A DNA stretch of 64,000 bases, from contig NZ_LT635450.1 in NCBI RefSeq assembly GCF_900120005.1, forward strand, positions 246,996 through 310,995. Direction: 5' to 3'. The translations under genes and the position numbers were made by a program. How positions within the stretch are numbered: the first letter of the stretch is position 1; every line of letters begins with the position of its first letter. Below the pieces are notes generated by a model. The model saw nothing but the letters and a program-made list of their open reading frames with translations, searched no databases and was not told the DNA's origin. Shown here piece by piece: positions 1-64,000 of this stretch. This DNA is from Holdemania sp. Marseille-P2844 (GTDB lineage: Bacteria; Bacillota_I; Bacilli_A; Erysipelotrichales; Erysipelotrichaceae).

Positions 1-156
1 GCCGGATTGAATCCCGACGTCGACGATGTCGGCCATGTAATCCGGCAGCGCCAGCTCGCATTGAGCCTGGGCAAACAACAGCACGATAACCGCCGCGATG
101 GAGAGCGCGAACGGTTTCAAATACTGGGTGATTCTCACCTTTTTGATCCTGACCAT
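1..156 (-). CDS. ABC-type multidrug exporter, N-terminal part only
   Basis: Only the first 52 codons are inside the window; the rest lies beyond position 1. The start ATG (minus strand, at 156) follows an AAGGAG-like site about 8 bases upstream. The peptide begins MVRIKKVRITQYLKPF, then one hydrophobic segment (about residues 16-31), then ALPDYMADIVDVGIQ, which matches the first membrane helix and following loop of the permease-ATPase fusion exporters commonly encoded right after a MarR regulator. It starts 16 bases after the MarR gene and is very probably co-transcribed with it and regulated by it. Substrate cannot be told from this fragment; a drug or peptide exporter is the family expectation. 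Confidence 0.7.
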   Translation of the reverse strand, partial: MVRIKKVRITQYLKPFALSIAAVIVLLFAQAQCELALPDYMADIVDVGIQSG

Positions 157-171
157 AAAAAAACTCCTTTC

Positions 172-639
172 TTACTTTTCCTGCGAATCCCGGCTTGCCA
201 GACTCTGACAATATTCAATCGTCCGTTCCAGCGTGCGGATTAAAGCCAGGCTGTCGGATTCGCCCAGATAGCGGAAATAGGCGGTCAGCTGATCACAGAA
301 TTCCTGTTCTCTTTTCTGCATCAGCTCGCGGCCTTTCTCCGTCACCCGAATGTAGACGCTGCGCCGGTCGTTGTCCAGGAGTACCCGCTCGACCCATCCC
401 TGCTGCTCAAAGGAACGGATTCCCTGCGATACCGCTGCCGGACTGACGTGGAAATAGTCCTTGATCTGGCTCATTTTGATCATTCCTTCGGGGTTGAGAT
501 GAAGAATTCCGTGCAGAATCATCATATCCCGGGAATTCATCGTTTTCTTCTTGCGTCCGCGAGATTCGCTGCGCTGGCGCATGTCGTAAATCAGCCGCAT
601 CAGTTTTTGAGCAATTTCCTGTTCATCCATACCGGTCAC
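172..639 (-). CDS. MarR-family transcriptional regulator
   Basis: A 155-residue winged-helix regulator of the usual MarR length. The central part shows the recognition-helix region (VSPAAVSQGIRSFEQQGW, about residues 67-84) followed by the wing signature DNDRRSVYIRVTEKG with the conserved D-x-R-R. MarR dimers bind palindromic DNA and are typically released by small ligands. The gene is first in a leftward operon with an ABC exporter, and its own promoter region carries an inverted repeat (653-680), so autorepression and control of the exporter is the likely role. The ligand is unknown. The start codon has a GAGGTGACC ribosome binding site. Confidence 0.88.
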   Translation of the reverse strand: MTGMDEQEIAQKLMRLIYDMRQRSESRGRKKKTMNSRDMMILHGILHLNPEGMIKMSQIKDYFHVSPAAVSQGIRSFEQQGWVERVLLDNDRRSVYIRVTEKGRELMQKREQEFCDQLTAYFRYLGESDSLALIRTLERTIEYCQSLASRDSQEK

Positions 640-652
640 CTCTTTTGTCTGG

Positions 653-680
653 ATAGTTAAGTTACTTAATATTTAACTAT
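653..680. promoter_or_regulatory. Inverted repeat, probable MarR operator
   Basis: ATAGTTAA (653-660) and TTAACTAT (673-680) are perfect 8-bp arms with a 12-bp spacer, lying just downstream of the leftward -10 box and upstream of the MarR start codon. An additional GTTAAC follows at 681-686. The location over the transcription start is typical of MarR autorepression. Binding itself is inferred. Confidence 0.55.
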
Positions 681-688
681 GTTAACCA

Positions 689-716
689 ATTATACTCTAC
701 TCTTTATAAAATGCAA
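689..716 (-). promoter_or_regulatory. Sigma-A promoter of the MarR-exporter operon
   Basis: On the minus strand TTGCAT (716-711), a 16-bp spacer and a perfect TATAAT (694-689). The inverted repeat at 653-680 lies immediately downstream. Confidence 0.6.
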
Positions 717-883
717 TATGGTTTGCAGAGTTTCCTACAAACTGCCTAAATTGTCTTTTTTGCTTGCGTGCCGGGATATCGTTATGAATGCTTCTTTATC
801 CTGATTTTCGCTCTCAAACACCGGCGGTGAAGTCGAAAAGAGAAAAAATTCAGTTTAACCGGTTAGAAAAAATAAAAAAACTC

Positions 884-912
884 TTGCACTGCGCAGCGTT
901 TTAGTGTAATAT
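884..912 (+). promoter_or_regulatory. Promoter of tRNA-Leu(CAG)
   Basis: TTGCAC (884-889), 17-bp spacer, TAATAT (907-912), 38 bases before the tRNA 5' end. Confidence 0.55.
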
Positions 913-949
913 ATAAAAGCAGTCGGAAAAATGACTGTTTAACGATCAT

Positions 950-1034
950 GCGGTAGTGGCGAAATCGGCAGACGCGCACGTTTCAGGGGCGTGTGGGTAA
1001 AACCATGTGGGTTCAAGTCCCACCTACCGCACCA
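950..1034 (+). tRNA. tRNA-Leu, anticodon CAG, CCA encoded
   Basis: The acceptor arms GCGGTAG (950-956) and CTACCGC pair fully; the discriminator A and CCA end are encoded at 1031-1034. The D arm has the class II pattern TGGCGAAATCGGCAGACGC. The anticodon stem CACGT/GCGTG encloses loop TTCAGGG, giving anticodon CAG. A long variable arm and a T arm with GGTTCAAGTCC follow. All features are those of a leucine tRNA reading CUG codons. Confidence 0.95.
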
Positions 1035-1047
1035 GATAAAAACAAAC

Positions 1048-1077
1048 AGCTGAACGCGAAAGCGGGCAGCTTTTTTT
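1048..1077 (+). terminator. Intrinsic terminator after tRNA-Leu(CAG)
   Basis: AGCTG-aa-CGC-gaaa-GCG-gg-CAGCT hairpin with a small symmetric internal loop, followed by seven T residues (1071-1077). Confidence 0.85.
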
Positions 1078-1214
1078 ATGTCTGCCGCGGAATTAACCGC
1101 AGATTGTGCATTTGAAATCCCGTTGTCCACCACTCTTCTTCCCTCAGCCTTTCCTGTGGAATCCCGGACACTCTGGAAATTCCGCAATCGGGCAAGGATG
1201 TAAAATGATTTATT

Positions 1215-1243
1215 TTGACATACAAACTAAATTCTGCTATACT
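1215..1243 (+). promoter_or_regulatory. Strong sigma-A promoter for the alpha/beta hydrolase
   Basis: Perfect TTGACA (1215-1220), 17-bp spacer, TATACT (1238-1243). The gene begins 53 bases further on with an AGAGGA ribosome binding site. Confidence 0.85.
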
Positions 1244-1295
1244 GTTTCCTCGTTCAGGTTCTCAACGAACCGACCTGAAAAGAGGATGAATCCGC

Positions 1296-2270
1296 ATGAA
1301 GAAAAAAACGAAAATTTTCATATCGGTGCTCGTCGTCATGATTGCCGCCTTGACTGCAGGCAGCTTCTGGGCCGGCAATTATCTGGTCGATTACGCGCTC
1401 TACCGCGCCGATCAGGCACCGCAATCCGCCAATGACGGCAAAGCGCCGGTCAATGAAACCTATGGCAACGAGGAAGCGAACAAAGCCGAGGAACAGCGGC
1501 TGACCGACCTCTGGCTGAAAACCGTCTCCATGGAAAAGAAAGAAATCGTCAGTCAGGATGGGCTGACACTGCGCGCGCTGCAATACACCGCGGATCCTGC
1601 GTCGCATCGCTACGCTCTGGTCATCCACGGTTATACCTCGAATAAAGAAGCGATGCAGACGGAAGCCCGGCATTTTTCCCAGCTGGGCTACACGGTCATC
1701 ACACCGGATAACCGCGCGCATGGCGAAAGCAACGGATCCTATATCGGGATGGGCTGGCTGGACCGCAAGGACCTTTTACTCTGGATCGATCAGGTTGTAA
1801 GCCAGGATCCGGATGCGGAAATCGTATTGTACAGCGTTTCGATGGGCGGGGCGGCCGTGATGATGACCGCAGGGGAAGCCTTGCCTTCCCAAGTCAAAGC
1901 GATCATTGAAGACTGCGGCTACACTTCGGTATATGATATGTTTAAAAATCAGCTGGATTACCGCTTCGGCTTGCCGGAATTTCCGTTTCTGGCAACCGCG
2001 GATATCATGACCGGGATTCGCGCCGGCTATCACTTCAAAGAAGCGTCAGCTGTAGAACAGCTGAAAAAGGCAGCAGTGCCGATGATGTTCATTCACGGAA
2101 GCAACGATACCTATGTGCCGACAGAGATGGTTTATCAGGTCTATGAAGCCTGCCCGACGGAGAAAGAGCTGCTGATCATTGAAGGCGCGGCCCACGCGGC
2201 CAGCGCGGATGTAGACCCGACATTGTATTGGGATTCAGTCACCACGTTTCTGAACCGGTTTTTAAGTTAA
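1296..2270 (+). CDS. Membrane-anchored alpha/beta hydrolase (YqkD-like)
   Basis: The 324-residue protein starts with a positively charged N-terminus and one hydrophobic helix (about residues 8-26), so the catalytic part is probably outside the membrane. The hydrolase fold is seen from oxyanion-region VIHGYTSN (about 110), through HGESNG, the nucleophile elbow YSVSMGG (about 180), MMFIHGSNDTYVP carrying the acid Asp, to GAAHAAS carrying the catalytic His. The elbow reads S-V-S-M-G rather than the usual G-x-S-x-G, a small deviation. Similar proteins such as Bacillus YqkD are serine hydrolases of unknown substrate. The gene is monocistronic, with its own strong promoter and terminator. Confidence 0.85.
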   Translation: MKKKTKIFISVLVVMIAALTAGSFWAGNYLVDYALYRADQAPQSANDGKAPVNETYGNEEANKAEEQRLTDLWLKTVSMEKKEIVSQDGLTLRALQYTADPASHRYALVIHGYTSNKEAMQTEARHFSQLGYTVITPDNRAHGESNGSYIGMGWLDRKDLLLWIDQVVSQDPDAEIVLYSVSMGGAAVMMTAGEALPSQVKAIIEDCGYTSVYDMFKNQLDYRFGLPEFPFLATADIMTGIRAGYHFKEASAVEQLKKAAVPMMFIHGSNDTYVPTEMVYQVYEACPTEKELLIIEGAAHAASADVDPTLYWDSVTTFLNRFLS

Positions 2271-2313
2271 TGATGATTCCATCTGTCTGAGCCGCAATGC
2301 AAACTGACTCAAT

Positions 2314-2368
2314 AAAAACATGTCTGCTTCAGAATTCTGTTTGCTTTTCTGAAAAGACATGTTTTTTT
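2314..2368 (+). terminator. Intrinsic terminator after the alpha/beta hydrolase
   Basis: AAAACATGTCT (2314-2324) pairs with AGACATGTTTT (2355-2365); a T run continues to 2368. The loop is about 30 bases and AT-rich. Confidence 0.8.
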
Positions 2369-2563
2369 GTTTGTTTTTTGTACTCTAATTGATCAGTTCA
2401 ATCCAGATCTTCCCCATTAGACGCAATGACTTTTTTATACCAGTCTGATTGTTCTGCGCATTCCAAGATATAAATATTGAAAAAGGAACGCCGCAGTTTT
2501 TTTTGCGAATTGGATTGTATGGGAATGAAGAAATTTCCTTCTTCTCGCTGATGCTTGAGTCAT

Positions 2564-3010
2564 CTAGTAAAATTGACGAAACTGGCTGGCCTGATCCGCC
2601 GCCTGCCGCAGTCCTTTGATCATCTCCTGCAGCGAGCGGTCGTCGACATGGAAATCAAAGCGCAGACGCACCCGCTCGCGCAGCGTTTCAAAGTCAGGCA
2701 CTTCCCCCGATTGAAGCTGCACGCCCAGATATTCGATCACTTCGTTCATCTGCTTTTCACTTGGCATCCACTGCGCCTGCTTCAGGCAGAACTCTTTTTC
2801 ATTCTCCGCGATCTCAAAGCCCGCCTTGCAGCGCGAGCACGCGATGCCCCAATGCTTGCCCCAGCGCACGACCGGCACGAAAAATACCGATACCTGCTGC
2901 GCCTGCTCAACTAAATAAAAATGGCTCAGTTTTCCGCAATGCGGACAAACCCGAACTCCCAGATAAGCTTTTTTGCGATGCCCCGAACCGGCGCCGATCA
3001 TGATGAACAT
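2564..3010 (-). CDS. Zinc-ribbon protein of unknown function
   Basis: A 148-residue protein whose N-terminal half holds two Cys pairs, CPHC at about residue 22 and CSRC at about residue 58, separated by a stretch (FFVPVVRWGKHWG) typical of the small zinc-ribbon family found in Bacillota (pattern: CPxC, then ...P..R.GK.....C..C). The C-terminal half is helical and charged with no recognisable domain. Ribosome binding site AAGGAGGGA precedes the start. It lies 36 bases after rarA in the same direction, so the two may be co-transcribed. Metal binding is a family expectation; the role is not known. Confidence 0.75.
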   Translation of the reverse strand: MFIMIGAGSGHRKKAYLGVRVCPHCGKLSHFYLVEQAQQVSVFFVPVVRWGKHWGIACSRCKAGFEIAENEKEFCLKQAQWMPSEKQMNEVIEYLGVQLQSGEVPDFETLRERVRLRFDFHVDDRSLQEMIKGLRQAADQASQFRQFY

Positions 3011-3046
3011 GGCGTCCCTCCTTATCAGTCCCCAAATCTTTTCATT

Positions 3047-4372
3047 TTATTGATGGCGATGCTGCTTCTGCCAGGCTTCGATCTGTTCCATCCGCTCCTG
3101 AATCCGACCTTCCCGGCCCTGCCGCGTCGGCACATAATACTTCCGGTTCAGCAAAGCGTCCGGCAGGCATTGCAGCGTCGTTAGTTTTTCCTCGGTATCG
3201 TGGGCGTATTGATACCCTTCGCCATAATGCAGCTCCTTCATCAAGGCGGTCGGCGCGTTGCGGATCGCTAACGGCACCGGCTCCGCGAGATGTTCCAGCG
3301 CATCCTTCTTCGCCGCTTCATATGCCATATACAAAGCGTTGGACTTCGGCGAGAGCGCCATATAAACGACGGCCTGCGTCAGATTGACGCTGCACTCCGG
3401 CATTCCGTTGAAATGACATGCCTGATAGGCCGCCACCGCGACCTCCATTGCCCGGCTGTCCGCCATGCCGATATCCTCGCTCGCAAACCGCACGACCCGC
3501 CGCGCGATATACAGCGGATCCTCGCCCGCTTCCAGCATCCGTGCCAGCCAGTACACCGATGCCTGGACGTCGCTGTTGCGCATCGACTTGTGCAGAGCGG
3601 AGATTAAATTGTAATGTTCCTCCCCTTTTTTATCATACAACAACGATTTGCGGTTGATGCACTGTTCCAGATGCTCTTTGGTCACGACGATATCCTCGCC
3701 GTTCTTATCGCCGTTGAGCACGACCATTTCCAAAGTGTTCAGTGCGGTGCGTGCGTCGCCGTTGGCAAAATTGGCGATCATCCACAACAGATCGTCGTTC
3801 AGATCCACATGATAATTGCCAAAGCCCCGCGGATCCTTCAGCGCCCGCGCCAACAGCTCCAATAAATCCTCCGTTGCCAGCGCCTGCAGCACAAACACCT
3901 TACACCGGGAAAGCAGAGCGGCGTTGATCTCAAACGACGGATTTTCCGTTGTCGCGCCGATCAGAATGATACTGCCCTTCTCTACAAAGGGAAGGAAAGC
4001 ATCCTGCTGAGCCTTATTAAAGCGATGGATTTCATCGACGAACAGAATTGTCTTCTCGCCCATCTGGCGGTTCAGCTCCGCTTTATTCATGACTTCTTTG
4101 ATTTCCTTAATCCCGCTGGTCACCGCACTGAAATCCACGAAATGCGACTGCGTGCGCTCAGCGATGATCCGGGCCAGCGTCGTTTTGCCCACGCCCGGCG
4201 GCCCCCAGAAAATCATCGAGGACACCTGATCCTGTTCGATCAGCTGCCGCAGGATCTTTCCCTCGCCTAAAAGATGTTTCTGACCTGCGACTTCCTCCAG
4301 CGTTTTCGGCCGCAGCCGGCTGGCCAGCGGACTGTTCAGATCGCGATCATCAAACAACGATTTCTGTTCCAT
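3047..4372 (-). CDS. rarA: Replication-associated recombination protein A (AAA+ ATPase)
   Basis: A 441-residue clamp-loader-like ATPase of the RarA/MgsA/WRNIP1 family, the normal length. The N-terminus (EQKSLFDDRDLNSPLASRL) is family-typical. Walker A GPPGVGKT is at about residues 57-64, Walker B ILFVDEIHRF at about 109-118, and the sensor/arginine-finger region GATTENPSFEINAALLSRC follows. The C-terminal half is the tetramerisation domain (ALYMAYEAAKKD, VPLAIRNAP...YGEGYQYAHD). RarA acts at stalled replication forks. The second in-frame ATG (4372) was preferred over the one at 4378 because AGGAGG lies 8 bases before it but only 2 bases before the first. Confidence 0.95.
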   Translation of the reverse strand: MEQKSLFDDRDLNSPLASRLRPKTLEEVAGQKHLLGEGKILRQLIEQDQVSSMIFWGPPGVGKTTLARIIAERTQSHFVDFSAVTSGIKEIKEVMNKAELNRQMGEKTILFVDEIHRFNKAQQDAFLPFVEKGSIILIGATTENPSFEINAALLSRCKVFVLQALATEDLLELLARALKDPRGFGNYHVDLNDDLLWMIANFANGDARTALNTLEMVVLNGDKNGEDIVVTKEHLEQCINRKSLLYDKKGEEHYNLISALHKSMRNSDVQASVYWLARMLEAGEDPLYIARRVVRFASEDIGMADSRAMEVAVAAYQACHFNGMPECSVNLTQAVVYMALSPKSNALYMAYEAAKKDALEHLAEPVPLAIRNAPTALMKELHYGEGYQYAHDTEEKLTTLQCLPDALLNRKYYVPTRQGREGRIQERMEQIEAWQKQHRHQ

Positions 4373-4452
4373 GAACATCGCCTCCTGCGCTTATTATACA
4401 ACATTTTCAATCGTTTCCACGCTTGAGTTTGAATTTTATTCAACTTTGCAAG

Positions 4453-5484
4453 TTAGAAGACAATCCGATCCTTTCCCTGACGTTTTCCCTGATACATCCG
4501 TTGATCTGCCAGCTCGACTACGGCTTCAAAGTCCGCGCCGATCCTTCCGTAAGTCAGACCAAAGGTCATGGTGACCCGGATCAGATGCCCGTCGTAAGAA
4601 AATGGATAACTGCGGATTTTCTCTGCCAGTGTTGCCAGTTTTCTCTCTGCCTCCGCCTGCGGCAGATCCGCCATCAGAATCAGAAACTCCTCGCCGCCCC
4701 AGCGGCAGACAAGCGCCGATTCCGTTTCCCGCATCAGCCGGGCAGTCGTTGCCAGCACATAATCGCCGCAGATATGGCCATAGGTATCGTTAACCTGTTT
4801 GAAATCATCCAGATCTCCCAATGCCACAGCCATCCATTTCCCCTGACTGGTTCTGAGCTGTTCCTGTAAGCCATACCGGGTCAGCGTCCCGGTCAGACGA
4901 TCCATGAAGGCCGCTTCCTGCAGCTCTTTGTTCTTGCGCCGCAGCCGGCCCTGCGCCAGCGCCGATGATACGTTGAAGATCGAGGAAGACACAAGAATAA
5001 TCGTAAAACACATGGCAGCGTTAAACAGGTAAATGCCGTTTACCAGACTGCCGGGAAGCGCTTGCGGCAGCCATATTTCCTGATCCGAGGTCAGCTTCAA
5101 AAACGCGAACACGCCGATTTCCAGCAGCGAAAAGAGAAACGGAACCGTGCTGTGGCGGTAAGGACAGATATAAATCAGCGAAGCCATCGCGATCAACAAC
5201 AGCGGCAGGCCGGTTTCCCACCCCAGCGCGTGCGTTCCCACAACAACGAAAACGCAGACTTCCAGGTGAATCAGGGCTACCGCCAGACGATAGCGGCCAT
5301 AGAATACCAGTACAAGCATCGTCAGATAAAACACTGTGCTGCCAACGTTGTAAAACACCATTTCCGTCATGGTCAGCCAACCGCCCAGCGCGATGTAGAG
5401 CACGTGCACAAGCATCCCCAAAAGGATAATCCGCTGATAAACGCGGCGAATCATGCCTTGATTTTCAACTTTATTTTTTGCCAT
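4453..5484 (-). CDS. Membrane diguanylate cyclase (GGDEF)
   Basis: A 343-residue protein with five or six hydrophobic segments in residues 15-175 and a C-terminal GGDEF domain (about 185-343). The active-site motif is GGEEF in CRWGGEEFLIL at about residue 262, preceded by FMDRLTGTLTRYG and LGDLDDFKQVNDTYGH, so it should convert two GTP to cyclic di-GMP. The position expected for the RxxD inhibitory site, five residues before GG, reads TESA, so product inhibition through that site is unlikely. The membrane part is probably a sensor, but no named sensory domain is recognisable. It lies between rarA and tag in the same orientation, without clear operon linkage. Confidence 0.9.
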   Translation of the reverse strand: MAKNKVENQGMIRRVYQRIILLGMLVHVLYIALGGWLTMTEMVFYNVGSTVFYLTMLVLVFYGRYRLAVALIHLEVCVFVVVGTHALGWETGLPLLLIAMASLIYICPYRHSTVPFLFSLLEIGVFAFLKLTSDQEIWLPQALPGSLVNGIYLFNAAMCFTIILVSSSIFNVSSALAQGRLRRKNKELQEAAFMDRLTGTLTRYGLQEQLRTSQGKWMAVALGDLDDFKQVNDTYGHICGDYVLATTARLMRETESALVCRWGGEEFLILMADLPQAEAERKLATLAEKIRSYPFSYDGHLIRVTMTFGLTYGRIGADFEAVVELADQRMYQGKRQGKDRIVF

Positions 5485-5532
5485 CCCGCCTCCGCTCCTT
5501 TCCCCTTTGCCTCCAACCGCAGGCGTTTCCGC

Positions 5533-6084
5533 TCATTCAGCCCGGAAACAATCCGCTTCATGTCCGTCGATAAATCCGGCAGCCTCCAGAAAAGCCTGCA
5601 CGGTCACCGACCCGAGAAACCGCATCCCCTGTTGTTTCATCTGCTTCGCCAACGCATCCGACCAGACGGTTGTCGCCGGATGCGGACAAGTCCGCAGCTG
5701 GATCGGTTCCGGCGGCAGAATCGTCTGGATGAAAGTGAGGAACGTTCCATATTCCTGCTGGATCGCCAGAAAGCAGCGGGCGTTGGTGATCGCTGCCTGA
5801 AACTTGCCGCGATGCCGGATCAGCCGCGCATTTTGCATCAGGGCATCCAGTCTGGCTGAATCATACGCCGCGATTAAAACCGGATCGAACTGATCCATCG
5901 CTGCGCGGAAAGCTTCGCGTTTATGCAGCACAATCTGCCAGGATAAACCGGAATGGAATGATTCCAGAATTAACAATTCAAACAATTCCCGCTCGCCGCG
6001 GACCGGCTTTCCCCATTCCTCATCATGATAGGTTTTCAACTGAGCGGAGCCGTTTTCCGCCCAGCCGCATCGTTTGTGTTCCAT
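5533..6084 (-). CDS. tag: DNA-3-methyladenine glycosylase I
   Basis: A 183-residue protein matching TagI over its full length. It has the Tag zinc-site residues: Cys in KRCGW near residue 6, His in YHDEEWG near 20, and the C-terminal His/Cys pair in GHEADC. FELLILESFHSGLSWQIVLHKREAFR is the helix-hairpin-helix region with the family's (A/S)GLSW. The enzyme removes 3-methyladenine from alkylated DNA at the start of base excision repair. The start is supported by a GAGGAAAG site. The stop is 48 bases before the diguanylate cyclase start, so read-through transcription is possible. Confidence 0.93.
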   Translation of the reverse strand: MEHKRCGWAENGSAQLKTYHDEEWGKPVRGERELFELLILESFHSGLSWQIVLHKREAFRAAMDQFDPVLIAAYDSARLDALMQNARLIRHRGKFQAAITNARCFLAIQQEYGTFLTFIQTILPPEPIQLRTCPHPATTVWSDALAKQMKQQGMRFLGSVTVQAFLEAAGFIDGHEADCFRAE

Positions 6085-6222
6085 GGGCTTTCCTCACCCG
6101 GCAGCTGACGCCTGCCGTTTCTTCATCTTCTTTTATTATATCAGAAATGTTAATTCTGCCTTCTGACAATCGCTGATCTTACTTTCCTGATTCTTTTTTT
6201 TCTGAAATTTTGTTCGCCGCGC

Positions 6223-6251
6223 AAAAAAGGACAGCCGGTTGCGGACTGTCC
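6223..6251 (-). terminator. Terminator of the liv operon
   Basis: On the minus strand GGACAG, then a CCG/CGG inner stem, then CTGTCC, followed by six T residues (6228-6223). It begins 8 bases past the CBS-ACT gene stop. Confidence 0.85.
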
Positions 6252-6258
6252 AGAACTC

Positions 6259-6903
6259 TTACTTATCGCAGCGGGTCAGCACTGAGGTTACCTGATAGCC
6301 ATGGTCGTTCAACAGCTTTTTCATCACCTCCGGCGCTACGCCGCGGGCACGGATGACGACGTCAGTCTGCGCGTCTTTGCGATAGACGGCCAGGTTGGTG
6401 ATCTGCGCCATTTCATCAAAAAACAATCCGGTCAGATCGGCCAGCACGCCCGGCTTGTCTTCGACCGCGATCACATAGCGGCTGCCTTCCTCATAATACC
6501 CCAACAGGTCGATAAACGCCTCGAAAATATCGTTCTGTGTGATGATGCCGACGACTTTGCGGCCTTCGGTCACAACCAGACAGCCGATGTCGTGCTGCCG
6601 CATCAACACCGCGGCTTCTTCCAGCAGCGCGTCGGGATGAATCGTCACGACGTCTTTGATCATGACGGACTCAACGGTACTTTTTGCCAGAAGATAATTC
6701 AGCTCATAGACCGACAGGCTGGTCGCCTTGCTCGGGGTGTTCTCCGCGATGGTACCCTCGGTGACCAGACCGACTAACTCCTGGCCGGCGGCGACCGGAA
6801 TGCGGTGAAAATCCCGCTCCGCCATCAGATCCAGCGCCGCGCTGATCGAGGTATCCTTACTGATGCAGTAGGGATTGGCTGTCATACGATCTTTCACCAA
6901 CAT
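6259..6903 (-). CDS. CBS-pair and ACT domain protein (AcuB-like)
   Basis: The 214-residue protein has two CBS motifs (MTANPYCISKDTSISAALDLM and SVMIKDVVTIHPDALLEEAAVLM, residues about 7-135) and a C-terminal ACT domain (YVIAVEDKPGVLADLTGLFF, about 142-205). CBS pairs bind adenosyl ligands and ACT domains often bind amino acids, so this is probably a ligand-sensing regulatory protein. AcuB-like proteins share this architecture but have no settled activity. It is the last gene of the liv operon: its AGGAGG site lies inside the livF stop region, 4 bases away. That linkage suggests feedback sensing of branched-chain amino acids, which is inference. Confidence 0.85.
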   Translation of the reverse strand: MLVKDRMTANPYCISKDTSISAALDLMAERDFHRIPVAAGQELVGLVTEGTIAENTPSKATSLSVYELNYLLAKSTVESVMIKDVVTIHPDALLEEAAVLMRQHDIGCLVVTEGRKVVGIITQNDIFEAFIDLLGYYEEGSRYVIAVEDKPGVLADLTGLFFDEMAQITNLAVYRKDAQTDVVIRARGVAPEVMKKLLNDHGYQVTSVLTRCDK

Positions 6904-6907
6904 AATG

Positions 6908-7612
<705 letters not shown>

Positions 7613-7613
7613 C

Positions 7614-8387
7614 TTAATCCTCCCCCAGATACGCCTCGATGACGCGGCGGTTGTTTTTGATCGCATCCGGTGTCCCATCGGCGATGCACTTGCCGTAGTC
7701 CAGCACGTAGATCCGTTCGCAGATCTTCATGACCAGCGACATATCATGTTCGATCAGCACGACCGTTAAATTGAATTGTTCCTTGATCTGATGGATCAGC
7801 TCCGTCAGCTCGGTGGTTTCCTGCGGATTCATCCCGGCGGCGGGTTCGTCGAGGAACAGAATCTTCGGCTTCGCCGCCAGTGCCCGGGCAATCTCCAGCT
7901 TGCGCTGCTGCCCATACGGCAGATTCTTCGCCAGCGTCGTCTGTTTTTCCGCCAAGCCGACAACTTCCAGCAGTTTCACCGCTTCCTCCAGCACGCGCTG
8001 TTCCTCGCGGTAATAGGAAGGCAAACGCAGAATTGCCGCCAAGGTGGAATACTTCACCGACTTGTTCATCGCCAGCTTGACGTTGTCCAGCACGGTCATG
8101 TTTTTAAACAGCCGGATATTCTGAAACGTCCGCGCCAGCCCCAGGCCGGTGATCACATACGGCTTTAAGCCGCCGATGCTTTTCATCGTCCCCTCAACAT
8201 TCAGTTCGATTTTGCCCTCGCTGGGATCATAGACCCCGGTCAGCAGGTTGAACAGCGTCGTTTTGCCCGCGCCGTTAGGTCCGATCAGTCCGATCAGCTC
8301 GCGTTCCTCAATTTCCAGATTAACGTTGGACACCGCGGCCAGACCGCCGAAGTTTTTCGTCAGGCCGCTGACTTTTAAGACCGTCAT
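7614..8387 (-). CDS. livG: Branched-chain amino acid ABC transporter ATPase LivG
   Basis: 257 residues. Walker [10 protein letters not shown], the LivG-specific [22 protein letters not shown], signature [16 protein letters not shown] and Walker [17 protein letters not shown], followed by [10 protein letters not shown] with the switch His, are complete. It forms the ATPase heterodimer with LivF. The start overlaps the livM stop by four bases (8384-8387), implying translational coupling. Confidence 0.95.
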
Positions 8388-9346
8388 CCGCGTGCCTCCT
8401 TTCGTTTCCCAAACCGCTCAAACAGACTGGAGAACGTGAATTCCTTCGTGCCTAACAGACCGCTTGGACGGAAGATCATGATGCCGACCAGCATTAAGCC
8501 ATACAGGATCATCCGGATATCGGAGAACTGCTGCAGGACCGTATTGAGTACGCCGATCACACCGGCCGCGATAAACGAGCCGGTAAAGCTGCCCATGCCG
8601 CCGAAGACGACGAGCACAAGAATATCAATCGACTTGTTAAAGGTGAACATCTCCGGTTTGATGACGTAGAACGCCCCGGCATACAGCGCACCGGCCACAC
8701 TGGCGATCATCGCGCCCAAGACAAACGCCATGATTTTATACTTCGTCGTATTGATGCCCATCGCTTCCGCCGCAATTTCATCCTCGCGCACGGAGATGCA
8801 CGCGCGGCCCTGGGCAGACCGGCAGAAGTTCAGGATGATGATCGTGCAGATCACCACTGCCGCAAAGATCACCTGCCAGCCGATCAGTTTCGGCAGGATC
8901 AACCCTGCCGCGCCGTTGGTAATCTTCATATTCAAGATAAGGATGCGGATGATTTCGCCAAAGCCCAGTGTGGCAATCGCCAGATAATCCCCGCGCAGGC
9001 GCAGCGTCGGAATCGCAACGACTAACGCCACCGCGCCGCTGATCACAATGCCGATTCCCATGCCGAGCAGAATCCCGCCCAGACTGGCGGAGAACTGCTT
9101 GACCGCAACCCCGGCACAATACGCGCCGATGATCATAAACCCGGCATGACCAAGCGAGAACTGACCAGTCACGCCGATGATCAGGTTCAGGCTGATCGCC
9201 AGAATGATATTGATGCCGATCGTCATCAGTACGGTCAGGTAAACGTTGTTGATCACCCCGGCGCTGATTAACAATGAGATTAAGCCGTAGCTGCCCGCAA
9301 TCAAAACGAGCCAGCAGGCATTCTTTTTATTCAACAGGTTCTTCAT
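8384..9346 (-). CDS. livM: Branched-chain amino acid ABC transporter permease LivM
   Basis: A 320-residue polytopic membrane protein. The family landmarks are seen: [26 protein letters not shown], the EAA-like cytoplasmic loop with [17 protein letters not shown], and [15 protein letters not shown] followed by [15 protein letters not shown]. It forms the transmembrane pore with LivH. Four bases separate it from livH. Confidence 0.95.
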
Positions 9347-9350
9347 GCGC

Positions 9351-10229
9351 TTACACCTTTTCCTTTATATTTTTACCGAGCAGTCCGGCCGGTTTGACGA
9401 CCAGAATGATGATCAGGATGATGTAAACGACGGCATCCTTATATAAAGAACTGCCGTAGCCGCTGACCAGCGTCTCGACAATGCCGATGAAGAAGCCGCC
9501 GAACATCGCCCCGGGAATAATGCCGATCCCGCCGAAAACCGCGGCGATAAACGCCTTGACGCCCGGAAGCATACCCATCAGCGGATTGATGGAATTATAA
9601 TACAGACCAACCAGCACGCCGGCCGCCCCGGCTAATGCCGAACCGATCGCAAACGTATAGGAAATCGTCATGTCGACGTTGACGCCCATCAGCCGCGCCG
9701 CGTCCGCGTCCACCGACACCGCCCGCATCGCCCGGCCGACCTTCGTCTTGCGCACGATGAATTGAAGCAGAAGCATCAAACCGATCGTCGTCGCGAAGAT
9801 CGCGATCTGCTGGGTTGTGATCATCACATCGCCGATCATGATCTTCTGATTGGCCAGCACCTGCGGGAAGGTTTTAACGCCGGTGCCCATGACCTTCTGC
9901 GTGCTCGCCTCGAGAAAATAGCTGACGCCGATCGCCGTGATCAGCGCTGTAATCCGCGTCGCGTTGCGCAGCGGCTTATACGCGATCCGTTCGATGACGA
10001 CGCCGATTAAAGCGCAGACCGCCATCGCGGCCACCAGCGCCGGAAAAAAGCTCATGCCTAACTGCGCCGTGCAGATAAATCCGATATACGCCCCCAGCAT
10101 ATAAATATCCCCATGGGCAAAGTTGATCAATTTAATGATGCCGTACACCATCGTATACCCCAACGCGATCAGGGCGTAGATGCTGCCCAGCGACAGCCCG
10201 TTGATCAGCTGCTGCAAAAACTGGGTCAT
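9351..10229 (-). CDS. livH: Branched-chain amino acid ABC transporter permease LivH
   Basis: A 292-residue permease starting QQLINGLSLGSIYALIALGYTMVYGI, followed by NFAHGDIYMLGAYIGF, both diagnostic of LivH. The coupling loop is KVGRAMRAVSVDADAARLMGVNV and the late segment is VKAFIAAVFGGIGIIPGA. About eight hydrophobic segments are visible. A GAGGAG-rich site precedes the start. It follows livJ by 78 bases containing a terminator-like hairpin. Confidence 0.95.
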   Translation of the reverse strand: MTQFLQQLINGLSLGSIYALIALGYTMVYGIIKLINFAHGDIYMLGAYIGFICTAQLGMSFFPALVAAMAVCALIGVVIERIAYKPLRNATRITALITAIGVSYFLEASTQKVMGTGVKTFPQVLANQKIMIGDVMITTQQIAIFATTIGLMLLLQFIVRKTKVGRAMRAVSVDADAARLMGVNVDMTISYTFAIGSALAGAAGVLVGLYYNSINPLMGMLPGVKAFIAAVFGGIGIIPGAMFGGFFIGIVETLVSGYGSSLYKDAVVYIILIIILVVKPAGLLGKNIKEKV

Positions 10230-10254
10230 AGTCCTCTCCTCCTTTTCTCAATGG

Positions 10255-10284
10255 GAAAAAATAGGAGAACTGCTTCCCCTATTT
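10255..10284 (-). terminator. Hairpin with T run between livJ and livH (partial terminator)
   Basis: On the minus strand AAATAGG (10284-10278) and CCTATTT (10265-10259) enclose a 12-base loop, followed by a run of T residues to 10255. It lies inside the operon, so it probably stops only some transcripts, giving more binding protein than permease. Confidence 0.6.
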
Positions 10285-10307
10285 CTATCCGTTGTTTGCT
10301 TTGCCCG

Positions 10308-11525
10308 TTAATCCAACTTTGGCGTGACCGCGACCGCGTCCGTCTGAACGCCGTCGACCAGATTGACGACCAGCACCGGTTTGATCGGCGTGTGCGTCGG
10401 ATCAAAGGTAAACGAACCCGTAACGCCGTCAAAGCTGATCTTTGCCAGCGCCGCCTGCACCGCCGCGCCGTCCGTGGATCCGGCTTCTTCCATGGCCTGA
10501 ATCAGAACGTTCGTCGCATCATAGGCCAACGCTGCGAACATATTCGGCTCTTCATTATATTCCGCTTTGTACGCGTCGATAAATGCCTGCAGCTTGTCCG
10601 AAGCGCCAACCGTCGTGTAAGCGGTCGTGAAATAAACATCGTTCAGGTTCGTTGCGCCGCCCAGTTCCACCAGCGTCGTGGAATCGAAACCGTCAGAGCC
10701 GACCACCGTCTGGTTCAGCCCCATTTCCCGCGCCTGCTTGATGATCAGGCCCGCTTCGTTGTAATAGCCCGGGATATACAGGACGTCGAAGTCCATTCCC
10801 TTGATCTTGGTCAGGACGGAGGAGAAATCCGTATCCTTGCTGACATAGTTTTCCTTGCCGACGATCGTTCCGCCCAGCTTGGTAAACTGCTTTTCAAAGG
10901 CTTCCGTCAATCCCTTGGCATAATCGGTTGTGGAATCACCGTAAATGACGGCTTTGGTCTTGCCCAGCGTATCATAAGCATACTGCGCCATCGCCGCGCC
11001 CTGATAGGAATCTTCAAAGCAGACACGGTAAACATAATCGTACGGCGCGCTGGACGCATCGTCCGGGTTGGTCAACGTGACGTTATTCTGCGTCGCAGAG
11101 GGGGAAAGCACCGGAATCTTCGCATCGTTTAAGATCTGGTAGGAAGCCGCGCTGGCACCTGAGGTTGCCGGACCAACAACACCCGCCACGCCGTCGTTAA
11201 CCAGCTGCGCCGCTAAGGTTACCGCTTCTGTTGGATCCGATTTATCATCATATTTGACATAGCCATATTTTTCACTCCCGGCTGCCGCGTTGGCCTGCTT
11301 AATCGCCAACAATGAGCCGTTGAGCTCCGCTTTGCCATAATCCGCCACTTCGCCGGTCAGTTCATAGTGCAGACCAATCTTCACAGCCCCCGCTGTATCT
11401 GTACTACCCGCTTCCGGTGTTGTTGTACCGCTGTTTCCGGATCCGGAATTTCCGCATCCGCTCATGGAAGCCGCCATCATCAAGGCAACGGCGCCCATGA
11501 ATACTTTCTTCATCGTATTCATCAT
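10308..11525 (-). CDS. livJ: Branched-chain amino acid binding lipoprotein
   Basis: A 405-residue exported lipoprotein: basic N-terminus, hydrophobic stretch and lipobox MSGC (Cys at about residue 24), then a Gly/Ser/Thr linker. The mature part is a type I periplasmic-binding fold: KIGLHYELTGEVADYGKAELNG, YKDDKSDPTEA-like YVKYDDKSDPTEAVTLA, GVVGPATSGA and VLSPSATQN, which contribute the amino-acid pocket in LivJ proteins. It delivers substrate to LivHM. Exact specificity (Leu/Ile/Val or another amino acid) cannot be read from the sequence. First gene of the operon, with a strong promoter 53 bases upstream. Confidence 0.92.
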   Translation of the reverse strand: MMNTMKKVFMGAVALMMAASMSGCGNSGSGNSGTTTPEAGSTDTAGAVKIGLHYELTGEVADYGKAELNGSLLAIKQANAAAGSEKYGYVKYDDKSDPTEAVTLAAQLVNDGVAGVVGPATSGASAASYQILNDAKIPVLSPSATQNNVTLTNPDDASSAPYDYVYRVCFEDSYQGAAMAQYAYDTLGKTKAVIYGDSTTDYAKGLTEAFEKQFTKLGGTIVGKENYVSKDTDFSSVLTKIKGMDFDVLYIPGYYNEAGLIIKQAREMGLNQTVVGSDGFDSTTLVELGGATNLNDVYFTTAYTTVGASDKLQAFIDAYKAEYNEEPNMFAALAYDATNVLIQAMEEAGSTDGAAVQAALAKISFDGVTGSFTFDPTHTPIKPVLVVNLVDGVQTDAVAVTPKLD

Positions 11526-11577
11526 TTCATCTCCCGTTTCTTTCTAAAACCGTCTGGTAAAAGGTTATAGTGGTTTT

Positions 11578-11606
11578 ATTATAGCGCCGGCCCGGTCTGA
11601 TTACAA
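11578..11606 (-). promoter_or_regulatory. Promoter of the liv operon
   Basis: On the minus strand TTGTAA (11606-11601), a 17-bp GC-rich spacer and a perfect TATAAT (11583-11578). No T-box leader or other riboswitch is apparent in the roughly 50-base leader. Confidence 0.8.
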
Positions 11607-11688
11607 CCTCTTTTTTCATTTTTACAATTTGTTTTCATGTAAGTATTTTCAGTTTTGTTAAGAATTTGAATCTTTTTTCTTTTTCTAC

Positions 11689-11716
11689 TTCCGACTTCCT
11701 CCTTATCGCTTATAAT
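11689..11716 (+). promoter_or_regulatory. Promoter of the coiled-coil protein gene
   Basis: TATAAT at 11711-11716 with a weak -35 TTCCGA at 11689-11694 (16-bp spacer). The AAGGAG ribosome site follows at 11727. Confidence 0.45.
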
Positions 11717-11742
11717 GAAGGAAAGGGAAGGAGTGAGTTTCG

Positions 11743-12492
11743 ATGATTCCGGATGTACAATTAATAAGGAAAGAATTAATCCTGCGGAAAGAATCCGAGG
11801 CGTTACAAAAAGAAGTTGAAACTTTACGGACCGAACTGTTGGCCGCTGAATATGAGGCAGATCATGCTTCCAGCTGGTTTACGGCGAAAAAGAAACAAGC
11901 TTTGATCCAGAAACGGGATATCGTACAAAATCAGTTAACACTTAAAGAAGAAAAGCTATTGCACTTTTCCACCGCTTCGCTGCGCTGCCTTGCCGACCAA
12001 TGTCAACTATTGAACGATAAACATCATTCCACGACTTCTAAGAGATTGGTGGAAATTCTCAATTTCGCTGTCAGAACTGAGCTTTATCTCACAGCGTTAA
12101 CTGAACTGGACAATGCTTTGAACGAATGTTTTGTGGAACAGATCAATGTCCGCGATCAGGCTGCCATCACGAATAAAACGATTAATCTGTCGCCAGTGCT
12201 GCCGCTTCTGCCGGGTTTTCTCGATCATGACGCGCGCTACCGGAATCAACTGCACGAGTTCAATCAGAAATCATTACTGTCTCAGCCTCTGCGTCTGCGC
12301 CGCCTGGATTTTACGCGGCTGTCAGCAATGGATAAACAGAGCGAGCTGCGTTTTTTCGGCAAACAGTGCCAGCCTTTAAAAGCAGACCTGCAAACCATTC
12401 TGCGAAAGCTGGAAGACCAGGCGATTTGTTTCACTTCCGAACTAGCAAAAAACTTGGAGTCCTGTTCAAAATGCGCTGGATCCCAGAATTAA
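11743..12492 (+). CDS. Coiled-coil protein of unknown function
   Basis: A 249-residue soluble protein. Residues about 5-75 are rich in Glu/Lys/Leu heptads (RKESEALQKEVETLRTELLAAEYEAD, then KKKQALIQKRDIVQNQLTLKEEKLL), suggesting a coiled coil. The rest is helical with the segment LSPVLPLLPGF and a C-terminal CSKCAG. No signal peptide or membrane helix is visible. I do not recognise a family. It has its own promoter and an AAGGAG site, and lies between the liv operon and tRNA-Leu(UAG), transcribed away from liv. Confidence 0.7.
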   Translation: MIPDVQLIRKELILRKESEALQKEVETLRTELLAAEYEADHASSWFTAKKKQALIQKRDIVQNQLTLKEEKLLHFSTASLRCLADQCQLLNDKHHSTTSKRLVEILNFAVRTELYLTALTELDNALNECFVEQINVRDQAAITNKTINLSPVLPLLPGFLDHDARYRNQLHEFNQKSLLSQPLRLRRLDFTRLSAMDKQSELRFFGKQCQPLKADLQTILRKLEDQAICFTSELAKNLESCSKCAGSQN

Positions 12493-12584
12493 ATTTCAGC
12501 ATACGCCGCCGGGATTAAGGTTATCCGGGCCTGTCCTTCGCCGCTTTTCTCATTTTTTCAATACGATTTGAGCTATCCAGATTC

Positions 12585-12613
12585 TTGTCAAAAATCAGAA
12601 GTCTTGGTATAAT
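12585..12613 (+). promoter_or_regulatory. Promoter of tRNA-Leu(UAG)
   Basis: TTGTCA (12585-12590), 17-bp spacer and TATAAT (12608-12613), ending 10 bases before the tRNA. Confidence 0.8.
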
Positions 12614-12623
12614 ATCCGGGTAT

Positions 12624-12707
<84 letters not shown>

Positions 12708-12720
12708 GATATGAAAAAAG

Positions 12721-12761
12721 GGCTGTAACGTCAAGAAAAATTCTGAAAGTTACAGCCTTTT
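12721..12761 (+). terminator. Intrinsic terminator after tRNA-Leu(UAG)
   Basis: GGCTGTAAC (12721-12729) pairs with GTTACAGCC (12749-12757), followed by TTTT. The preceding A run lets it work in both directions. Confidence 0.8.
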
Positions 12762-13070
12762 GATTTGCAAAGAGGCTTTTTCCGCATCAACTAAAGATAA
12801 TAATCAAGTTGCCATTCATAAATCCATTTGTTTCTATTTTATTTTTTAACTAAAGAATCAATAACCAGTTTATTTAAAAAGAATTATTTTTTGACTTATT
12901 TGTTAAAGAGGAACAATAAAAATTTTGCTCACCTTAAACTTGAAGTTCCATTCTATCAATGTCCTATATTCAAGACCTTTTCTAAAACTCATTTCCAGTT
13001 TCAAATATCATTAAAGATGCAAGAGTCCGCCTGATTTTCCTGATTTCTCCCTATCCTTATTTAAGTACTT

Positions 13071-13601
13071 TTGACTTTTATCACCTATTGCTCTGCTGAA
13101 GAAACTTTACAACATAATATCAAGATAATACAATTACAAAAAGGGAGTTGGAAGAATTTCTATGGCCAGGCGAAAAAATATCACCAAAAAACAAAATTAT
13201 TTTTTCTTTTTGTTTTATTTAGTTTTCTAATTTATTATCTTACTTCATCACCTGTAGATGTAGCAAAGCATATTGAAATTCGAGTATATGACGAAGGAAT
13301 CACTGCAATATTTGATTATAGACTGCCTATTACTTATAAAAATTTTAGTTATAACGATACAAATTTTAATTATGACGGCAGTACCATCTATGTAATTAGA
13401 TTAGAAAATGCAAAACAAAACTTTGATATCAACAAATTTAATATCTCCTATTCTGAAAATTTTTATTCATTGAAGCGCCATCAACGTTTCTACAATTCTA
13501 AATCATATAAAATTAATTATCAAGATCAATCATTTAAGGACTATCTCCATTACACAGGAATTAGAGTGCCTTATGATAATATGAATAGAGCTAATCCCTA
13601 A
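13071..13601 (+). CDS. AT-rich membrane-anchored protein, possibly frameshifted at its 5' end
   Basis: The 176-residue frame has one hydrophobic helix (LFFLFVLFSFLIYYL, about residues 44-58) followed by an extracytoplasmic, Asn/Tyr/Lys-rich beta-like region. I recognise no family. The region is far richer in A and T than its neighbours. The first 30 residues look unnatural and have no ribosome site. An ATG at 13162 in another frame has GGAAG 7 bases upstream and begins MARRKNITKKQN, but ends after 22 codons inside the T-rich stretch that encodes the helix. The simplest reading is that translation starts at 13162 and that one base was gained or lost near 13200-13225, so this may be a pseudogene. 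Confidence 0.45.
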   Translation: MTFITYCSAEETLQHNIKIIQLQKGSWKNFYGQAKKYHQKTKLFFLFVLFSFLIYYLTSSPVDVAKHIEIRVYDEGITAIFDYRLPITYKNFSYNDTNFNYDGSTIYVIRLENAKQNFDINKFNISYSENFYSLKRHQRFYNSKSYKINYQDQSFKDYLHYTGIRVPYDNMNRANP

Positions 13602-13880
13602 TTAATAACTTATGCGAAACACAAAATTCAATTTTAGATCAGCAGCGGAAGCAGCGGATTTTTCATAATTTGAATACCGGTTTTCTCATCTGACAATCAG
13701 GACAAAAGAAACTGACTGCGCAGCGTTTTGCACCCGCCTTTTTATTGCTGAAGATCAGCGAAGAATTCGAAAATTTATTTCTTTCCGAACTTCTTTGCAG
13801 GATCTCCTGTACATTGACGATCTCCCTGTCTCATCCTGTTTGTCGGAATTTCCCAGGAAATAAATTTGATCGTTTCCAGC

Positions 13881-13908
13881 TTGAAATTCCTACCCGGGAG
13901 CGTATAAT
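13881..13908 (+). promoter_or_regulatory. Promoter of the first MATE gene
   Basis: TTGAAA (13881-13886), 16-bp spacer, TATAAT (13903-13908). The rest of the gap 13602-13880 shows no gene or structure I can support. Confidence 0.65.
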
Positions 13909-13939
13909 ACTTAAATGACTTAAGGGGGAACTTTTTACT

Positions 13940-15310
13940 GTGAAAAAATCTTACGCCGTGGATATGGTCAACGGTCCGCTGTTGAGCCGCATCCTCATCT
14001 ACGCCTTTCCTTTGATTTTGTCCGGCGTCCTGCAGCTGTTATTTAATGCCGCGGATATCGTTGTCGTCGGAAAATTCACCGGCAGCCACGCTCTGGCCGC
14101 CGTCGGCTCCACCAGCGCTTTGATCAATCTGTTAGTCAATTTATTCATCGGGATATCCATCGGCACCAACGTCATGGTCGCCCGCTATTGCGGAGCACGG
14201 GACTGGCAAAACTGCGAGGACACCGTGCATACCTCAATCGCCATTTCCATCATCGGCGGCATTCTGATGATCTTTGTCGGCGTTTTGTTCGCTCGGCCGT
14301 TATTGGAATTAATGGGTACGCCAGCCGACGTCATCACGCACTCCGTGCTGTATATGCGGATCTATTTTCTCGGCATGCCGGCATTTATGATCTATAACTT
14401 CGGCGCGGCGATTCTGCGTGCAATCGGCGATACCAAACGGCCGCTGTACTTCCTGACGATTGCCGGCGTTGTCAACGTCATCTTTAATTTGTTTTTTGTC
14501 GTTGTCTTCAACATGGGCGTCGCCGGGGTCGCGATTGCGACGGTAATCTCGCAGGCGATCTCTGCGGTTTTAATCCTGATGTGTCTGTTGAAAATGGACG
14601 GCATGTGTCAGCTGCATAAAGAAAAGATCAAGCTGCACGGCGCGAAAGTGAAGGAAATGCTGCGGATCGGCATTCCGGCCGGTTTGCAGGGAATTGTATT
14701 CAGCATTTCCAACGTGCTGATCCAGTCGTCGGTCAACTCCTTCGGCTCCATCGTCATGGCCGGCAACACCGCCGCCAGCAATATCGAGGGCTTCGTCTAT
14801 ACCGCAATGAACGCGATCTATCAGACCTCGTTAAGCTTCACCAGTCAGAATCTGGGCGCCGGCAATACCGCGCGGATTAAGAAAATTCTGTGGTGCTGCC
14901 TGGGCATTGTCACGGTGATCGGGCTTGTGCTGGGCCAGGGGGCATACCTGCTTGGCCGGCCGCTGCTTTCGATTTACTCCTCCGATCCGGCCGTCGTCGA
15001 TTTCGGTCTGGTCCGGCTTTCGATCGTCAGCGCTTCCTATTTCCTGTGCGGTTTGATGGACGTCTGCTGCGGAAGCATTCGCGGTTTAGGCTATTCGATC
15101 ATGCCGATGCTTGTGTCGCTGACCGGAGCGTGCGCCTTCCGCGTGCTGTGGATTTTTACGATTTTCCAGGTTGAACATACGCTGTTCAGTCTGTATATCT
15201 CCTATCCGATTTCGTGGATTCTGACGTTTGCGGTGCATATTCTCTGCTTCGTTTACGCTTACCGCAAATTGATGAAATCGAAGCTGGATCTTCAATCCGC
15301 CGAAGCCTGA
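13940..15310 (+). CDS. MATE-family efflux transporter
   Basis: 456 residues with about twelve hydrophobic segments in two homologous halves. The N-terminal part (GPLLSRILIYAFPLILSGVLQLLFNAADIVVVGKF) and the matching start of the second half (MLRIGIPAGLQGIVFSISNVLIQSS) are the usual MATE signatures. MATE proteins export cationic drugs or metabolites using Na+ or H+ gradients. GTG is the start codon, with AAGGGGG about 11 bases upstream. It has its own promoter and terminator. Substrate is unknown. Confidence 0.92.
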   Translation: MKKSYAVDMVNGPLLSRILIYAFPLILSGVLQLLFNAADIVVVGKFTGSHALAAVGSTSALINLLVNLFIGISIGTNVMVARYCGARDWQNCEDTVHTSIAISIIGGILMIFVGVLFARPLLELMGTPADVITHSVLYMRIYFLGMPAFMIYNFGAAILRAIGDTKRPLYFLTIAGVVNVIFNLFFVVVFNMGVAGVAIATVISQAISAVLILMCLLKMDGMCQLHKEKIKLHGAKVKEMLRIGIPAGLQGIVFSISNVLIQSSVNSFGSIVMAGNTAASNIEGFVYTAMNAIYQTSLSFTSQNLGAGNTARIKKILWCCLGIVTVIGLVLGQGAYLLGRPLLSIYSSDPAVVDFGLVRLSIVSASYFLCGLMDVCCGSIRGLGYSIMPMLVSLTGACAFRVLWIFTIFQVEHTLFSLYISYPISWILTFAVHILCFVYAYRKLMKSKLDLQSAEA

Positions 15311-15388
15311 GGCATGCCCCTGAGCTGATGATTGAACCCGCTTTCGATCCGGCGCTTCCAAAAATTTTCATGATTTGATCACGATCTT

Positions 15389-15425
15389 AGACTACACAAT
15401 TTTCAAAATGTGTGGTCTTTTCTTT
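15389..15425 (+). terminator. Intrinsic terminator after MATE
   Basis: AGACTACACA (15389-15398) pairs with TGTGTGGTCT (15409-15418), followed by a T-rich tract. Confidence 0.8.
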
Positions 15426-15577
15426 TCCGGCGAATCATCTTTTTATTTTTTTCCAAAAGAAGACTTTACTTGACACGAGGTTCACGGTAAAGTAGTAGCG
15501 TCTGGTTTTTCTTAATGAGATGTACTGACATCATAAACTAGAAGAATCAGAGTTAAAAATAAGTGGGGGACTTGGTT

Positions 15578-16441
15578 ATGAAAACAATCATTACAACTGA
15601 AAGCTGTTCCGACATCCCGGCTTCCATGCTGGAAAAATTAAATGTTCCCATGGTGCCTTTCAGCGTCAACTTCCCGGACCGGACAGTCCTTGACGGCGAA
15701 CTTCCAATTCAGGAAATTTACGACTTTTACGAATCCACACGGCAGATCCCGAAAACATGCGCGGTCAGTCCGTATCAATACAGTGAGTTCTTCAATCGAC
15801 TGCTGGAAGATCCGGAAGTGGAAATCGTCCACATCGGGTATTCCTCGGCATGCTCGTGTTCTTTCCAGAACGCCCTGATCAGCCTGCAGGACTGCGACGA
15901 ATCGCGCATTCATTTAGTCGACTGCCTGAACGTTTCCGGCGGGTTCGGCTTGTTGACGCTCAAAGCAGTGGAGCTGCATACGCGCAATCCGCAATGGAGC
16001 GCCGCGGAGCTGGCGGAGGAAGTTCGCAAATGGGTGCCGCGGATCAAGACATTGTTCATTCCGGAAAAGCTCGATTTCCTGGCGGCCGGCGGCCGCGTCA
16101 GCAACGCTGCAGCGCTGGGTGCTTCCCTGCTGCGGATTAAGCCGCGCATCGACATCCTCAAGGGCGAGCTGATCAACACGAAGAAGTATTACGGTACGAT
16201 GAAAAAAGCGGCGTCCCAGATGGTGGAGGATTTCCTCAGCGAAGAACCGCTGGACCGCACGATGGCGCTGATCATCTATGCCAAAGGCGCCGACCCGGAT
16301 TTGTTGGAACGGCTGCGTCAGCGCGTGCTGAACGACGGTTTCCAGGAAGTGCTGGTGTTTGAGCTGGGCGCGGTGATGACCGTGCACGGCGGCAAGGGTG
16401 CGATGGGCATTACCGGATTCCGCAGCGAAGCGGCAAACTAA
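15578..16441 (+). CDS. DegV family fatty-acid-binding protein
   Basis: 287 residues from the ATG at 15578. The N-terminal motif TTESCSDIP, the central GYSSACSCSFQNA and DCLNVSGGFGLL, KLDFLAAGGRVSNAAALGASLLRIKP, and the C-terminal GGKGAMGI define a DegV (FakB-type) protein. These bind one fatty acid and present it to the FakA kinase for phosphorylation and phospholipid synthesis. An upstream GTG at 15563 is in frame, but the GTGGGGGA stretch there is better read as the ribosome binding site of the ATG. No fakA is in the window. Confidence 0.93.
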   Translation: MKTIITTESCSDIPASMLEKLNVPMVPFSVNFPDRTVLDGELPIQEIYDFYESTRQIPKTCAVSPYQYSEFFNRLLEDPEVEIVHIGYSSACSCSFQNALISLQDCDESRIHLVDCLNVSGGFGLLTLKAVELHTRNPQWSAAELAEEVRKWVPRIKTLFIPEKLDFLAAGGRVSNAAALGASLLRIKPRIDILKGELINTKKYYGTMKKAASQMVEDFLSEEPLDRTMALIIYAKGADPDLLERLRQRVLNDGFQEVLVFELGAVMTVHGGKGAMGITGFRSEAAN

Positions 16442-16607
16442 AGATCGCCCTGCATTCGCAGAGAATGGCAGACGAAGGGGCAGATGTACCGATGGTTCCA
16501 ATCCTTGCGGACAGTTTGTTTTCCGATATGCCTGGATCTGCCTCTTACAATATAAACAACACGATTCTTATCCGGCGGACAAAGCTTCCAAAGCAATCGC
16601 CTTTACG

Positions 16608-16634
16608 ACCGAACGTCAACGTTCGGTTTTTTTG
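16608..16634 (+). terminator. Intrinsic terminator after degV
   Basis: Perfect 9-bp stem ACCGAACGT-ca-ACGTTCGGT (16608-16627) followed by T residues to 16634. It lies 167 bases past the stop. Confidence 0.85.
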
Positions 16635-16908
16635 ACAACGTCCGCTGAACCCTTCCTTTCGTCTTCCGGTTGTTTCCTTTTTGACCTGTATTTTACTTTA
16701 TACCCTGAAATTATCGAATTTAATTAAAATTATTGATCATTTTCCGATCAATTTTCATTCTACGGATTTCCACGATCCGTTTACCGGAATTAAGCTTTTA
16801 TTCCTTATAAATTGCAGTATAATAAAAGTAACATCCTTTGTGTCCGGTAAGACTGAATCGGGCAAACGCCGCGCAGGCACCCGATTGATGGAAGAAAGCG
16901 GTATTGTT

Positions 16909-19667
16909 ATGAAAAACAATAAGATTTCGTATTCCACCCGTTTTTTGCTCATTCCTTTAATCCTCTCTTTAATCCTGACCGGGATTCTTTCGTTGTTCAC
17001 GATCCGCAATCTTCAAGGCAACGCCCGTGTCATTAACTATACCGGCATTGTGCGCGGCGCAACGCAGCGGCTGGTCAAACAGGAACTGAATCACCAGGCG
17101 GACGACGCGATGATTGAGAAAATCGACGGGCTGCTGAACGAACTGGAAACCGGCGAAGGTCCCGACGCTTTAATCCGTCTGGATGACAAAGCGTTCCAGG
17201 CTCAGATCAAACAGATGCGCAACGCCTGGGCGCAGATGAAAACCGCCATTTATGATTTCCGCAAAGGAGGTTCCGCCAGCGAACTTTATGCTCTGAGCGA
17301 AACCTATTTCGATCTGGCCAACGACGCTGTCAGCTATGCTGAAGCTTATACCGAGGCCAGCGTTCACAACGCCCAGATTTCTCTGCTTTTAGTCAATGTT
17401 TTTTTCCTGCTGATCACGCTTGTCTTGTTATATTTCAGTCATCTTCAGCACAAGCGGCAGAAACGTCTGGAACTGGAGGAACTGGAAACTCGCCGCAAAC
17501 AGGAGGAACTGGATCAGCTCAACCGGGAGCTGCAGGCTCCGATGAATGAAATCAGCGAGCTTATTTACATTTCCGATCCTGAAACCTATGAATTGTTATT
17601 TATCAATGAAAGCGGCCGCAAAGCCTTCAACATTGATTCGATCGAAGGAAAAAAATGTTACAAGGTCTTGCAGGGATTAGATCAGCCCTGCTCCTTCTGC
17701 ACCAACGCCGTCCTGAAAGAGAACGAAACATACAGCTGGGAAATCAATAATGCCCTGACCCATTGTCACTATCTGCTTAAAGACCGGCTCATCACCTGGA
17801 ACGGCCGGCGGGCACGGCTGGAAATCGCGTTTGACACGACCAAAAGCGAAGAAGAAAAACAACGCTTAAAAACGATGCTTGATAATGAAAAACTGATCGT
17901 GGACTGCGTTCGCGAGCTTTACGAGGATGAAATGCTCGAATCGGCGATTCCGGAAATGCTGCGCCGGCTGGGTGAATTCATGGAAGCGGAACGAATTACA
18001 CTGTTCTCCCTCAGTCCGGTCCGGCTGACGATTACCTCGCGCTGGTCCGCTGAGGGCGCTTCTGAAATTGAAATGCTTTCCGACCTGAAAGTCCGGCCGT
18101 TTTACAACCGCTGGCTGAAACGGCTGCGCGAGGATGAATCGTATGTCGTCGAAGATGTGGAGCAATTAAAAACACCGTTCCCAGAAGAATACAAGCTGCT
18201 TCACGCTTACGGCGTCCAGCAGCTGATCATTCTCTCCCTTGAGGTGCGCGGCGAAGTCGTCGACTGCATCTGCATCGACAATCCGGCTTCGGGCAAGCTG
18301 CAGAACTCGATCATCGTCTTGCAGACGCTGCGTTACTTCCTGCTTCTGGCCCGTCATCGCGCCATTGATAAAGCCAAGCTGGCGCAGCTCAGCTACACGG
18401 ACAGCCTGACCGGCCTGTTCAACCGCAACCGTTATATTCAGGACCTGGATAAAAAGATTTCAGCTCCGCAGCCGGTCGGCGTTCTGTTTGTCGATCTGAA
18501 CGGATTAAAAGAAATCAACGATCAGTTCGGGCATGACCGCGGCGATGAAGTCTGCGGACCTGTTCCGATCACCTGCGGGCCTGCTTCGCTCCGGATTCCT
18601 GCTACCGCATCGGCGGTGATGAATTCGTCGTTCTGACGCACGATTTATCCGAAGAAGAATTCTTCGATCAGGTGCATCATCTGCGGCTGCGGCTGCAGGA
18701 CAATACCAGGCTGCACTTGGCCGTCGGTACCCATTGGGCGCTCAGCGGTTCTCAGCTTCCTTCCGCCATCAAAGCCGCGGATGAAAAGATGTATAAAGAT
18801 AAAAAGGCTTATTATTACCATGCCTCGCAAACAGGACGCTACCGTCACCATACGGATGAAGTTCTGCCGTTAGCCAATTTGAATATCTTGCGTCAAAAGA
18901 TCAATGAAAGTCGCTTTCTCGTATACTTCCAGCCAAAAATTGCGATTGACTCCGGGCTTTTGGTCGGCGCTGAAGCGTTGGTCAGATATCAGCTGGACGA
19001 TAATTTAATCCTGGCTCCCAACGCCTTCATTCCGCTGCTGGAAGAAACGCAGACAATCAGTCAGATCGACTTCTTCGTCTTTGAGTTTGTGTGTCTGCGG
19101 CTGCAAAAATGGATTCATGAAGGTCGGGCAATATCGCCGGTTTCCGTTAACTTCTCACGCTACACCGTTCTGGAAGAGACGTTTTGCCAACGTCTGGCCG
19201 AGCTCAGCGATCACTATCAAATTGAACGGAATCTGTTGGAAATTGAAATCACTGAAAACGCGCTGGATGTTCGCGAAGAAGATCTGCGCAGGATCATTGA
19301 TACTGTGCGGCGCTTTGGATTCAGTGTGTCGATCGACGATTTCGGCGTTGAATTCTCCAATCTCTCGCTGTTTTCCGGGGCAGACTTCGACATTCTCAAG
19401 CTGGATCGCAGCTTGATTCAGGACATCGCCGTCAACGAAAAAGCGCGGGCACTCATCCAGGCGATGAGCGACGTCTGCCTGAAAATGAATATCAAGCTGG
19501 TAGCGGAAGGCGTAGAAACGGAAGAACAACTGAACATCTTGAATCAGTGTCATGTCAATATTGCGCAGGGCTTCCTGTTCTCCAAACCGATTCCCGTCGC
19601 CGATTATGAAACGAAATATTTGCCGCTTCCCGATGCAGATCTCAACGGCGGACAGGACAAATGTTAA
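16909..19667 (+). pseudogene. PAS-GAF-GGDEF-EAL cyclic di-GMP protein, split by one-base deletion near 18551
   Basis: The first frame (16909-18636) encodes a membrane helix, a PilJ/NIT-like outside sensor (VINYTGIVRGATQRLVKQ), a second helix (about 155-175), a coiled coil, a PAS domain with PCSFC, a GAF-like region and the first half of GGDEF (YTDSLTGLFNRNR, LFVDLNGLKEINDQFGH). It then runs out of frame after GDEV. The third-position frame continues as LRTCSDHLRACF...CYRIGGDEFVVL and then a full EAL domain to 19667 (EALVRY, NFSRYTVLE, EITENAL, IDDFGVEFS, LKLDRSLI, AEGVETEEQL, IAQGFLFSKP). Adding one C after GTC at 18551 restores about 919 residues. Intact, it could both make and cleave cyclic di-GMP. 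A start at 16888 is also possible. Confidence 0.88.
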
Positions 19668-19680
19668 TTTTTTTAAACAC

Positions 19681-19743
19681 GCTCCCTCGGAATGAACAGC
19701 CAGGCTATGGGCTTCGCCCACGCTGTTTTCAAGGGAGCTTTTT
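19681..19743 (+). terminator. Terminator after the GGDEF-EAL gene
   Basis: GCTCCCT (19681-19687) pairs with AGGGAGC (19732-19738) followed by T residues; inner stems AACAGC/GCTGTT and GGGC/GCCC stack inside. Confidence 0.7.
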
Positions 19744-19937
19744 CATCCGTCAACGATACGCAAAAACGCAGCGTTTCCGCTGCGTCGGACTTGCTTTTTC
19801 AGCTGTTCTGCGGGATCTGACGTCTTTGCTTTCCGGTGGTTTCCGCAGCGCGATTTCAGCGCCGGAGTTCGTTCATAATTTGAACTTATCGGAAATAAAT
19901 TCGCCGTTCATCCCCGGATGCAGGTACTCGTAGTGAA

Positions 19938-20285
19938 TCAGTCGATCTTCTTTTCGATCATTTCCAATTCCCGTTCGTGCTGTTCCTGTTTCATTTCCCA
20001 ATGGATCAGGATGGACAACGCGACGCGCATCACAATGACGCCGCCGACCATCATCAGCTCGCTGACTTCTTCCAGAGCGATGGTCTTGAGAATCTCCGCG
20101 CCTAACAGAAAGGAAAGACCGGTTGAAAATCCCTTCAACAGATCCAACGCAACGTTGTCGTCTTTTTTGAACAGAGAAATTGCACCCTTGCATCCAGCGT
20201 AGATGATCATGACTAACGCCAGCAGTTCAAAAAATAAGACCGCGACTTCGCCGCCTTTTAAAATAAATTCTTTTAATTGCAACAT
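19938..20285 (-). CDS. DUF1622 small membrane protein
   Basis: 115 residues from the ATG at 20285, chosen because GGAGTTGAGG lies just upstream; the ATG at 20300 has no site. Three hydrophobic segments (about residues 11-32, 55-75, 80-98) surround LDLLKGFSTGLSFLLGAEILKT and VMRVALSILIHWEM, the pattern of DUF1622 proteins, which are widespread, small and uncharacterised. The C-terminus is a charged helix (EMKQEQHERELEMIEKK). It is a lone gene on the opposite strand to its neighbours. Confidence 0.85.
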   Translation of the reverse strand: MLQLKEFILKGGEVAVLFFELLALVMIIYAGCKGAISLFKKDDNVALDLLKGFSTGLSFLLGAEILKTIALEEVSELMMVGGVIVMRVALSILIHWEMKQEQHERELEMIEKKID

Positions 20286-20300
20286 CTTCCTCAACTCCAT

Positions 20301-20742
20301 CTTTTAGTTTACCATGACCAGCTTCGGATTCCAAGCGAAAGCGCTTAGATTCGAACATTATTTTACGCAGGTAAAGTGAAGAAATGGATGATTCAGTCCT
20401 TATTGGTCGAAAACCCAACAAGGAAAAGGCTGTGCGCCAAGGGAATAGATTGAGGTAAACTCGCTTTAAAGCTTAGTTCTGCACACAATTCCAGATTAAA
20501 AAGAATGCACGGCTCATGCAAAGCTTCCATTCAAAAAAACTGAGGCTTTTTTCTTTGCAAATAAAATAACTTTTGATCATTTTCTTAAGAAATAATTTCC
20601 CCTTTTGCGCCATGGTAACGCGGGTCAGGCTTTGAGAACTGCGGATGTCCCTGCGAAGAGAAGCAAACCTTCATTGCAGCTCCAGTTCAAATAGATATCC
20701 GGTCAACAGGGACAAGATTGTACGTTATTTACAGAATTTATG
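20301..20742. other. Intergenic gap with no recognisable gene
   Basis: Six-frame reading gives only short, unnatural frames. A poly-T/poly-A patch and several partial inverted repeats occur near 20530-20600, but none forms a convincing terminator or leader. The promoter of the next gene begins at 20743. Confidence 0.5.
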
Positions 20743-20771
20743 TTGTATTTTTTCAATGAGTTGAATATAAT
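20743..20771 (+). promoter_or_regulatory. Promoter of the Cache-PAS-GGDEF gene
   Basis: TTGTAT (20743-20748), 17-bp spacer, TATAAT (20766-20771). Confidence 0.6.
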
Positions 20772-20849
20772 TTTCATAGTTAAGCCGGAGAACTTCTTTT
20801 CCCCTCACAAATCCAATCTATTTCAATCATAAGAACGGATGTGAACAAT

Positions 20850-22697
20850 ATGCAGAGAAAAAGCTGGAAGAACAGCTCGCTGCTGCTTCTTGGAACCGCA
20901 GTATTCGCAGGTCTTGTTTTCATACTATTCAGCACTTATCAAAGCTGGCTGAACGTCAAGTTTGAGCAGCAGATCATGGAAAACTACACCGCCTACATTG
21001 AGAGCGAAGGCGCGCAGTTTTCAGGAGCGCTCAGCGATATCGAGGGAACGCTTCAAACGCTGGCCGCATTGCTTTCCCAACAGCCGCAAACTCCGGATCA
21101 GGCGGAACTTGAGCCGGCGCTGAGGTTGTTGTCCGCGCAAAATGCTCATTTTAATGTTCAGATGCGAACACCTTCAGAAATGTCGTTAACTCCAATCCAA
21201 AGGAAACTGCTGGAACACAACGAGACAGTTGTCACTTCAATGGAAACGTCCAATTCCGGAGGTTCCTTTCTGCGCGTTCTGATCCCCATACTTCATCATT
21301 CGCAAATCGACGGCATCCTTGAGGCCTCGGTCGATGTGACTCAGCTGCTTCAGAAAAGTCAGTCGCAGCGGATTCAGACGCCGTTAAACAGCTGGATCGT
21401 GGAATCCGACGGTTCCAGCGTCTATACCAGAAACGCAAACGAGAGCGCTTATGTCAATCTCTACGCGCTGATCGAAGGCAATCCCAATTCGGAAACCACG
21501 CGGCAGCAGGTCCGCGCCTGCCTGCAGGCAGGCAATTCCGGTACGTTCCGGGTTCAAACACGGCAGGAAGGGACGCTGTACGTATCGCTGACCCCGCTGA
21601 AGACCGGCGGCTGGACGCTGGTAAATTTCACCCAGGCTAATGAAGCCTCTGAGAACTCGCAGATGATTCTGCTTTTCACAATGCGGATCGGGTTATTCCT
21701 GATTCTGACAACCGCCGCCATGGCTTATCTGGTTTACGTGCTCCTCGCACGCCAGCGCCGTCAGATCAATCTCGAACAACGCCGCTACACCTTCCTCTCA
21801 CGGTTTTCCGACACGTTGATTTTTGAGTATGACGTCTTGGAGGATATGCTGGAACTGACCGGCAACGCTCAGAAAATTCTGCCGGTCAAAGAACTCTCGG
21901 CCAGACATGTGAAAAAGAACCATGCGTTGACGCCGTTTATTCATGCCGAAGATTTTTACAAGATTGAGGAAGCCTTCAAGACTGTCCACCGCTTTCAGGA
22001 ATTCGGTTCCGTTGAGCTGCGGATCAAAACCCGCGACGGCAGCTATCATTGGTTCAACTGTCAATTTCAGGCCGTTTATGAACGTTATCACCGCGATCCG
22101 GTGATGATCATCGGCAAGCTGACTGATATTCAGGAACAGAAGCATATTGAGCGTCAGCTGATCGAGGAATCAAGCTGCGATGGCCTGACCTCCGTTTTAA
22201 ACAAGAAAGCCGTTGAACGCCGGATTCGTGAAGAACTGAGCGAGAAGACGGAAGGTTGTCTGCTCATGATCGATCTCGACGATTTTAAAATCATCAACGA
22301 CGAACTGGGACATGTTGCCGGGGATCAGGTATTGGCAGCCATCGGCGTTTTATTAAAAACCTGCTTCCGCCAGAATGATTTGATCGGCAGGATCGGCGGC
22401 GATGAATTCGTCGTCTTCCTTCATTCCATTAATCCGACGGTGATCCATCAAAAAGTAAAACAAATCAACAAGACCTTGCCCAAGCTGCTGCATCGGGAAC
22501 AGATTCCGGCCGTGGTTACGCTGAGTATCGGCGCGGCCATCAGCCGTCCGGGCGATACCTATCGGCAACTGTTCAGCCGGGCTGATCAGGCGATGTACTG
22601 CGCCAAGCAGCGGGGGAAGAATCAATTTCATCTGGAAGTTTCGTCCGCCGAAAGTGCTCGGGAAAAAGAGCCGGCGGAAATAAAAACTCCCCGATAA
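20850..22697 (+). CDS. Cache-PAS-GGDEF diguanylate cyclase
   Basis: About 615 residues. A membrane helix (about 10-28) and a second (about 273-296) flank an outside sensor of Cache type (LEASVDVTQLLQKSQ, TLYVSLTPLKTGGWTLVNF). A cytoplasmic PAS domain follows (FEYDVLEDMLELTGNA to WFNCQFQAVYER and IGKLTDIQEQK), then GGDEF (CDGLTSVLNKKAVERR, IDLDDFKIINDELGHVAGDQV). The active site GGDEF is intact at about residue 516, and RQND five residues before it is a proper RxxD inhibitory site, so feedback control by cyclic di-GMP is likely. GTG at 20841 is an alternative start. Only 1.2 kb separates it from the split GGDEF-EAL gene. Confidence 0.92.
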   Translation: MQRKSWKNSSLLLLGTAVFAGLVFILFSTYQSWLNVKFEQQIMENYTAYIESEGAQFSGALSDIEGTLQTLAALLSQQPQTPDQAELEPALRLLSAQNAHFNVQMRTPSEMSLTPIQRKLLEHNETVVTSMETSNSGGSFLRVLIPILHHSQIDGILEASVDVTQLLQKSQSQRIQTPLNSWIVESDGSSVYTRNANESAYVNLYALIEGNPNSETTRQQVRACLQAGNSGTFRVQTRQEGTLYVSLTPLKTGGWTLVNFTQANEASENSQMILLFTMRIGLFLILTTAAMAYLVYVLLARQRRQINLEQRRYTFLSRFSDTLIFEYDVLEDMLELTGNAQKILPVKELSARHVKKNHALTPFIHAEDFYKIEEAFKTVHRFQEFGSVELRIKTRDGSYHWFNCQFQAVYERYHRDPVMIIGKLTDIQEQKHIERQLIEESSCDGLTSVLNKKAVERRIREELSEKTEGCLLMIDLDDFKIINDELGHVAGDQVLAAIGVLLKTCFRQNDLIGRIGGDEFVVFLHSINPTVIHQKVKQINKTLPKLLHREQIPAVVTLSIGAAISRPGDTYRQLFSRADQAMYCAKQRGKNQFHLEVSSAESAREKEPAEIKTPR

Positions 22698-22729
22698 AAA
22701 CAGCCGCGGCTGCTTTTATCGGGTCTTTT
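22690..22729 (+). terminator. Terminator overlapping the diguanylate cyclase stop
   Basis: CCCGATAAAA (22690-22699) pairs with TTTTATCGGG (22714-22723); inner CAGCC/GGCTG extends the stem; TCTTTTA follows. The stop codon lies inside the stem. Confidence 0.8.
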
Positions 22730-22798
22730 ATAAAGCTTCAATTTTGCATGGCTGAAAATACATACTCCGCAATGATCCGCTTTATCGGATGGCGGCTG

Positions 22799-23299
22799 TT
22801 ATACAGTCATGCCCAGACGTTCGATTTCCCGGCGCAATTCCTGAATCCAGCGCTGGCGCTGCTGGGAAGAAATTTGTGCCTGCGGGCCATGCAGAACCGC
22901 TTTTGGCGTCAGCCAGATCGGTCCGGGCTGCGGCGTATCGCCGGTGCGGCGAGGGAACAGATGCCAGTGCATGTGGACGCTTTTGCCGATACCCAACAAC
23001 TCGTAATTCATTTTCTCCGCATGAAAAACCGTCGCCACCGCCTGCGCTGTCAACGCCATTTCATTAAGAAACTGAGTCCTAAAACCCGGCTCGAGATCAA
23101 ACAGTTCCACAGCGTGGATTTTGCACAAAAATAAGGTATAGCCCCGAATGTATTGATCGTCGCCCAACACGACATAGCCGGTCGGCAGCTCCGCGACCAG
23201 ATTGGGATTCTCTCCCCGGGCGCTCAAACGCAGACGGGCGCAGACATCGCACTCCTCGTCGTTCAGCCAGGTTGTGGAAAATGCTTGTTTTAATTCCAT
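22799..23299 (-). CDS. HIT-family nucleotide hydrolase
   Basis: 166 residues. HMHWHLFPR at about 109-117 carries the histidine triad (H109, H111, H113) of the HIT superfamily, and GYVVLGDDQYIRGYTLFLCKIHAVELFDL is the preceding beta-sheet core. An N-terminal CDVC pair may bind zinc. HIT enzymes hydrolyse nucleotide phosphoanhydrides or phosphoramidates such as diadenosine polyphosphates. The exact substrate is not predictable. It stands alone on the minus strand. Confidence 0.9.
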   Translation of the reverse strand: MELKQAFSTTWLNDEECDVCARLRLSARGENPNLVAELPTGYVVLGDDQYIRGYTLFLCKIHAVELFDLEPGFRTQFLNEMALTAQAVATVFHAEKMNYELLGIGKSVHMHWHLFPRRTGDTPQPGPIWLTPKAVLHGPQAQISSQQRQRWIQELRREIERLGMTV

Positions 23300-23510
23300 C
23301 TTCTAAGTTTCGCTCCTTTGCCATAAACTGTCCTGGAAAGCAGATATTAAAAAATCCGCAGCGGCGACCTGCACGCCTGTTCCGGCAGTCTGTTCCTTTC
23401 CGCAGGCTGATGCGCCGCTGTTCACGCTTTCCACACTTGTTTTCAGGATAGCGGATTCCCGCAGGGAAGACAAGCTCAGCCCGAAAATCGTCAGATATTT
23501 GTCAGAAATT

Positions 23511-23546
23511 AAAAAGTCAGGCTTCACAACGGCAAACCTGACTTTT
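23511..23546 (-). terminator. Terminator after the amidohydrolase
   Basis: AAAAGTCAGG (minus, 23546-23537) pairs with CCTGACTTTT (23521-23512), 10-bp stem with a T run. It begins 11 bases past the stop. Confidence 0.85.
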
Positions 23547-23556
23547 AATCTCATCC

Positions 23557-25164
23557 TTATTTCGCAATATAAACCGTAACGCCTTCCTTGATCGTTTCCA
23601 GCACCGCAATCGCGCCGATTTCCTCAACCGGACAGCTCAGCGGGTTCTCCTTTAGAATCACCAGATCGGCCAGCTTGCCTTCCTCCAGCGTTCCCTTACG
23701 CGCTTCCTCATGGTATTGCCAGGCTGCGTTGATCGTGACGGCCTTTAACGCTTCCAGCGGCGTGATTCGTAATTGAGGATTGAGCTGCTTTCCGCCTCTG
23801 GTCACCCGACGGCAGGCACATTCGACGCTTTCCAGCATATTGGGCATGATGACCGGCGTATCCTGATGCATCGTCACATTCAGCCCCTCGTCGATCGCCC
23901 AGCGCATCGGACTGATGTTGCCACCGCGTTGGAGCCCGAAGTTGCGCAGATGGATATCACCCCAGTACCAGCAATGCGCGGTGAAGAACGACGCCGTCAT
24001 GTTCAGCGCCTTCATTCGCGCCAGCTGATCAGCCCGGACCAGCTGCGCATGGATCATCACCGGCCGCAAAGCTTCCGCTCCCGGATGCCGGGCCTGTTGG
24101 CGCTGCGTGCAGCGGATCAGCTGTTCCGCGGCCGCATCCCCGTTGCAATGGGTCAGCAGCTGCCAGCGATGGCTCATGGCCTCGTCGATCATCGCATCGA
24201 CCTGTTCGTCGGTATACACCGGGTAACCGCAATATTGCGAATCTGTGTCAAGGTAAGGTTCGCTCATCCAGGCCGTCCGCCCTTGCGGGGAACCATCCAG
24301 GAATATCTTGACGCCGCCGATCCGCAGCCGGTTCTGATATCCTTGGGCATAATCCGGATGCTCGCTGATCAGCGCTTCATTCTCCTTAAGATCCACATAG
24401 CTGACGACATCGACCTTCAGCCGTTTCCGTTCGGCCATCGCCTGCAGCATCGCCCAGTCCGGACGCTTTGTGATCCCATCCTGCACCGTAGTGACGCCGC
24501 AGGATAAATACTTTTTTTGCGCCTGATCCAGCTGATCCAGCAGCTGATCAATATCCGGAGCCGCCATTCCCCGCGACAGCTGCGTAAATGCCGTTTCTTC
24601 CAGATATCCATCAGGCTTCCGGCTGCCCGCTTCCCGGCCGATCCGTCCGCCTTCCGGATCCGGCGTGGACGCGTCAATCCCCAGCTGTTTCAGCGCCGCG
24701 GAGTTCACGACGCCCATGTGGCCGGAAGCATGCGCGATTAAGATCGGATGCGACTCGCTCACCGCGTCAAGTTCTGCCCGGGTCGGATGCCGTTTCTCCC
24801 TCAGAAAATTATGATCATAACCAAATCCCTGAATCCACGCGCCCTCCGGCAGCTGCCGCTCGATGAGAAAATCCCGGATTTTCTTCTGCAGCTCGCCGAT
24901 GGACGCCACATCGTCAAAATGCACGAGATTGACGGTCTGGGCCAGCGCCGTGATGTGGCTGTGGGGATCAATGAAGCCCGGCAGCATCGTATGCCCCGCC
25001 AGATCTCTTTCTTCCAGCTTCTCCTGCGGATGCGCCGCCTGCCAGTTCCGCGCCTGATCCAGCGAACCGACCAGCACGATCCGCCCCTCCTTCTCAATTA
25101 ACGCCTCTGCCATCAGATCTTTCGCCATCGTCACAATCACACCGTTCTTATACAACACTGCCAT
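23557..25164 (-). CDS. Metal-dependent amidohydrolase, YtcJ-like
   Basis: 535 residues, the normal length of the Amidohydro_3/YtcJ group. The metal-binding HxH is in MLPGFIDPHSHI (about residue 66-68). VIFKHASGHMGVVN-like AHASGHMGVVNSAAL, GVTTVQDGIT, LTHCNGDAAAEQLI with the third His, and the closing GTLEEGKLADLVIL are family landmarks. These enzymes hydrolyse cyclic or linear amides, but YtcJ-type proteins have no assigned physiological substrate. It has no signal peptide. Single gene with its own terminator; AAGAAGG ribosome site. Confidence 0.9.
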   Translation of the reverse strand: MAVLYKNGVIVTMAKDLMAEALIEKEGRIVLVGSLDQARNWQAAHPQEKLEERDLAGHTMLPGFIDPHSHITALAQTVNLVHFDDVASIGELQKKIRDFLIERQLPEGAWIQGFGYDHNFLREKRHPTRAELDAVSESHPILIAHASGHMGVVNSAALKQLGIDASTPDPEGGRIGREAGSRKPDGYLEETAFTQLSRGMAAPDIDQLLDQLDQAQKKYLSCGVTTVQDGITKRPDWAMLQAMAERKRLKVDVVSYVDLKENEALISEHPDYAQGYQNRLRIGGVKIFLDGSPQGRTAWMSEPYLDTDSQYCGYPVYTDEQVDAMIDEAMSHRWQLLTHCNGDAAAEQLIRCTQRQQARHPGAEALRPVMIHAQLVRADQLARMKALNMTASFFTAHCWYWGDIHLRNFGLQRGGNISPMRWAIDEGLNVTMHQDTPVIMPNMLESVECACRRVTRGGKQLNPQLRITPLEALKAVTINAAWQYHEEARKGTLEEGKLADLVILKENPLSCPVEEIGAIAVLETIKEGVTVYIAK

Positions 25165-25324
25165 ACCGCAACCTTCTTTCTTTTGTCTTTATTATACCCG
25201 TCCCCCGCTCATCCTCGATAGTCATTTTCAGGCTTTTGTCAATCGTTTGGTGATTTGCTTTCTTTCATTCCTTATTTGTTCTATAATAGGTAAGAATTCA
25301 AGCGCAGGGAAGGGAGCGGGTCAA

Positions 25325-26665
25325 ATGCTTACCAATAAATTCAGCAGTGCTTCTTCCTTATTAACGGGGATCTTTTTTATTATATTGGGCGCGTTGTTTT
25401 TTACGGAGTATTCCAAAATCTGGGCGTTGATCTATATTCTGTTTATGATCGGCTTTCTGTGGATCGGCCTCAACCAGATCCTGCGGGCGCTCAATAACAA
25501 GCAAAACGCCAGCCTGAACCTGCCGAAAGTTTTGACCAGTCTGTTATGCGTCGGTCTGGCGATCTACACCTTTTTCAATCCCGGCCTGTTCTTCAAGTTT
25601 ATCCATTACGTCATCGGCTGGTGGGCTTTACTGAACGCCGCGATTCAGTTTATTAACTTCTACGTCTACCGCCGCGATTGCCTGAAAGGCACTTACGTTC
25701 TGTTCTTAAAAGGACTGGCGGACGCGATCTTCGCAGCGATGTTGATGCTCAAGCCGATCAACAAGCTGTGGATCGTCGCCTACATCGCCGGAGCTTATCT
25801 GATCTTCTACGGCGGCGTCACGGTTTTGGAAGCGTTGAAGGATTTATTAAGCGCCGGGATGAGCGTGAAAATCCGCGAGCATCTGCGCATCTCCATTCCA
25901 GTTTTAATCTCGGCGATCATTCCGCAGCGCTTCTTCCTGTCGATCAACGCGCTGATCAAAACCAACAAGCTGAATCCGGACGCGCACGTTGCGCCGCAGG
26001 CCAGCACGGATCTGGAAGTGTTCATCTACCTGAAAGAATCCGGTCCGGAATCGCTGGGACATGTTGATATCAGCTTTCAGGGTAACATCTATTCCTACGG
26101 CTGTCACGATCCGCATCACCGGGGGCTGTTCGGGACTCTGGGCGACGGCGTGCTGATCGTCTCCAAGCGTGAAGCCTTTCTGAAGCATGCGCTGAAATCT
26201 GAGGATAAGACGATCATCAGCTATGGTCTGGCGTTAAGCGAAGGCCAGAAAGCGATGCTTCAAAAACGGATTGACGCGATGCTGGAGCGTGCCTATCTCT
26301 GGCGGCCGGATGCTCAGTTAATCGCCGAGGGCGAAACGGCTGAAGGCGAAGCCCGGGATTACGCCTCGCGCGTCTGGAACGCGACGCACGCGCACATGTA
26401 CAAGTTTGCCAACGGCAAATTCAAGACCTATTTTGTTTTCAGCACCAACTGCGTCCTGTTGGCGGATGAACTGCTTCATTGCAAGGAACTGGATCTGATC
26501 CCGATCGGCGGCATCGTTACGCCGGGCACGTATCTGGAGTTTCTCAACACGGAATATCTGCGGCCGGGCGGGATGGTCGTCGAGCGGACGATTTACAAGC
26601 GCACCCATGGCAAGGGCGGCGAACATGGCGGCTCGTTTGGTTCCTCGCTTTCTTCCTCTTCCTGA
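25325..26665 (+). CDS. HdeD-like membrane protein fused to a papain-like (NlpC/P60-type) domain
   Basis: 446 residues from the ATG at 25325, which has AAGGGAG upstream. Residues about 10-210 form six or seven membrane helices in the repeated pattern of HdeD/DUF308 proteins (GIFFIILGALFF, FMIGFLWIGLNQILRAL, YIAGAYLIFYGG). Residues 215-446 are soluble: ESLGHVDISFQGNIYSYG (His about 246) and FVFSTNCVLLADELL (Cys about 376) have the His-then-NC order of circularly permuted papain-like enzymes, and the chain ends in a Gly/His/Ser-rich tail. The enzyme assignment is by motif only. A peptidoglycan or lipid amidase role is possible; function is unknown. Confidence 0.7.
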   Translation: MLTNKFSSASSLLTGIFFIILGALFFTEYSKIWALIYILFMIGFLWIGLNQILRALNNKQNASLNLPKVLTSLLCVGLAIYTFFNPGLFFKFIHYVIGWWALLNAAIQFINFYVYRRDCLKGTYVLFLKGLADAIFAAMLMLKPINKLWIVAYIAGAYLIFYGGVTVLEALKDLLSAGMSVKIREHLRISIPVLISAIIPQRFFLSINALIKTNKLNPDAHVAPQASTDLEVFIYLKESGPESLGHVDISFQGNIYSYGCHDPHHRGLFGTLGDGVLIVSKREAFLKHALKSEDKTIISYGLALSEGQKAMLQKRIDAMLERAYLWRPDAQLIAEGETAEGEARDYASRVWNATHAHMYKFANGKFKTYFVFSTNCVLLADELLHCKELDLIPIGGIVTPGTYLEFLNTEYLRPGGMVVERTIYKRTHGKGGEHGGSFGSSLSSSS

Positions 26666-26684
26666 TTTCAGCAAGATCTGCGTT

Positions 26685-26715
26685 ACGGAAATTCGATTTG
26701 GATTTCCGTTTTTTT
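26685..26715 (+). terminator. Intrinsic terminator after the HdeD-papain gene
   Basis: ACGGAAAT (26685-26692) pairs with ATTTCCGT (26702-26709), followed by T residues to 26715. Confidence 0.82.
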
Positions 26716-27095
26716 ATTTTTTTACTTCCTTGACTTCCGGTTTGGGAAAACCGTGACGGATTCTGTTTTCGTCTGCCTGTTCCCTTTCCTTTTTCCGCTT
26801 TGACAAACGCCGTCCGCCAGGCGTCCTTATATGTTATAAGATATGTCATTTTCTGAACCAAATATGTTTGTTTAATACCAACATAAGTATTTATTCCGCG
26901 ACTTTAATGTTATACTTTATTCTTGTATAGAACTAATTATTGATTCATCCCTCCTGCGGTTATTTTCATCAAAGCGCGCAGGTCAATGAATTGCGGGCTT
27001 CGCCTCACCGTCAGATCTGTCCGTTATTGTTTTACCGCCTTGCCCGCTCCTTTTCACCGTCTTAACACCCGCTATTGAAAATGAAGGTAAATCAT
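26716..27095. other. AT-rich leader region of the sensor kinase gene
   Basis: No gene is visible. CTTATA-tgt-TATAAG at 26826-26840 is a perfect 6-bp inverted repeat that could be an operator. A TATACT (26911-26916) is a possible -10 box, but no convincing -35 is present. The kinase ribosome site AAGG is at 27084. Confidence 0.4.
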
Positions 27096-30047
27096 ATGAA
27101 AGTTAAAAAACAATCCGTCGCTTTCATCCTGGGGATGATCGTGCTGCTGGCAGGGACCGGCACGCTGATGATCACGGCGATGCGCGAAATCAAGGTTAAA
27201 ATGAACGTCAGCGCCAACACGACGCTGCTCAACACCACGCGGATGATCTCCGACAGCCTGCTCAATAATTTTTCAAGCGATCAGCAGCAGCTGGAAACCT
27301 GCGCAAATCTGTTCAGCCGGATCGATCTTGAACAGCCGGAAGACGTCGTTCGGGCATTGGCGGAATATACCGAAGCAACGTCCTTTTTCCGTTTTTATTT
27401 CGTCAATGACGAAGGTGTGGGCTGGGATTCGACCGGCGCAAAGCTGACGCTTGAGGAAATGAGCTTTGACGATACCGCGCTGAGCGAGGGGAAAGCGGGT
27501 TATTCCGACGCTTATCTCGGCGCCAGCGGCCGTTTGCAGATCACATTCCAGACGCCGCTGCGGATCAACGGCCAACTTGCGGGCGCCTTGTATGCGGATA
27601 AAACAATGTCGAATTATCACAGTCCGTCGTTGTTCACATTCAACGGCGTGGCCGGCAGCGCCTACGTCGTTCAGGGTGAGGACGGAGCGTGGATCATCGA
27701 CAGCTCCGCAAGCAATACAGACAACCTGTACGTTTTTCTTGGCAAGCAAAACAACGAACCGGCCGTCCTGGACAAGCTGAGAACGCTGATAGCGGACAAC
27801 CGGTCGGGAACGATCCGGATTCAATACCATCAACAGAACAGCTTTCTCTGCTTCATCCCGCTGAACGCCAGTCATCACTGGTACTTAATTTCGATTCTGC
27901 CGCAGAATATCCTGCAGCAGGAGTCGGCGGAAGTTCTGCAGGTGATCTCCTTTGCCCTGGCCGGGTTGTTAGTCGCGCTGGTTTTAATCACGCTGCTCTT
28001 ACTGAGCCGCCAGGCCTCCAGCAGCCGCGAACAGGAGCGCAAACGCCGCGAACAACTGTTCCAGATCATTTCTGAAAATGTCGACTTTGCCTTTCTCTTA
28101 TATACGCCGTCCAGGCGGAAAGTGGAAATGCTTTCGGAGAATGTCCGCTTTTTATTCAACATTGAAACAAAAGAAGCCGTTGACCATCCGGAACGTTTGT
28201 TTCTGAGCTGCGGGATGCCGCCGCAGGATCCGGCCGGTCATGCGTTTCTCAACGGCGAGCTGACCCAGCGGCTGCGTTATGAATATCAGACCGGTACTGA
28301 AAACAAGCTTCAGCGCTGGATTGAGATTTATTTCATTCCCGTTCACAGCGATCAATATCTCGCCGTCCTGCACGAAACGACGGCTGAGCATCACATGCGT
28401 CAGGATCTGGCCGACGCCCTGCAGCAGTCGCAGGAAAGCAATCAGGCCCGAACTGTCTTTTTCTCCTCGATGTCGCACGATATCCGTACGCCGATGAACG
28501 GAATTATCGGCATGACGACCATCGCTCAGTCGCACCTGGACGAACCGGAAAAAGTCGCGCATTGTCTGGATAAAATCAGTCTCGCTTCGCAGCATCTGCT
28601 CGATCTGATCAACGAAGTCCTCGACATGTCGCGGATTGAAAGCGGCAAGATCAGTTTAAAAAAAGAACCCGTCAATCTGTCCCGGCTGATCTCCGACGTG
28701 CTGGTTCTGGTCAAGCCGGACCTGACGAAGAAACGCCAGACGCTGCATATCCGCTCAAGCGCGCTGGATTATGACACGGTGATCGGCGATACGCTGCACC
28801 TGCAGAAAATCTTATTGAACCTGTTGTCCAACGCCGTCAAATACACTCCGCCGCAGCAAGATATCACCATCGGGATCCATGAAGAAGCCGGCGTTGACGA
28901 TAAAATCAACGTGATTTTCACCGTAGAAGACACCGGGATCGGCATGACGCCGGAATTCCTCAATCGGATCTTCACCCCGTTTGAGCGGGCGCAGGACAGC
29001 CGCATCAGTCAGATCACCGGCACCGGTTTAGGCATGGCGATCACCAAGAACATCGTCGACATGATGGCGGGAACCATTCAGGTGGAAAGCCAGGTTGGCG
29101 TAGGTTCCAAATTCACGGTAACGCTGCCGTTTACGACCACACAGACAACGCAGACAAAAAAAGTTCCGCTGGCCGGCTGTTCCGTGCTGGTAGTGGACGA
29201 TGATCCCGACACCTGCGAAGGTCTGCGGATGATGCTGGAACGTGAAAATGTCCAGGTCCGCTGCGCCTACACCGGCCAGCAGGGAATTGACGCCGCGCTG
29301 CTGGCACATCAGGAAGGCCATGATTATCTGGGAATCATCATGGATTGGAGAATGGAAGGTCTTAACGGGATTGAGGCTGCGCGTCAAATCCGCGCCCGGA
29401 TTCCTTCAGAGATTCCGATCATTCTGCTTTCCGCTTACAACTGGGAAGACGTCGAACAGGAAGCGCTGGATGCCGGCATTAACGGATTTTTAACGAAGCC
29501 GATTTTCCGGAGCGAATTGATTGAAAAACTCTCCGACGCTCTCATTCAGGTCAAAGAGGGAACGCCGGCGCTCAGCGATACCGCCCTCAGCTGGCCGGCT
29601 GAGGATTTCAGCGGGATGCGTGTTCTCTTAGCGGAAGATAACGAGCTGAACCGCGAAATTGTCATCGAACTGTTAAACGGCTGCGGAATTCAGGTGATCT
29701 GCGCGCATAATGGACAACAGGCGCTCGATCTTGTCCGCCAACAGCCGGAAGACGCTTTCGATCTCATCCTGATGGATATCCACATGCCGGAAATGAATGG
29801 CTATCAGGCTACCGCGGCCATCCGTTCGCTGCCGGATGCGGCGAAGGCCGGACTGCCGATCATCGCGATGACGGCCGACGCTTTTGACGAAGACGTCCAG
29901 AAATGCATGGCTGCCGGCATGAATGGACACATTGCCAAGCCGATTCAGTATCCATTACTTTTTGAAACGCTCCGCCGCTACCAGCCCTTTGAACAAAGAC
30001 CTGCGACATCAAGAAACGAGGAGAACAACCATGACCATCAAAACTAA
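27096..30047 (+). CDS. Hybrid sensor histidine kinase with two receiver domains
   Basis: About 983 residues. An N-terminal helix and a second at about 288-308 enclose an outside dCache-like sensor (FRFYFVNDEGVGWDSTG, AGALYADKTMSNY, YLISILPQNIL). The kinase core has H-box FSSMSHDIRTPMNG (His about 461), N-box LLNLLSNAVKYTP, and ATP-lid motifs VEDTGIGM and GTGLGMAI. Two receivers follow: VLVVDDDPDT with phospho-Asp in IIMDWRM (about 748), and VLLAEDNELN with phospho-Asp in LILMDIHMPEMNG (about 893). There is no DNA-binding output, so the phosphate goes elsewhere. The ATG at 27096 has AAGG 8 bases upstream and is preferred over TTG 27075 and ATG 27081. Its 3' end overlaps the next gene by 17 bases. 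Confidence 0.93.
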   Translation: MKVKKQSVAFILGMIVLLAGTGTLMITAMREIKVKMNVSANTTLLNTTRMISDSLLNNFSSDQQQLETCANLFSRIDLEQPEDVVRALAEYTEATSFFRFYFVNDEGVGWDSTGAKLTLEEMSFDDTALSEGKAGYSDAYLGASGRLQITFQTPLRINGQLAGALYADKTMSNYHSPSLFTFNGVAGSAYVVQGEDGAWIIDSSASNTDNLYVFLGKQNNEPAVLDKLRTLIADNRSGTIRIQYHQQNSFLCFIPLNASHHWYLISILPQNILQQESAEVLQVISFALAGLLVALVLITLLLLSRQASSSREQERKRREQLFQIISENVDFAFLLYTPSRRKVEMLSENVRFLFNIETKEAVDHPERLFLSCGMPPQDPAGHAFLNGELTQRLRYEYQTGTENKLQRWIEIYFIPVHSDQYLAVLHETTAEHHMRQDLADALQQSQESNQARTVFFSSMSHDIRTPMNGIIGMTTIAQSHLDEPEKVAHCLDKISLASQHLLDLINEVLDMSRIESGKISLKKEPVNLSRLISDVLVLVKPDLTKKRQTLHIRSSALDYDTVIGDTLHLQKILLNLLSNAVKYTPPQQDITIGIHEEAGVDDKINVIFTVEDTGIGMTPEFLNRIFTPFERAQDSRISQITGTGLGMAITKNIVDMMAGTIQVESQVGVGSKFTVTLPFTTTQTTQTKKVPLAGCSVLVVDDDPDTCEGLRMMLERENVQVRCAYTGQQGIDAALLAHQEGHDYLGIIMDWRMEGLNGIEAARQIRARIPSEIPIILLSAYNWEDVEQEALDAGINGFLTKPIFRSELIEKLSDALIQVKEGTPALSDTALSWPAEDFSGMRVLLAEDNELNREIVIELLNGCGIQVICAHNGQQALDLVRQQPEDAFDLILMDIHMPEMNGYQATAAIRSLPDAAKAGLPIIAMTADAFDEDVQKCMAAGMNGHIAKPIQYPLLFETLRRYQPFEQRPATSRNEENNHDHQN

Positions 30048-31332
30048 ATTACGCAAAGCGGCGGCCGCGCTGACGGCCCTCTGCCTGATCGCCGGCTGTA
30101 CCACCAAACCGAAAGACCCGGAAGTTTACATCGACGATAAAAATGAAGAAATCGTGCTCACCCTGTTCGCTCAGGGAGAGGTCGTTGCCAACCTGATTCA
30201 GCAATGCTTCAATGAAGTGATCAACCGCAAGCAGGAAAAAACATTTATTCTTTACAGCGACAGCGCCTCCTTTTACGCAGACGAAGGACTCTCTTACCGC
30301 GAGCTACTGTTAAAAAGACTGGAAAGCGGCGAAGCGGACGATCTGTTTATCATTCCCGCCGAAGACGTGCTGGAATTTGACCGTAAAGGTTATCTCTATG
30401 ATCTTTCCGATATGGATTTCATCCACAATCTGTCCGCCGATGCGCTGCAGCAAAGCACCTATGACAACAAGGTATTCTCACTGCCGCTGTCTTATACGGC
30501 GTTCGGCTTGTTATGGAATGTCGATCTGCTTCATCAGTACGATCTGGAAGTTCCGCAGACACTATCTGAATTTCTGACTGTCTGCGAAACACTGAAACAA
30601 AACGGCATCGTCCCTTATGGCGCAAACATGGATTACGGCCTCAGCATTCTGGCGATGTGCACCGGGCTGGCGCCGTTGTACAGAGACGCGGACAAAACAC
30701 AGAAACTGGCGCAGCTGGCTGAAGGAACATTGCCGATCAGCCATTATCTGCGCGACGGATTCACATTCTTAAAAATGATGATTGATCAAGGTTATCTGGA
30801 CATTGAGCAGGCACTGAACACACAGCCCAACAGCGAGGAAGAAGCCGGCCGGTTCCGCGATGGTCAATGCGCGTTCATCAGCGCCTTTTGCCGGGCCGCC
30901 ACTTTCTCCAGCGATTACCATTTCGAAGTCGTCATGACCGCATTGCCGGTTCTGGAAGAAGGCTCAATCTGCGTTGTCGGCGCGGATCAGCGGCTGGCTG
31001 TCAATCCCAATTCAAAACATTTAAAAGAAGCGCTGATCACAGTTGAAACGCTGGGTACTGTTGAAACGCTCAATGAATTCGCGAAGATGCTGGGCAAAAC
31101 CTCACCAGCCCGCGGCAACGAAGCTTCGACTTTGCCGCAGGCCGCGCCGCTGGTTGCCAGTCTGGCAGAAGCCGAACAAATTCCCAATCAGGATTTCTCG
31201 CTGCATTTCAACACCTGGAATACAATTAAGGAATTGTGCGTTAAGCTGGGACAAGGGGAAAGTATTGACGCCCTGTGCGATGAATATGACAAGATTCAGC
31301 TTGAGGAAATTGAAACCTATCAAGGACAGTAA
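30031..31332 (+). CDS. Extracellular solute-binding lipoprotein (family 1 type)
   Basis: 433 residues beginning with a lipoprotein signal whose lipobox is IAGC (Cys about 21). The body shows the family 1 sugar-binding pattern: residues of a Venus-flytrap domain with ESGEADDLFIIPAEDVLEF, GYLYDLSDMDF, KVFSLPLSYTAFGLLWNVDLLHQY and PQTLSEFLTVCETLKQNGIVPYGA. No ABC permease or ATPase genes are nearby. Its start lies inside the 3' end of the sensor kinase with a GAGGAG site, so the two proteins are made together. It may therefore serve as a ligand-presenting partner of the kinase rather than as a transporter subunit, which is inference. A longer upstream frame exists but overlaps the kinase gene. 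Confidence 0.85.
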   Translation: MTIKTKLRKAAAALTALCLIAGCTTKPKDPEVYIDDKNEEIVLTLFAQGEVVANLIQQCFNEVINRKQEKTFILYSDSASFYADEGLSYRELLLKRLESGEADDLFIIPAEDVLEFDRKGYLYDLSDMDFIHNLSADALQQSTYDNKVFSLPLSYTAFGLLWNVDLLHQYDLEVPQTLSEFLTVCETLKQNGIVPYGANMDYGLSILAMCTGLAPLYRDADKTQKLAQLAEGTLPISHYLRDGFTFLKMMIDQGYLDIEQALNTQPNSEEEAGRFRDGQCAFISAFCRAATFSSDYHFEVVMTALPVLEEGSICVVGADQRLAVNPNSKHLKEALITVETLGTVETLNEFAKMLGKTSPARGNEASTLPQAAPLVASLAEAEQIPNQDFSLHFNTWNTIKELCVKLGQGESIDALCDEYDKIQLEEIETYQGQ

Positions 31333-31373
31333 CCGAAACGGCATTCCGGATGAGCTGGAAACAGCACGATTAA

Positions 31374-31427
31374 AAAAGACCTGGATATCCCGACGCTTCA
31401 TTCAACGTCGCTGGATCCAGGTCTTTT
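31374..31427. terminator. Bidirectional terminator between convergent genes
   Basis: AAAAGACCTGGAT (31374-31386) pairs with ATCCAGGTCTTTT (31415-31427), with inner CGACG/CGTCG; A run on one side and T run on the other serve both strands. Confidence 0.88.
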
Positions 31428-31454
31428 CTAGTTCTCTTCCGCTTGCGTGTATCT

Positions 31455-31922
31455 TCAGTTTTTAGCTTTCGCCTTCAGGTTCAGTTCAGCCTGTTCCTGT
31501 TCATAACGCGTCAGCATCGCTTCCACCGCATCCCGCTGCGCCGTTGAAAAGTAAACGAAGCGGCTGACCTTCTTCACCGTAAACTCCACCTTGATCTCCC
31601 TGGTTTCCTCTGCCTCCGTGACGTCGGCCTGCGTAATCCGATCCCAGGTATAAAGATTTCCCAGCAGTACGATTCCCTGATCGCTGAAACCGCTGCGCAT
31701 CTGGCTGTAAAGAACCCCCAGCAAGACGATCAGCACCGTCTGAACGATCGAGAATAACGAATGGTTTTGAAACAGCCGGATTATGCCGATAACGACGAAA
31801 AATGCCGTAATGATCCAGGTCGGCCCCAGCTTGCCCGGCACTTGAACCTGTCGGGAATGCATCGCCATCCGGGTAAAATAAAAGAGTAAAATCAGATTGA
31901 CTATGACAATCGCGATTTCCAT
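31455..31922 (-). CDS. Two-helix membrane protein, DUF5673/YcxB-like
   Basis: 155 residues with hydrophobic segments at about 3-17, 35-50 and 56-73, followed by a cytoplasmic beta-rich domain (GIVLLGNLYTWDRITQADVTEAEETREIKVEFTVKKVSRFVYFSTAQRDAVEAMLTRY is its span, positions about 83-140) that resembles bacterial PH-like domains of DUF5673/YcxB proteins. The tail is charged. No function is established. Ribosome site GAGGTGAGAA. Confidence 0.65.
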   Translation of the reverse strand: MEIAIVIVNLILLFYFTRMAMHSRQVQVPGKLGPTWIITAFFVVIGIIRLFQNHSLFSIVQTVLIVLLGVLYSQMRSGFSDQGIVLLGNLYTWDRITQADVTEAEETREIKVEFTVKKVSRFVYFSTAQRDAVEAMLTRYEQEQAELNLKAKAKN

Positions 31923-31988
31923 GAATTCTCACCTCATGGTGAACATTATACCATGATCTTAGCGCTTTAGAAAGAGCGAGGGCGCCGG

Positions 31989-32017
31989 TTGACAAGTGTC
32001 TTAAATCAAGCTACGAT
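31989..32017 (+). promoter_or_regulatory. Promoter of the GNAT gene
   Basis: Perfect TTGACA (31989-31994), 17-bp spacer, TACGAT (32012-32017). Confidence 0.7.
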
Positions 32018-32041
32018 AAAACCAGCCAAGGAGGAATTTTC

Positions 32042-32470
32042 ATGAAACTACATTTTTTCACCGGAAAACAATCTGGTTTCGAACAGGCCGCCGCGATTCG
32101 TCAGGCGGTGTTTGTCGAAGAACAAGGGTTTCATAATGAATTTGACGAAACTGACGAAACCTGTCTGCATTGCGTGATCTGCGATGGAGAACAGCCGGTC
32201 GCCACCTGCCGGGCGTTTGCCAAGGGCGACGAAAGCGGCCGCTGGATCATCGGCCGGGTTGCCGTCAGCCTGAACTACCGCGGCCAACATCAGGGAAACG
32301 CGGTGATGAACGCCATGTTGAAGCATCTGTCAGAACAGGGGGTGCGGGAAGTGGAAATTTCCGCTCAATGCCGCGCCGCCGGCTTCTATGAAAAGCTGGG
32401 GTTTCGTTCTACCGGAGAAACCCACATGGACGAATATTGCCCGCATGTGACAATGCTCAAGACGCTTTGA
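32042..32470 (+). CDS. GNAT-family N-acetyltransferase (YjcF/ElaA-like)
   Basis: 142 residues. RQAVFVEEQGFHNEFDETDE is the typical start of ElaA/YjcF-type GNAT proteins, GRVAVSLNYRGQHQGNAVMNAML carries the acetyl-CoA pyrophosphate loop (R-G-Q-H-Q-G-N), and AAGFYEKLGFRSTGE is motif B. It should transfer an acetyl group from acetyl-CoA to an unknown amine. AAGGAGGAA ribosome site and its own promoter. Confidence 0.9.
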   Translation: MKLHFFTGKQSGFEQAAAIRQAVFVEEQGFHNEFDETDETCLHCVICDGEQPVATCRAFAKGDESGRWIIGRVAVSLNYRGQHQGNAVMNAMLKHLSEQGVREVEISAQCRAAGFYEKLGFRSTGETHMDEYCPHVTMLKTL

Positions 32471-32530
32471 CCGCTGATGACCGTCACCATCGTCCCACAG
32501 CGCTGAATCTTAATACGGCTGCAATCATAA

Positions 32531-32567
32531 AAGGAATTCCCTTATAAGTCCCGGGAATTCCTTTTTT
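32531..32567. terminator. Bidirectional terminator
   Basis: AAGGAATTCCC (32531-32541) pairs with GGGAATTCCTT (32553-32563), flanked by A and T runs, between convergent GNAT and TPR-like genes. Confidence 0.85.
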
Positions 32568-32580
32568 GTTTTCTTGATAG

Positions 32581-33267
32581 CTATCGTTCGGCTACCAGCG
32601 CCAGATTTTCCTCGAGCATTTGCCTGATCATCACTTCCCAGGCTGTGCCCTTCAATTTTTCCATAGCTTCCTTCAGCATCTTGCGGCAGTTTTCTTCATC
32701 ATTCTTATAATAGTAGAGCTTCGCCGCACGGTACAGGAAAATTCCCTGATAAAACGGATTGGTCATTTTCGACGCCAGATCCAGCAGCTCGTCCAGAATC
32801 TCCGTGTTGTGATGAATATAAATTTCAACTAAAAAGGTACATTCCTTGAGGATACTTTCCACCTGCGAATTGTTGAATTTCGCGGCGATGGCCTTCAAGG
32901 TGTCATACGCCTTCAGGGCTTTATCGAACTGCCGGGTATCAATATAAAAGGACACTTCCTTCTGCGCTAACCCCAGCTTGTTGGCCGGATTCATTTTAAC
33001 GGCGTCCAGCTGTTCGAAAATCTCCTCGATCTTCGCCGTTTCATTCTGCATCAACAGTGCGTCGATCGCCATCAGCGAACGGTTTTTTTTCGAAAAGAAC
33101 ATCTTCCCTTTCCAACTGTTGAGGACCTCGAGATATTTCTCCGGATTGACCTCCTTATACAAAATTTCCGACAGCTCGACCATCAGCTTCTGCATCATCC
33201 GGTTCAACAGGAAGTACAGGATCAGACCGACGGCGAGAATCAGGACAAACTGAATGATTTTATTCAT
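32581..33267 (-). CDS. Membrane-anchored helical repeat (TPR-like) protein
   Basis: 228 residues: one N-terminal membrane helix (IIQFVLILAVGLILYFLL) and a wholly helical remainder with TPR-like spacing, for example EVSFYIDTRQFDKALKAYDTLKAIA and GIFLYRAAKLYYYKNDEENCRKMLKEAM. TPR-like solenoids mediate protein contacts. I do not recognise a specific family. CGAGGGAAAG ribosome site. It reads toward the bidirectional terminator. Confidence 0.65.
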   Translation of the reverse strand: MNKIIQFVLILAVGLILYFLLNRMMQKLMVELSEILYKEVNPEKYLEVLNSWKGKMFFSKKNRSLMAIDALLMQNETAKIEEIFEQLDAVKMNPANKLGLAQKEVSFYIDTRQFDKALKAYDTLKAIAAKFNNSQVESILKECTFLVEIYIHHNTEILDELLDLASKMTNPFYQGIFLYRAAKLYYYKNDEENCRKMLKEAMEKLKGTAWEVMIRQMLEENLALVAER

Positions 33268-33317
33268 GACTTTCCCTCGACTTTACTTTGTTAACTATAT
33301 CATAAAATTTGAACAGC

Positions 33318-34481
33318 TTACAGACAGGCACGATAGATTTCCAGAATATCCTCGCGGGTTAACGGCACAAAGGCGCGGCTGAAATCATTTTTCGCCGCCT
33401 GATCCGCCATTTCTTCCAGCCGGCTTTCGTCAATGCCGACCTCGCGCAGCGTCATCGGCAGCCCCATGGAAGCAAAGAACGCCGACAATCTATCTATCCC
33501 CTGCTGAGCCGCTGTCCAGCAGTCCAGCTGCGGATCGACGCCCCAAACATTCAGCGCAAACCGGGCGAAGACGTCGACGGTCTGTTCGTTAAGCACATGC
33601 TTCATCCAGCGCGGCGTTATGATTGCCAGACCAACGCCGTGGGTGATGTCATAATAGGCGCTCAATACATGCTCAAGCGGATGACATGTCCAGGCTCTGT
33701 TTTTCCCCAGCGAATTCAGACCGTTGATCGCCAGCGAGGCCGCCCACATCAGATTGGCGCGGGCGGCGTAATCGTCCGGCCGGGCCAGCGCCGCCGGCCC
33801 CGACTGAATACAGGTTTTTAACAAGGCTTCCGACAAGCCGTCCTGCACGGAAGCATCGCGGACCTGATCAAAATAAGATTCCATAATGTGCGACATGATG
33901 TCCGCCGTCCCCGCCGCGGTCTGACCCTGGGGAACGGTATAGGTATAGGTCGGATCGAGAATACTGAAGCGCGGATACATGCCATAGCTGCTGAAACCGC
34001 GCTTGTCGTGGGTTTCCGGATTGGAAATCACCGCAATGTTGTCCATTTCCGAACCGGTCGCCGCCATCGTCAGCACGGTGATCAACGGCAGGCATTCCTT
34101 CACCTTCGTGCGGTCGAGCACCAGCTCCCAGGGATCTCCCTCGTATGCCGCCCCGGCACAGATGGCTTTCGAACAATCCAATGTGCTGCCCCCGCCGACC
34201 GCCAGCACGCAATCCAGCTGATGTTCGCGGACTAACCGGACACCTTCGCGCACCGATCCGATTTTCGGATTGGCCTGCACGCCGGACAGTTCCTGCCACG
34301 CGATCTCATTTTCTTTCAACAAGTTTGTAATCGTATCGTACAATCCCGTTTTTTTCACGCTGCCCCCGCCATAAACCAACAGCACCCGCGTACCGCAGGT
34401 CTGAATCAGTTCTGGCAGATGAACGATCTGACCTTGTCCGAAATAGACTTTTGTCGGAATATCATAAATAAAATTATTCAT
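33318..34481 (-). CDS. Iron-containing alcohol dehydrogenase (BdhA/YugJ-like)
   Basis: 387 residues from the ATG at 34481, matching the family N-terminus NNFIYDIPTKVYFGQGQI. NAD-binding GGGSTLDCSKAI, LTMAATGSEMDN, and the metal ligands in TADIMSHIMESYF (Asp and His), CHPLEHVLSAYYDITHGVGLAI (two His) are all present. Such enzymes reduce butyraldehyde or other aldehydes to alcohols with NAD(P)H, often as a fermentation outlet. Substrate is uncertain. A longer in-frame start upstream lacks support. The next gene, a cupin, lies 120 bases upstream in the same direction. Confidence 0.92.
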   Translation of the reverse strand: MNNFIYDIPTKVYFGQGQIVHLPELIQTCGTRVLLVYGGGSVKKTGLYDTITNLLKENEIAWQELSGVQANPKIGSVREGVRLVREHQLDCVLAVGGGSTLDCSKAICAGAAYEGDPWELVLDRTKVKECLPLITVLTMAATGSEMDNIAVISNPETHDKRGFSSYGMYPRFSILDPTYTYTVPQGQTAAGTADIMSHIMESYFDQVRDASVQDGLSEALLKTCIQSGPAALARPDDYAARANLMWAASLAINGLNSLGKNRAWTCHPLEHVLSAYYDITHGVGLAIITPRWMKHVLNEQTVDVFARFALNVWGVDPQLDCWTAAQQGIDRLSAFFASMGLPMTLREVGIDESRLEEMADQAAKNDFSRAFVPLTREDILEIYRACL

Positions 34482-34600
34482 CCTTTTTCCCTGACCTTTC
34501 TTAATGAACCCTTGCCGGACTTTTGCCAAACAAACGCCGCGCGCTGATTCCCGCCTCCGGCTGCTTTGCCAAAATGCAGTGATGTCTGCGGCTCAGGAAA

Positions 34601-34933
34601 TTATGGAAAAACCACTGTCAGCAGCATTTTAAACGCCATCTCGGCATAGACGGCATGCGGCTTGCCCGCCGGCATGATGATCGTTTCTCCAGCCTTGCAG
34701 AAATGGACATGACCTGCGATCGTAAAGCGGCCGATGCCTTCCAGCACCAGGACCATCGCGTCGCCTTCGGATTCATGCGTACTGATTTCCTCGCCCTGAT
34801 CAAACGCAAACAGCGTCAGGCTGACCGCGTCGTTCTGGGCCAGCGTCTTACTGACGATCTGCCCCGGCAGCACAGCGACCTGATCGGCTAATTTTAAACT
34901 GGTTTCCGGATTCATGTTTTTAATATAACTCAT
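34601..34933 (-). CDS. Small cupin-domain protein
   Basis: 110 residues forming a single cupin barrel. The motif region FDQGEEISTHESEGDAMVLVLEG carries the first metal ligands (HES..D and E), and AGETIIMPAGKPHAV carries the second (His). Single-domain cupins of this form bind metals and often bind sugars or act as sensors; no function can be assigned. AAAGGAAAA ribosome site. Confidence 0.85.
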   Translation of the reverse strand: MSYIKNMNPETSLKLADQVAVLPGQIVSKTLAQNDAVSLTLFAFDQGEEISTHESEGDAMVLVLEGIGRFTIAGHVHFCKAGETIIMPAGKPHAVYAEMAFKMLLTVVFP

Positions 34934-35100
34934 AAGTTTTCCTTTCCAGAGGTCTGGCCTCAGCCAGCCGGCACCTTGCGAAATCCGGCTGTCATTATGA
35001 TTATTTTACCATGGTTTCCTGCGTTCTGCGCACTATTCCTGTCGATGTGGAAGAAAGCTGGAATTTCTGATGGAACGGGATTCCATCTTTGCTTCAATGT

Positions 35101-35133
35101 GAAAAACTGCCGGCGTGTTTTCACACCGGCAGT
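35101..35133 (-). terminator. Terminator after the serine hydrolase
   Basis: On the minus strand ACTGCCGG-x-GTG pairs with CACGCCGGCAGT-type complement around a short A/T loop (35133-35106) followed by TTTTTC. Confidence 0.82.
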
Positions 35134-35183
35134 CTGAGAAGATTCTCTGTTTTTCCCCCATGGGAAATTGAAACCAGACGACG

Positions 35184-37250
35184 CTAATCGGAGATCGTGA
35201 TCGTAAAGGTTGTCTGCGGATCGCCGGCCAGTCCCAAATAACCTCCCTCCGGCAGCGTCAGCGTCTGATCGCCGTCAGTGACGCGGTTATACTGGCAGAT
35301 CATCGAAGAATTGTACATGAAGACTCCGTCGGATTCGGAGGTCACCGTCAGCGTCTTGCCTTCCTGCAATGCGGGAATAAACAACCATTGGGTATTGCCG
35401 GCTTCGCCGATCGTGACGGTCATTCCGTCTTCAAGAAGATCCGCTGCTTCTTCGCTGACGTACAGATCGCCGCCTGCCTGCAGATATTCGACGCCGTCTT
35501 TCGTGAAGAACTGGTAATCAAACTGATCGCGGCTGCCGCTGCCTGGAATCTGAACGAAAGCTTCGGCCCGGTTTTCATCCATGATTTTATGAGCGTTGAC
35601 ATAGCCTTGTGCAAATGTGCTGAGCGGCGCCGGAGCGACCGGCAGAATCATTTCATAAATCTGTGATTGGGAACTCTCGCTCAACAGGAAGTAGAGCTTT
35701 CCGCTGCGCTGCTGCCAGGCGGATTTTACGGCATAGGATAACGGATTTTCTTCCACCTTCATGGCGTAGTACACCGTTGCCGCCGTGTAGCCCAAACCCG
35801 GAATTTCCGTCACGGCTTCGACTTTCAGATAGGTGTGTCCGCCGTTTTCCTCGAAGCTGAACAGCTGGTTGGTCGTCGGCGAAGGCAGCAGGAACTTGCC
35901 ATCCCCGACATGCGTCAGCGGCGTCGGGGTATCCGGCGCCTGTTCCATCGTGAAGTTGAGCATACCCTCGTCGGTGAAGTCGATCCGATACAGCGAGGTG
36001 GAATCTGCGTACAATCCGGCATAGTCCTTGACTCCATCCGGAATCGCCGGAATTGTTTCCGGCACCGACGGCAGCTGATAACGCGGCAGCGCTTCGCTGA
36101 TCGCGCCTTTTTCCAGCAGCGCCTGTTCCAATAGCGTTGCGGCCATCATCTGATTATACGAGCTCAATCCGCCCGAGCTCAGAACGACGCAGGTCAGGCC
36201 ATATTCCGGAATGACTGTGAAATTGGCGTGCGAATACATCGTATCGCCGCCTTTGGTCAGCGCCTGGATGCCGCCCTGGGCAAATGGGGCCAACGCGACG
36301 CTGTCCCAGCCTAAGCCATAATCCAGACTGTTGGCTTCCTCGCTTGGCCAGATCCCTTTTGCGGCTTCGTTTTCACTCATCGCGCTTAAAGAATCCGCGC
36401 TGAGCACCGGGGAACCCGGCATGAACGCCTGACCCCAGCGGCATAAATCCTCCGCGGTGGAGAAGAGGCCGCCGGTACCGATCACCGACACGATATCCGC
36501 CGGAATCTCCCGTTCCGGCTGACTTGCGGAATAGACTTTCGGCATCGCGCTGAAATCGACGTTTTCCACCGGCGTCTGCGTCCGGCCCATGTCCAGCGGT
36601 TCTAAAAACTGCGAGCGGAGGTAGCTGGTAAAATCCTGACCGCTAACCTTTTCCACAACCAGCTCCGCCAGCACATAACAATCGTTGGAATACACGGAAT
36701 ATGCGCCCGGATCCGCCTGCAGCCGCATCGTTTTCAAGGTTTCCAGGAATGTATCGTGAGCGGTCGTGCTCGGTGCGAACACAAAACCCTCGTCAAAGGT
36801 TGAACCCGGCAGGCCCGCGCTGTGGTTCAGCAGCATCCGCACGGTGATCTCAGAATAACGCTCGTCCGCCATCGTGAATTCCGGAAGCAGCTCCGCGACC
36901 GGCTGATCAAGTTTCAGCTTGCCCTCTTCCTGCAGCTTCATGACGGCTGCGGCCGTAAACATCTTCGACACGGAACCGATCGCATATTGATCGTCCGCGC
37001 TTAACGCCTGATCGGAGCCCTTGGCAAACACGCCCCGCTGACCCGAGACGACGATTTGATCGCCGTCCATCAGCGCATACTGAACGCTTGTGGCGCCCAG
37101 CTGACTGACTAACATTTCCGCCAGCTGATCGGCGGTTTGCGTCAAGCCTGCGGTTTCCATCGTCGGCTCACTGCTTGGCGTTGGCGTCGGCTGCGCCGTG
37201 CAGCCGGACGTCGCAAGCAACAATGCCAACAAACATGTCCATCGTTTCAT
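35184..37250 (-). CDS. Secreted serine hydrolase, class C beta-lactamase-like lipoprotein
   Basis: 688 residues. The signal ends in lipobox ATSGC (Cys 17), followed by a Pro/Thr/Ser linker. The penicillin-binding-like domain (about 40-400) has S93-V-S-K96 in IGSVSKMFTAAAV, the Y-S-N motif at 187-189, and a YSHANF region late in the domain in the position of HxG/KTG. Residues about 410-688 are beta-rich modules, possibly lipocalin-like as in other large members. Such proteins act as esterases or D-amino-acid peptidases at the cell surface; beta-lactam resistance should not be assumed. Single gene with its own terminator. Confidence 0.88.
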   Translation of the reverse strand: MKRWTCLLALLLATSGCTAQPTPTPSSEPTMETAGLTQTADQLAEMLVSQLGATSVQYALMDGDQIVVSGQRGVFAKGSDQALSADDQYAIGSVSKMFTAAAVMKLQEEGKLKLDQPVAELLPEFTMADERYSEITVRMLLNHSAGLPGSTFDEGFVFAPSTTAHDTFLETLKTMRLQADPGAYSVYSNDCYVLAELVVEKVSGQDFTSYLRSQFLEPLDMGRTQTPVENVDFSAMPKVYSASQPEREIPADIVSVIGTGGLFSTAEDLCRWGQAFMPGSPVLSADSLSAMSENEAAKGIWPSEEANSLDYGLGWDSVALAPFAQGGIQALTKGGDTMYSHANFTVIPEYGLTCVVLSSGGLSSYNQMMAATLLEQALLEKGAISEALPRYQLPSVPETIPAIPDGVKDYAGLYADSTSLYRIDFTDEGMLNFTMEQAPDTPTPLTHVGDGKFLLPSPTTNQLFSFEENGGHTYLKVEAVTEIPGLGYTAATVYYAMKVEENPLSYAVKSAWQQRSGKLYFLLSESSQSQIYEMILPVAPAPLSTFAQGYVNAHKIMDENRAEAFVQIPGSGSRDQFDYQFFTKDGVEYLQAGGDLYVSEEAADLLEDGMTVTIGEAGNTQWLFIPALQEGKTLTVTSESDGVFMYNSSMICQYNRVTDGDQTLTLPEGGYLGLAGDPQTTFTITISD

Positions 37251-37445
37251 TTAGTATCCCCCTTCAAATTTCTGATCGTTTTGTTTGATCTGACTGTAAT
37301 TAAAACACAGCTGACCGGCAAAAACAAGCCGTCGGCGATCAGCGGAGAAAATCAGACCCTGACCGGAAGCCTGATTCGGGCAGCGGCCGGAGTTCCGTTT
37401 AGAATTGAACAAATTGAAAGAAACAGATTGAAAGACACAGATTTT

Positions 37446-38342
37446 CTATTCTTTCCGGACCGGATTGACATGAATAGCGCAGTGCTTCACTCGCGGGAAT
37501 GTTCCCTCTACCGCCTGATGCACATTTTCAGCGATCGCGTGAGCTTCGACTAACGGCAGGTGGGCGTCGACGCCGATCTCCAGTTCGACATAAATCCGAT
37601 TTCCAAAAATCCGGGTGCGCAGTGTATCAATCGTGACCACGCCGTGCTGGCTGAGAATCGTCTCGGCTATCGCATGCAGCGCTTTTGTGTCGCAGGACTG
37701 GTCGATCATCTTGTTTAACGATTGCCAGAACAGCTTGACAGCCACGGCCAGAATCAAGACGCAGATGATCAGGCCGACGGCCGGATCCATCCACAGCCAG
37801 CCCTTCCGCGCACCGCCGATCCCGATCAAGGCGCCCACCGACGACAAGGCATCGGAGCGATGATGCCAGGCATCTGCCATCAGAGCATCAGAATCCACGG
37901 TGAGCGCAGCCCAGCGTGTCCACCAGTACTGGCCTTCCTTGACCAGAATTGAGACCACCGCCATCATCAGCGCGGCCCGGCCCGGAACTTGTAATGCCGC
38001 CGGATGGCAAAGTGTCCTGATTGCGCTGATCCCGACGCCGACCCCCGTAATTCCCAACATGACGGCCAGGATCAGGGACGCAGCACTTTCCAGACGTTCA
38101 TGGCCAAACGGATGATTGGCATCTGCCTGGCGATGTCCGCAATGCACGCCGATCATCACGACGACAGTGCTTGCGCAATCGGATGCAGAATGAACGGCAT
38201 CGGAAATCATCGCCTGCGAATGTCCGGTAATCCCGGCAAACAACTTGAAAACGGAAAGCAGTAAATTCAGAATCAGGCTGGTCAGGCTGACGTTCAGCGC
38301 CAGCTTTTCAGCGGAATCGGAAAAAGAAGATTTCTCAGTCAT
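37446..38342 (-). CDS. Cation diffusion facilitator metal exporter
   Basis: 298 residues with six membrane helices in the first 210. ISDAVHSASDCAS in helix 2 and DAWHHRSDALSS in helix 5 hold the paired Asp/His metal site of CDF transporters, and the C-terminal cytoplasmic domain (VVTIDTLRTRIFGNRIYVELEIGVDA) is the dimerising ferredoxin-like fold. The His-Asp rich sites suggest Zn, Fe or Mn; exact metal unknown. GAGGGA ribosome site. Confidence 0.92.
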   Translation of the reverse strand: MTEKSSFSDSAEKLALNVSLTSLILNLLLSVFKLFAGITGHSQAMISDAVHSASDCASTVVVMIGVHCGHRQADANHPFGHERLESAASLILAVMLGITGVGVGISAIRTLCHPAALQVPGRAALMMAVVSILVKEGQYWWTRWAALTVDSDALMADAWHHRSDALSSVGALIGIGGARKGWLWMDPAVGLIICVLILAVAVKLFWQSLNKMIDQSCDTKALHAIAETILSQHGVVTIDTLRTRIFGNRIYVELEIGVDAHLPLVEAHAIAENVHQAVEGTFPRVKHCAIHVNPVRKE

Positions 38343-38983
38343 GCTTTAATCCCTCGCATTCCTCTTATCTTATGAAGTCCGCAATCTTTCTGTGATCTGA
38401 TTCCTGATTTTCCAACGCTTAGAACTTGGATAGAATCCGATTTCATTGCTTTTCGCTGCCTTTAGAAAAACAAGCGTCGCTGAAAACAGGCGTAGAGAAA
38501 TTTCCTCCAATGCGGGAATAACAATTTCTCTGACTTATCACAAATTAGGTCAAACATTAAGAAATGATCAGGTACTTAGATCGTCTTCTACTTATTCGGC
38601 GTACCATTTTACCCCATCGTTATCACCTCATCGTTAATTAATCATTAAAAAAACAGTATTTGAATTTGCCATATCAAAAAGTCTTGAACTGTGAAAAGCC
38701 TTGCAAGCACTGAACTTTCGCAAATTAAAAGACTAAAAACAATAATGATTTTTGATGCTTTAGTGCCCAAATGGTACCCGGATTTCCTGCGTGATGTAAG
38801 ACGATACGGGCAGATATAACAAAGAAGCTTGCTATTCATGGGTAAAACCCGTTCATCTGGACCGTTGATGGGGACTGACCCCTTTATTCCACACAGGTTC
38901 GTTTTAATTACAAAAATTCAAAAATGAGCGCTATAATAGATGACATACAGATTGAAAAATTTTAAATTTGGAGGTGAATAGCA
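38343..38983. other. Gene-free AT-rich stretch, possible scar of mobile DNA
   Basis: No credible coding frame is present. Near the right end lie small palindromes GGGTaaaACCC (38840s) and GGGGactgaCCCC (38870s), and base composition shifts to AT-rich from about 38400 to 40440. A TATAAT at 38932-38937 may be the -10 box for the Nudix gene, with no good -35. Confidence 0.4.
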
Positions 38984-39469
38984 ATGGAATTTAACTGTGG
39001 TTTTATAAAAGATAATAAATGGTTTCGTTATAGAGCAGCGGCAATTATTATTGAAGATGATTGTGTGCTATTTGCAGGAAATGAATTGGATGACTATTTC
39101 TATTCTATAGGCGGTGCTGTTCACATGGGAGAAACCGCCGAAGATGCTGTTATAAGAGAGGTATATGAAGAAACAGGTATTTGCTACGAAATAGACCATC
39201 TTGCGGTTATTCATGAAAACTTTTTTTATAAAAGCAACGGCTCCCTGGCAGGTTTGGATTGTCACGAAATTTGTCTTTACTATCTGATGAAGCCAAAAGG
39301 AAGTAAACAACTCTTTAGTAACAGCTATACGCAAGGTGTGAAAGAAGAAATGTACTGGATACCTATTCCAGATTTAAGAAGGCACAAGGCGTTTCCTGCA
39401 TTCTTGAAAGATTATCTAAGCAAAGAACATTGCGGAATAGAACATATCATTTCGGATGAAAGGAACTAA
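38984..39469 (+). CDS. Nudix hydrolase
   Basis: 161 residues. The Nudix box is complete: G-x5-E-x7-REVYEETGI within GGAVHMGETAEDAVIREVY (about residues 45-68). The closing segment EMYWIPIPDLRRHKAFPAFLKDYL is common in this group. Nudix enzymes hydrolyse nucleoside diphosphates linked to other groups; substrate unknown. The gene is much more AT-rich than its neighbours and lies in a region of decayed sequences, so recent transfer is likely. GGAGGTGA ribosome site. Confidence 0.92.
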   Translation: MEFNCGFIKDNKWFRYRAAAIIIEDDCVLFAGNELDDYFYSIGGAVHMGETAEDAVIREVYEETGICYEIDHLAVIHENFFYKSNGSLAGLDCHEICLYYLMKPKGSKQLFSNSYTQGVKEEMYWIPIPDLRRHKAFPAFLKDYLSKEHCGIEHIISDERN

Positions 39470-39663
39470 CAAATGTAAGTTTGCGTAAGAAATCAGGATA
39501 TTATTAACAAGCTGCTTACTGTCGCGAACAAAAACAACTGATTTTACGGAAAGGGTACTACTTTCCTATACTTGTGGCGGAACTTTTTACAAAGGAATGG
39601 AAGGGAAAGGATAATCTGAACAGAGAGTTGCTTTGAAGCATTGCAGTTAAAGGACATTTTTAA

Positions 39664-39930
39664 GTGAAAAGGTATAAACACCTTGTTTTATCAGTTTTAG
39701 TGACTGTGAAGGCTGGTTATGCAAGGCTTATTGAGTCCCTAATGCGTAACAAAGGCATTCTCATCGTCTTTGCAGTTGCGATAACATCACCTTGTGTGTA
39801 TGCTTTTTGCCTTGTTTGTGGTGCTGAAATGGTACCCGATTTTACAAAGCCAACTTATGCGGAGATATGCGAAGATATAAGCAAAAACGTGAAAATCATT
39901 GAAAATACAGTTTTTCCCTCACTTCTATAA
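39664..39930 (+). CDS. Small hypothetical protein, member of a decayed repeat family
   Basis: An 88-residue frame starting with GTG, without a clear ribosome site. It holds a hydrophobic stretch (GILIVFAVAITSPCVYAFCLVCG) and ends KIIENTVFPSLL. A diverged, broken copy of the same DNA lies at 57187-57475. I do not recognise the family; it may itself be a fragment of a longer membrane protein from a mobile element, because the upstream 190 bases (39475-39660) contain only broken frames. Confidence 0.4.
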   Translation: MKRYKHLVLSVLVTVKAGYARLIESLMRNKGILIVFAVAITSPCVYAFCLVCGAEMVPDFTKPTYAEICEDISKNVKIIENTVFPSLL

Positions 39931-40101
39931 ACACTTGTAAGAAGTTATAAGACGATTTTCGTCTATAAAATCAATAAAAAATAAATACCATGCGACATGT
40001 GCAATTCCAACGTGTATGTAATATTTTTGTTGTCCATTGGGACACCTGCCTTTGATTTTCATATGATCTGCGAATCTATTATTATATCTTTTGAAGCTTT
40101 T

Positions 40102-40404
40102 TTATACTCTTGGCAACACTTTCACTTCGCCTGTTCCCCCTGTGCTGATATCGCAATCTAAAATTCTTGCGTTCCAACTCTCAATAACCGCTTCTTTCAT
40201 ATACCAATAGCGTGCATTTTCATCCGTAATACGAAAAAGACTCCTAATATGTGTCCAATTCAAATTGTGAACGCATGCGTTCACAATTTGCTCATCAGGA
40301 AAGTATTGATAAAATTTAATGTGATATTGGGAGGCTATTTTCTCAGCGTCCAGTTTTTTTGACTTTTTGTACTTTTTCAACAGCTTCGCCCACATCGTTA
40401 ACAT
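40102..40404 (-). pseudogene. DUF1016/YhcG-type nuclease remnant
   Basis: A 100-residue frame. YFPDEQIVNACVHNLNW, SLFRITDENARYWYMKEAV and ESWNARILDCDIST match the N-terminal helical domain of DUF1016 (PDDEXK nuclease YhcG family) proteins, which are normally over 300 residues with a C-terminal nuclease domain. Here the chain ends in GGTGEVKVLPRV right after IST, so the nuclease domain is missing. A perfect 30-bp palindrome sits inside the reading frame. AT-rich, in the scar region next to the Nudix gene. Confidence 0.7.
40261..40290. repeat. Perfect 30-bp palindrome
   Basis: The 15-base half-site CAAATTGTGAACGCA is followed at once by its exact reverse complement, with no spacer. The next bases on each side do not pair, so the palindrome is exactly 30 bp. 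It lies within the DUF1016 remnant. Confidence 0.95.
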
Positions 40405-40619
40405 GACTTAGCAGTATATAGTTATAAAGAGCTTATCATGTTCCTTTAAGATGCACTTTTCTGCGAAAAGAAAGCGTCTTGGCAACACTCGAACGAGTTT
40501 TCTACTAAAACGCTCTTTTTATTTCCGTTAATCAGTAACCATTCTCCTCACGCTTTCAGCGGCCGCTGCGGAGATAACTGATGATTTCCTCAGATCAAAC
40601 GTTTCATTCCTGATCGTGA

Positions 40620-42020
40620 TCATGACGTCCGCTCTTGAACCGTCACCTGATGAATCCACTGACAATGATGAATCCGCCAGTCCCCGGCAAACGCCTTGAT
40701 TACATCGTCGCACCGCAGGATAAAGAAGGTCATAAACACCGGAATTCCCGCCTGCTGCGAACACCACCAGCCGACTGGAATACAAAACGCCCACAAATAA
40801 AATACATCGTTGAAAAAGACGAACCGGGCATCCCCGCCGCCGCGCAGAATCCCGACATTATTGACAAACCCCATGCAGCGGAAGATTTCGATCAGCGCGC
40901 CCACGACCATGATTTGCACGAGCACGCCGAATGTTTCCGGCGTAATGTTGTAAAATTTCGGCATCAGCGGAATGATCGCCAGAATAAACAGACAGGCCAG
41001 CGTCCCACTCGCCGCGCCGACCCGCTGCAAAAGCCGAATCGGCTGATCCAGCTCGGCCTGTTTCCCTTCGCCGATCAAGTTGCCGACGACGACCGAAGCA
41101 GCTGCGGAAATCCCCTGCGAGAGCGCGCAGGAAATCTGCGCAACGACGTTGAAGATCGCATACGCCGTCGCAAACGCGAAAGCCATGTGGCCGGAGATCA
41201 TCGTCAGCACCGAGCTGCCCAGCACCCACGTTAATTCATTGGCGACCACCGGCGCACAGTTTTTGACAAACGAAGGCCACAGAATCTTCTGTGGATGGAG
41301 AATACAGCTGAAACGGAAACGAATCTTTTTCTCAAACCCAAGCGAATAAACAATCAGAATGGCGCATTCCAGCATCCGCGCCAGAATGTTCGCCAGCGCG
41401 CTCCCCACAACCCCGCAGGCCGGAACGCCCAGATTGCCGAATACGAAAAGCCAGTTGAAGATCACACTGGCCCCGATCGACGCCAGCGACGCACCCATCG
41501 CCACATTCACATCTCCGACAGCCCGCAGCGTATTGCCCAGAACCGTCGTGATCCCAAAAAACAGATAGGACACGCTGACGATCCGCAAATACTGCGTTCC
41601 GACCGCGATCACTTCGGGATTGTTCGACAACAGCGTCATGACCTCGCGCGGAAACAACGCCGCGATCGCGACCAGCACCGCCGCTGCGCTCAGCATCACG
41701 CGGAACGTGTAGCCGATCACCGACCGGATCGCTTCGCCATTCTGTTTTCCCCAATACTGCGCGATCAGCACGTTAGCGCCGCCGGTTGTCCCGAACAACG
41801 TCAGCTGGAAGATGAAGAACAGCTGGCTGGCCTGCGATACCGCGGTCAGCTGCGTTTCACCCAGCGCCCCGACCATCAGCGTGTCGACCATGTTGATGCC
41901 GACGGAAATGATCGTCTGCAGCGCTACCGGCACCGCGATCAACAGGATCACTTTCAGTAAAGCGAAGCGTTGAGGGTTGAGAAAAAGCACGTTCCCGTGC
42001 TTCTTCCTCTGCTTATTCAT
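40620..42020 (-). CDS. MATE-family efflux transporter, last gene of the PTS operon
   Basis: 466 residues with twelve hydrophobic segments and MATE landmarks (LLIAVPVALQTIISVGINMVDTLMVG in the first half; WVLGSSVLTMISGHMAFAFATAYAI and VVVGNLIGEGKQAELD in the second). Its start ATG overlaps the SIS gene stop by 8 bases (shared GATGAATAA), so it is translationally coupled to a sugar-catabolic gene. That coupling is unusual and suggests that it exports something connected to the pathway, which is inference. It differs from the MATE at 13940. Confidence 0.9.
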   Translation of the reverse strand: MNKQRKKHGNVLFLNPQRFALLKVILLIAVPVALQTIISVGINMVDTLMVGALGETQLTAVSQASQLFFIFQLTLFGTTGGANVLIAQYWGKQNGEAIRSVIGYTFRVMLSAAAVLVAIAALFPREVMTLLSNNPEVIAVGTQYLRIVSVSYLFFGITTVLGNTLRAVGDVNVAMGASLASIGASVIFNWLFVFGNLGVPACGVVGSALANILARMLECAILIVYSLGFEKKIRFRFSCILHPQKILWPSFVKNCAPVVANELTWVLGSSVLTMISGHMAFAFATAYAIFNVVAQISCALSQGISAAASVVVGNLIGEGKQAELDQPIRLLQRVGAASGTLACLFILAIIPLMPKFYNITPETFGVLVQIMVVGALIEIFRCMGFVNNVGILRGGGDARFVFFNDVFYLWAFCIPVGWWCSQQAGIPVFMTFFILRCDDVIKAFAGDWRIHHCQWIHQVTVQERTS

Positions 42021-43089
42021 CGTGCGTATTGAAGTATTTCATCTCCGGGAGCGGATCCTGCGTTTTAATGTCCTTCAATTCAATGCCGTAATCCACAGCC
42101 AGCCGGTAAGCGAGGATCTCCACAACCGGCGCGTATTCCAGACATGCGAAGTCCTTCGAGGCCGGCGTGAAGCCCAAATCGTCCGCGTCGATCGGATTGG
42201 CGCCGATCACATACGCGTGGCCGACATCGTTTTTCATGTATTTCGCAATGCCCATTGCCAGATGGTTATCCTTGCCGCCGTCGTTCAACACAATGACCGC
42301 ATGCCGTTTCGTGAAGCCCATCGTCGGTCCATGCAGACCGTCGTCCATTTCATAACCGACGCACATGAAGCGCTTGGCAATCTCGAGAATTTTCAGCGCG
42401 CCTTCCATCGCAACGCCATACAGACTGCCCGGGCCATACAGAACAAAGGCATCGACGTCCATCAACGCTTCCTTGTTGTGATCAAACCAGGCCAGTGTCC
42501 GGTCGCAGATTTCCTTGTGGTCCTTCGTCACCGCCAGCGCGTCTTCCATATAGGCCGCCGCTTCCGTCTCGCTGACAACGCCGCGCGCCTGTCCCAGAGC
42601 CACGCCCATCAACATTTCCGTCAGGATGCTCGCGCAGTAACCAATCGTGCGCATGCCGTATTCTTCGTAGCCGCAGCCCATGTCGATATGCACATCCGCT
42701 TCTTTTGCCAGCGGAGTCGTCGGCGCTTCCGTAATCGCCGCCGTCAGACAGCCCAGCGCTTTGACTTTTTTCAATGCCTGCTGCGTCAGCGTCGAGGTGC
42801 CGGACTGGGAAACGAAGACATACAACGCCTTCGGGTTATAAACCGTTTTTGCCAGGAATTCGTTGGGAATCATCGTGCACGTTGACAGCTTGCTTGCTTT
42901 TTCAACAAAACGGTACGATGTCAGCGAACAGGTGTTGCTTGTGCCGGAACCGATAAACATGATTTCGTTCAGCTCGCCCAGCCGATCCTTTACTGCGTCC
43001 AACAGCGGCGCAAATGTTTCTTCCCGGCGTGCGACGATCCCTTCAATCACCGACGGTACACGATAGATGCAATCCAGTAATGTCACCAT
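42013..43089 (-). CDS. SIS-domain sugar-phosphate enzyme (GlmS C-domain/FrlB-GfrF-like)
   Basis: 358 residues with two SIS domains and no glutaminase domain. MFIGSGTSNTCSLTSYRFVEK and VFVSQSGTSTLTQQAL are the phosphosugar-binding loops of domain 1; FVLYGPGSLYGVAMEGALKILEIAKRF (about 215-240) and DDGLHGPTMGF belong to domain 2, like GlmS isomerase and fructosamine-6-phosphate deglycases. Behind a mannose-family PTS it should process the phosphorylated sugar that enters. A deglycase for Amadori compounds is a good candidate, but an aminosugar isomerase is also possible. Confidence 0.85.
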   Translation of the reverse strand: MVTLLDCIYRVPSVIEGIVARREETFAPLLDAVKDRLGELNEIMFIGSGTSNTCSLTSYRFVEKASKLSTCTMIPNEFLAKTVYNPKALYVFVSQSGTSTLTQQALKKVKALGCLTAAITEAPTTPLAKEADVHIDMGCGYEEYGMRTIGYCASILTEMLMGVALGQARGVVSETEAAAYMEDALAVTKDHKEICDRTLAWFDHNKEALMDVDAFVLYGPGSLYGVAMEGALKILEIAKRFMCVGYEMDDGLHGPTMGFTKRHAVIVLNDGGKDNHLAMGIAKYMKNDVGHAYVIGANPIDADDLGFTPASKDFACLEYAPVVEILAYRLAVDYGIELKDIKTQDPLPEMKYFNTHDE

Positions 43090-43119
43090 TTCTTTTCCTC
43101 CTTCAAATGGAATAGAATC

Positions 43120-43149
43120 CGATCAGGCAGAGGACTCCCTGCCTGATCG
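43120..43149. other. Intercistronic stem-loop between IID and the SIS gene
   Basis: CGATCAGGCAG (43120-43130) pairs with CTGCCTGATCG (43139-43149), 11 bp with an 8-base loop. No T run follows on the operon strand, so it is more likely an mRNA-stabilising or processing element than a terminator. Confidence 0.65.
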
Positions 43150-43203
43150 TTATTCTTCTTTCTTTCATTGTAGCTTGAAATCCGGTTGTTTTACAGACTT
43201 CGC

Positions 43204-44025
43204 TTAGAAAATACCAATCCAGGTACCCAGAATTGCGAAGATCATCAAACCGAAGATCAAAACTGTCGGGTTGACTTTATTCTTCAATAATTTAAAGCAG
43301 AACAAGGTCAGTAACAGCGGAAGCAGATTCGGGAAAATTGTGTCCAGCATCGCCTGGATCGACTGTTCCGCTCCATTCATTTCAAAGACGAAACCGATGT
43401 TGCAGGAAACCATCGTCGCCGTCATCGCGCCAACCGTCATCAGACCGACAGTGCTGGCAGCTTTCGTAATCGTACCCATGATGCCGTTTTCCGCAGCGTC
43501 GCTCATGAATTTCGCGCCTAAGCTGTAGCCTACGAACGGGCCGATATAACGAACAAACGTCGCAGGAATGTTATAAACCAACAAGAAGATAATCGGTCCT
43601 AAAATACTGCCGTTGACCGCAAAGCTTAAGCCAATGCCCATTGCAATAACACGCAATGTACTCTGGAAAATGGAATCGCCAATGCCCGCGAACGGTCCCA
43701 TCAGGGAAGACTTAACCGCAGAGATCGAGGATTTATCAAAGTTTGGATCTTCCGCCCCCTGTTTTTCCATCGAAGCAGCTAAACCAGTGATAAAGCCGGA
43801 AACGCTTGGGGTCGTGTTGAACAGTTCCCAATGCCGTTTGTAACCTTCAATCCGGTCTTCTTTTTCCGGATAATATTTGTTGATAACCGGGATCATCGTG
43901 TATAAGAACGCCAGCGCCTGCATTTTTTCCCAGCAGTATGGAGCGCTCATCGTGCAGGACCGCATCGCGATCTGCCGACACATTTTATTTTCTTCTTCTG
44001 TTAAATTGAATTTTTCCTTAATCAT
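43204..44025 (-). CDS. PTS mannose-family component IID
   Basis: 273 residues from the ATG at 44025, which has a perfect AGGAGG 8 bases upstream. The family N-terminus (FNLTEEENKMCRQIAMRSC), PYCWEKMQALAFLYTMIPVINKYY, KSSLMGPFAGIGDSIFQSTLRVIAMGIG and the C-terminal hydrophobic repeats are typical of EIID. With IIC it forms the membrane channel for the sugar. It overlaps the IIC stop by 8 bases. Confidence 0.93.
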   Translation of the reverse strand: MIKEKFNLTEEENKMCRQIAMRSCTMSAPYCWEKMQALAFLYTMIPVINKYYPEKEDRIEGYKRHWELFNTTPSVSGFITGLAASMEKQGAEDPNFDKSSISAVKSSLMGPFAGIGDSIFQSTLRVIAMGIGLSFAVNGSILGPIIFLLVYNIPATFVRYIGPFVGYSLGAKFMSDAAENGIMGTITKAASTVGLMTVGAMTATMVSCNIGFVFEMNGAEQSIQAMLDTIFPNLLPLLLTLFCFKLLKNKVNPTVLIFGLMIFAILGTWIGIF

Positions 44026-44794
44026 TGAATAATTCCTCCTCTTCATCCGCGGCGGCACTGGCTGACTTACCGTTGTGATTTTGTTCAACAAAGAGAATAA
44101 TAACGTACAGAATACCTAAAATGGCGACTGCCATTAACGGCAAACCCAGATAGGACGAGAGAATAAAACCGACGAAGAAATAAACTGCCAGCTTTTTGGT
44201 CCACATCATCTTTAACAATAATGCAAATCCGACTGCACCCAGCATGCCTGCCGCGACGCCCATACCATCTAATAAAACAGTTGGCAGCACAGCGATGAAT
44301 CCTTCGACAGCGGTCGATCCCAAAGCGATCGCACATGCACAGACGATGCCACGCGGAATGAATGTGGTTAACGAAACAAGCGGCATAATTCTTTCTAATG
44401 TCTTATAATCGCCTTTTTCCACCCATTTGTCTATTGCCGGGCTCCACAGTGAACGCAACGCTGTAAATGGAACGAACATCATCTGGCAAAGCATCGAAGC
44501 CGGAATTGCCAACGCAAAAGCGGTTTCCACACCCTGACCTAAAATAATCGCGTAAGCCGTACCGACGGCGGTCCCTGCTACGGCATCCGGCGGAACTGTG
44601 CCGCCGATCGCCATAACGCCCATGAACACTAATTCCAGGCTGGCGCCAACTACGATACCCGTTGTAATATCCCCTAATACGATACCGATGACTGTACCTA
44701 CAATCAACGGTCTGGTTGTCATAGGATAGGAGAACCATGTTTCTACGAAGTCGCAGAAAATGACTGCCAATCCTACTAACAAAGCTTGTGTCAT
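44018..44794 (-). CDS. PTS mannose-family component IIC
   Basis: 258 residues, polytopic. FSYPMTTRPLIVGTVIGIVLGDITTGIVVGASLELVFMGVMAIGGTVPPDAVAGT spans (positions about 21-75) the conserved EIIC region, with VPPDAVAGTAVGTAYAI typical. The charged tail (AAADEEEELFND) is common in this group. It forms the transmembrane sugar pathway with IID. AGGAGGAA ribosome site. Confidence 0.93.
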   Translation of the reverse strand: MTQALLVGLAVIFCDFVETWFSYPMTTRPLIVGTVIGIVLGDITTGIVVGASLELVFMGVMAIGGTVPPDAVAGTAVGTAYAIILGQGVETAFALAIPASMLCQMMFVPFTALRSLWSPAIDKWVEKGDYKTLERIMPLVSLTTFIPRGIVCACAIALGSTAVEGFIAVLPTVLLDGMGVAAGMLGAVGFALLLKMMWTKKLAVYFFVGFILSSYLGLPLMAVAILGILYVIILFVEQNHNGKSASAAADEEEELFND

Positions 44795-44808
44795 AATTGT
44801 TTCCTCCT

Positions 44809-45255
44809 CTAAATTAATTTACTGACATCTGTTTTTGATTCACTGGGAACCATTCGCAATTCAACATAAACCAGAGAATTTAACTCTCTCAGTGTCGTTA
44901 AATCGTCATCGTTCATATGGACGTTGGCCGCCACCTGTCTGCTACCCTCCTTTTTCTTGACTCCTCCGATGTTGACACTTTTTATCTGCCCTCCTGTTGC
45001 CTTTACCAGTTCCAACGCATCCTGAACCGTTCTGACAATCAGGAAAATCCGGGTTTTCTTCGTGCGCGGATCATTCAGCAGCACCGCTGCATCCTTCACC
45101 GTTTTGATCGCCAGCTTCACGCCGGCCGGTTTGGCCATCTTGAACGCCAGCTTGCTCATCTCGTTAGTCGCCGCCTCGTCGTTGGCGATGAGAATCGCAT
45201 CCGGCGCGACCTGTCCGTGAAGCATCCGGTCATCCACTCTGCACAGCTCTACCAT
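44809..45255 (-). CDS. PTS mannose-family component IIB
   Basis: 148 residues. The phosphorylated His is H13 in CRVDDRMLHGQVA. FLIVRTVQDALELVKATGGQIKSVNIGGVKKKEGSR is the family region near 90-125, including the NIGG motif. IIB receives phosphate from IIA and passes it to the incoming sugar. Its start overlaps the IIA stop by 7 bases. Confidence 0.94.
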   Translation of the reverse strand: MVELCRVDDRMLHGQVAPDAILIANDEAATNEMSKLAFKMAKPAGVKLAIKTVKDAAVLLNDPRTKKTRIFLIVRTVQDALELVKATGGQIKSVNIGGVKKKEGSRQVAANVHMNDDDLTTLRELNSLVYVELRMVPSESKTDVSKLI

Positions 45256-45683
45256 AAAACATCATCCTCCATTCCCTTTTCAATTTGTTCCACCGCCTGC
45301 TTGTGCGACAACACGGTGATCGTGTCCTTGGCCGACTGCACGGCGTTTTCCAACAATTCCATCGTGGAAATGTCCTGAACGTTCAGATGGCATTCCAGGA
45401 TCATCGACAACGTCATGCCGCCGACCAGATACACATTCGGATACCGGCACAGTTCCGTCAGCTGATTATGCACGCTGCCGCCATGAATATCGCAGAAGAT
45501 CATGAAGTCGCAATCCGGCTCGGCTGCGACCTGCCGTTCGATCCGGCGGGCGATCTCGGCCGGGGATTCGTAACGATCCAATCCCAGAGCCTGAATTTCT
45601 TCGCAATCACCCATGATCATTTTGGCGGCGCTGAGCACCCCTTCGGCCATGGATCCATGAGAAGCCAGAATTATCTTTCTCAC
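45249..45683 (-). CDS. PTS mannose-family component IIA
   Basis: 144 residues. H9 in IILASHGSMAEGVLSAAKMIMG is the phosphoacceptor for HPr. DFMIFCDIHGGSVHNQLTEL and VYLVGGMTLSMILE are the conserved loops. The start codon is GTG with GGGAGG 9 bases upstream. It is the first gene of the operon, 37 bases after a near-consensus sigma-54 promoter. Confidence 0.94.
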   Translation of the reverse strand: MRKIILASHGSMAEGVLSAAKMIMGDCEEIQALGLDRYESPAEIARRIERQVAAEPDCDFMIFCDIHGGSVHNQLTELCRYPNVYLVGGMTLSMILECHLNVQDISTMELLENAVQSAKDTITVLSHKQAVEQIEKGMEDDVLW

Positions 45684-45719
45684 GGGCTGTCCTCCCTTCT
45701 CTACTTACGCTCAAATATA

Positions 45720-45736
45720 AGCAATTAGTATGCCAA
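45720..45736 (-). promoter_or_regulatory. Sigma-54 (RpoN) promoter of the PTS operon
   Basis: The minus strand reads TTGGCATACTAATTGCT. Against the -24/-12 consensus YTGGCACGrNNNTTGCW, the invariant GG and GC are present with the exact 10-base spacing, and 14 of 17 positions agree with the consensus. Initiation should fall near 45709. The adjacent LevR-type activator and rpoN genes support this strongly. Confidence 0.88.
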
Positions 45737-45808
45737 TTCGAGTTTTTTTGCGTAATTTCTATTTTTTGGAAATAGGGTAGAGGGAAAATAAATTTCGCCC
45801 CTCCCATT

Positions 45809-45840
45809 GCACCGTACGTACGGATCTCGTATACGGCGCT
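45809..45840 (-). ncRNA. Group II intron domain 5 (copy 1)
   Basis: On the minus strand AGCGCCGTA pairs with TACGGTGC, a two-base CG bulge and an upper TACG/CGTA stem with loop AGATC follow. The AGC catalytic triad is at the 5' edge. This is the catalytic hairpin of the ribozyme. Confidence 0.8.
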
Positions 45841-45855
45841 ACATATGTATTGCTG

Positions 45856-47154
45856 TCACGAATAACTTAGATAGTACTCTAAAGGATTGACTAAGCCTTG
45901 TCTTTCCTTTTCCTTTATGGCTAGTATTCTGGGATTTAAGATGTAGTTTACCACATTCATTCCACATCTTCGATACCATCCTAGTCTTGAATTTGCTACT
46001 TTAAATATGTCTTCCTCTGTAAAGGAAAAATTTTGCAGTTTATTCAGTCTTTGCAGATTTATATAAATCCGTTTCGGTATCTTCCATTGCTTAATAATAA
46101 CCACTCTTATTTTGTGTCTTAACCATTGTCCGAATTTATCCAAGAATTGTTTCATACTTCCGATACGGAAATAGTTTATCCATCCTCGTATAATTTGGTT
46201 TATTCTTTTAAATGTCTCTGCTAATGGTCTTGCTACTGCGTGTTTCCGTTTTAGTATTTCTTTGATTTTCATGCATAACTTCGCTTTCCTGTTATCGCTT
46301 GGCCTACACTTCCATCCCATACTTCCTTTCCAGAACGTAAAACCTAGAAAATTACTTTTCGTCGGTCTTACGATTTTGGTCTTTGTCGCACTCACTTTTA
46401 AGAATAGTTTTCTTTCTAGCCACCATGTGATTGATTTCATTACTCTTTCTGCTGCCATTTCGCTCTTTACGAAGATGTTACCATCATCAGCGTACCTCAC
46501 AAAGCGCAGCCCTCTCTCTTCAAGTTCTTTATCAAGCTTATCTAAATATATATTTGATAGTACTGGACTGAGTGGTCCTCCTTGTGGTACTCCTGCTTCA
46601 TTTGGACTTACTAGTCCATCTTCCATAACTCCTGCTTTTAAGAACGAACGTATCAGATGCAGTATTTCTCTTTCATTCACATGTTCTCTAAGTATTGAGA
46701 TTAACTTGTCATGATGTACTGTATCGAAATATTTTTCTATATCTATGTCAATAACCCATTCGTATCCTTCGTTTAGATATTCTAATACTTGTTCCATCGC
46801 ATTATGTGCACTTCTATTGGGGCGAAACCCATAACTGTTTTCACTGAAATGTGGTTCATATATTTCGCTCAGTATCTGCGCTAATGCTTGTTGTATTACT
46901 CTATCTGTTACTGTCGGTATACCTAGCGGTCTTTGCTTTCCATCTGCTTTTGGTATATAGACTCTCCTTACTGGCTTTGGTTTATATTTCATATTCATGA
47001 TTGCGGTTATAATTTCCTCTCCATGTATTTCAAAATATTTGTCAATTTCTTCCACCATCATGTTATCAACACCCGGTGCGCCTTTGTTACTCTTGACTTT
47101 CTTTATCGCCAGTTCCATATTTCTTTTACTTAGCATCTTTTCTATCAATCTCAT
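45856..47154 (-). CDS. ltrA: Group II intron reverse transcriptase/maturase
   Basis: 432 residues. RT motifs: NKGAPGVDNM (RT0-1), RPLGIPTVTDRVIQQAL, DIDIEKYFDTVHH, GVPQGGPLSPVLSNIYLD and the catalytic YADDGNIF. A maturase X domain follows (FKRINQIIRGWINYF), and the chain ends with LGWYRRCGMNVVNYILNPRIL. There is no C-terminal HNH endonuclease domain, as in class C enzymes that use replication forks or terminator DNA. It assists splicing and copies the intron into new sites. AGGAGGAACAG ribosome site. Low-GC relative to the host genes. Confidence 0.95.
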   Translation of the reverse strand: MRLIEKMLSKRNMELAIKKVKSNKGAPGVDNMMVEEIDKYFEIHGEEIITAIMNMKYKPKPVRRVYIPKADGKQRPLGIPTVTDRVIQQALAQILSEIYEPHFSENSYGFRPNRSAHNAMEQVLEYLNEGYEWVIDIDIEKYFDTVHHDKLISILREHVNEREILHLIRSFLKAGVMEDGLVSPNEAGVPQGGPLSPVLSNIYLDKLDKELEERGLRFVRYADDGNIFVKSEMAAERVMKSITWWLERKLFLKVSATKTKIVRPTKSNFLGFTFWKGSMGWKCRPSDNRKAKLCMKIKEILKRKHAVARPLAETFKRINQIIRGWINYFRIGSMKQFLDKFGQWLRHKIRVVIIKQWKIPKRIYINLQRLNKLQNFSFTEEDIFKVANSRLGWYRRCGMNVVNYILNPRILAIKEKERQGLVNPLEYYLSYS

Positions 47155-47693
47155 TCGCTGTTCCTCCTCTACTCGTAGATTTATCCAAGACCATCCCCAC
47201 TACTTTCCTCATCAATGATTACGATTCATTGTTTCAGAGTATCCTCATTTTCGGATTGCTTGAACATTTTCTCATAGTGATTCACACTATACATACATTA
47301 AGTCCTTCGTTATCTAGGCTGGATAACTAATATGACCTCAGCTGACTTCTTGTGATAAACCTTTTTCGACCGATGCTACCATCCCTGATTTTAAAGTTTA
47401 TTGGACTTCATCGTTCACAAGACCTCCCGGGGTAAGACATACATCTCTTTCCTATCTTCACAAGTTCCTGATTTACTGTCTTGGTTTTACGTTTACCTTT
47501 TGGACTTTGGTTTGTTTCGCAACCTTATCCACCATTTAGCCTCATCAGGTTTCTGTTCGTAACCTCGAAGATTTTGCTACACCACTTCCTTCACCCTTAA
47601 CATCACTGCTAACGACTTGTGGTTCACTACACTTGGCGGTAAATACCCGTGGTTGGATTTTCACCAACTAGATGTATGCCATGCCCGGCACAC
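47155..47693 (-). ncRNA. Group II intron 5' ribozyme region (domains I-III, part of IV)
   Basis: This 539-base stretch carries no gene. It lies between the intron's 5' end and its ORF, where domains I-IV of the ribozyme fold. I did not assign individual helices beyond the start signature GTGTGCC. Confidence 0.65.
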
Positions 47694-47694
47694 G

Positions 47695-47739
47695 AAAAAA
47701 AGCTGAAATTCCGGAATTCTTTCTGAAATTTCAGCTTTT
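47695..47739 (-). terminator. Terminator of the levR-like gene, intron insertion site
   Basis: AAAAGCTGAAATT (minus strand, from 47739) pairs with AATTTCAGCTTTT (47710-47698); a seven-T tract then C (47694), and the group II intron starts at the next base (47693). Confidence 0.88.
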
Positions 47740-47759
47740 GTACAGTGTGATTCATGCTT

Positions 47760-50552
47760 TTATTCAAAGTAACCCGTTTCATCTTCGACACTATTTTCCT
47801 CTTTCTCGACACTGCCCAGCGCAATGTATTCATACAAATAGCCAATTTCCGACAGCGGAATCGACACATTGTAAATCCGTTCCACCTCGGCGAAGCTCTT
47901 GCGGATGACGTCGATGAAGTCCTGATGCTCCCGCTGCAGCTCGTCCAATTTGTCGTATGGGGCGACGGTCTTGTTGATGATCAGCCGTTCGATCAGACAG
48001 CTGATATGCAGGTACAGACCGACCTTGACGTTGCTCGTAATCCGCAGACCCAGCTGCGCTTCAATCGACCGGATGATCGTTTCGACGTTGCCGAGAATGA
48101 TTTCCGGGTTGAGAATGGTCAGATAGTTCAACAGATTTTCCATCGGGAAGTTGCGCAGCAGGTTGTCGTTAAACTGCTGGATCTCGTCCGGGCTCATGAA
48201 TTCGTTAAGCAGCTCGGAGATCTTCTCGATGTTCTTCTGTTCGATCAGCTCTTCCAGCGAGATAAATTCCACGCCCTTGATCTTCGGATCCATCGTGCCG
48301 ACAACGAACAGAATGTTGTATTTGTCAAACACCGGAGCCTGAGAGCCCATCGTCTCGATACTGTCATATTCGTAGGAAAGCACCGGGATGTTCTGCCCTG
48401 ATGGCAGACTCTTTTCCAGCAGCTTCTTGATCTTCTCCGCCGTGCCGAAGCCGCTCTGGCAGATTGACAGGATGGCGTTGGCCTTCTGGCGGTTGCGCAC
48501 GATCAGGTAACGGTGCTGGTTGCGGTTGGCCGCTTCCTCCAGAATCGTTTCAATTCCTTCCCCCTCCATGATCATACATCCGATATCCAGCGCCAGCTTG
48601 GTCGTGACGTTGTTAATGATGCCGATATCGACATTCTTTAAATTCTCCGTGTACTTGTAGATTTCCTCCAGCGATCCCATATCCACCATCAACAGCACTT
48701 CCTTGCACCCTTCCAGGTGTTTCAGATAGTCGGACACCTTGCGGATGATCACGTCCACGCCGCATTCGATCGGCATGTCGATGGCGTCGAAGATCTTGCG
48801 GCGAAGCAGCTGGTTGGCGACCTCGGCGATACTGCTGGCAATGTTGAAACCGTGCGCGATGATCAGCACCGGAATCTGCGAGGTTTCCATCTCGCGGTTA
48901 AAATACATCATGTAGATCAACAGATCAAGATATCCGATCCCTTCCAGCTTGATGTTCAGACTGTCCTGAATCAGCCGGGCGACGTTGCGGATCGCCGTGG
49001 CATTGATCGGAAACAGGCGCTGAATCGCCGCGATACAATCCTGAATTTCCCTGTGGTATTTCTTGTCCAGCGGCAGGCAGGAAACATTGTGGCTGGCAAA
49101 ATCGAGAATGAAGCGCGACATCGTCACGACCTCGGAATTGCTCAGCTTTTCCAGATTGTATTTCTGCGCCGTGATCTGATAGATATTCTCAACCAGGCTG
49201 GCCGTCAGATCGTCCTTGGGCGTCTTGCCCGCGGGATTGTTGAAGAATAAATAATCCGTGTAGCCTTCCAGCAGGATATAGGCTTTTTCAATAAACTCCG
49301 GCATCGGCAGATTGTTCCGGTATTGTTCGATCAGCCCCTTATTGAAGGTATAAAGCATTGTTTCAAAATACTTCTGCTTCATCATCTGGCGGGTGTCGAT
49401 CATCTTGCCGTCGTCATATTCCATCAGCTCGCCGTTGGCGGTTCCGCTTTGAAGCAGGAAGCTGGGCAGATCGTACAGATGCAGCTCAACCGGATCGGCA
49501 GCCGGATCGCGCAGATAAGCTTTGGCGACGCTGGCGCGGATCGTATTGACCAATTCTCCGACGTTGCCGGGATAGGCATGATTGACCAGCGTCTGGTAGG
49601 CCAGTTCACTGAACACGACCTGCCGGGCGATCTTCCCGCTTTCCTGAGTCACGATCTCATGCACCAGCTCGCGCTTTTCCTGCAGGGAGCGGTCGACGAG
49701 CGAAGGCACCTGAACGAGAATCGGAATCCGCCGCAGCAGTGTTTTCAGCAGCACCTTCTGCGGGTCCTCCGTCGTTGCGAAGATCAGCCGCACCTTTGCG
49801 GAATACCACGTTTCGTTATCGCCGACCATGTGATAGATCCCTTTGTCCATAAACAGAAAGATCTTCTCCTGACATTCCGGTTTCAAGGCATGAATCTCAT
49901 CGAGAAACAGCACGCCCCCGTCGGCCAGCGCCAGTAACCCGGCCTTGTCCTTTTCCGCACCGGTGTAAGAGCCTTTCTTATAGCCGAACAAATTCGTCAG
50001 GAACAGCTCCGGATTGTTAGCGTATTCGGCGCAGTTGACGGTGACGAAGCTGCCCTTCTTGTCCAGAATTCCTTTTTCCACGCTGTATTCGTAGGTCAGC
50101 TGCGCGATATAGCTTTTGCCTGTGCCGGTCTGTCCCTACAGGAGAATCGGCAGGCCGATGCCGGGATAGGTGATCGCCGCCTTGCATTGCTCGACGCATT
50201 GCTTCAGACTTTCCTGATGCCCGACCAGCTTGCGGAAAGACACGATCTTTTCCTTCCGCGCCGTTACATCCCGCATAAGCTCCTCCACCGAATCGTAGGC
50301 CGGTTCCAGATCTTCCGCCTTCGTCCGCTCGCACAGCGCGGCTTTGCTTAAAAAGTAGACCGGACGCGTGTTGATTTTAATAACCGTCCCCTCGCCATGG
50401 GCTTCGTTAAGATATTGCGAAACAAGATTGCGGCTCACGCTGAAACGCTCCGCCAGCCCCTGAGCGCTTAAGCCGGACAGATCGTTCCAGGCGAAACAGC
50501 GGGTTGCTTCCGCCAGCGCGTCCAGAATTTTTTTCTTTGCCGGACTTTCCAT
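47760..50552 (-). pseudogene. levR: LevR-type sigma-54-dependent PTS-regulated activator, interrupted by TAG at 50136-50138
   Basis: The frame 50552-47760 would give 930 residues with one internal stop. Residues 1-70 are a helix-turn-helix (LSAQGLAERFSVSRNLVSQYL). After LPILL the TAG replaces residue 139, then Walker A GQTGTGKSYIA, the sigma-54-contacting loop GSYTGA (194-199; GAFTGA in the consensus), and Walker B VLFLDEIHAL. The C-terminal half holds PRD1, an EIIA-Man-like domain (VLIIAHGFNIASSIAEVANQLL, His about 565), an EIIB-like region and PRD2, as in LevR, ManR and GfrR. Such proteins open sigma-54 promoters when PTS phosphorylation signals sugar. CAG (Gln) to TAG is the simplest origin. 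As it stands, only a 138-residue DNA-binding stub would be made, unless the stop is read through or is an error. Confidence 0.88.
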
Positions 50553-50611
50553 AATTACCCCTCCTTCTGTTCTCCCCTTGGAATAATTCGTTGAAAAAAG
50601 ATTACAATTTA

Positions 50612-50640
50612 AGAATAGGTTCGGAATTCGACTTTGTCAA
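50612..50640 (-). promoter_or_regulatory. Promoter of the levR-like gene
   Basis: On the minus strand perfect TTGACA (50640-50635), 17-bp spacer, TATTCT (50617-50612). Confidence 0.7.
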
Positions 50641-50666
50641 TCAAACGCGAATTAATTTTGAGAGCG

Positions 50667-50695
50667 CTGTCACCAAGTCCCGGTTGTGCTACAAT
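50667..50695 (+). promoter_or_regulatory. Promoter of rpoN, divergent from levR
   Basis: CTGTCA (50667-50672), 17-bp spacer, TACAAT (50690-50695). It lies back to back with the levR promoter within 90 bases. Confidence 0.5.
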
Positions 50696-50717
50696 AAGAA
50701 AAAAGGAGGGAGACCGC

Positions 50718-51992
50718 ATGAAAAGTACGTTTGCCTTAACGCCGAAGATCCAGCCTCAGCACCGGTTGAAACCGGCGATGCTGGAATCTTTGAACATCCT
50801 GCACATGAGCTCCGACGCGCTGGCGGCCTACCTGGACGAGCAGATGCTGAGCAATCCGCTGCTGGAATGGAGTGATCAACGGCCGGTTAAGAGCGGCGAT
50901 CTCTATGAGAAAGCCGGGCAGTTTGTCGCGGCCGAGGTTTCCCTGAAACAACAGCTGCGGCACCAGGCGGCAGTTTTGTTGGAACCGGCGGATCAGGCAA
51001 TCGCCGAAACGTTGATCGGCTTGCTGGACGAGGACGGTTATCTGCGCGAAAAGACAGATGAGCTGTGCGGTTTGTTGAAGATCGGCGAACCAAGGCTGAA
51101 CCGGATTTTGTCTTTATTGAAAACCTTGAAGCCCACCGGGGTGTTCGCTCAGGATCTGCGCGAATGCCTGCTGCTTCAGCTTATGGAATTGCATCCGGAA
51201 AATGAACTGGCCCGGCGGCTGACCGGGCAGTTGGAAGCACTGGCCCGGGGCAGTACGGCGGCCTTATGCAAGACGCTGCATTGCACGGCGGATCAGCTAA
51301 ACGAAGCGATTGCCGCAATCCGCAGCTGTGATCCCAAACCCGGCCGCAGTCAGGGCGCCGCGGCCGCTTCGCTGGCTTGCGAGGTGGCGGTGGAAATCGA
51401 AGACGGACAGTTTAAAATCACTTTGACTCACAGCTTCAGCGAGCTGATTTTCAATCCGCTGCCGATCGACGATCCATCGGTTCAGGAATATTTGAAACAA
51501 AAAACGACAGCTGCCAAAAACCTGCTTCTGGCAATTCAAAAACGCAACCAGACATTGGCGGCGATCACTGAAGCAATCTGTCTGAACCAGAAAGGATTCT
51601 TTATGGAGGGACGGCCTTTAATGCCCCTGACCCGCCATCAGATCGCCAGTCAGCTGGGGCTGCATCCTTCAACGGTTTCCCGCTCGCTGGCTGGCAAAGG
51701 TCTGGAATTTAACGGTCAGCTTTACCCGTTCTCCATCTTTTTCTCCGCCAAGATTCAGGACGAATTAAGCCAGGATCAGGTGCTGCGGCAGCTGAAACAC
51801 TTAATTGACGAAGAAACGCCCGACACGCCGCTGAGCGATCAACAGCTGAGCGACCGGCTGAAAACGCTGGGCTGCCCGATCAGCCGGCGAACAGTCGTCA
51901 AATACCGGGAAAAACTGCACATTCCCGATTCCCGAGTCCGCCGCCAATGGGCGCAGACCGCGTTAAACCGCAAACATTCAGGAAAAATCTGA
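50718..51992 (+). CDS. rpoN: RNA polymerase sigma-54 factor
   Basis: 424 residues from the ATG at 50718, preceded by AAAGGAGGG. Region I has the Gln/Leu-rich LE pattern (PAMLESLNILHMSSDALAAYLDEQMLSNPLLEW). The core-binding region follows (LEPADQAIAETLIGLLDEDGYLRE), then the DNA-binding HTH (LTRHQIASQLGLHPSTVSRSLAGKG) and the RpoN box at 389-398, ISRRTVVKYREKLHIP against consensus ARRTVAKYRE. Sigma-54 directs polymerase to -24/-12 promoters and needs an AAA+ activator. It is divergent from a LevR-type activator and near the PTS operon it probably serves; it may be dedicated to it. Confidence 0.95.
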   Translation: MKSTFALTPKIQPQHRLKPAMLESLNILHMSSDALAAYLDEQMLSNPLLEWSDQRPVKSGDLYEKAGQFVAAEVSLKQQLRHQAAVLLEPADQAIAETLIGLLDEDGYLREKTDELCGLLKIGEPRLNRILSLLKTLKPTGVFAQDLRECLLLQLMELHPENELARRLTGQLEALARGSTAALCKTLHCTADQLNEAIAAIRSCDPKPGRSQGAAAASLACEVAVEIEDGQFKITLTHSFSELIFNPLPIDDPSVQEYLKQKTTAAKNLLLAIQKRNQTLAAITEAICLNQKGFFMEGRPLMPLTRHQIASQLGLHPSTVSRSLAGKGLEFNGQLYPFSIFFSAKIQDELSQDQVLRQLKHLIDEETPDTPLSDQQLSDRLKTLGCPISRRTVVKYREKLHIPDSRVRRQWAQTALNRKHSGKI

Positions 51993-52094
51993 AAACCAGC
52001 CGAAGTTTCCCCTTCTTTTCTCATCTTGTTAAAATTATTAACAACCTGTCTTCAGTTCTCTGTTATAATAAACTTACATATTGAAGGTGAGTTT

Positions 52095-53234
52095 ATGCAG
52101 CGATGGAAAAGACGCGTCGATCTTCAGGTTTCCCTGCTTACGGCAGCTGTTGTTTTTTTGTCTTCTTCCGTCGTTTTTATTTTATGTTACACGTATACGT
52201 ATGCCGGAATGATTTCAGAATTAAAAGAGCGGGTTCATGCCATCGTCAGCTTTGCCAACACGTCGCTGGATCCGCTCACCTTCACGGAAATTCATGACCG
52301 GGGCGATATGACCTCTCCGCTTTACCAACAGACCGCCCAGCTGCTGCGCGATATCCGCAGCGCGACGGGAGTGCGTTATTTATACACGGCGACCGTTACG
52401 GAAAACGATACCCTGATCTACTTATTAGATGGTCTGGAGCCGGAAAGCGAGGATTTCCGCTATCCCGGCGATCTGATTGAACCGGAGATTCAACAGGATC
52501 TGCGGACAGCGCTGGCCGGCACGGAGATCCTGCCGAATACCATCAAGGCGACGGACTGGGGGAAAATATTCATCGCCTATTCGCCCGTCTATCAGGATGA
52601 TGCGGTCATCGGTGTGGTCGGCGTCGAATTTGACGCCGGGAGACAGGCTGAAATTTATCATCAGCTGCGAAACTTTATTCCCCTCACGTTAATCTTTGCC
52701 TGCGGCCTGACCACAGTGATCGCCTTCTTTGTTTTCCGCCGCATTTCCAATCCACATTATAAAGATCTGGCGATAACGGATCAGCTGACGCAAATGCGCA
52801 ACCGCAATGCTTTTGAAGTGGATATCGGCAATCTCAACGCTTCTCATCAGTTTAAAAAAATGGGTATTCTTGTGGCGGATCTGGATCATTTAAAACAGGT
52901 TAACGATGAGCTGGGGCATATTCAGGGGGATTTGTATATCCAGAAAGCCGCTGCAATCCTGCAGGAGTGTCTCAAACCCCAGGCGGTGCTGTATCGGACT
53001 GGAGGAGATGAGTTCGCGGCTTTGATTTTGGACACCTCCGGACGAAAAGACTTGAGCGATCTCTGCACGCAGCTGCGGGCGCTATATAAAAAACGCCGGC
53101 CCGACTGGCCCGTAGAGACCGGCTTATCGGTCGGCTGGGCTGTTTATGAGATCGGCGATCATTCTGTCGAGGACATCTATCGGCGGGCAGACAACGCGAT
53201 GTATCAAGATAAAGCGGCGTCCCATCAACAATAA
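52095..53234 (+). CDS. Membrane diguanylate cyclase with outside Cache-like sensor
   Basis: 379 residues from the ATG at 52095 (GAAGGTGAG site). One helix (about 13-35) and a second (about 195-217) flank an outside domain with YLYTATVTENDTLIYLLDG and IAYSPVYQDDAVIGVVGVEFDA, typical of Cache sensors. The cytoplasmic GGDEF domain shows TDQLTQMRNRNAFE, VADLDHLKQVNDELGHIQGD and YRTGGDEFAALI. The slot for an RxxD inhibitory site is KPQA, so it is not present. A TATAAT at 52064-52069 is the likely -10 box, without a clear -35. Its neighbours have no linked function. Confidence 0.92.
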   Translation: MQRWKRRVDLQVSLLTAAVVFLSSSVVFILCYTYTYAGMISELKERVHAIVSFANTSLDPLTFTEIHDRGDMTSPLYQQTAQLLRDIRSATGVRYLYTATVTENDTLIYLLDGLEPESEDFRYPGDLIEPEIQQDLRTALAGTEILPNTIKATDWGKIFIAYSPVYQDDAVIGVVGVEFDAGRQAEIYHQLRNFIPLTLIFACGLTTVIAFFVFRRISNPHYKDLAITDQLTQMRNRNAFEVDIGNLNASHQFKKMGILVADLDHLKQVNDELGHIQGDLYIQKAAAILQECLKPQAVLYRTGGDEFAALILDTSGRKDLSDLCTQLRALYKKRRPDWPVETGLSVGWAVYEIGDHSVEDIYRRADNAMYQDKAASHQQ

Positions 53235-53269
53235 GACAAGGCTTCAGCGAGCTGGGGTCTTGTCTTTTC
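53233..53269 (+). terminator. Terminator after the diguanylate cyclase
   Basis: AAGACAAG (53233-53240) pairs with CTTGTCTT (53259-53266), followed by TTCT; the stem overlaps the stop codon. Confidence 0.7.
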
Positions 53270-53313
53270 TTTCGTTTCTTCAACGTGCATGTTCTTTCGT
53301 TTCTTCACCGTGC
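53267..53313. repeat. Two imperfect 22-base direct repeats, period 25
   Basis: TTCTTTCGTTTCTTCA(A/C)CGTGC occurs at 53267-53288 and 53292-53313 with one base difference. It follows the terminator and lies in a gene-free gap (53270-53511) in which I see nothing else. Confidence 0.75.
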
Positions 53314-53511
53314 TTTTTTTGTTTTTCAGCATGGGCTTTAAGATTGGCTGATTCTCGGCTTTTGCCCCTTCGCCTTTCTTGTCCTTCCGCCAGCCTGAAA
53401 TGAATTTTGCTTTTCCAATCGAAGCGTAATTACCAGAATCAAGGCCGGAAACCGTTCCGACCTTTTCCTCTCTTTGCCCTGTGTTTATCTGTTTCTTTAC
53501 CAAACTGCGGC

Positions 53512-54165
53512 TTATGCCTGACTGTTCCATTCGTCAAAGAATTCCTGGAGGTACTGTTCCATAAACGCCGTGCGTTTTCGAGCCAGACGCCGGCCTGTTT
53601 CCGTGTTCATCATTGATTCCAGAAGCAGCAGTTTTTCATAGAAATGGTTGATCACCGTGCTCCGCTCGCTGCGGTAAGCGGCAGCGTCCATCTGAGTGCG
53701 CGGCGGCAGTTTAGGGTCGTACATCGGATTGCCGACATGGCCGCCATAATAGAAGGTCCGGGCAATTCCAATCGCGCCGATCGCATCCAGCCGGTCCGCA
53801 TCCTGGACGATTTGCCCTTCTTTGGATAAGATCTGCTTTTCGCTCAGATTCTTGGAAAAAGACAAATGATCAAGTATCGTGAATACCGGTCTTTGAATCG
53901 ACGGATCAATTTCCGCCAGACGGTCTTCCAAAAGCTGATGTTCCTTTTGAGGATCCGCCGTCAGCTTATCGTCGATGACGTCGTGAAGCAGCGCTGCGGC
54001 GACGATCAGATAGAGATCGCAGGGCGCTTCGCTGCGGGTGATCAAGACCGCGTTGTTGACCACGCGCAGAATATGATCGAGACTGTGTCCGCTGGTGTCG
54101 CCGGCCAATTTGGATTGCGCGATGGCATAGAATTTCCGGCAGTTTTCAATTTGTGTGCTATTCAT
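53512..54165 (-). CDS. HD-domain phosphohydrolase (YedJ/YpgQ-like)
   Basis: 217 residues from the ATG at 54165, with GGAGAAAC upstream. The metal ligands are in SGHSLDHILRV (His), LLHDVIDD (His-Asp) and VQDADRLDAIGAIGIAR (Asp), the last being diagnostic of the YedJ-type group, whose members hydrolyse nucleotides or act in stress responses. GGHVGNPMYDP and the C-terminal KTAFMEQYLQEFFDEW-like end fit the family. No partner genes. Confidence 0.92.
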   Translation of the reverse strand: MNSTQIENCRKFYAIAQSKLAGDTSGHSLDHILRVVNNAVLITRSEAPCDLYLIVAAALLHDVIDDKLTADPQKEHQLLEDRLAEIDPSIQRPVFTILDHLSFSKNLSEKQILSKEGQIVQDADRLDAIGAIGIARTFYYGGHVGNPMYDPKLPPRTQMDAAAYRSERSTVINHFYEKLLLLESMMNTETGRRLARKRTAFMEQYLQEFFDEWNSQA

Positions 54166-54379
54166 GTTTCTCCTTTTCGGGCTCAAGCCGCCCGGTTTGT
54201 CTGTCAGGTTCCATTGTACTCCGTTTGTTCATCAATCAGGCTTGGGATGATTACAAGATGGAAAACTCAAACGATGCCGTCGTCGGCTTCGTCACAATCT
54301 GAATTTGAAGTAGAAAAATCGGATTCTCTTTTCTTGGAAGACGCCGAAAACACGCTTCTGCGGCAAACGCTTGCTTTGC

Positions 54380-54390
54380 GGGGGGGGGGG
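54380..54390. repeat. Homopolymer of 11 G residues
   Basis: Eleven consecutive G on the plus strand in an otherwise unremarkable gap, 215 bases upstream of the HD gene start and downstream of decayed sequence. Confidence 0.95.
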
Positions 54391-54402
54391 ATTCTTTTTT
54401 CG

Positions 54403-54640
54403 CTATCTCTGTTTCTGAGGGGCTGGATCAAAGATCTGATATCCGCTGACAGTCTGAATTTCCCCGCCGCTGACTTTAACAAAGCGTTATCGCATAATGC
54501 CAGAATCGACCGCGGCACGGCTGGCCTGTCGGATTTCTTCTCGCTGTTTGTCACTTGTTCGATTGAAATGGAGCTCCAGATAGATTGAAACCAACCCCAA
54601 TCCGCAGATTTGTACCCATGCCAGACCGCTGTCAAGCTCA
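54403..54640 (-). other. Possible remnant of a small membrane protein
   Basis: One minus-strand frame reads naturally: AWVQICGLGLVSIYLELHF, then TSDKQREEIRQASRAAVDSG, a TAA stop at 54489-54487, and then VSGGEIQTVSGYQIFDPAPQKQR to a TAG at 54405-54403. There is no proper start codon and it joins directly after the stop-interrupted gene upstream. It may be a decayed third gene of that operon. The remaining gap 54166-54379 shows nothing. Confidence 0.3.
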
Positions 54641-55141
54641 GCGCAGAGAAACGGAAGTGACCACCCGGCGGATCAGTGCTTCGTTCTGATCGTAAAAGTC
54701 CCGGTCAAACGATCCTGTTACGGTATAATACCGGGCTTGACCTTCAAAGAACAACAACTGCAGTCTGACGCTTCTGCCTTCCTTCAGCACCGCCAGCCGG
54801 CCGCGGTCACCCTGCCTTGAGACAACGAGCTGATCTTCAGAATCCATCAGTGGGAAAGTCCATGCGGGTACGCCATATTGATAAATCACCCTGAGCGCAT
54901 TCTGACCGGAAGGATCGCTGAGTGTCAGGCCATAATTCGGTGGAATTTCACTGATCAGCGGGGTGTGGATATTCGCATCGCACACACAGCTCCAGCCCGC
55001 TGGCAGTTCGATCGAAAATTCCGGATCTCAAGGTACTTCCGATTTAAACACGCAGCGTTTTTCTGCAAGATGCAGGAGAATACTGACGCTCAAAATTACT
55101 GCGATCAGAATGGGACAGACTTTCATCAAGCGGGAAATCAT
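54638..55141 (-). pseudogene. Small exported/membrane-anchored protein interrupted by TGA at 55028-55030
   Basis: From the ATG at 55141 the frame encodes a signal-anchor (MKVCPILIAVILSVSILLHLA), then KRCVFKSEVP, an in-frame TGA, and continues DPEFSIELPAGWSCVCDANI through IYQYGVPAWTFPL, to VVTSVSLR at 54638, 167 codons in total. Both halves keep one frame and natural composition, so one nonsense change (for example CGA to TGA) is the simplest cause. The start overlaps the glycosylase-like gene stop region with AGAGG upstream, showing a coupled operon. The family is not recognised. The downstream half has no credible start of its own. Confidence 0.7.
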
Positions 55142-55146
55142 TGTCA

Positions 55147-55752
55147 TCAACCTCTTTTACGAATCACGGCGTGAATTTGAGCGCGGATTTCCGGCATCCG
55201 CCGCTGCTCAAAGTCAGGATGATCCTTCAGCCATTTGCGGTTTAATGGAGAAGGGTGGGGCAGCGTAAAAACAGGAATCCCCCGGAAGCTCTGTGTATGG
55301 AAGATTAATTCTTCCAGCGCGAGTTCAGGATACAACCACTGTGCGGCATAGCTGCCGATCAAAATGATGCGCTGCGGCTGCACCAGTTCCAGTTCCCGCC
55401 GCAGATACAGCTCGGCACATTGCTTCGGCGGTCGAAGATCGCCGCTGCCTTTGGCTTTACCGGGATAACACCGGGCGATCGAAGCAATATAAAACAGCGC
55501 GGGATCATAAAATTCCGCATCCGTAATCTGATACCACTCCTGTTTCAGCTTTTTGCCGCTGGCGTCATTAAACGGCAGTCCGGTTTCCATTACGCGCCGG
55601 GACGGTGCCTGACTGATCTGAAATATTTTGGAATCGAGATTTCCCTGAAATACCGGGCGCGGTTCATCCTTGATCTGTTGCCGGCATTCCCGGCAGTTCT
55701 GAAGCTGAACTTTCAACCGTTCAAATTGTTCCCTTCGCTCTTCATTGTTCAT
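55147..55752 (-). CDS. Uracil-DNA glycosylase superfamily protein
   Basis: 201 residues from the ATG at 55752, chosen for its GAGGA site; an upstream ATG at 55785 lies on top of a TATAAT promoter element. The N-terminal LQNCRECR pair, FQISQAPSRRVMETGLPFNDASGKKL (motif A region), IASIARCYPGKAKGSGD, and LPHPSPLNRKWL (motif B with HPS) define the family. Typical members remove uracil from DNA, and the Cys pairs suggest an Fe-S cluster as in family 4 enzymes. The catalytic Glu/Asp expected next to the motif A Pro is not obvious, so activity is uncertain. Confidence 0.8.
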   Translation of the reverse strand: MNNEERREQFERLKVQLQNCRECRQQIKDEPRPVFQGNLDSKIFQISQAPSRRVMETGLPFNDASGKKLKQEWYQITDAEFYDPALFYIASIARCYPGKAKGSGDLRPPKQCAELYLRRELELVQPQRIILIGSYAAQWLYPELALEELIFHTQSFRGIPVFTLPHPSPLNRKWLKDHPDFEQRRMPEIRAQIHAVIRKRG

Positions 55753-56007
55753 TTCTTGTTCCTCAATCCTCGTGCTTTGTTTCATTATACCACGCTTTTA
55801 GGGAATTCATCCGGTGTTCCTTCAGGCTGTTGACCATTGGAATCTCATTGCAAAAGCGTAAGGAAAATGCTTTAATTCAGTCAGAAGCAAAACGACGCAA
55901 CGATTCAATGATCCGATTCATCCAAAGGGCGAAAAAACCGAGTTCATATAGTTTCGATCCAAGAGATCAGCCATTTTGCTGAAGCGTTATAAAAGGAGGA
56001 AAAAAGG

Positions 56008-56634
56008 ATGAAACCAAGTACGAGAATAATTTGTCTTGCCGGACTTCTGCTCAGTCTGCTGAGCAGCTGCCAACAGACCGCCGGTTCAAAATCAGAACTC
56101 AGCCTGAAAGCCGCTGCTTTCAATCAGGAAGACGCCGCGATTGCCAAACAATTTGGCTATTCGTCAGATCCCCTGATTTTCCAGTTTACAACGGACAGCT
56201 CCGTTCAATCGCTGCATTATACGGTCTATACGCTGAATCAGGGACAATGGGAAGCCCAATGGACCGGCGATCAAAGCTTATCCGGCCTCCGCGGCCGCAT
56301 CGCCGTATATACCGACGGACTGCCGAAGGGCTATACGTTGATTATGCAATGCGATAATGTCTGTGTGAAAGACGAACTGCGCGTGGAAAATCCCGATTTT
56401 TCAATGCCGGAACAAGCGGTCTTATCAACGGCGGTTCTGAGTGAAGAAACGTCATGGACGAAAGGCCGGGAATTCCCCATACTGGTTCAACAGATTTCCA
56501 CCCATGAAAATAAGGGCGCAGTAAATCTGGAACAATTTTTCAAACCGGATCACTTTTCCGATCAGGACGAGGTCTGGGCCTTGACTCTGATTTTTCAGGA
56601 ATCAGAGAATTCACGGCAGCTGCCTTCAAAGTGA
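56008..56634 (+). CDS. Lipoprotein of unknown function
   Basis: 208 residues. The signal has lipobox LLSSC (Cys about 21) with AAAGGAGG upstream. The mature part is beta-rich with SDPLIFQFTTDSSVQSLHYTVYTLNQGQWEAQWTG (spanning about 50-85) and a C-terminal EVWALTLIFQES, but I recognise no family. The gap 55786-56007 upstream has no gene. It lies next to an AT-rich MazG gene in the same direction without a clear terminator between them. Confidence 0.75.
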   Translation: MKPSTRIICLAGLLLSLLSSCQQTAGSKSELSLKAAAFNQEDAAIAKQFGYSSDPLIFQFTTDSSVQSLHYTVYTLNQGQWEAQWTGDQSLSGLRGRIAVYTDGLPKGYTLIMQCDNVCVKDELRVENPDFSMPEQAVLSTAVLSEETSWTKGREFPILVQQISTHENKGAVNLEQFFKPDHFSDQDEVWALTLIFQESENSRQLPSK

Positions 56635-56652
56635 TCCTTGAAAATCGCAAAT

Positions 56653-56681
56653 AGAAAACCCTATATGTAGGTGCTATAATA
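56653..56681 (+). promoter_or_regulatory. Promoter of the MazG-like gene
   Basis: TATAAT at 56676-56681; TAGAAA at 56653-56658 is a weak -35 with a 17-bp spacer. Confidence 0.5.
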
Positions 56682-56723
56682 GAAACGTACAAAACGACAA
56701 AGCAAAATTTGTGGAGGCAATTT

Positions 56724-57050
56724 ATGAGCGATTTCAGCATTAAGGATATGCTCTTCATGCAGCAGACATTGCAGGAAAAATATAAAGATAAGTGGGAAAC
56801 GATTGGCCCTGAAGCGGGAAAACACAAATTGTTGTGGATGATCGGCGAAATAGGCGAGGTCGTAGATATTATTAAGAAAAATGGAGACGTCAAGGCACTT
56901 GAAGATCATGCGTTACGAAGACATCTGATTGAGGAAATGGCGGATGTTCTTATGTATTACAACGATGTCCTTCTTTGTTATGGAATCAGTGATGAAGAAC
57001 TCAAAGAGGCATATACGACCAAATTTGAAAAAAATATGAAACGCTGGTGA
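56724..57050 (+). CDS. MazG-like nucleotide pyrophosphohydrolase
   Basis: 108 residues from the ATG at 56724 with GGAGG upstream. The helical all-alpha NTP pyrophosphatase core is seen as LLWMIGEIGEVVDIIKK (ExxE) and LIEEMADVLMYYNDVLLCYG (ExxD), the four acidic magnesium ligands. Such small enzymes convert (d)NTPs to NMPs and clean nucleotide pools. The gene is AT-rich relative to its neighbours and is followed by decayed mobile-type sequence, so it may be an acquired gene. Confidence 0.88.
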   Translation: MSDFSIKDMLFMQQTLQEKYKDKWETIGPEAGKHKLLWMIGEIGEVVDIIKKNGDVKALEDHALRRHLIEEMADVLMYYNDVLLCYGISDEELKEAYTTKFEKNMKRW

Positions 57051-57186
57051 ATTCCAGTTTGGGATATTTCCAACAAGCAAAAATCTCTCTTTCTTTCATA
57101 GACGGAAACAAATGATTTTTAGAAATGTGACGAAGGTTAATGGACCTTTGAGGTATAACCCCCACACTCTATCCATTGTAAAAGCT

Positions 57187-57475
57187 GTATTGGCAAGACC
57201 TGATGAACCTCTAATGCATAGCATAGCGGCATGAACAAGGGTATCCTGAATCGCCTTCGTGGGCATGATAATACCGTCCTGTGTTTTTATTTCTTGCCTT
57301 ATTTTGTGGTGCTAAAATGGTGCTCAACTTTACAAAACTGACTTAATCGGAGATATAAAGTAATAAATGGAACTATGCGGAAAACCATGATTTTAAGCCA
57401 TCTTCTCATGGTATCATAAACTTTTATGCAGACTTACAAGAAGATTTCCGTCTATTAAAGCAATAAAAAAATAAA
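57187..57475 (+). repeat. Decayed copy of the 39.7-kb repeat
   Basis: The stretch aligns by eye with 39713-39982: CTAATGC(A/G)TA in both, TTGTGGTGCT(A/G)AAATGGT in both, AATAAAAAA near the end in both. Stops and a one-base gain after TGCCTTA break the reading frame here. The gap 57051-57186 upstream holds nothing I can name. Confidence 0.65.
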
Positions 57476-57493
57476 CGGGATTTGAATCCCGTT
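57463..57493 (-). terminator. Terminator of the first Cof-type phosphatase
   Basis: AACGGGATT (minus, from 57493) pairs with AATCCCGTT (57482-57474) with a 2-base loop, followed by TTATTTTTTT. It starts 11 bases past the stop. Confidence 0.85.
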
Positions 57494-57503
57494 GTTTTTG
57501 CGT

Positions 57504-58325
57504 TTAGCTATTTTTTTCTGCCAACAGATGCTGGGCGATAAACTTCCCGACGCCGTCGTGATCGTGATCCGCCGTGATAAAATCCGCGGCACTTTTTGTT
57601 TTCTCGCTGCCGTTGGCCATGACCACGCCCATTCCGGCATGGATCGTCATGTCGTAATCGTTATCCGCATCGCCGAAGGTGCAAAGCTCCTCCATGGTGA
57701 AACCATGCAGCGCCATGACTTCTTTCAAGCCCTGCGTTTTCGATACCCGCGGATCCATGTATTCGAACAAAACGCTGGCCGTGATCAGGCCGGCCGATTT
57801 GGTTTTCGGAACGGTAAACGTATGACTGCGGGCAACGACCGTTTCCATCATTTCCGGATCACAGACAATCATGACCTTCGGCCGGGGTTGATTCAGAAAT
57901 TCATCATAATCGACCACATGGTAGGGAATATGATCTACCCGGGAAAGCCGCTGGATGAACCGGTCATCCTTGGGCGCAAACAATTCCCCCTGCCAGGGAA
58001 TCGCAAAGTTCACATCCAGATCCTGATAATGTTGGATGACCTGACGGATAACGTCACCGTCCAAAGGAAAACTGCTTTTTTCCACATTCAACAGAAAGTC
58101 AGCGATTTCCGCGCCGCCCGTACCGACAATCGCATCGACGAGTCCGTTAATGCCCCAACGCTCCAGTTGATTTTTAACACTATGCACATCCCGGCCCGTC
58201 GCCAGACCAAACAGAACGCCCTGCGCTTTTATTTTTTTAATTTGTTCGATGGTATAGGGAGAAACGACTCCCTGGCTGTTCAGCAACGTTCCATCCACGT
58301 CGCACATGATTGCTTTGATCGCCAT
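57504..58325 (-). CDS. Cof-type HAD sugar-phosphate phosphatase
   Basis: 273 residues. Motif I CDVDGTLLNSQG near residue 8 gives the nucleophile Asp and general acid Asp; GLATGRDV is motif II; motif IV FGDADNDYDMTIHAGMGVVMANG near 215 holds the metal Asp pair. The cap domain between is type C2B as in Cof/YidA proteins, which dephosphorylate sugar phosphates or nucleotides and flavin precursors. GAGGACT ribosome site. A second member lies at 61485. Confidence 0.93.
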   Translation of the reverse strand: MAIKAIMCDVDGTLLNSQGVVSPYTIEQIKKIKAQGVLFGLATGRDVHSVKNQLERWGINGLVDAIVGTGGAEIADFLLNVEKSSFPLDGDVIRQVIQHYQDLDVNFAIPWQGELFAPKDDRFIQRLSRVDHIPYHVVDYDEFLNQPRPKVMIVCDPEMMETVVARSHTFTVPKTKSAGLITASVLFEYMDPRVSKTQGLKEVMALHGFTMEELCTFGDADNDYDMTIHAGMGVVMANGSEKTKSAADFITADHDHDGVGKFIAQHLLAEKNS

Positions 58326-58546
58326 TTTCTAGTCCTCTCTGATTTCACAGTCCTATTCATTATAAATCAAAAAACAGGGAATGCGGACATTGATTCGTAA
58401 ATTCGTTAATTCACACAAAAATTTCCATGTCAGCCTCTTCTGGATCCCAAACCAGAAACCCTAAAACTTAACCTGAAATTAACAAAAGTCCGGCCTGGCT
58501 CCACTTCGCGCATGGTATAATTGAAAAAAGAAAGAAGAGGAATCCC

Positions 58547-59317
58547 ATGTATCAGATAAAGAATTTTCAGGATAACGACGACGTCCGGACGCTTGATCAG
58601 CTCGGCCCATTTACCGTCATCGAATATCTGCGCGATCTCAGCGTTACGCCCGGCTCTGCCATGACCGCTTATTATTGCAATGAGATGAATGTTCGCAAAC
58701 GGCAGGTACTTTGCGATCTGGCGCAGGCCGATATCACCGTCCAGGCCGGCGCGATGCAGTGGATGGTCGGCGATGTGAAGGCAACGACCGGCGTCAAAGG
58801 AGTCGGCGATCTGTTAGGCAAAGCGATCCGCGGCAAGGCAACCGGCGAATCGGCGATCAAGCCGGAATACACCGGCAGCGGCACCTTGGTGCTGGAGCCG
58901 ACTTACAAACATTTAATCTTGATGGATGCCGCAGATTGGAACGGCTCCGTCGTTCTTGACGATGGTTTATTCTTAGCCTGCGACTCCCGATTGCAGCACA
59001 AAGCAGTCATGCGCTCGAATTTCTCCTCCGCGGTAGCGGGCGGCGAAGGTTTGTTTAATTTGAGCTTGAACGGGTCCGGCGTCTTCTGCATTGAATCCGA
59101 TTGCCCGAAAGAAGAACTGGTGGAAATCACATTGAAAGACGACGTGCTGAAGGTTGACGGCAACTTTGCGATCGCCTGGAGCAATTCGCTGCAATTTACC
59201 GTGGAGCGTTCCAGCAAGTCCCTGATCGGTTCTGCCGCTTCCGGCGAAGGACTGGTCAACGTGTATCGCGGCACAGGGAAGGTTTTGTTAGCGCCGGTCG
59301 CAACGCTGCCGCGATAA
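58547..59317 (+). CDS. AIM24-family protein
   Basis: 256 residues of beta-rich sequence with QADITVQAGAMQWMVGDVKATTGVKG and EPTYKHLILMDAADWNGSVVLDDGLFLACD, which match the AIM24/TRAP-like double beta-roll family. The family is widespread in bacteria, named for a yeast mitochondrial protein, and has no settled molecular activity in bacteria. GAAGAGGAA ribosome site; a TATAAT at 58516-58521 is the likely -10 box. Confidence 0.88.
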   Translation: MYQIKNFQDNDDVRTLDQLGPFTVIEYLRDLSVTPGSAMTAYYCNEMNVRKRQVLCDLAQADITVQAGAMQWMVGDVKATTGVKGVGDLLGKAIRGKATGESAIKPEYTGSGTLVLEPTYKHLILMDAADWNGSVVLDDGLFLACDSRLQHKAVMRSNFSSAVAGGEGLFNLSLNGSGVFCIESDCPKEELVEITLKDDVLKVDGNFAIAWSNSLQFTVERSSKSLIGSAASGEGLVNVYRGTGKVLLAPVATLPR

Positions 59318-59365
59318 GATCCTTTACGCAAAAAAAGACGGAATATCGGTGCTTCCGTCCTCTAT

Positions 59366-59392
59366 GATCCGAAATCTTTCGGATCTTTTTTT
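59366..59392 (+). terminator. Terminator after AIM24
   Basis: Perfect 9-bp stem GATCCGAAA-tc-TTTCGGATC (59366-59385) followed by seven T residues. A smaller hairpin GACGGAA/TTCCGTC precedes it. Confidence 0.9.
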
Positions 59393-59604
59393 CTTCGCGG
59401 GCCAAAGATCTTGCATTATTCCTTCCACAAGATTTCCGCTGTCTGACATCGGGGAGCCTGACCCTTTTTTACAACGAAGAAAAACATGATCGACAGGAAA
59501 TCCCGATATTTCTTCACTTTCAATGAAAGGCGCTTCGAAGATCGGCACGCCGCAGTCCTGAACCCTGCGCCAGCATTTTCCGTCTTACTTCCCGATTTCA
59601 GACT

Positions 59605-60018
59605 TTACTGAACGATGAAGTCGGACGATTGGAAATGGCTGTAATACCTTCCGCTTTTGGCGGTAAATAGAATTCTGATCTTCCCTGATTCCTCGGGTTC
59701 CCGCTTTTCCCGGGATGCTTCCGTCCTTTTTGGCAACGGGTCTTCCTGAACGCCGATGATTGTCAGCCACCCCTTCAAACAAACGCCGCGGTAAAACCGC
59801 TGATCCATAAAGTAAAGGCTGGCTGGCCGTTGATCAATTCCCGGAAAAGAAAACGCCGCCGCTTCCACTTCAAACCAGAAGCCGCAAATTCCCTCACGCC
59901 GGCAGGCTTGCGGCAGCGTCCAGGTTTCAGGATATCCCTGATCGTCGATGAAGCTGCAAACGACATCGCTGACATGATCCGCCAGTTTTCCAATCGTCTG
60001 TTCTGGATTTCTTATCAT
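59605..60018 (-). CDS. Flavin-nucleotide-binding protein (pyridoxamine 5'-phosphate oxidase-like)
   Basis: 137 residues from the ATG at 60018 with GGAG upstream. VSDVVCSFIDDQGYPETWTL and CLKGWLTIIG resemble the split-barrel fold of flavin-binding stress proteins, with GKIRILFTAKSGRYYSHFQ as the last strands. The key FMN-binding residues are not clear, and the family link is by overall pattern. It starts 26 bases downstream of GrpB in the same direction, so the two may be co-transcribed. Confidence 0.55.
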   Translation of the reverse strand: MIRNPEQTIGKLADHVSDVVCSFIDDQGYPETWTLPQACRREGICGFWFEVEAAAFSFPGIDQRPASLYFMDQRFYRGVCLKGWLTIIGVQEDPLPKRTEASREKREPEESGKIRILFTAKSGRYYSHFQSSDFIVQ

Positions 60019-60043
60019 TTCTATTCTCCTGTTCTTAATGAAC

Positions 60044-60616
60044 TCAAAAATCATTCTCGCGGTATTTTTCCGCTTTTCCTTTCTGCGTATACTCCCGAAT
60101 CATTTCCGTTTTAGCCGCGGTGTAGCCGTCACGATCAAAGCGATACAATTTTGCCAGCCACAGCTTCAGCTGTTGATATGCCAAAGCGGCTTTTGGATGA
60201 TCAATCAGGTAATCCCGGAAAAACAGCTCGTCATGATCGCCCGGCCGGCGCAGATGGAGATGAAAGACACGCTCCGCAAAGCCCTGCGGCGTATAGCCTT
60301 TATTGAAGGACATTCGCAACTCCGACTGACTCATGCATAAATATCCCGCATCGAGAAGCCGTGCTTGCATGTCTTCCCAATTCGCCTCTTCCGTCGTTTC
60401 CACCAGAATATCCACAATCGGTTTCGCCCAAATTGTTCCTATGGCCGTACTGCCGATATGTTCCATGCGGATCAGCTGATTTTCAGGCAGCTGACTTTTC
60501 AGGAATGAAGATTCCTCTGCATAGAATTGCGGCCATTCCTGACGGGGCGGGACCAATTCGATTGGAAAGAGATGCCACAATTCTTCTAACGACATTTCAG
60601 ATAAAGCCTTTGTCAT
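60044..60616 (-). CDS. GrpB-family protein (UPF0157)
   Basis: 190 residues. HIGSTAIGTIWAKPIVDILVE is the nucleotidyltransferase-like core (G-S-T-A then K-P-I-V-D-I), and AYQQLKLWLAKLYRFDRDGYTAAKTEMI is the conserved C-terminal helix pair of GrpB. These have a fold resembling CoaE-linked or nucleotidyltransferase domains; function is unproven. AAAGGAGGA ribosome site. Confidence 0.92.
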   Translation of the reverse strand: MTKALSEMSLEELWHLFPIELVPPRQEWPQFYAEESSFLKSQLPENQLIRMEHIGSTAIGTIWAKPIVDILVETTEEANWEDMQARLLDAGYLCMSQSELRMSFNKGYTPQGFAERVFHLHLRRPGDHDELFFRDYLIDHPKAALAYQQLKLWLAKLYRFDRDGYTAAKTEMIREYTQKGKAEKYRENDF

Positions 60617-60738
60617 AAACAGTCCTCCTTTGCGGGCAGTGAAGGCCAGGATGAAGCAGCTGAAACGTCTAAGCCTGAGTGATCCCGGATTCGCGGCGAA
60701 GATCCCGCCTCCGGCTACACGCTCACGCTTTCGCTTTC

Positions 60739-61401
60739 TTATGTCATCGCAAAACTCTTATCAATCCAGTTCTGGATCGCGGCGTCTGTCAGGACACCGT
60801 CCAGCGTCAGTGTGATCCAGTGCTTTTTATTCATGTGAAAAGCCCGGTACTGGCCTGGCTTACCGACTTCTTCCGCAATCATAGCCGGCTGTGCTTTTAC
60901 GACAAGAATTTCGATCCATCCCTCGCGCTGCGGATCCAGCTTGCGGCTTTCAATCGTCATCAGCACGCCAAACCATTTCAAGGTTTTCTTATGGCGCAAA
61001 GCTGCGGAATGGGGCGAAGCTTCCCAAAGGTATTCCGGCTGCACATCATAACGTTCGCGGAGATAGCCGACGATCCGCCGGGCTTGTTCCGCCTGAAACG
61101 TGTCGGTGATAAAGCAGGCGGCGGCAATACGGGCAAGTTCCTGCCGGCACAATTCGCGCAGCACCGTTACGAAATGACCCTGCGCGGCTTCAGATTTAAT
61201 CAGCGTATATTCTTCTCCGGTAGCCGGATCTGTCAATGAATAGTCAGGCTGCCCCTTATCCACAACGACGCGAAGCAGGAACTGACCTTCGTTGATCGGC
61301 GTTTCCCATAAAAACTGATTACCGGACTCGCGGAACCCGAAGGCAAGCAGCCGCGCCGGATCCGGTTTTTTGAAATGAAACAGGGCCTCCCATTCCCTCA
61401 T
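60739..61401 (-). CDS. MmcQ/YjbR family DNA-binding-like protein
   Basis: 220 residues from the ATG at 61401 with GGAGAAAA upstream. The C-terminal YDVQPEYLWEASPHSAALRHKKTLKWFGVLM and KNKKHWITLTLDG-like HMNKKHWITLTLDGVL, WIDKSFAMT, match the MmcQ/YjbR fold (a CyaY-like double wing). The N-terminal 100 residues (DYSLTDPATGEEYTLIKSE) are the extra domain in longer Bacillota members. Function is unknown. Confidence 0.9.
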   Translation of the reverse strand: MREWEALFHFKKPDPARLLAFGFRESGNQFLWETPINEGQFLLRVVVDKGQPDYSLTDPATGEEYTLIKSEAAQGHFVTVLRELCRQELARIAAACFITDTFQAEQARRIVGYLRERYDVQPEYLWEASPHSAALRHKKTLKWFGVLMTIESRKLDPQREGWIEILVVKAQPAMIAEEVGKPGQYRAFHMNKKHWITLTLDGVLTDAAIQNWIDKSFAMT

Positions 61402-61484
61402 GTTTTTTCTCCTCTCAGCGGTCTTGTCCTCAACCCGCATGCGATGTTTTCTACAACTCCAAAACAGGGATAATCAGCATATCC

Positions 61485-62285
61485 TCACGCCGATTCTCTA
61501 TCCAGCCATTGTTCAATAACCGCCTGAACCGAAGCGGCGCTGTGCGCTGCGCTGGCTATGACCTGCGGCTCGGCCATGTCGATGCAATAGCTGTGCCGGG
61601 TCGTTTGAAACATCGGAATATCGTTTTCAGAATCGCCGACGACGATCAACTGATCGCGGTCCACTCCAAACTTTGCGCATAGTTCCATGATGGAGATGCC
61701 TTTTGAACTGTTCAGCGGACCGATGTCGATCATATCGCAGTCGCTGGTCGTTATGATCCCCGGATAATTCCGCCGGCTCAGCGTCTCTTTGAACGCGTCG
61801 CGCTGATGCGGCGGTACAAAGATCTGAATTCGTTCGACGCCGTCCTCTGGGTTGATTTCATCCAGCTTCGCGACCACAATCGAATCCCACAGGGAATCAT
61901 AGGCCGGAACTCCGCGCGGGTAACGGTCGTTGCCGGACCACAGCCAGCAGTCATGATAGCCGGTCGCAACACTGATATTCAGATCATTCTCAAGGACATA
62001 GCGGCACAGATCAAGGTACACGCTGCAGGGCAGCTGCTTGATTATCGTCTCGCCGGTTTCCAGCCGTACCGCCGCGCCATTGCCGCCGATAAAATTAAAA
62101 TCAAAGCCCAATTTCTCCGCAATGACCGGATAATGATGCAGCCCCCGGGCTGTCGCAACCGCAAATTTATTGCCATGTTCCACCCAGCGTCTGACCGCAT
62201 TCAGGTTGTCTTGAAGCTGGTTGGGATTGGGAGATTCTTTTCGTGGGTACAACGTTCCGTCTAAATCTGAGATTAACAGTTTCAT
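61485..62285 (-). CDS. Cof-type HAD phosphatase
   Basis: 266 residues. Motif I ISDLDGTLYPRKE at residue 5, VATARGLH as motif II, KGISIMELCAKFGV followed by VVGDSENDIPMF as motif III-IV. The ribosome site is weak. Cof-type enzymes dephosphorylate sugar or cofactor phosphates. It belongs to the same leftward cluster as MmcQ, GrpB and the GNAT gene. A 12-bp palindrome TTCTAATTAGAA lies in the gap upstream (62367-62378 region). Confidence 0.92.
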   Translation of the reverse strand: MKLLISDLDGTLYPRKESPNPNQLQDNLNAVRRWVEHGNKFAVATARGLHHYPVIAEKLGFDFNFIGGNGAAVRLETGETIIKQLPCSVYLDLCRYVLENDLNISVATGYHDCWLWSGNDRYPRGVPAYDSLWDSIVVAKLDEINPEDGVERIQIFVPPHQRDAFKETLSRRNYPGIITTSDCDMIDIGPLNSSKGISIMELCAKFGVDRDQLIVVGDSENDIPMFQTTRHSYCIDMAEPQVIASAAHSAASVQAVIEQWLDRESA

Positions 62286-62440
62286 CTTTTACCTGGGGTC
62301 CAACGAGATGAATGGCTGCTTTCCCCTCGGGCCCTTCCTTTCCGAATTGTATCTATATAGACATGTTCTAATTAGAATATACTATATTCCTTCATTCCCG
62401 TCAATTCCTGTTTACGAAGATTGAATAAATAACGGAAGTA

Positions 62441-63025
62441 TTACAAAGTTTCAACAAAGTGGTTGTCATAGCTGTCCCAATATTTACGGTATACCCGGCC
62501 ATCGTTTCCATCTAAATTGAGCTGATACATTCTGAATGTAACCAGAAAGTTCTTTGGCTGCCACATTTCTTCATAAGAATATTGATAACGCATCCCAACT
62601 GCCTGCATGACATGGCCGCTGCGCGGATTATTTACGTCATGCGTGGCCGTGACGTAGGGAAAACCGTCTTCTTGCACCTGATGAATCACCGCCCGGGCTG
62701 CTTCTGCGGCAATTCCGCGATGCCAGAATTCGCGGCGTAAACCATATCCCAGATCATGGCTCTCGCCCGTGCTTACATGGATATAACCAATCGGAATTCC
62801 GTCGCTTTTCAGACAAATCGCATAAGCATAGCCCTGCGGCTTTGCATAAACCGAAACAAAGTTCTCCTCGTAAAAAGTCTTCGCTTCAGCAACGCTGGTC
62901 AGCGGATACCACGGCAGGTATGTATTGACTTCTTTGTCGCTGAAAATGGCATAGATTGCGGAAATATCCTGTTCTGTGAATTTCCTTAACCGCAGACGTT
63001 CTGTCTCCAATTCCGGTGTGTTCAT
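62441..63025 (-). CDS. GNAT-family acetyltransferase (RimJ/RimL-type)
   Basis: 194 residues from the ATG at 63025, preceded by GGGGAGGAAGG. LETERLRLRKFTEQDISAIYAIFSD is the family opening, LGYGLRREFWHRGIAAEAARAVI carries the acetyl-CoA loop, and THDVNNPRSGHVMQAVGMRYQ is motif B. Members acetylate protein N-termini, antibiotics or small amines; the target is unknown. A group II intron sits 170 bases upstream. Confidence 0.93.
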   Translation of the reverse strand: MNTPELETERLRLRKFTEQDISAIYAIFSDKEVNTYLPWYPLTSVAEAKTFYEENFVSVYAKPQGYAYAICLKSDGIPIGYIHVSTGESHDLGYGLRREFWHRGIAAEAARAVIHQVQEDGFPYVTATHDVNNPRSGHVMQAVGMRYQYSYEEMWQPKNFLVTFRMYQLNLDGNDGRVYRKYWDSYDNHFVETL

Positions 63026-63212
63026 TCCTTCCTCCCCTTCTCTCATATTAAGTCTTTTGTCTTAATTATACGCAATGATTATGTCTATGAAAAATCATTC
63101 TTTCCGCAGCCCGTGATTTTCATCATAATCAAAGTCTTCCCTGTCCGTATTCTTTGAACTTTTCAGTCAGCTTTAACTATTACTGACTGATTTATCCATG
63201 TCTGATTCAATA

Positions 63213-64000
63213 ATAGGGTAGAGGGAAAATAAATTTCGCCCCTCCCATTGCACCGTACGTACGGATCTCGTATACGGCGCTACATATGTATTGCTGTCAC
63301 GAATAACTTAGATAGTACTCTAAAGGATTGACTAAGCCTTGTCTTTCCTTTTTCTTTATGGCTAGTATTCTGGGATTTAAGATGTAGTTTACCACATTCA
63401 TTCCACATCTTCGATACCATCCTAGTCTTGAATTTGCTACTTTAAATATGTCTTCCTCTGTAAAGGAAAAATTTTGCAGTTTATTCAGTCTTTGCAGATT
63501 TATATAAATCCGTTTCGGTATCTTCCATTGCTTAATAATAACCACTCTTATTTTGTGTCTTAACCATTGTCCGAATTTATCCAAGAATTGTTTCATACTT
63601 CCGATACGGAAATAGTTTATCCATCCTCGTATAATTTGGTTTATTCTTTTAAATGTCTCTGCTAATGGTCTTGCTACTGCGTGTTTCCGTTTTAGTATTT
63701 CTTTGATTTTCATGCATAACTTCGCTTTCCTGTTATCGCTTGGCCTACACTTCCATCCCATACTTCCTTTCCAGAACGTAAAACCTAGAAAATTACTTTT
63801 CGTCGGTCTTACGATTTTGGTCTTTGTCGCACTCACTTTTAAGAATAGTTTTCTTTCTAGCCACCATGTGATTGATTTCATTACTCTTTCTGCTGCCATT
63901 TCGCTCTTTACGAAGATGTTACCATCATCAGCGTACCTCACAAAGCGCAGCCCTCTCTCTTCAAGTTCTTTATCAAGCTTATCTAAATATATATTTGATA
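63213..64000 (-). mobile_element. Group II intron copy 2, cut by the window edge
   Basis: The sequence matches copy 1 from its 3' end (CTACCCTAT on the minus strand) through domain 5 and the 3' part of the RT gene. I found one base difference in the visible 788 bases. It is in the same orientation as copy 1, upstream of the GNAT gene. The 5' exon is outside the window. Confidence 0.9.
63297..64000 (-). CDS. ltrA: Group II intron reverse transcriptase/maturase, C-terminal part
   Basis: The C-terminal 234 codons of the second RT are visible, from before the catalytic YADDGNIF to the end LEYYLSYS. It is identical to copy 1 except for Lys instead of Glu in LAIK(K/E)KERQG. The N-terminal part lies beyond position 64000. 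Confidence 0.93.
   Translation of the reverse strand, partial: SNIYLDKLDKELEERGLRFVRYADDGNIFVKSEMAAERVMKSITWWLERKLFLKVSATKTKIVRPTKSNFLGFTFWKGSMGWKCRPSDNRKAKLCMKIKEILKRKHAVARPLAETFKRINQIIRGWINYFRIGSMKQFLDKFGQWLRHKIRVVIIKQWKIPKRIYINLQRLNKLQNFSFTEEDIFKVANSRLGWYRRCGMNVVNYILNPRILAIKKKERQGLVNPLEYYLSYS

Follow-up and report, generated by a model that had tools for sequence, protein, structure and literature searches.

Finding a gene for a solute-binding lipoprotein that begins inside the gene for a hybrid histidine kinase, we asked whether this binding protein serves import or the kinase itself. The window (the whole 64,000-nt stretch of DNA that was analysed, C13:246996-310995 of a 3.68-Mb genome) carries both genes and their 17-base overlap just where a preliminary description had placed them (Table 1), and this overlap likely couples the translation of the two. 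That description had also reported no ABC permease near the pair, and the contig as a whole indeed gave zero PF00528 matches. A consensus scan for a promoter or terminator downstream returned no more than shuffled sequences did. Elsewhere in the window, the sole ABC importer recognised is of the branched-chain-amino-acid type, lies 16-20 kb off and comes with its own Peripla_BP_6 protein.

Table 1. Features of the kinase/solute-binding protein (SBP) gene pair. Positions count from the first letter of the window.
Feature	Window position	Strand	Contig position	Details	Basis
dCache hybrid histidine kinase, 983 aa	27096..30047	+		TM - double Cache - TM - PAS-like linker - HisKA - HATPase_c - REC - REC	ORF, Pfam, structure
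Extracytoplasmic double-Cache domain, about aa 30-278	27183..27929	+		between two predicted transmembrane helices	AlphaFold2, VIA
HisKA dimerisation/phospho-acceptor domain	28449..28646	+		H in SHDIRTP; aa 452-517	PF00512
HATPase_c catalytic domain	28785..29135	+		aa 564-680	PF02518
Receiver domain 1	29184..29531	+	C13:276179-276526	D in IIMDW	PF00072
Receiver domain 2	29622..29972	+	C13:276617-276967	D in LILMDI	PF00072
Shine-Dalgarno of SBP gene	30018..30023	+		GAGGAG, within kinase coding sequence; strong	sequence
Kinase/SBP gene overlap, 17 bp	30031..30047	+			sequence
SBP_bac_8 solute-binding lipoprotein, 433 aa	30031..31332	+		RafE/MalE-like fold	ORF, Pfam, AlphaFold2, Foldseek
Lipobox	30085..30099	+		LIAGC, predicted lipidated Cys23	Cys23 invariant in 13-member alignment

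Evaluating the kinase by Pfam, we recovered HisKA, HATPase_c and two Response_reg domains and no output domain, as the preliminary description had read it. The Cache-like outside domain that it had also proposed takes the form of a double Cache in the predicted structure; Pfam alone makes no call for this kinase, dCache_1 reaching only sub-threshold scores and only in some relatives. The ectodomain model (AlphaFold2 on the family alignment; pLDDT 91.2, pTM 0.80) finds its VIA matches among double Caches from chemoreceptors and kinases (Z up to 19), the best being the dCache domain of PctD (Z 19.0, 250 residues aligned, rmsd 3.2), and the tandem Cache fold between two transmembrane helices by which dCache sensors are recognised is thus predicted here. 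Scored against curated models of named hybrid kinases, the protein falls short of both LuxQ (NF041947, 301.7 bits, cut-off 1200) and TorS (TIGR02956, 342.2, cut-off 676.5). The lipoprotein matches SBP_bac_8/SBP_bac_1 in Pfam (PF13416 at 2.5e-15, above cut-off), and its AlphaFold2 model, again from the family alignment (pLDDT 91.0), has its best Foldseek matches in RafE (E 1.6e-20, TM 0.74-0.78), with other oligosaccharide-binding proteins also found and a profile comparison giving RafE at E 2.5e-30. Judged from this predicted fold, its ligand is most likely an oligosaccharide. Its closest named relatives, from Holdemania massiliensis and H. filiformis, are 78-79% identical, which suggests a Holdemania species as the source of the window.

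The preliminary description had held that homologous binding proteins beside permease genes, or a pairing that is not conserved, would speak against a link between the two proteins. Scanning one genome per species with a profile of the binding protein, a search that selects on the SBP family and not on neighbouring genes, and inspecting all 50 resulting loci with domain models that we built ourselves, we found a dCache receptor gene adjoining the SBP gene on the same strand in 49 of the 50, mostly overlapping it or within 30 bp, and an ordinary ABC operon in only one (L139). These homologues span Bacillota, plus two metagenome-assembled genomes labelled as other phyla. Among the 49 paired receptors, 41 were scored as kinases and two as GGDEF-EAL proteins in a single reading frame, and the remaining six are truncated at a contig end, split between frames or separate from an output gene. 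When we independently searched 315 whole genomes of the order, the picture was the same: all 13 SBP matches above 500 bits are paired with a receptor, and the next four matches (112-124 bits) lie in ABC operons with permeases and a YesM-type kinase. One clade places the receptor gene first and another, the SBP-first clade, the SBP gene, an inversion that speaks against passive linkage. One apparent fusion of the two proteins, in a metagenome-assembled genome labelled Gordonibacter (L131), was rejected, its long ORF being an open frame in DNA of 67% GC with the SBP in another frame.

The two partners also diverge together. Tree distances of the SBP and the dCache ectodomain correlate at r = 0.956 over 51 pairs; for the 41 pairs with a kinase, SBP and dCache correlate at 0.951, SBP and kinase core at 0.67 and dCache and kinase core at 0.80, the kinase-core tree being the noisier one (half against half, r = 0.84-0.89). 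Controlling for the kinase core leaves a partial correlation of 0.93 between SBP and dCache in these 41 pairs, and the bootstrap intervals of the correlation differences exclude zero. Inside the SBP-first clade, the excess for the ectodomain is small (0.93 against 0.87 and 0.92), so that the excess co-divergence comes from deep history, to which exchange of the cytoplasmic half belongs. Such exchange is visible in the receptors, as the same SBP and dCache ectodomain occur with a GGDEF-EAL output fused to the latter at six loci (L037-L039, L042, L109, L131), whereas the usual output elsewhere is a hybrid kinase. From the co-divergence of their sequences we read the SBP and the dCache ectodomain as a conserved unit.

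Where the signal of this kinase might go was the second question. A hybrid kinase with two receivers is expected to need an HPt protein. The preliminary description had advised looking for an HPt domain or an orphan response regulator, and candidates did turn up. In the window genome, another contig (C11:311.7-314.2 kb) carries an HPt gene (HTLKG motif) immediately followed by a REC-HD-GYP-GGDEF gene, an arrangement kept in two other Holdemania and in three further genomes (G081, G083, G086). Searching the relatives with HPt and HD-GYP models built from the window genome's own proteins, we found homologues of both within the kinase/SBP operon itself at two loci, L040 (G009) and L041 (G069), where four overlapping genes run in the order HPt, REC-HD-GYP, kinase, SBP, the HPt of L041 scoring slightly under the Pfam cut-off. 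The REC-HD-GYP part on C11 is 47% identical to its counterparts at these two loci, while the window-genome HPt shares just 23% identity with the one in the L040 operon. In Hungatella hathewayi WAL-18680 (L101), an HPt gene sits between another hybrid kinase and the SBP, with a REC-GGDEF-EAL-REC-GGDEF protein adjoining. Many genomes have HPt genes (85 of 309), which also work with other kinases, and the window genome itself encodes a second HPt and several other hybrid kinases, with 37 REC matches in all; because of this second HPt and these kinases, the C11 HPt is a predicted partner, and to the relay step taken alone, with this HPt in that role, we give about an even chance.

The preliminary description had offered signalling either by phosphotransfer or through cyclic di-GMP proteins encoded nearby. 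Phosphotransfer has gained a candidate relay, and the nearby proteins now look less likely as partners than the HPt and REC-HD-GYP proteins of C11. The c-di-GMP genes at 16.7-22.7 kb are disfavoured as the cognate output, as neither carries a receiver and the GGDEF-EAL gene (16681-19667) has an in-frame interruption inside its GGDEF domain and so may be non-functional. Relatives with GGDEF-EAL outputs or REC-HD-GYP operons point to c-di-GMP as the likely common end point.

Taken together, we consider it probable that the lipoprotein is a signalling rather than an importing SBP, which would bind an (oligo)saccharide and dock on the dCache kinase to feed a phosphorelay into c-di-GMP turnover. 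In this mechanism, the lipoprotein would catch a small ligand outside the membrane (an oligosaccharide being likeliest from the protein's fold) and would dock on the double-Cache ectodomain of a kinase translated from the same mRNA, a step that we infer because the association is conserved. Docking would alter autophosphorylation of the kinase. Since it lacks an output domain and has two receivers, the kinase would then hand phosphate to a standalone HPt protein, which would pass it to a response regulator. The likeliest route would run from the C11 HPt to REC-HD-GYP-GGDEF, such that the signal would end as a change in c-di-GMP.

Three other explanations were weighed against this one. That the SBP is an orphan part of an importer whose permease is encoded elsewhere, merely co-transcribed with the kinase, draws on its sharing the fold of sugar-import SBPs (RafE, MalE) and on the presence of sugar-type permeases in the genome; with 49 of 50 homologues beside receptors and one beside permeases, with co-divergence between SBP and receptor ectodomain, and with most other SBP_bac_8 proteins of the genome owning their permeases (four of the five others lie beside them), we hold it very improbable. 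Somewhat less remote, yet still improbable, is that the Cache domain of the kinase senses the ligand directly and the SBP merely sharpens the response or competes for the ligand. Domains of the dCache type often bind small ligands themselves, as solved structures among the ectodomain matches illustrate; against this, all 46 aligned ectodomains lack the amino-acid-binding motif pattern of dCache_1AA, and almost every member of the SBP family is paired. According to PMC10384115, the two-component CuaSR system of Ruminiclostridium cellulolyticum still responds without its SBP, which would fit direct sensing.

It is also conceivable, though unlikely, that docking takes place as proposed and the relay ends instead in a DNA-binding response regulator inducing sugar-uptake genes, in the manner of CuaD-CuaS-CuaR. 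A known clostridial SBP-kinase system governs uptake genes (PMC10384115), the genome offers many REC domains, and the pairs at L118 and L120 have an AraC-type gene and a sugar ABC operon as neighbours, so that some members of the family may regulate transport instead. The kinase of the window, however, is a hybrid without a simple cognate regulator; neither in the window nor in most relatives does a DNA-binding regulator adjoin the pair (no AraC-type response regulator in the window or at the same-genus loci L031 and L032), and the GGDEF-EAL receptors of several relatives and the HPt and REC-HD-GYP genes in the operons of two speak for c-di-GMP.

Returning to the proposed sugar-to-c-di-GMP signalling, the fifth of the other SBP_bac_8 proteins in the genome offers a parallel, as its gene (C13:218.4-219.9 kb) overlaps that of another GGDEF-EAL membrane receptor, of 1019 aa. 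All 12 genomes with this type of SBP have beside it a gene homologous to the outer part of the receptor, and the surrounding stretches examined in these genomes held no sugar-type permease. Receptors of c-di-GMP signalling fed by an SBP thus seem to recur in the order Erysipelotrichales. A broader reading, which we regard as evenly poised between right and wrong, is that SBP and double Cache form a two-protein sensing module long kept across gut Bacillota, whose cytoplasmic half has been swapped between hybrid kinase and GGDEF-EAL and whose members may all converge on c-di-GMP, directly or through HPt and REC-HD-GYP; this would make a broad sugar-to-c-di-GMP family, joined in Erysipelotrichales by the second SBP/GGDEF-EAL receptor family. 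The SBP genes of gut Bacillota are mostly annotated as parts of sugar transport, and the family predicts that some are signal receptors and names their partner. For Erysipelotrichales, a complete and testable relay can be named (SBP, dCache hybrid kinase, HPt, REC-HD-GYP, c-di-GMP), so that one can test which glycans from the diet or the host set c-di-GMP in gut bacteria that are common and have little-studied lifestyle switches.

The principle of a receptor served by an SBP is already known from several systems. LuxP-LuxQ of Vibrio likewise pairs an SBP with a hybrid histidine kinase, which signals through an HPt protein; LuxQ has one receiver against two in the window kinase, and LuxP belongs to the type I binding proteins, unlike the SBP_bac_8 protein here. 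XylFII of Clostridium, a xylose-binding protein, is likewise of type I, and its LytS/YesN is a simple two-component pair. As in our proposal, XylFII docks on the ectodomain of the kinase LytS, the solved complex of two SBPs and two ectodomains being cited in PMC10384115 and PMC9602780, the latter a survey that describes SBP-activated receptors as widespread. In CuaD-CuaS-CuaR, a clostridial SBP gene again adjoins a sensor kinase gene, and CuaD binds CuaS and improves sugar sensing, the CuaS ectodomain alone having bound no ligand by calorimetry (PMC10384115). CuaR, in contrast to anything adjoining the two-receiver hybrid kinase of the window, is a YesN/AraC-type regulator encoded alongside that governs a cellobiose ABC operon. 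NspS-MbaA of Vibrio cholerae, found also in Sinorhizobium, resembles the family in that an SBP activates a membrane receptor controlling c-di-GMP (PMC8967002), and the relatives with GGDEF-EAL on the receptor strengthen the likeness. It differs in that the receptor of the window lacks GGDEF-EAL and is built as a hybrid histidine kinase (HisKA-HATPase-REC-REC), in that NspS binds polyamines whereas the window SBP is of the sugar type, and in that the hosts of the window family are Gram-positive and the SBP a lipoprotein. Open-licence full texts, a partial sample of the literature, yielded nothing on this SBP/dCache pair family. What we file as new beside these systems is a dCache receptor that has exchanged its output half and is paired with a sugar-type SBP, together with a candidate HPt/REC-HD-GYP relay.

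A second SBP_bac_8 lipoprotein, encoded together with a membrane GGDEF-EAL receptor, precedes the window by about 27-32 kb. In each of the 12 Erysipelotrichales genomes that have this lipoprotein, a homologue of the receptor adjoins it. Among relatives of the window's own SBP family, two loci (L033, L097) pair the lipoprotein with a dCache-only membrane protein and a separate GGDEF-EAL protein, an arrangement that is the receptor in split version. In Diplocloster (L118, L120), the SBP/kinase pair has as neighbours an AraC gene and a sugar ABC operon that encodes a separate SBP; the operon is possibly the target of the pair. Family members also occur in MAGs labelled Bilophila and Gordonibacter (L117, L131), so that the family has either been transferred beyond Bacillota or the contigs were binned wrongly.

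Coordinates of c-di-GMP-related features within and outside the window (G000, source genome)
Feature	Position
Second SBP_bac_8 lipoprotein and membrane GGDEF-EAL receptor, genes overlapping	G000:C13:215.4-219.9 kb (L175:1360-5896)
Membrane protein, dCache-like, PAS and GGDEF	window 20841-22697
GGDEF-EAL gene in two pieces	window 16681-18636 and 18672-19667
Two large multi-PAS hybrid kinases, HPt and REC-GGDEF-EAL-REC-GGDEF protein	G000:C10:34.5-45.3 kb (L078)

The window's dCache-like/PAS/GGDEF protein is conserved in the other two Holdemania genomes, where it likewise precedes the kinase/SBP pair. The window's GGDEF-EAL gene is interrupted in frame within its GGDEF domain, the Pfam GGDEF match in the first piece ending at position 58 of 161 and EAL lying in the next ORF, a break that reflects either sequencing error or a pseudogene. 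The multi-PAS kinase cluster, also kept in genome G003 (L168), is apparently another complete relay to c-di-GMP.
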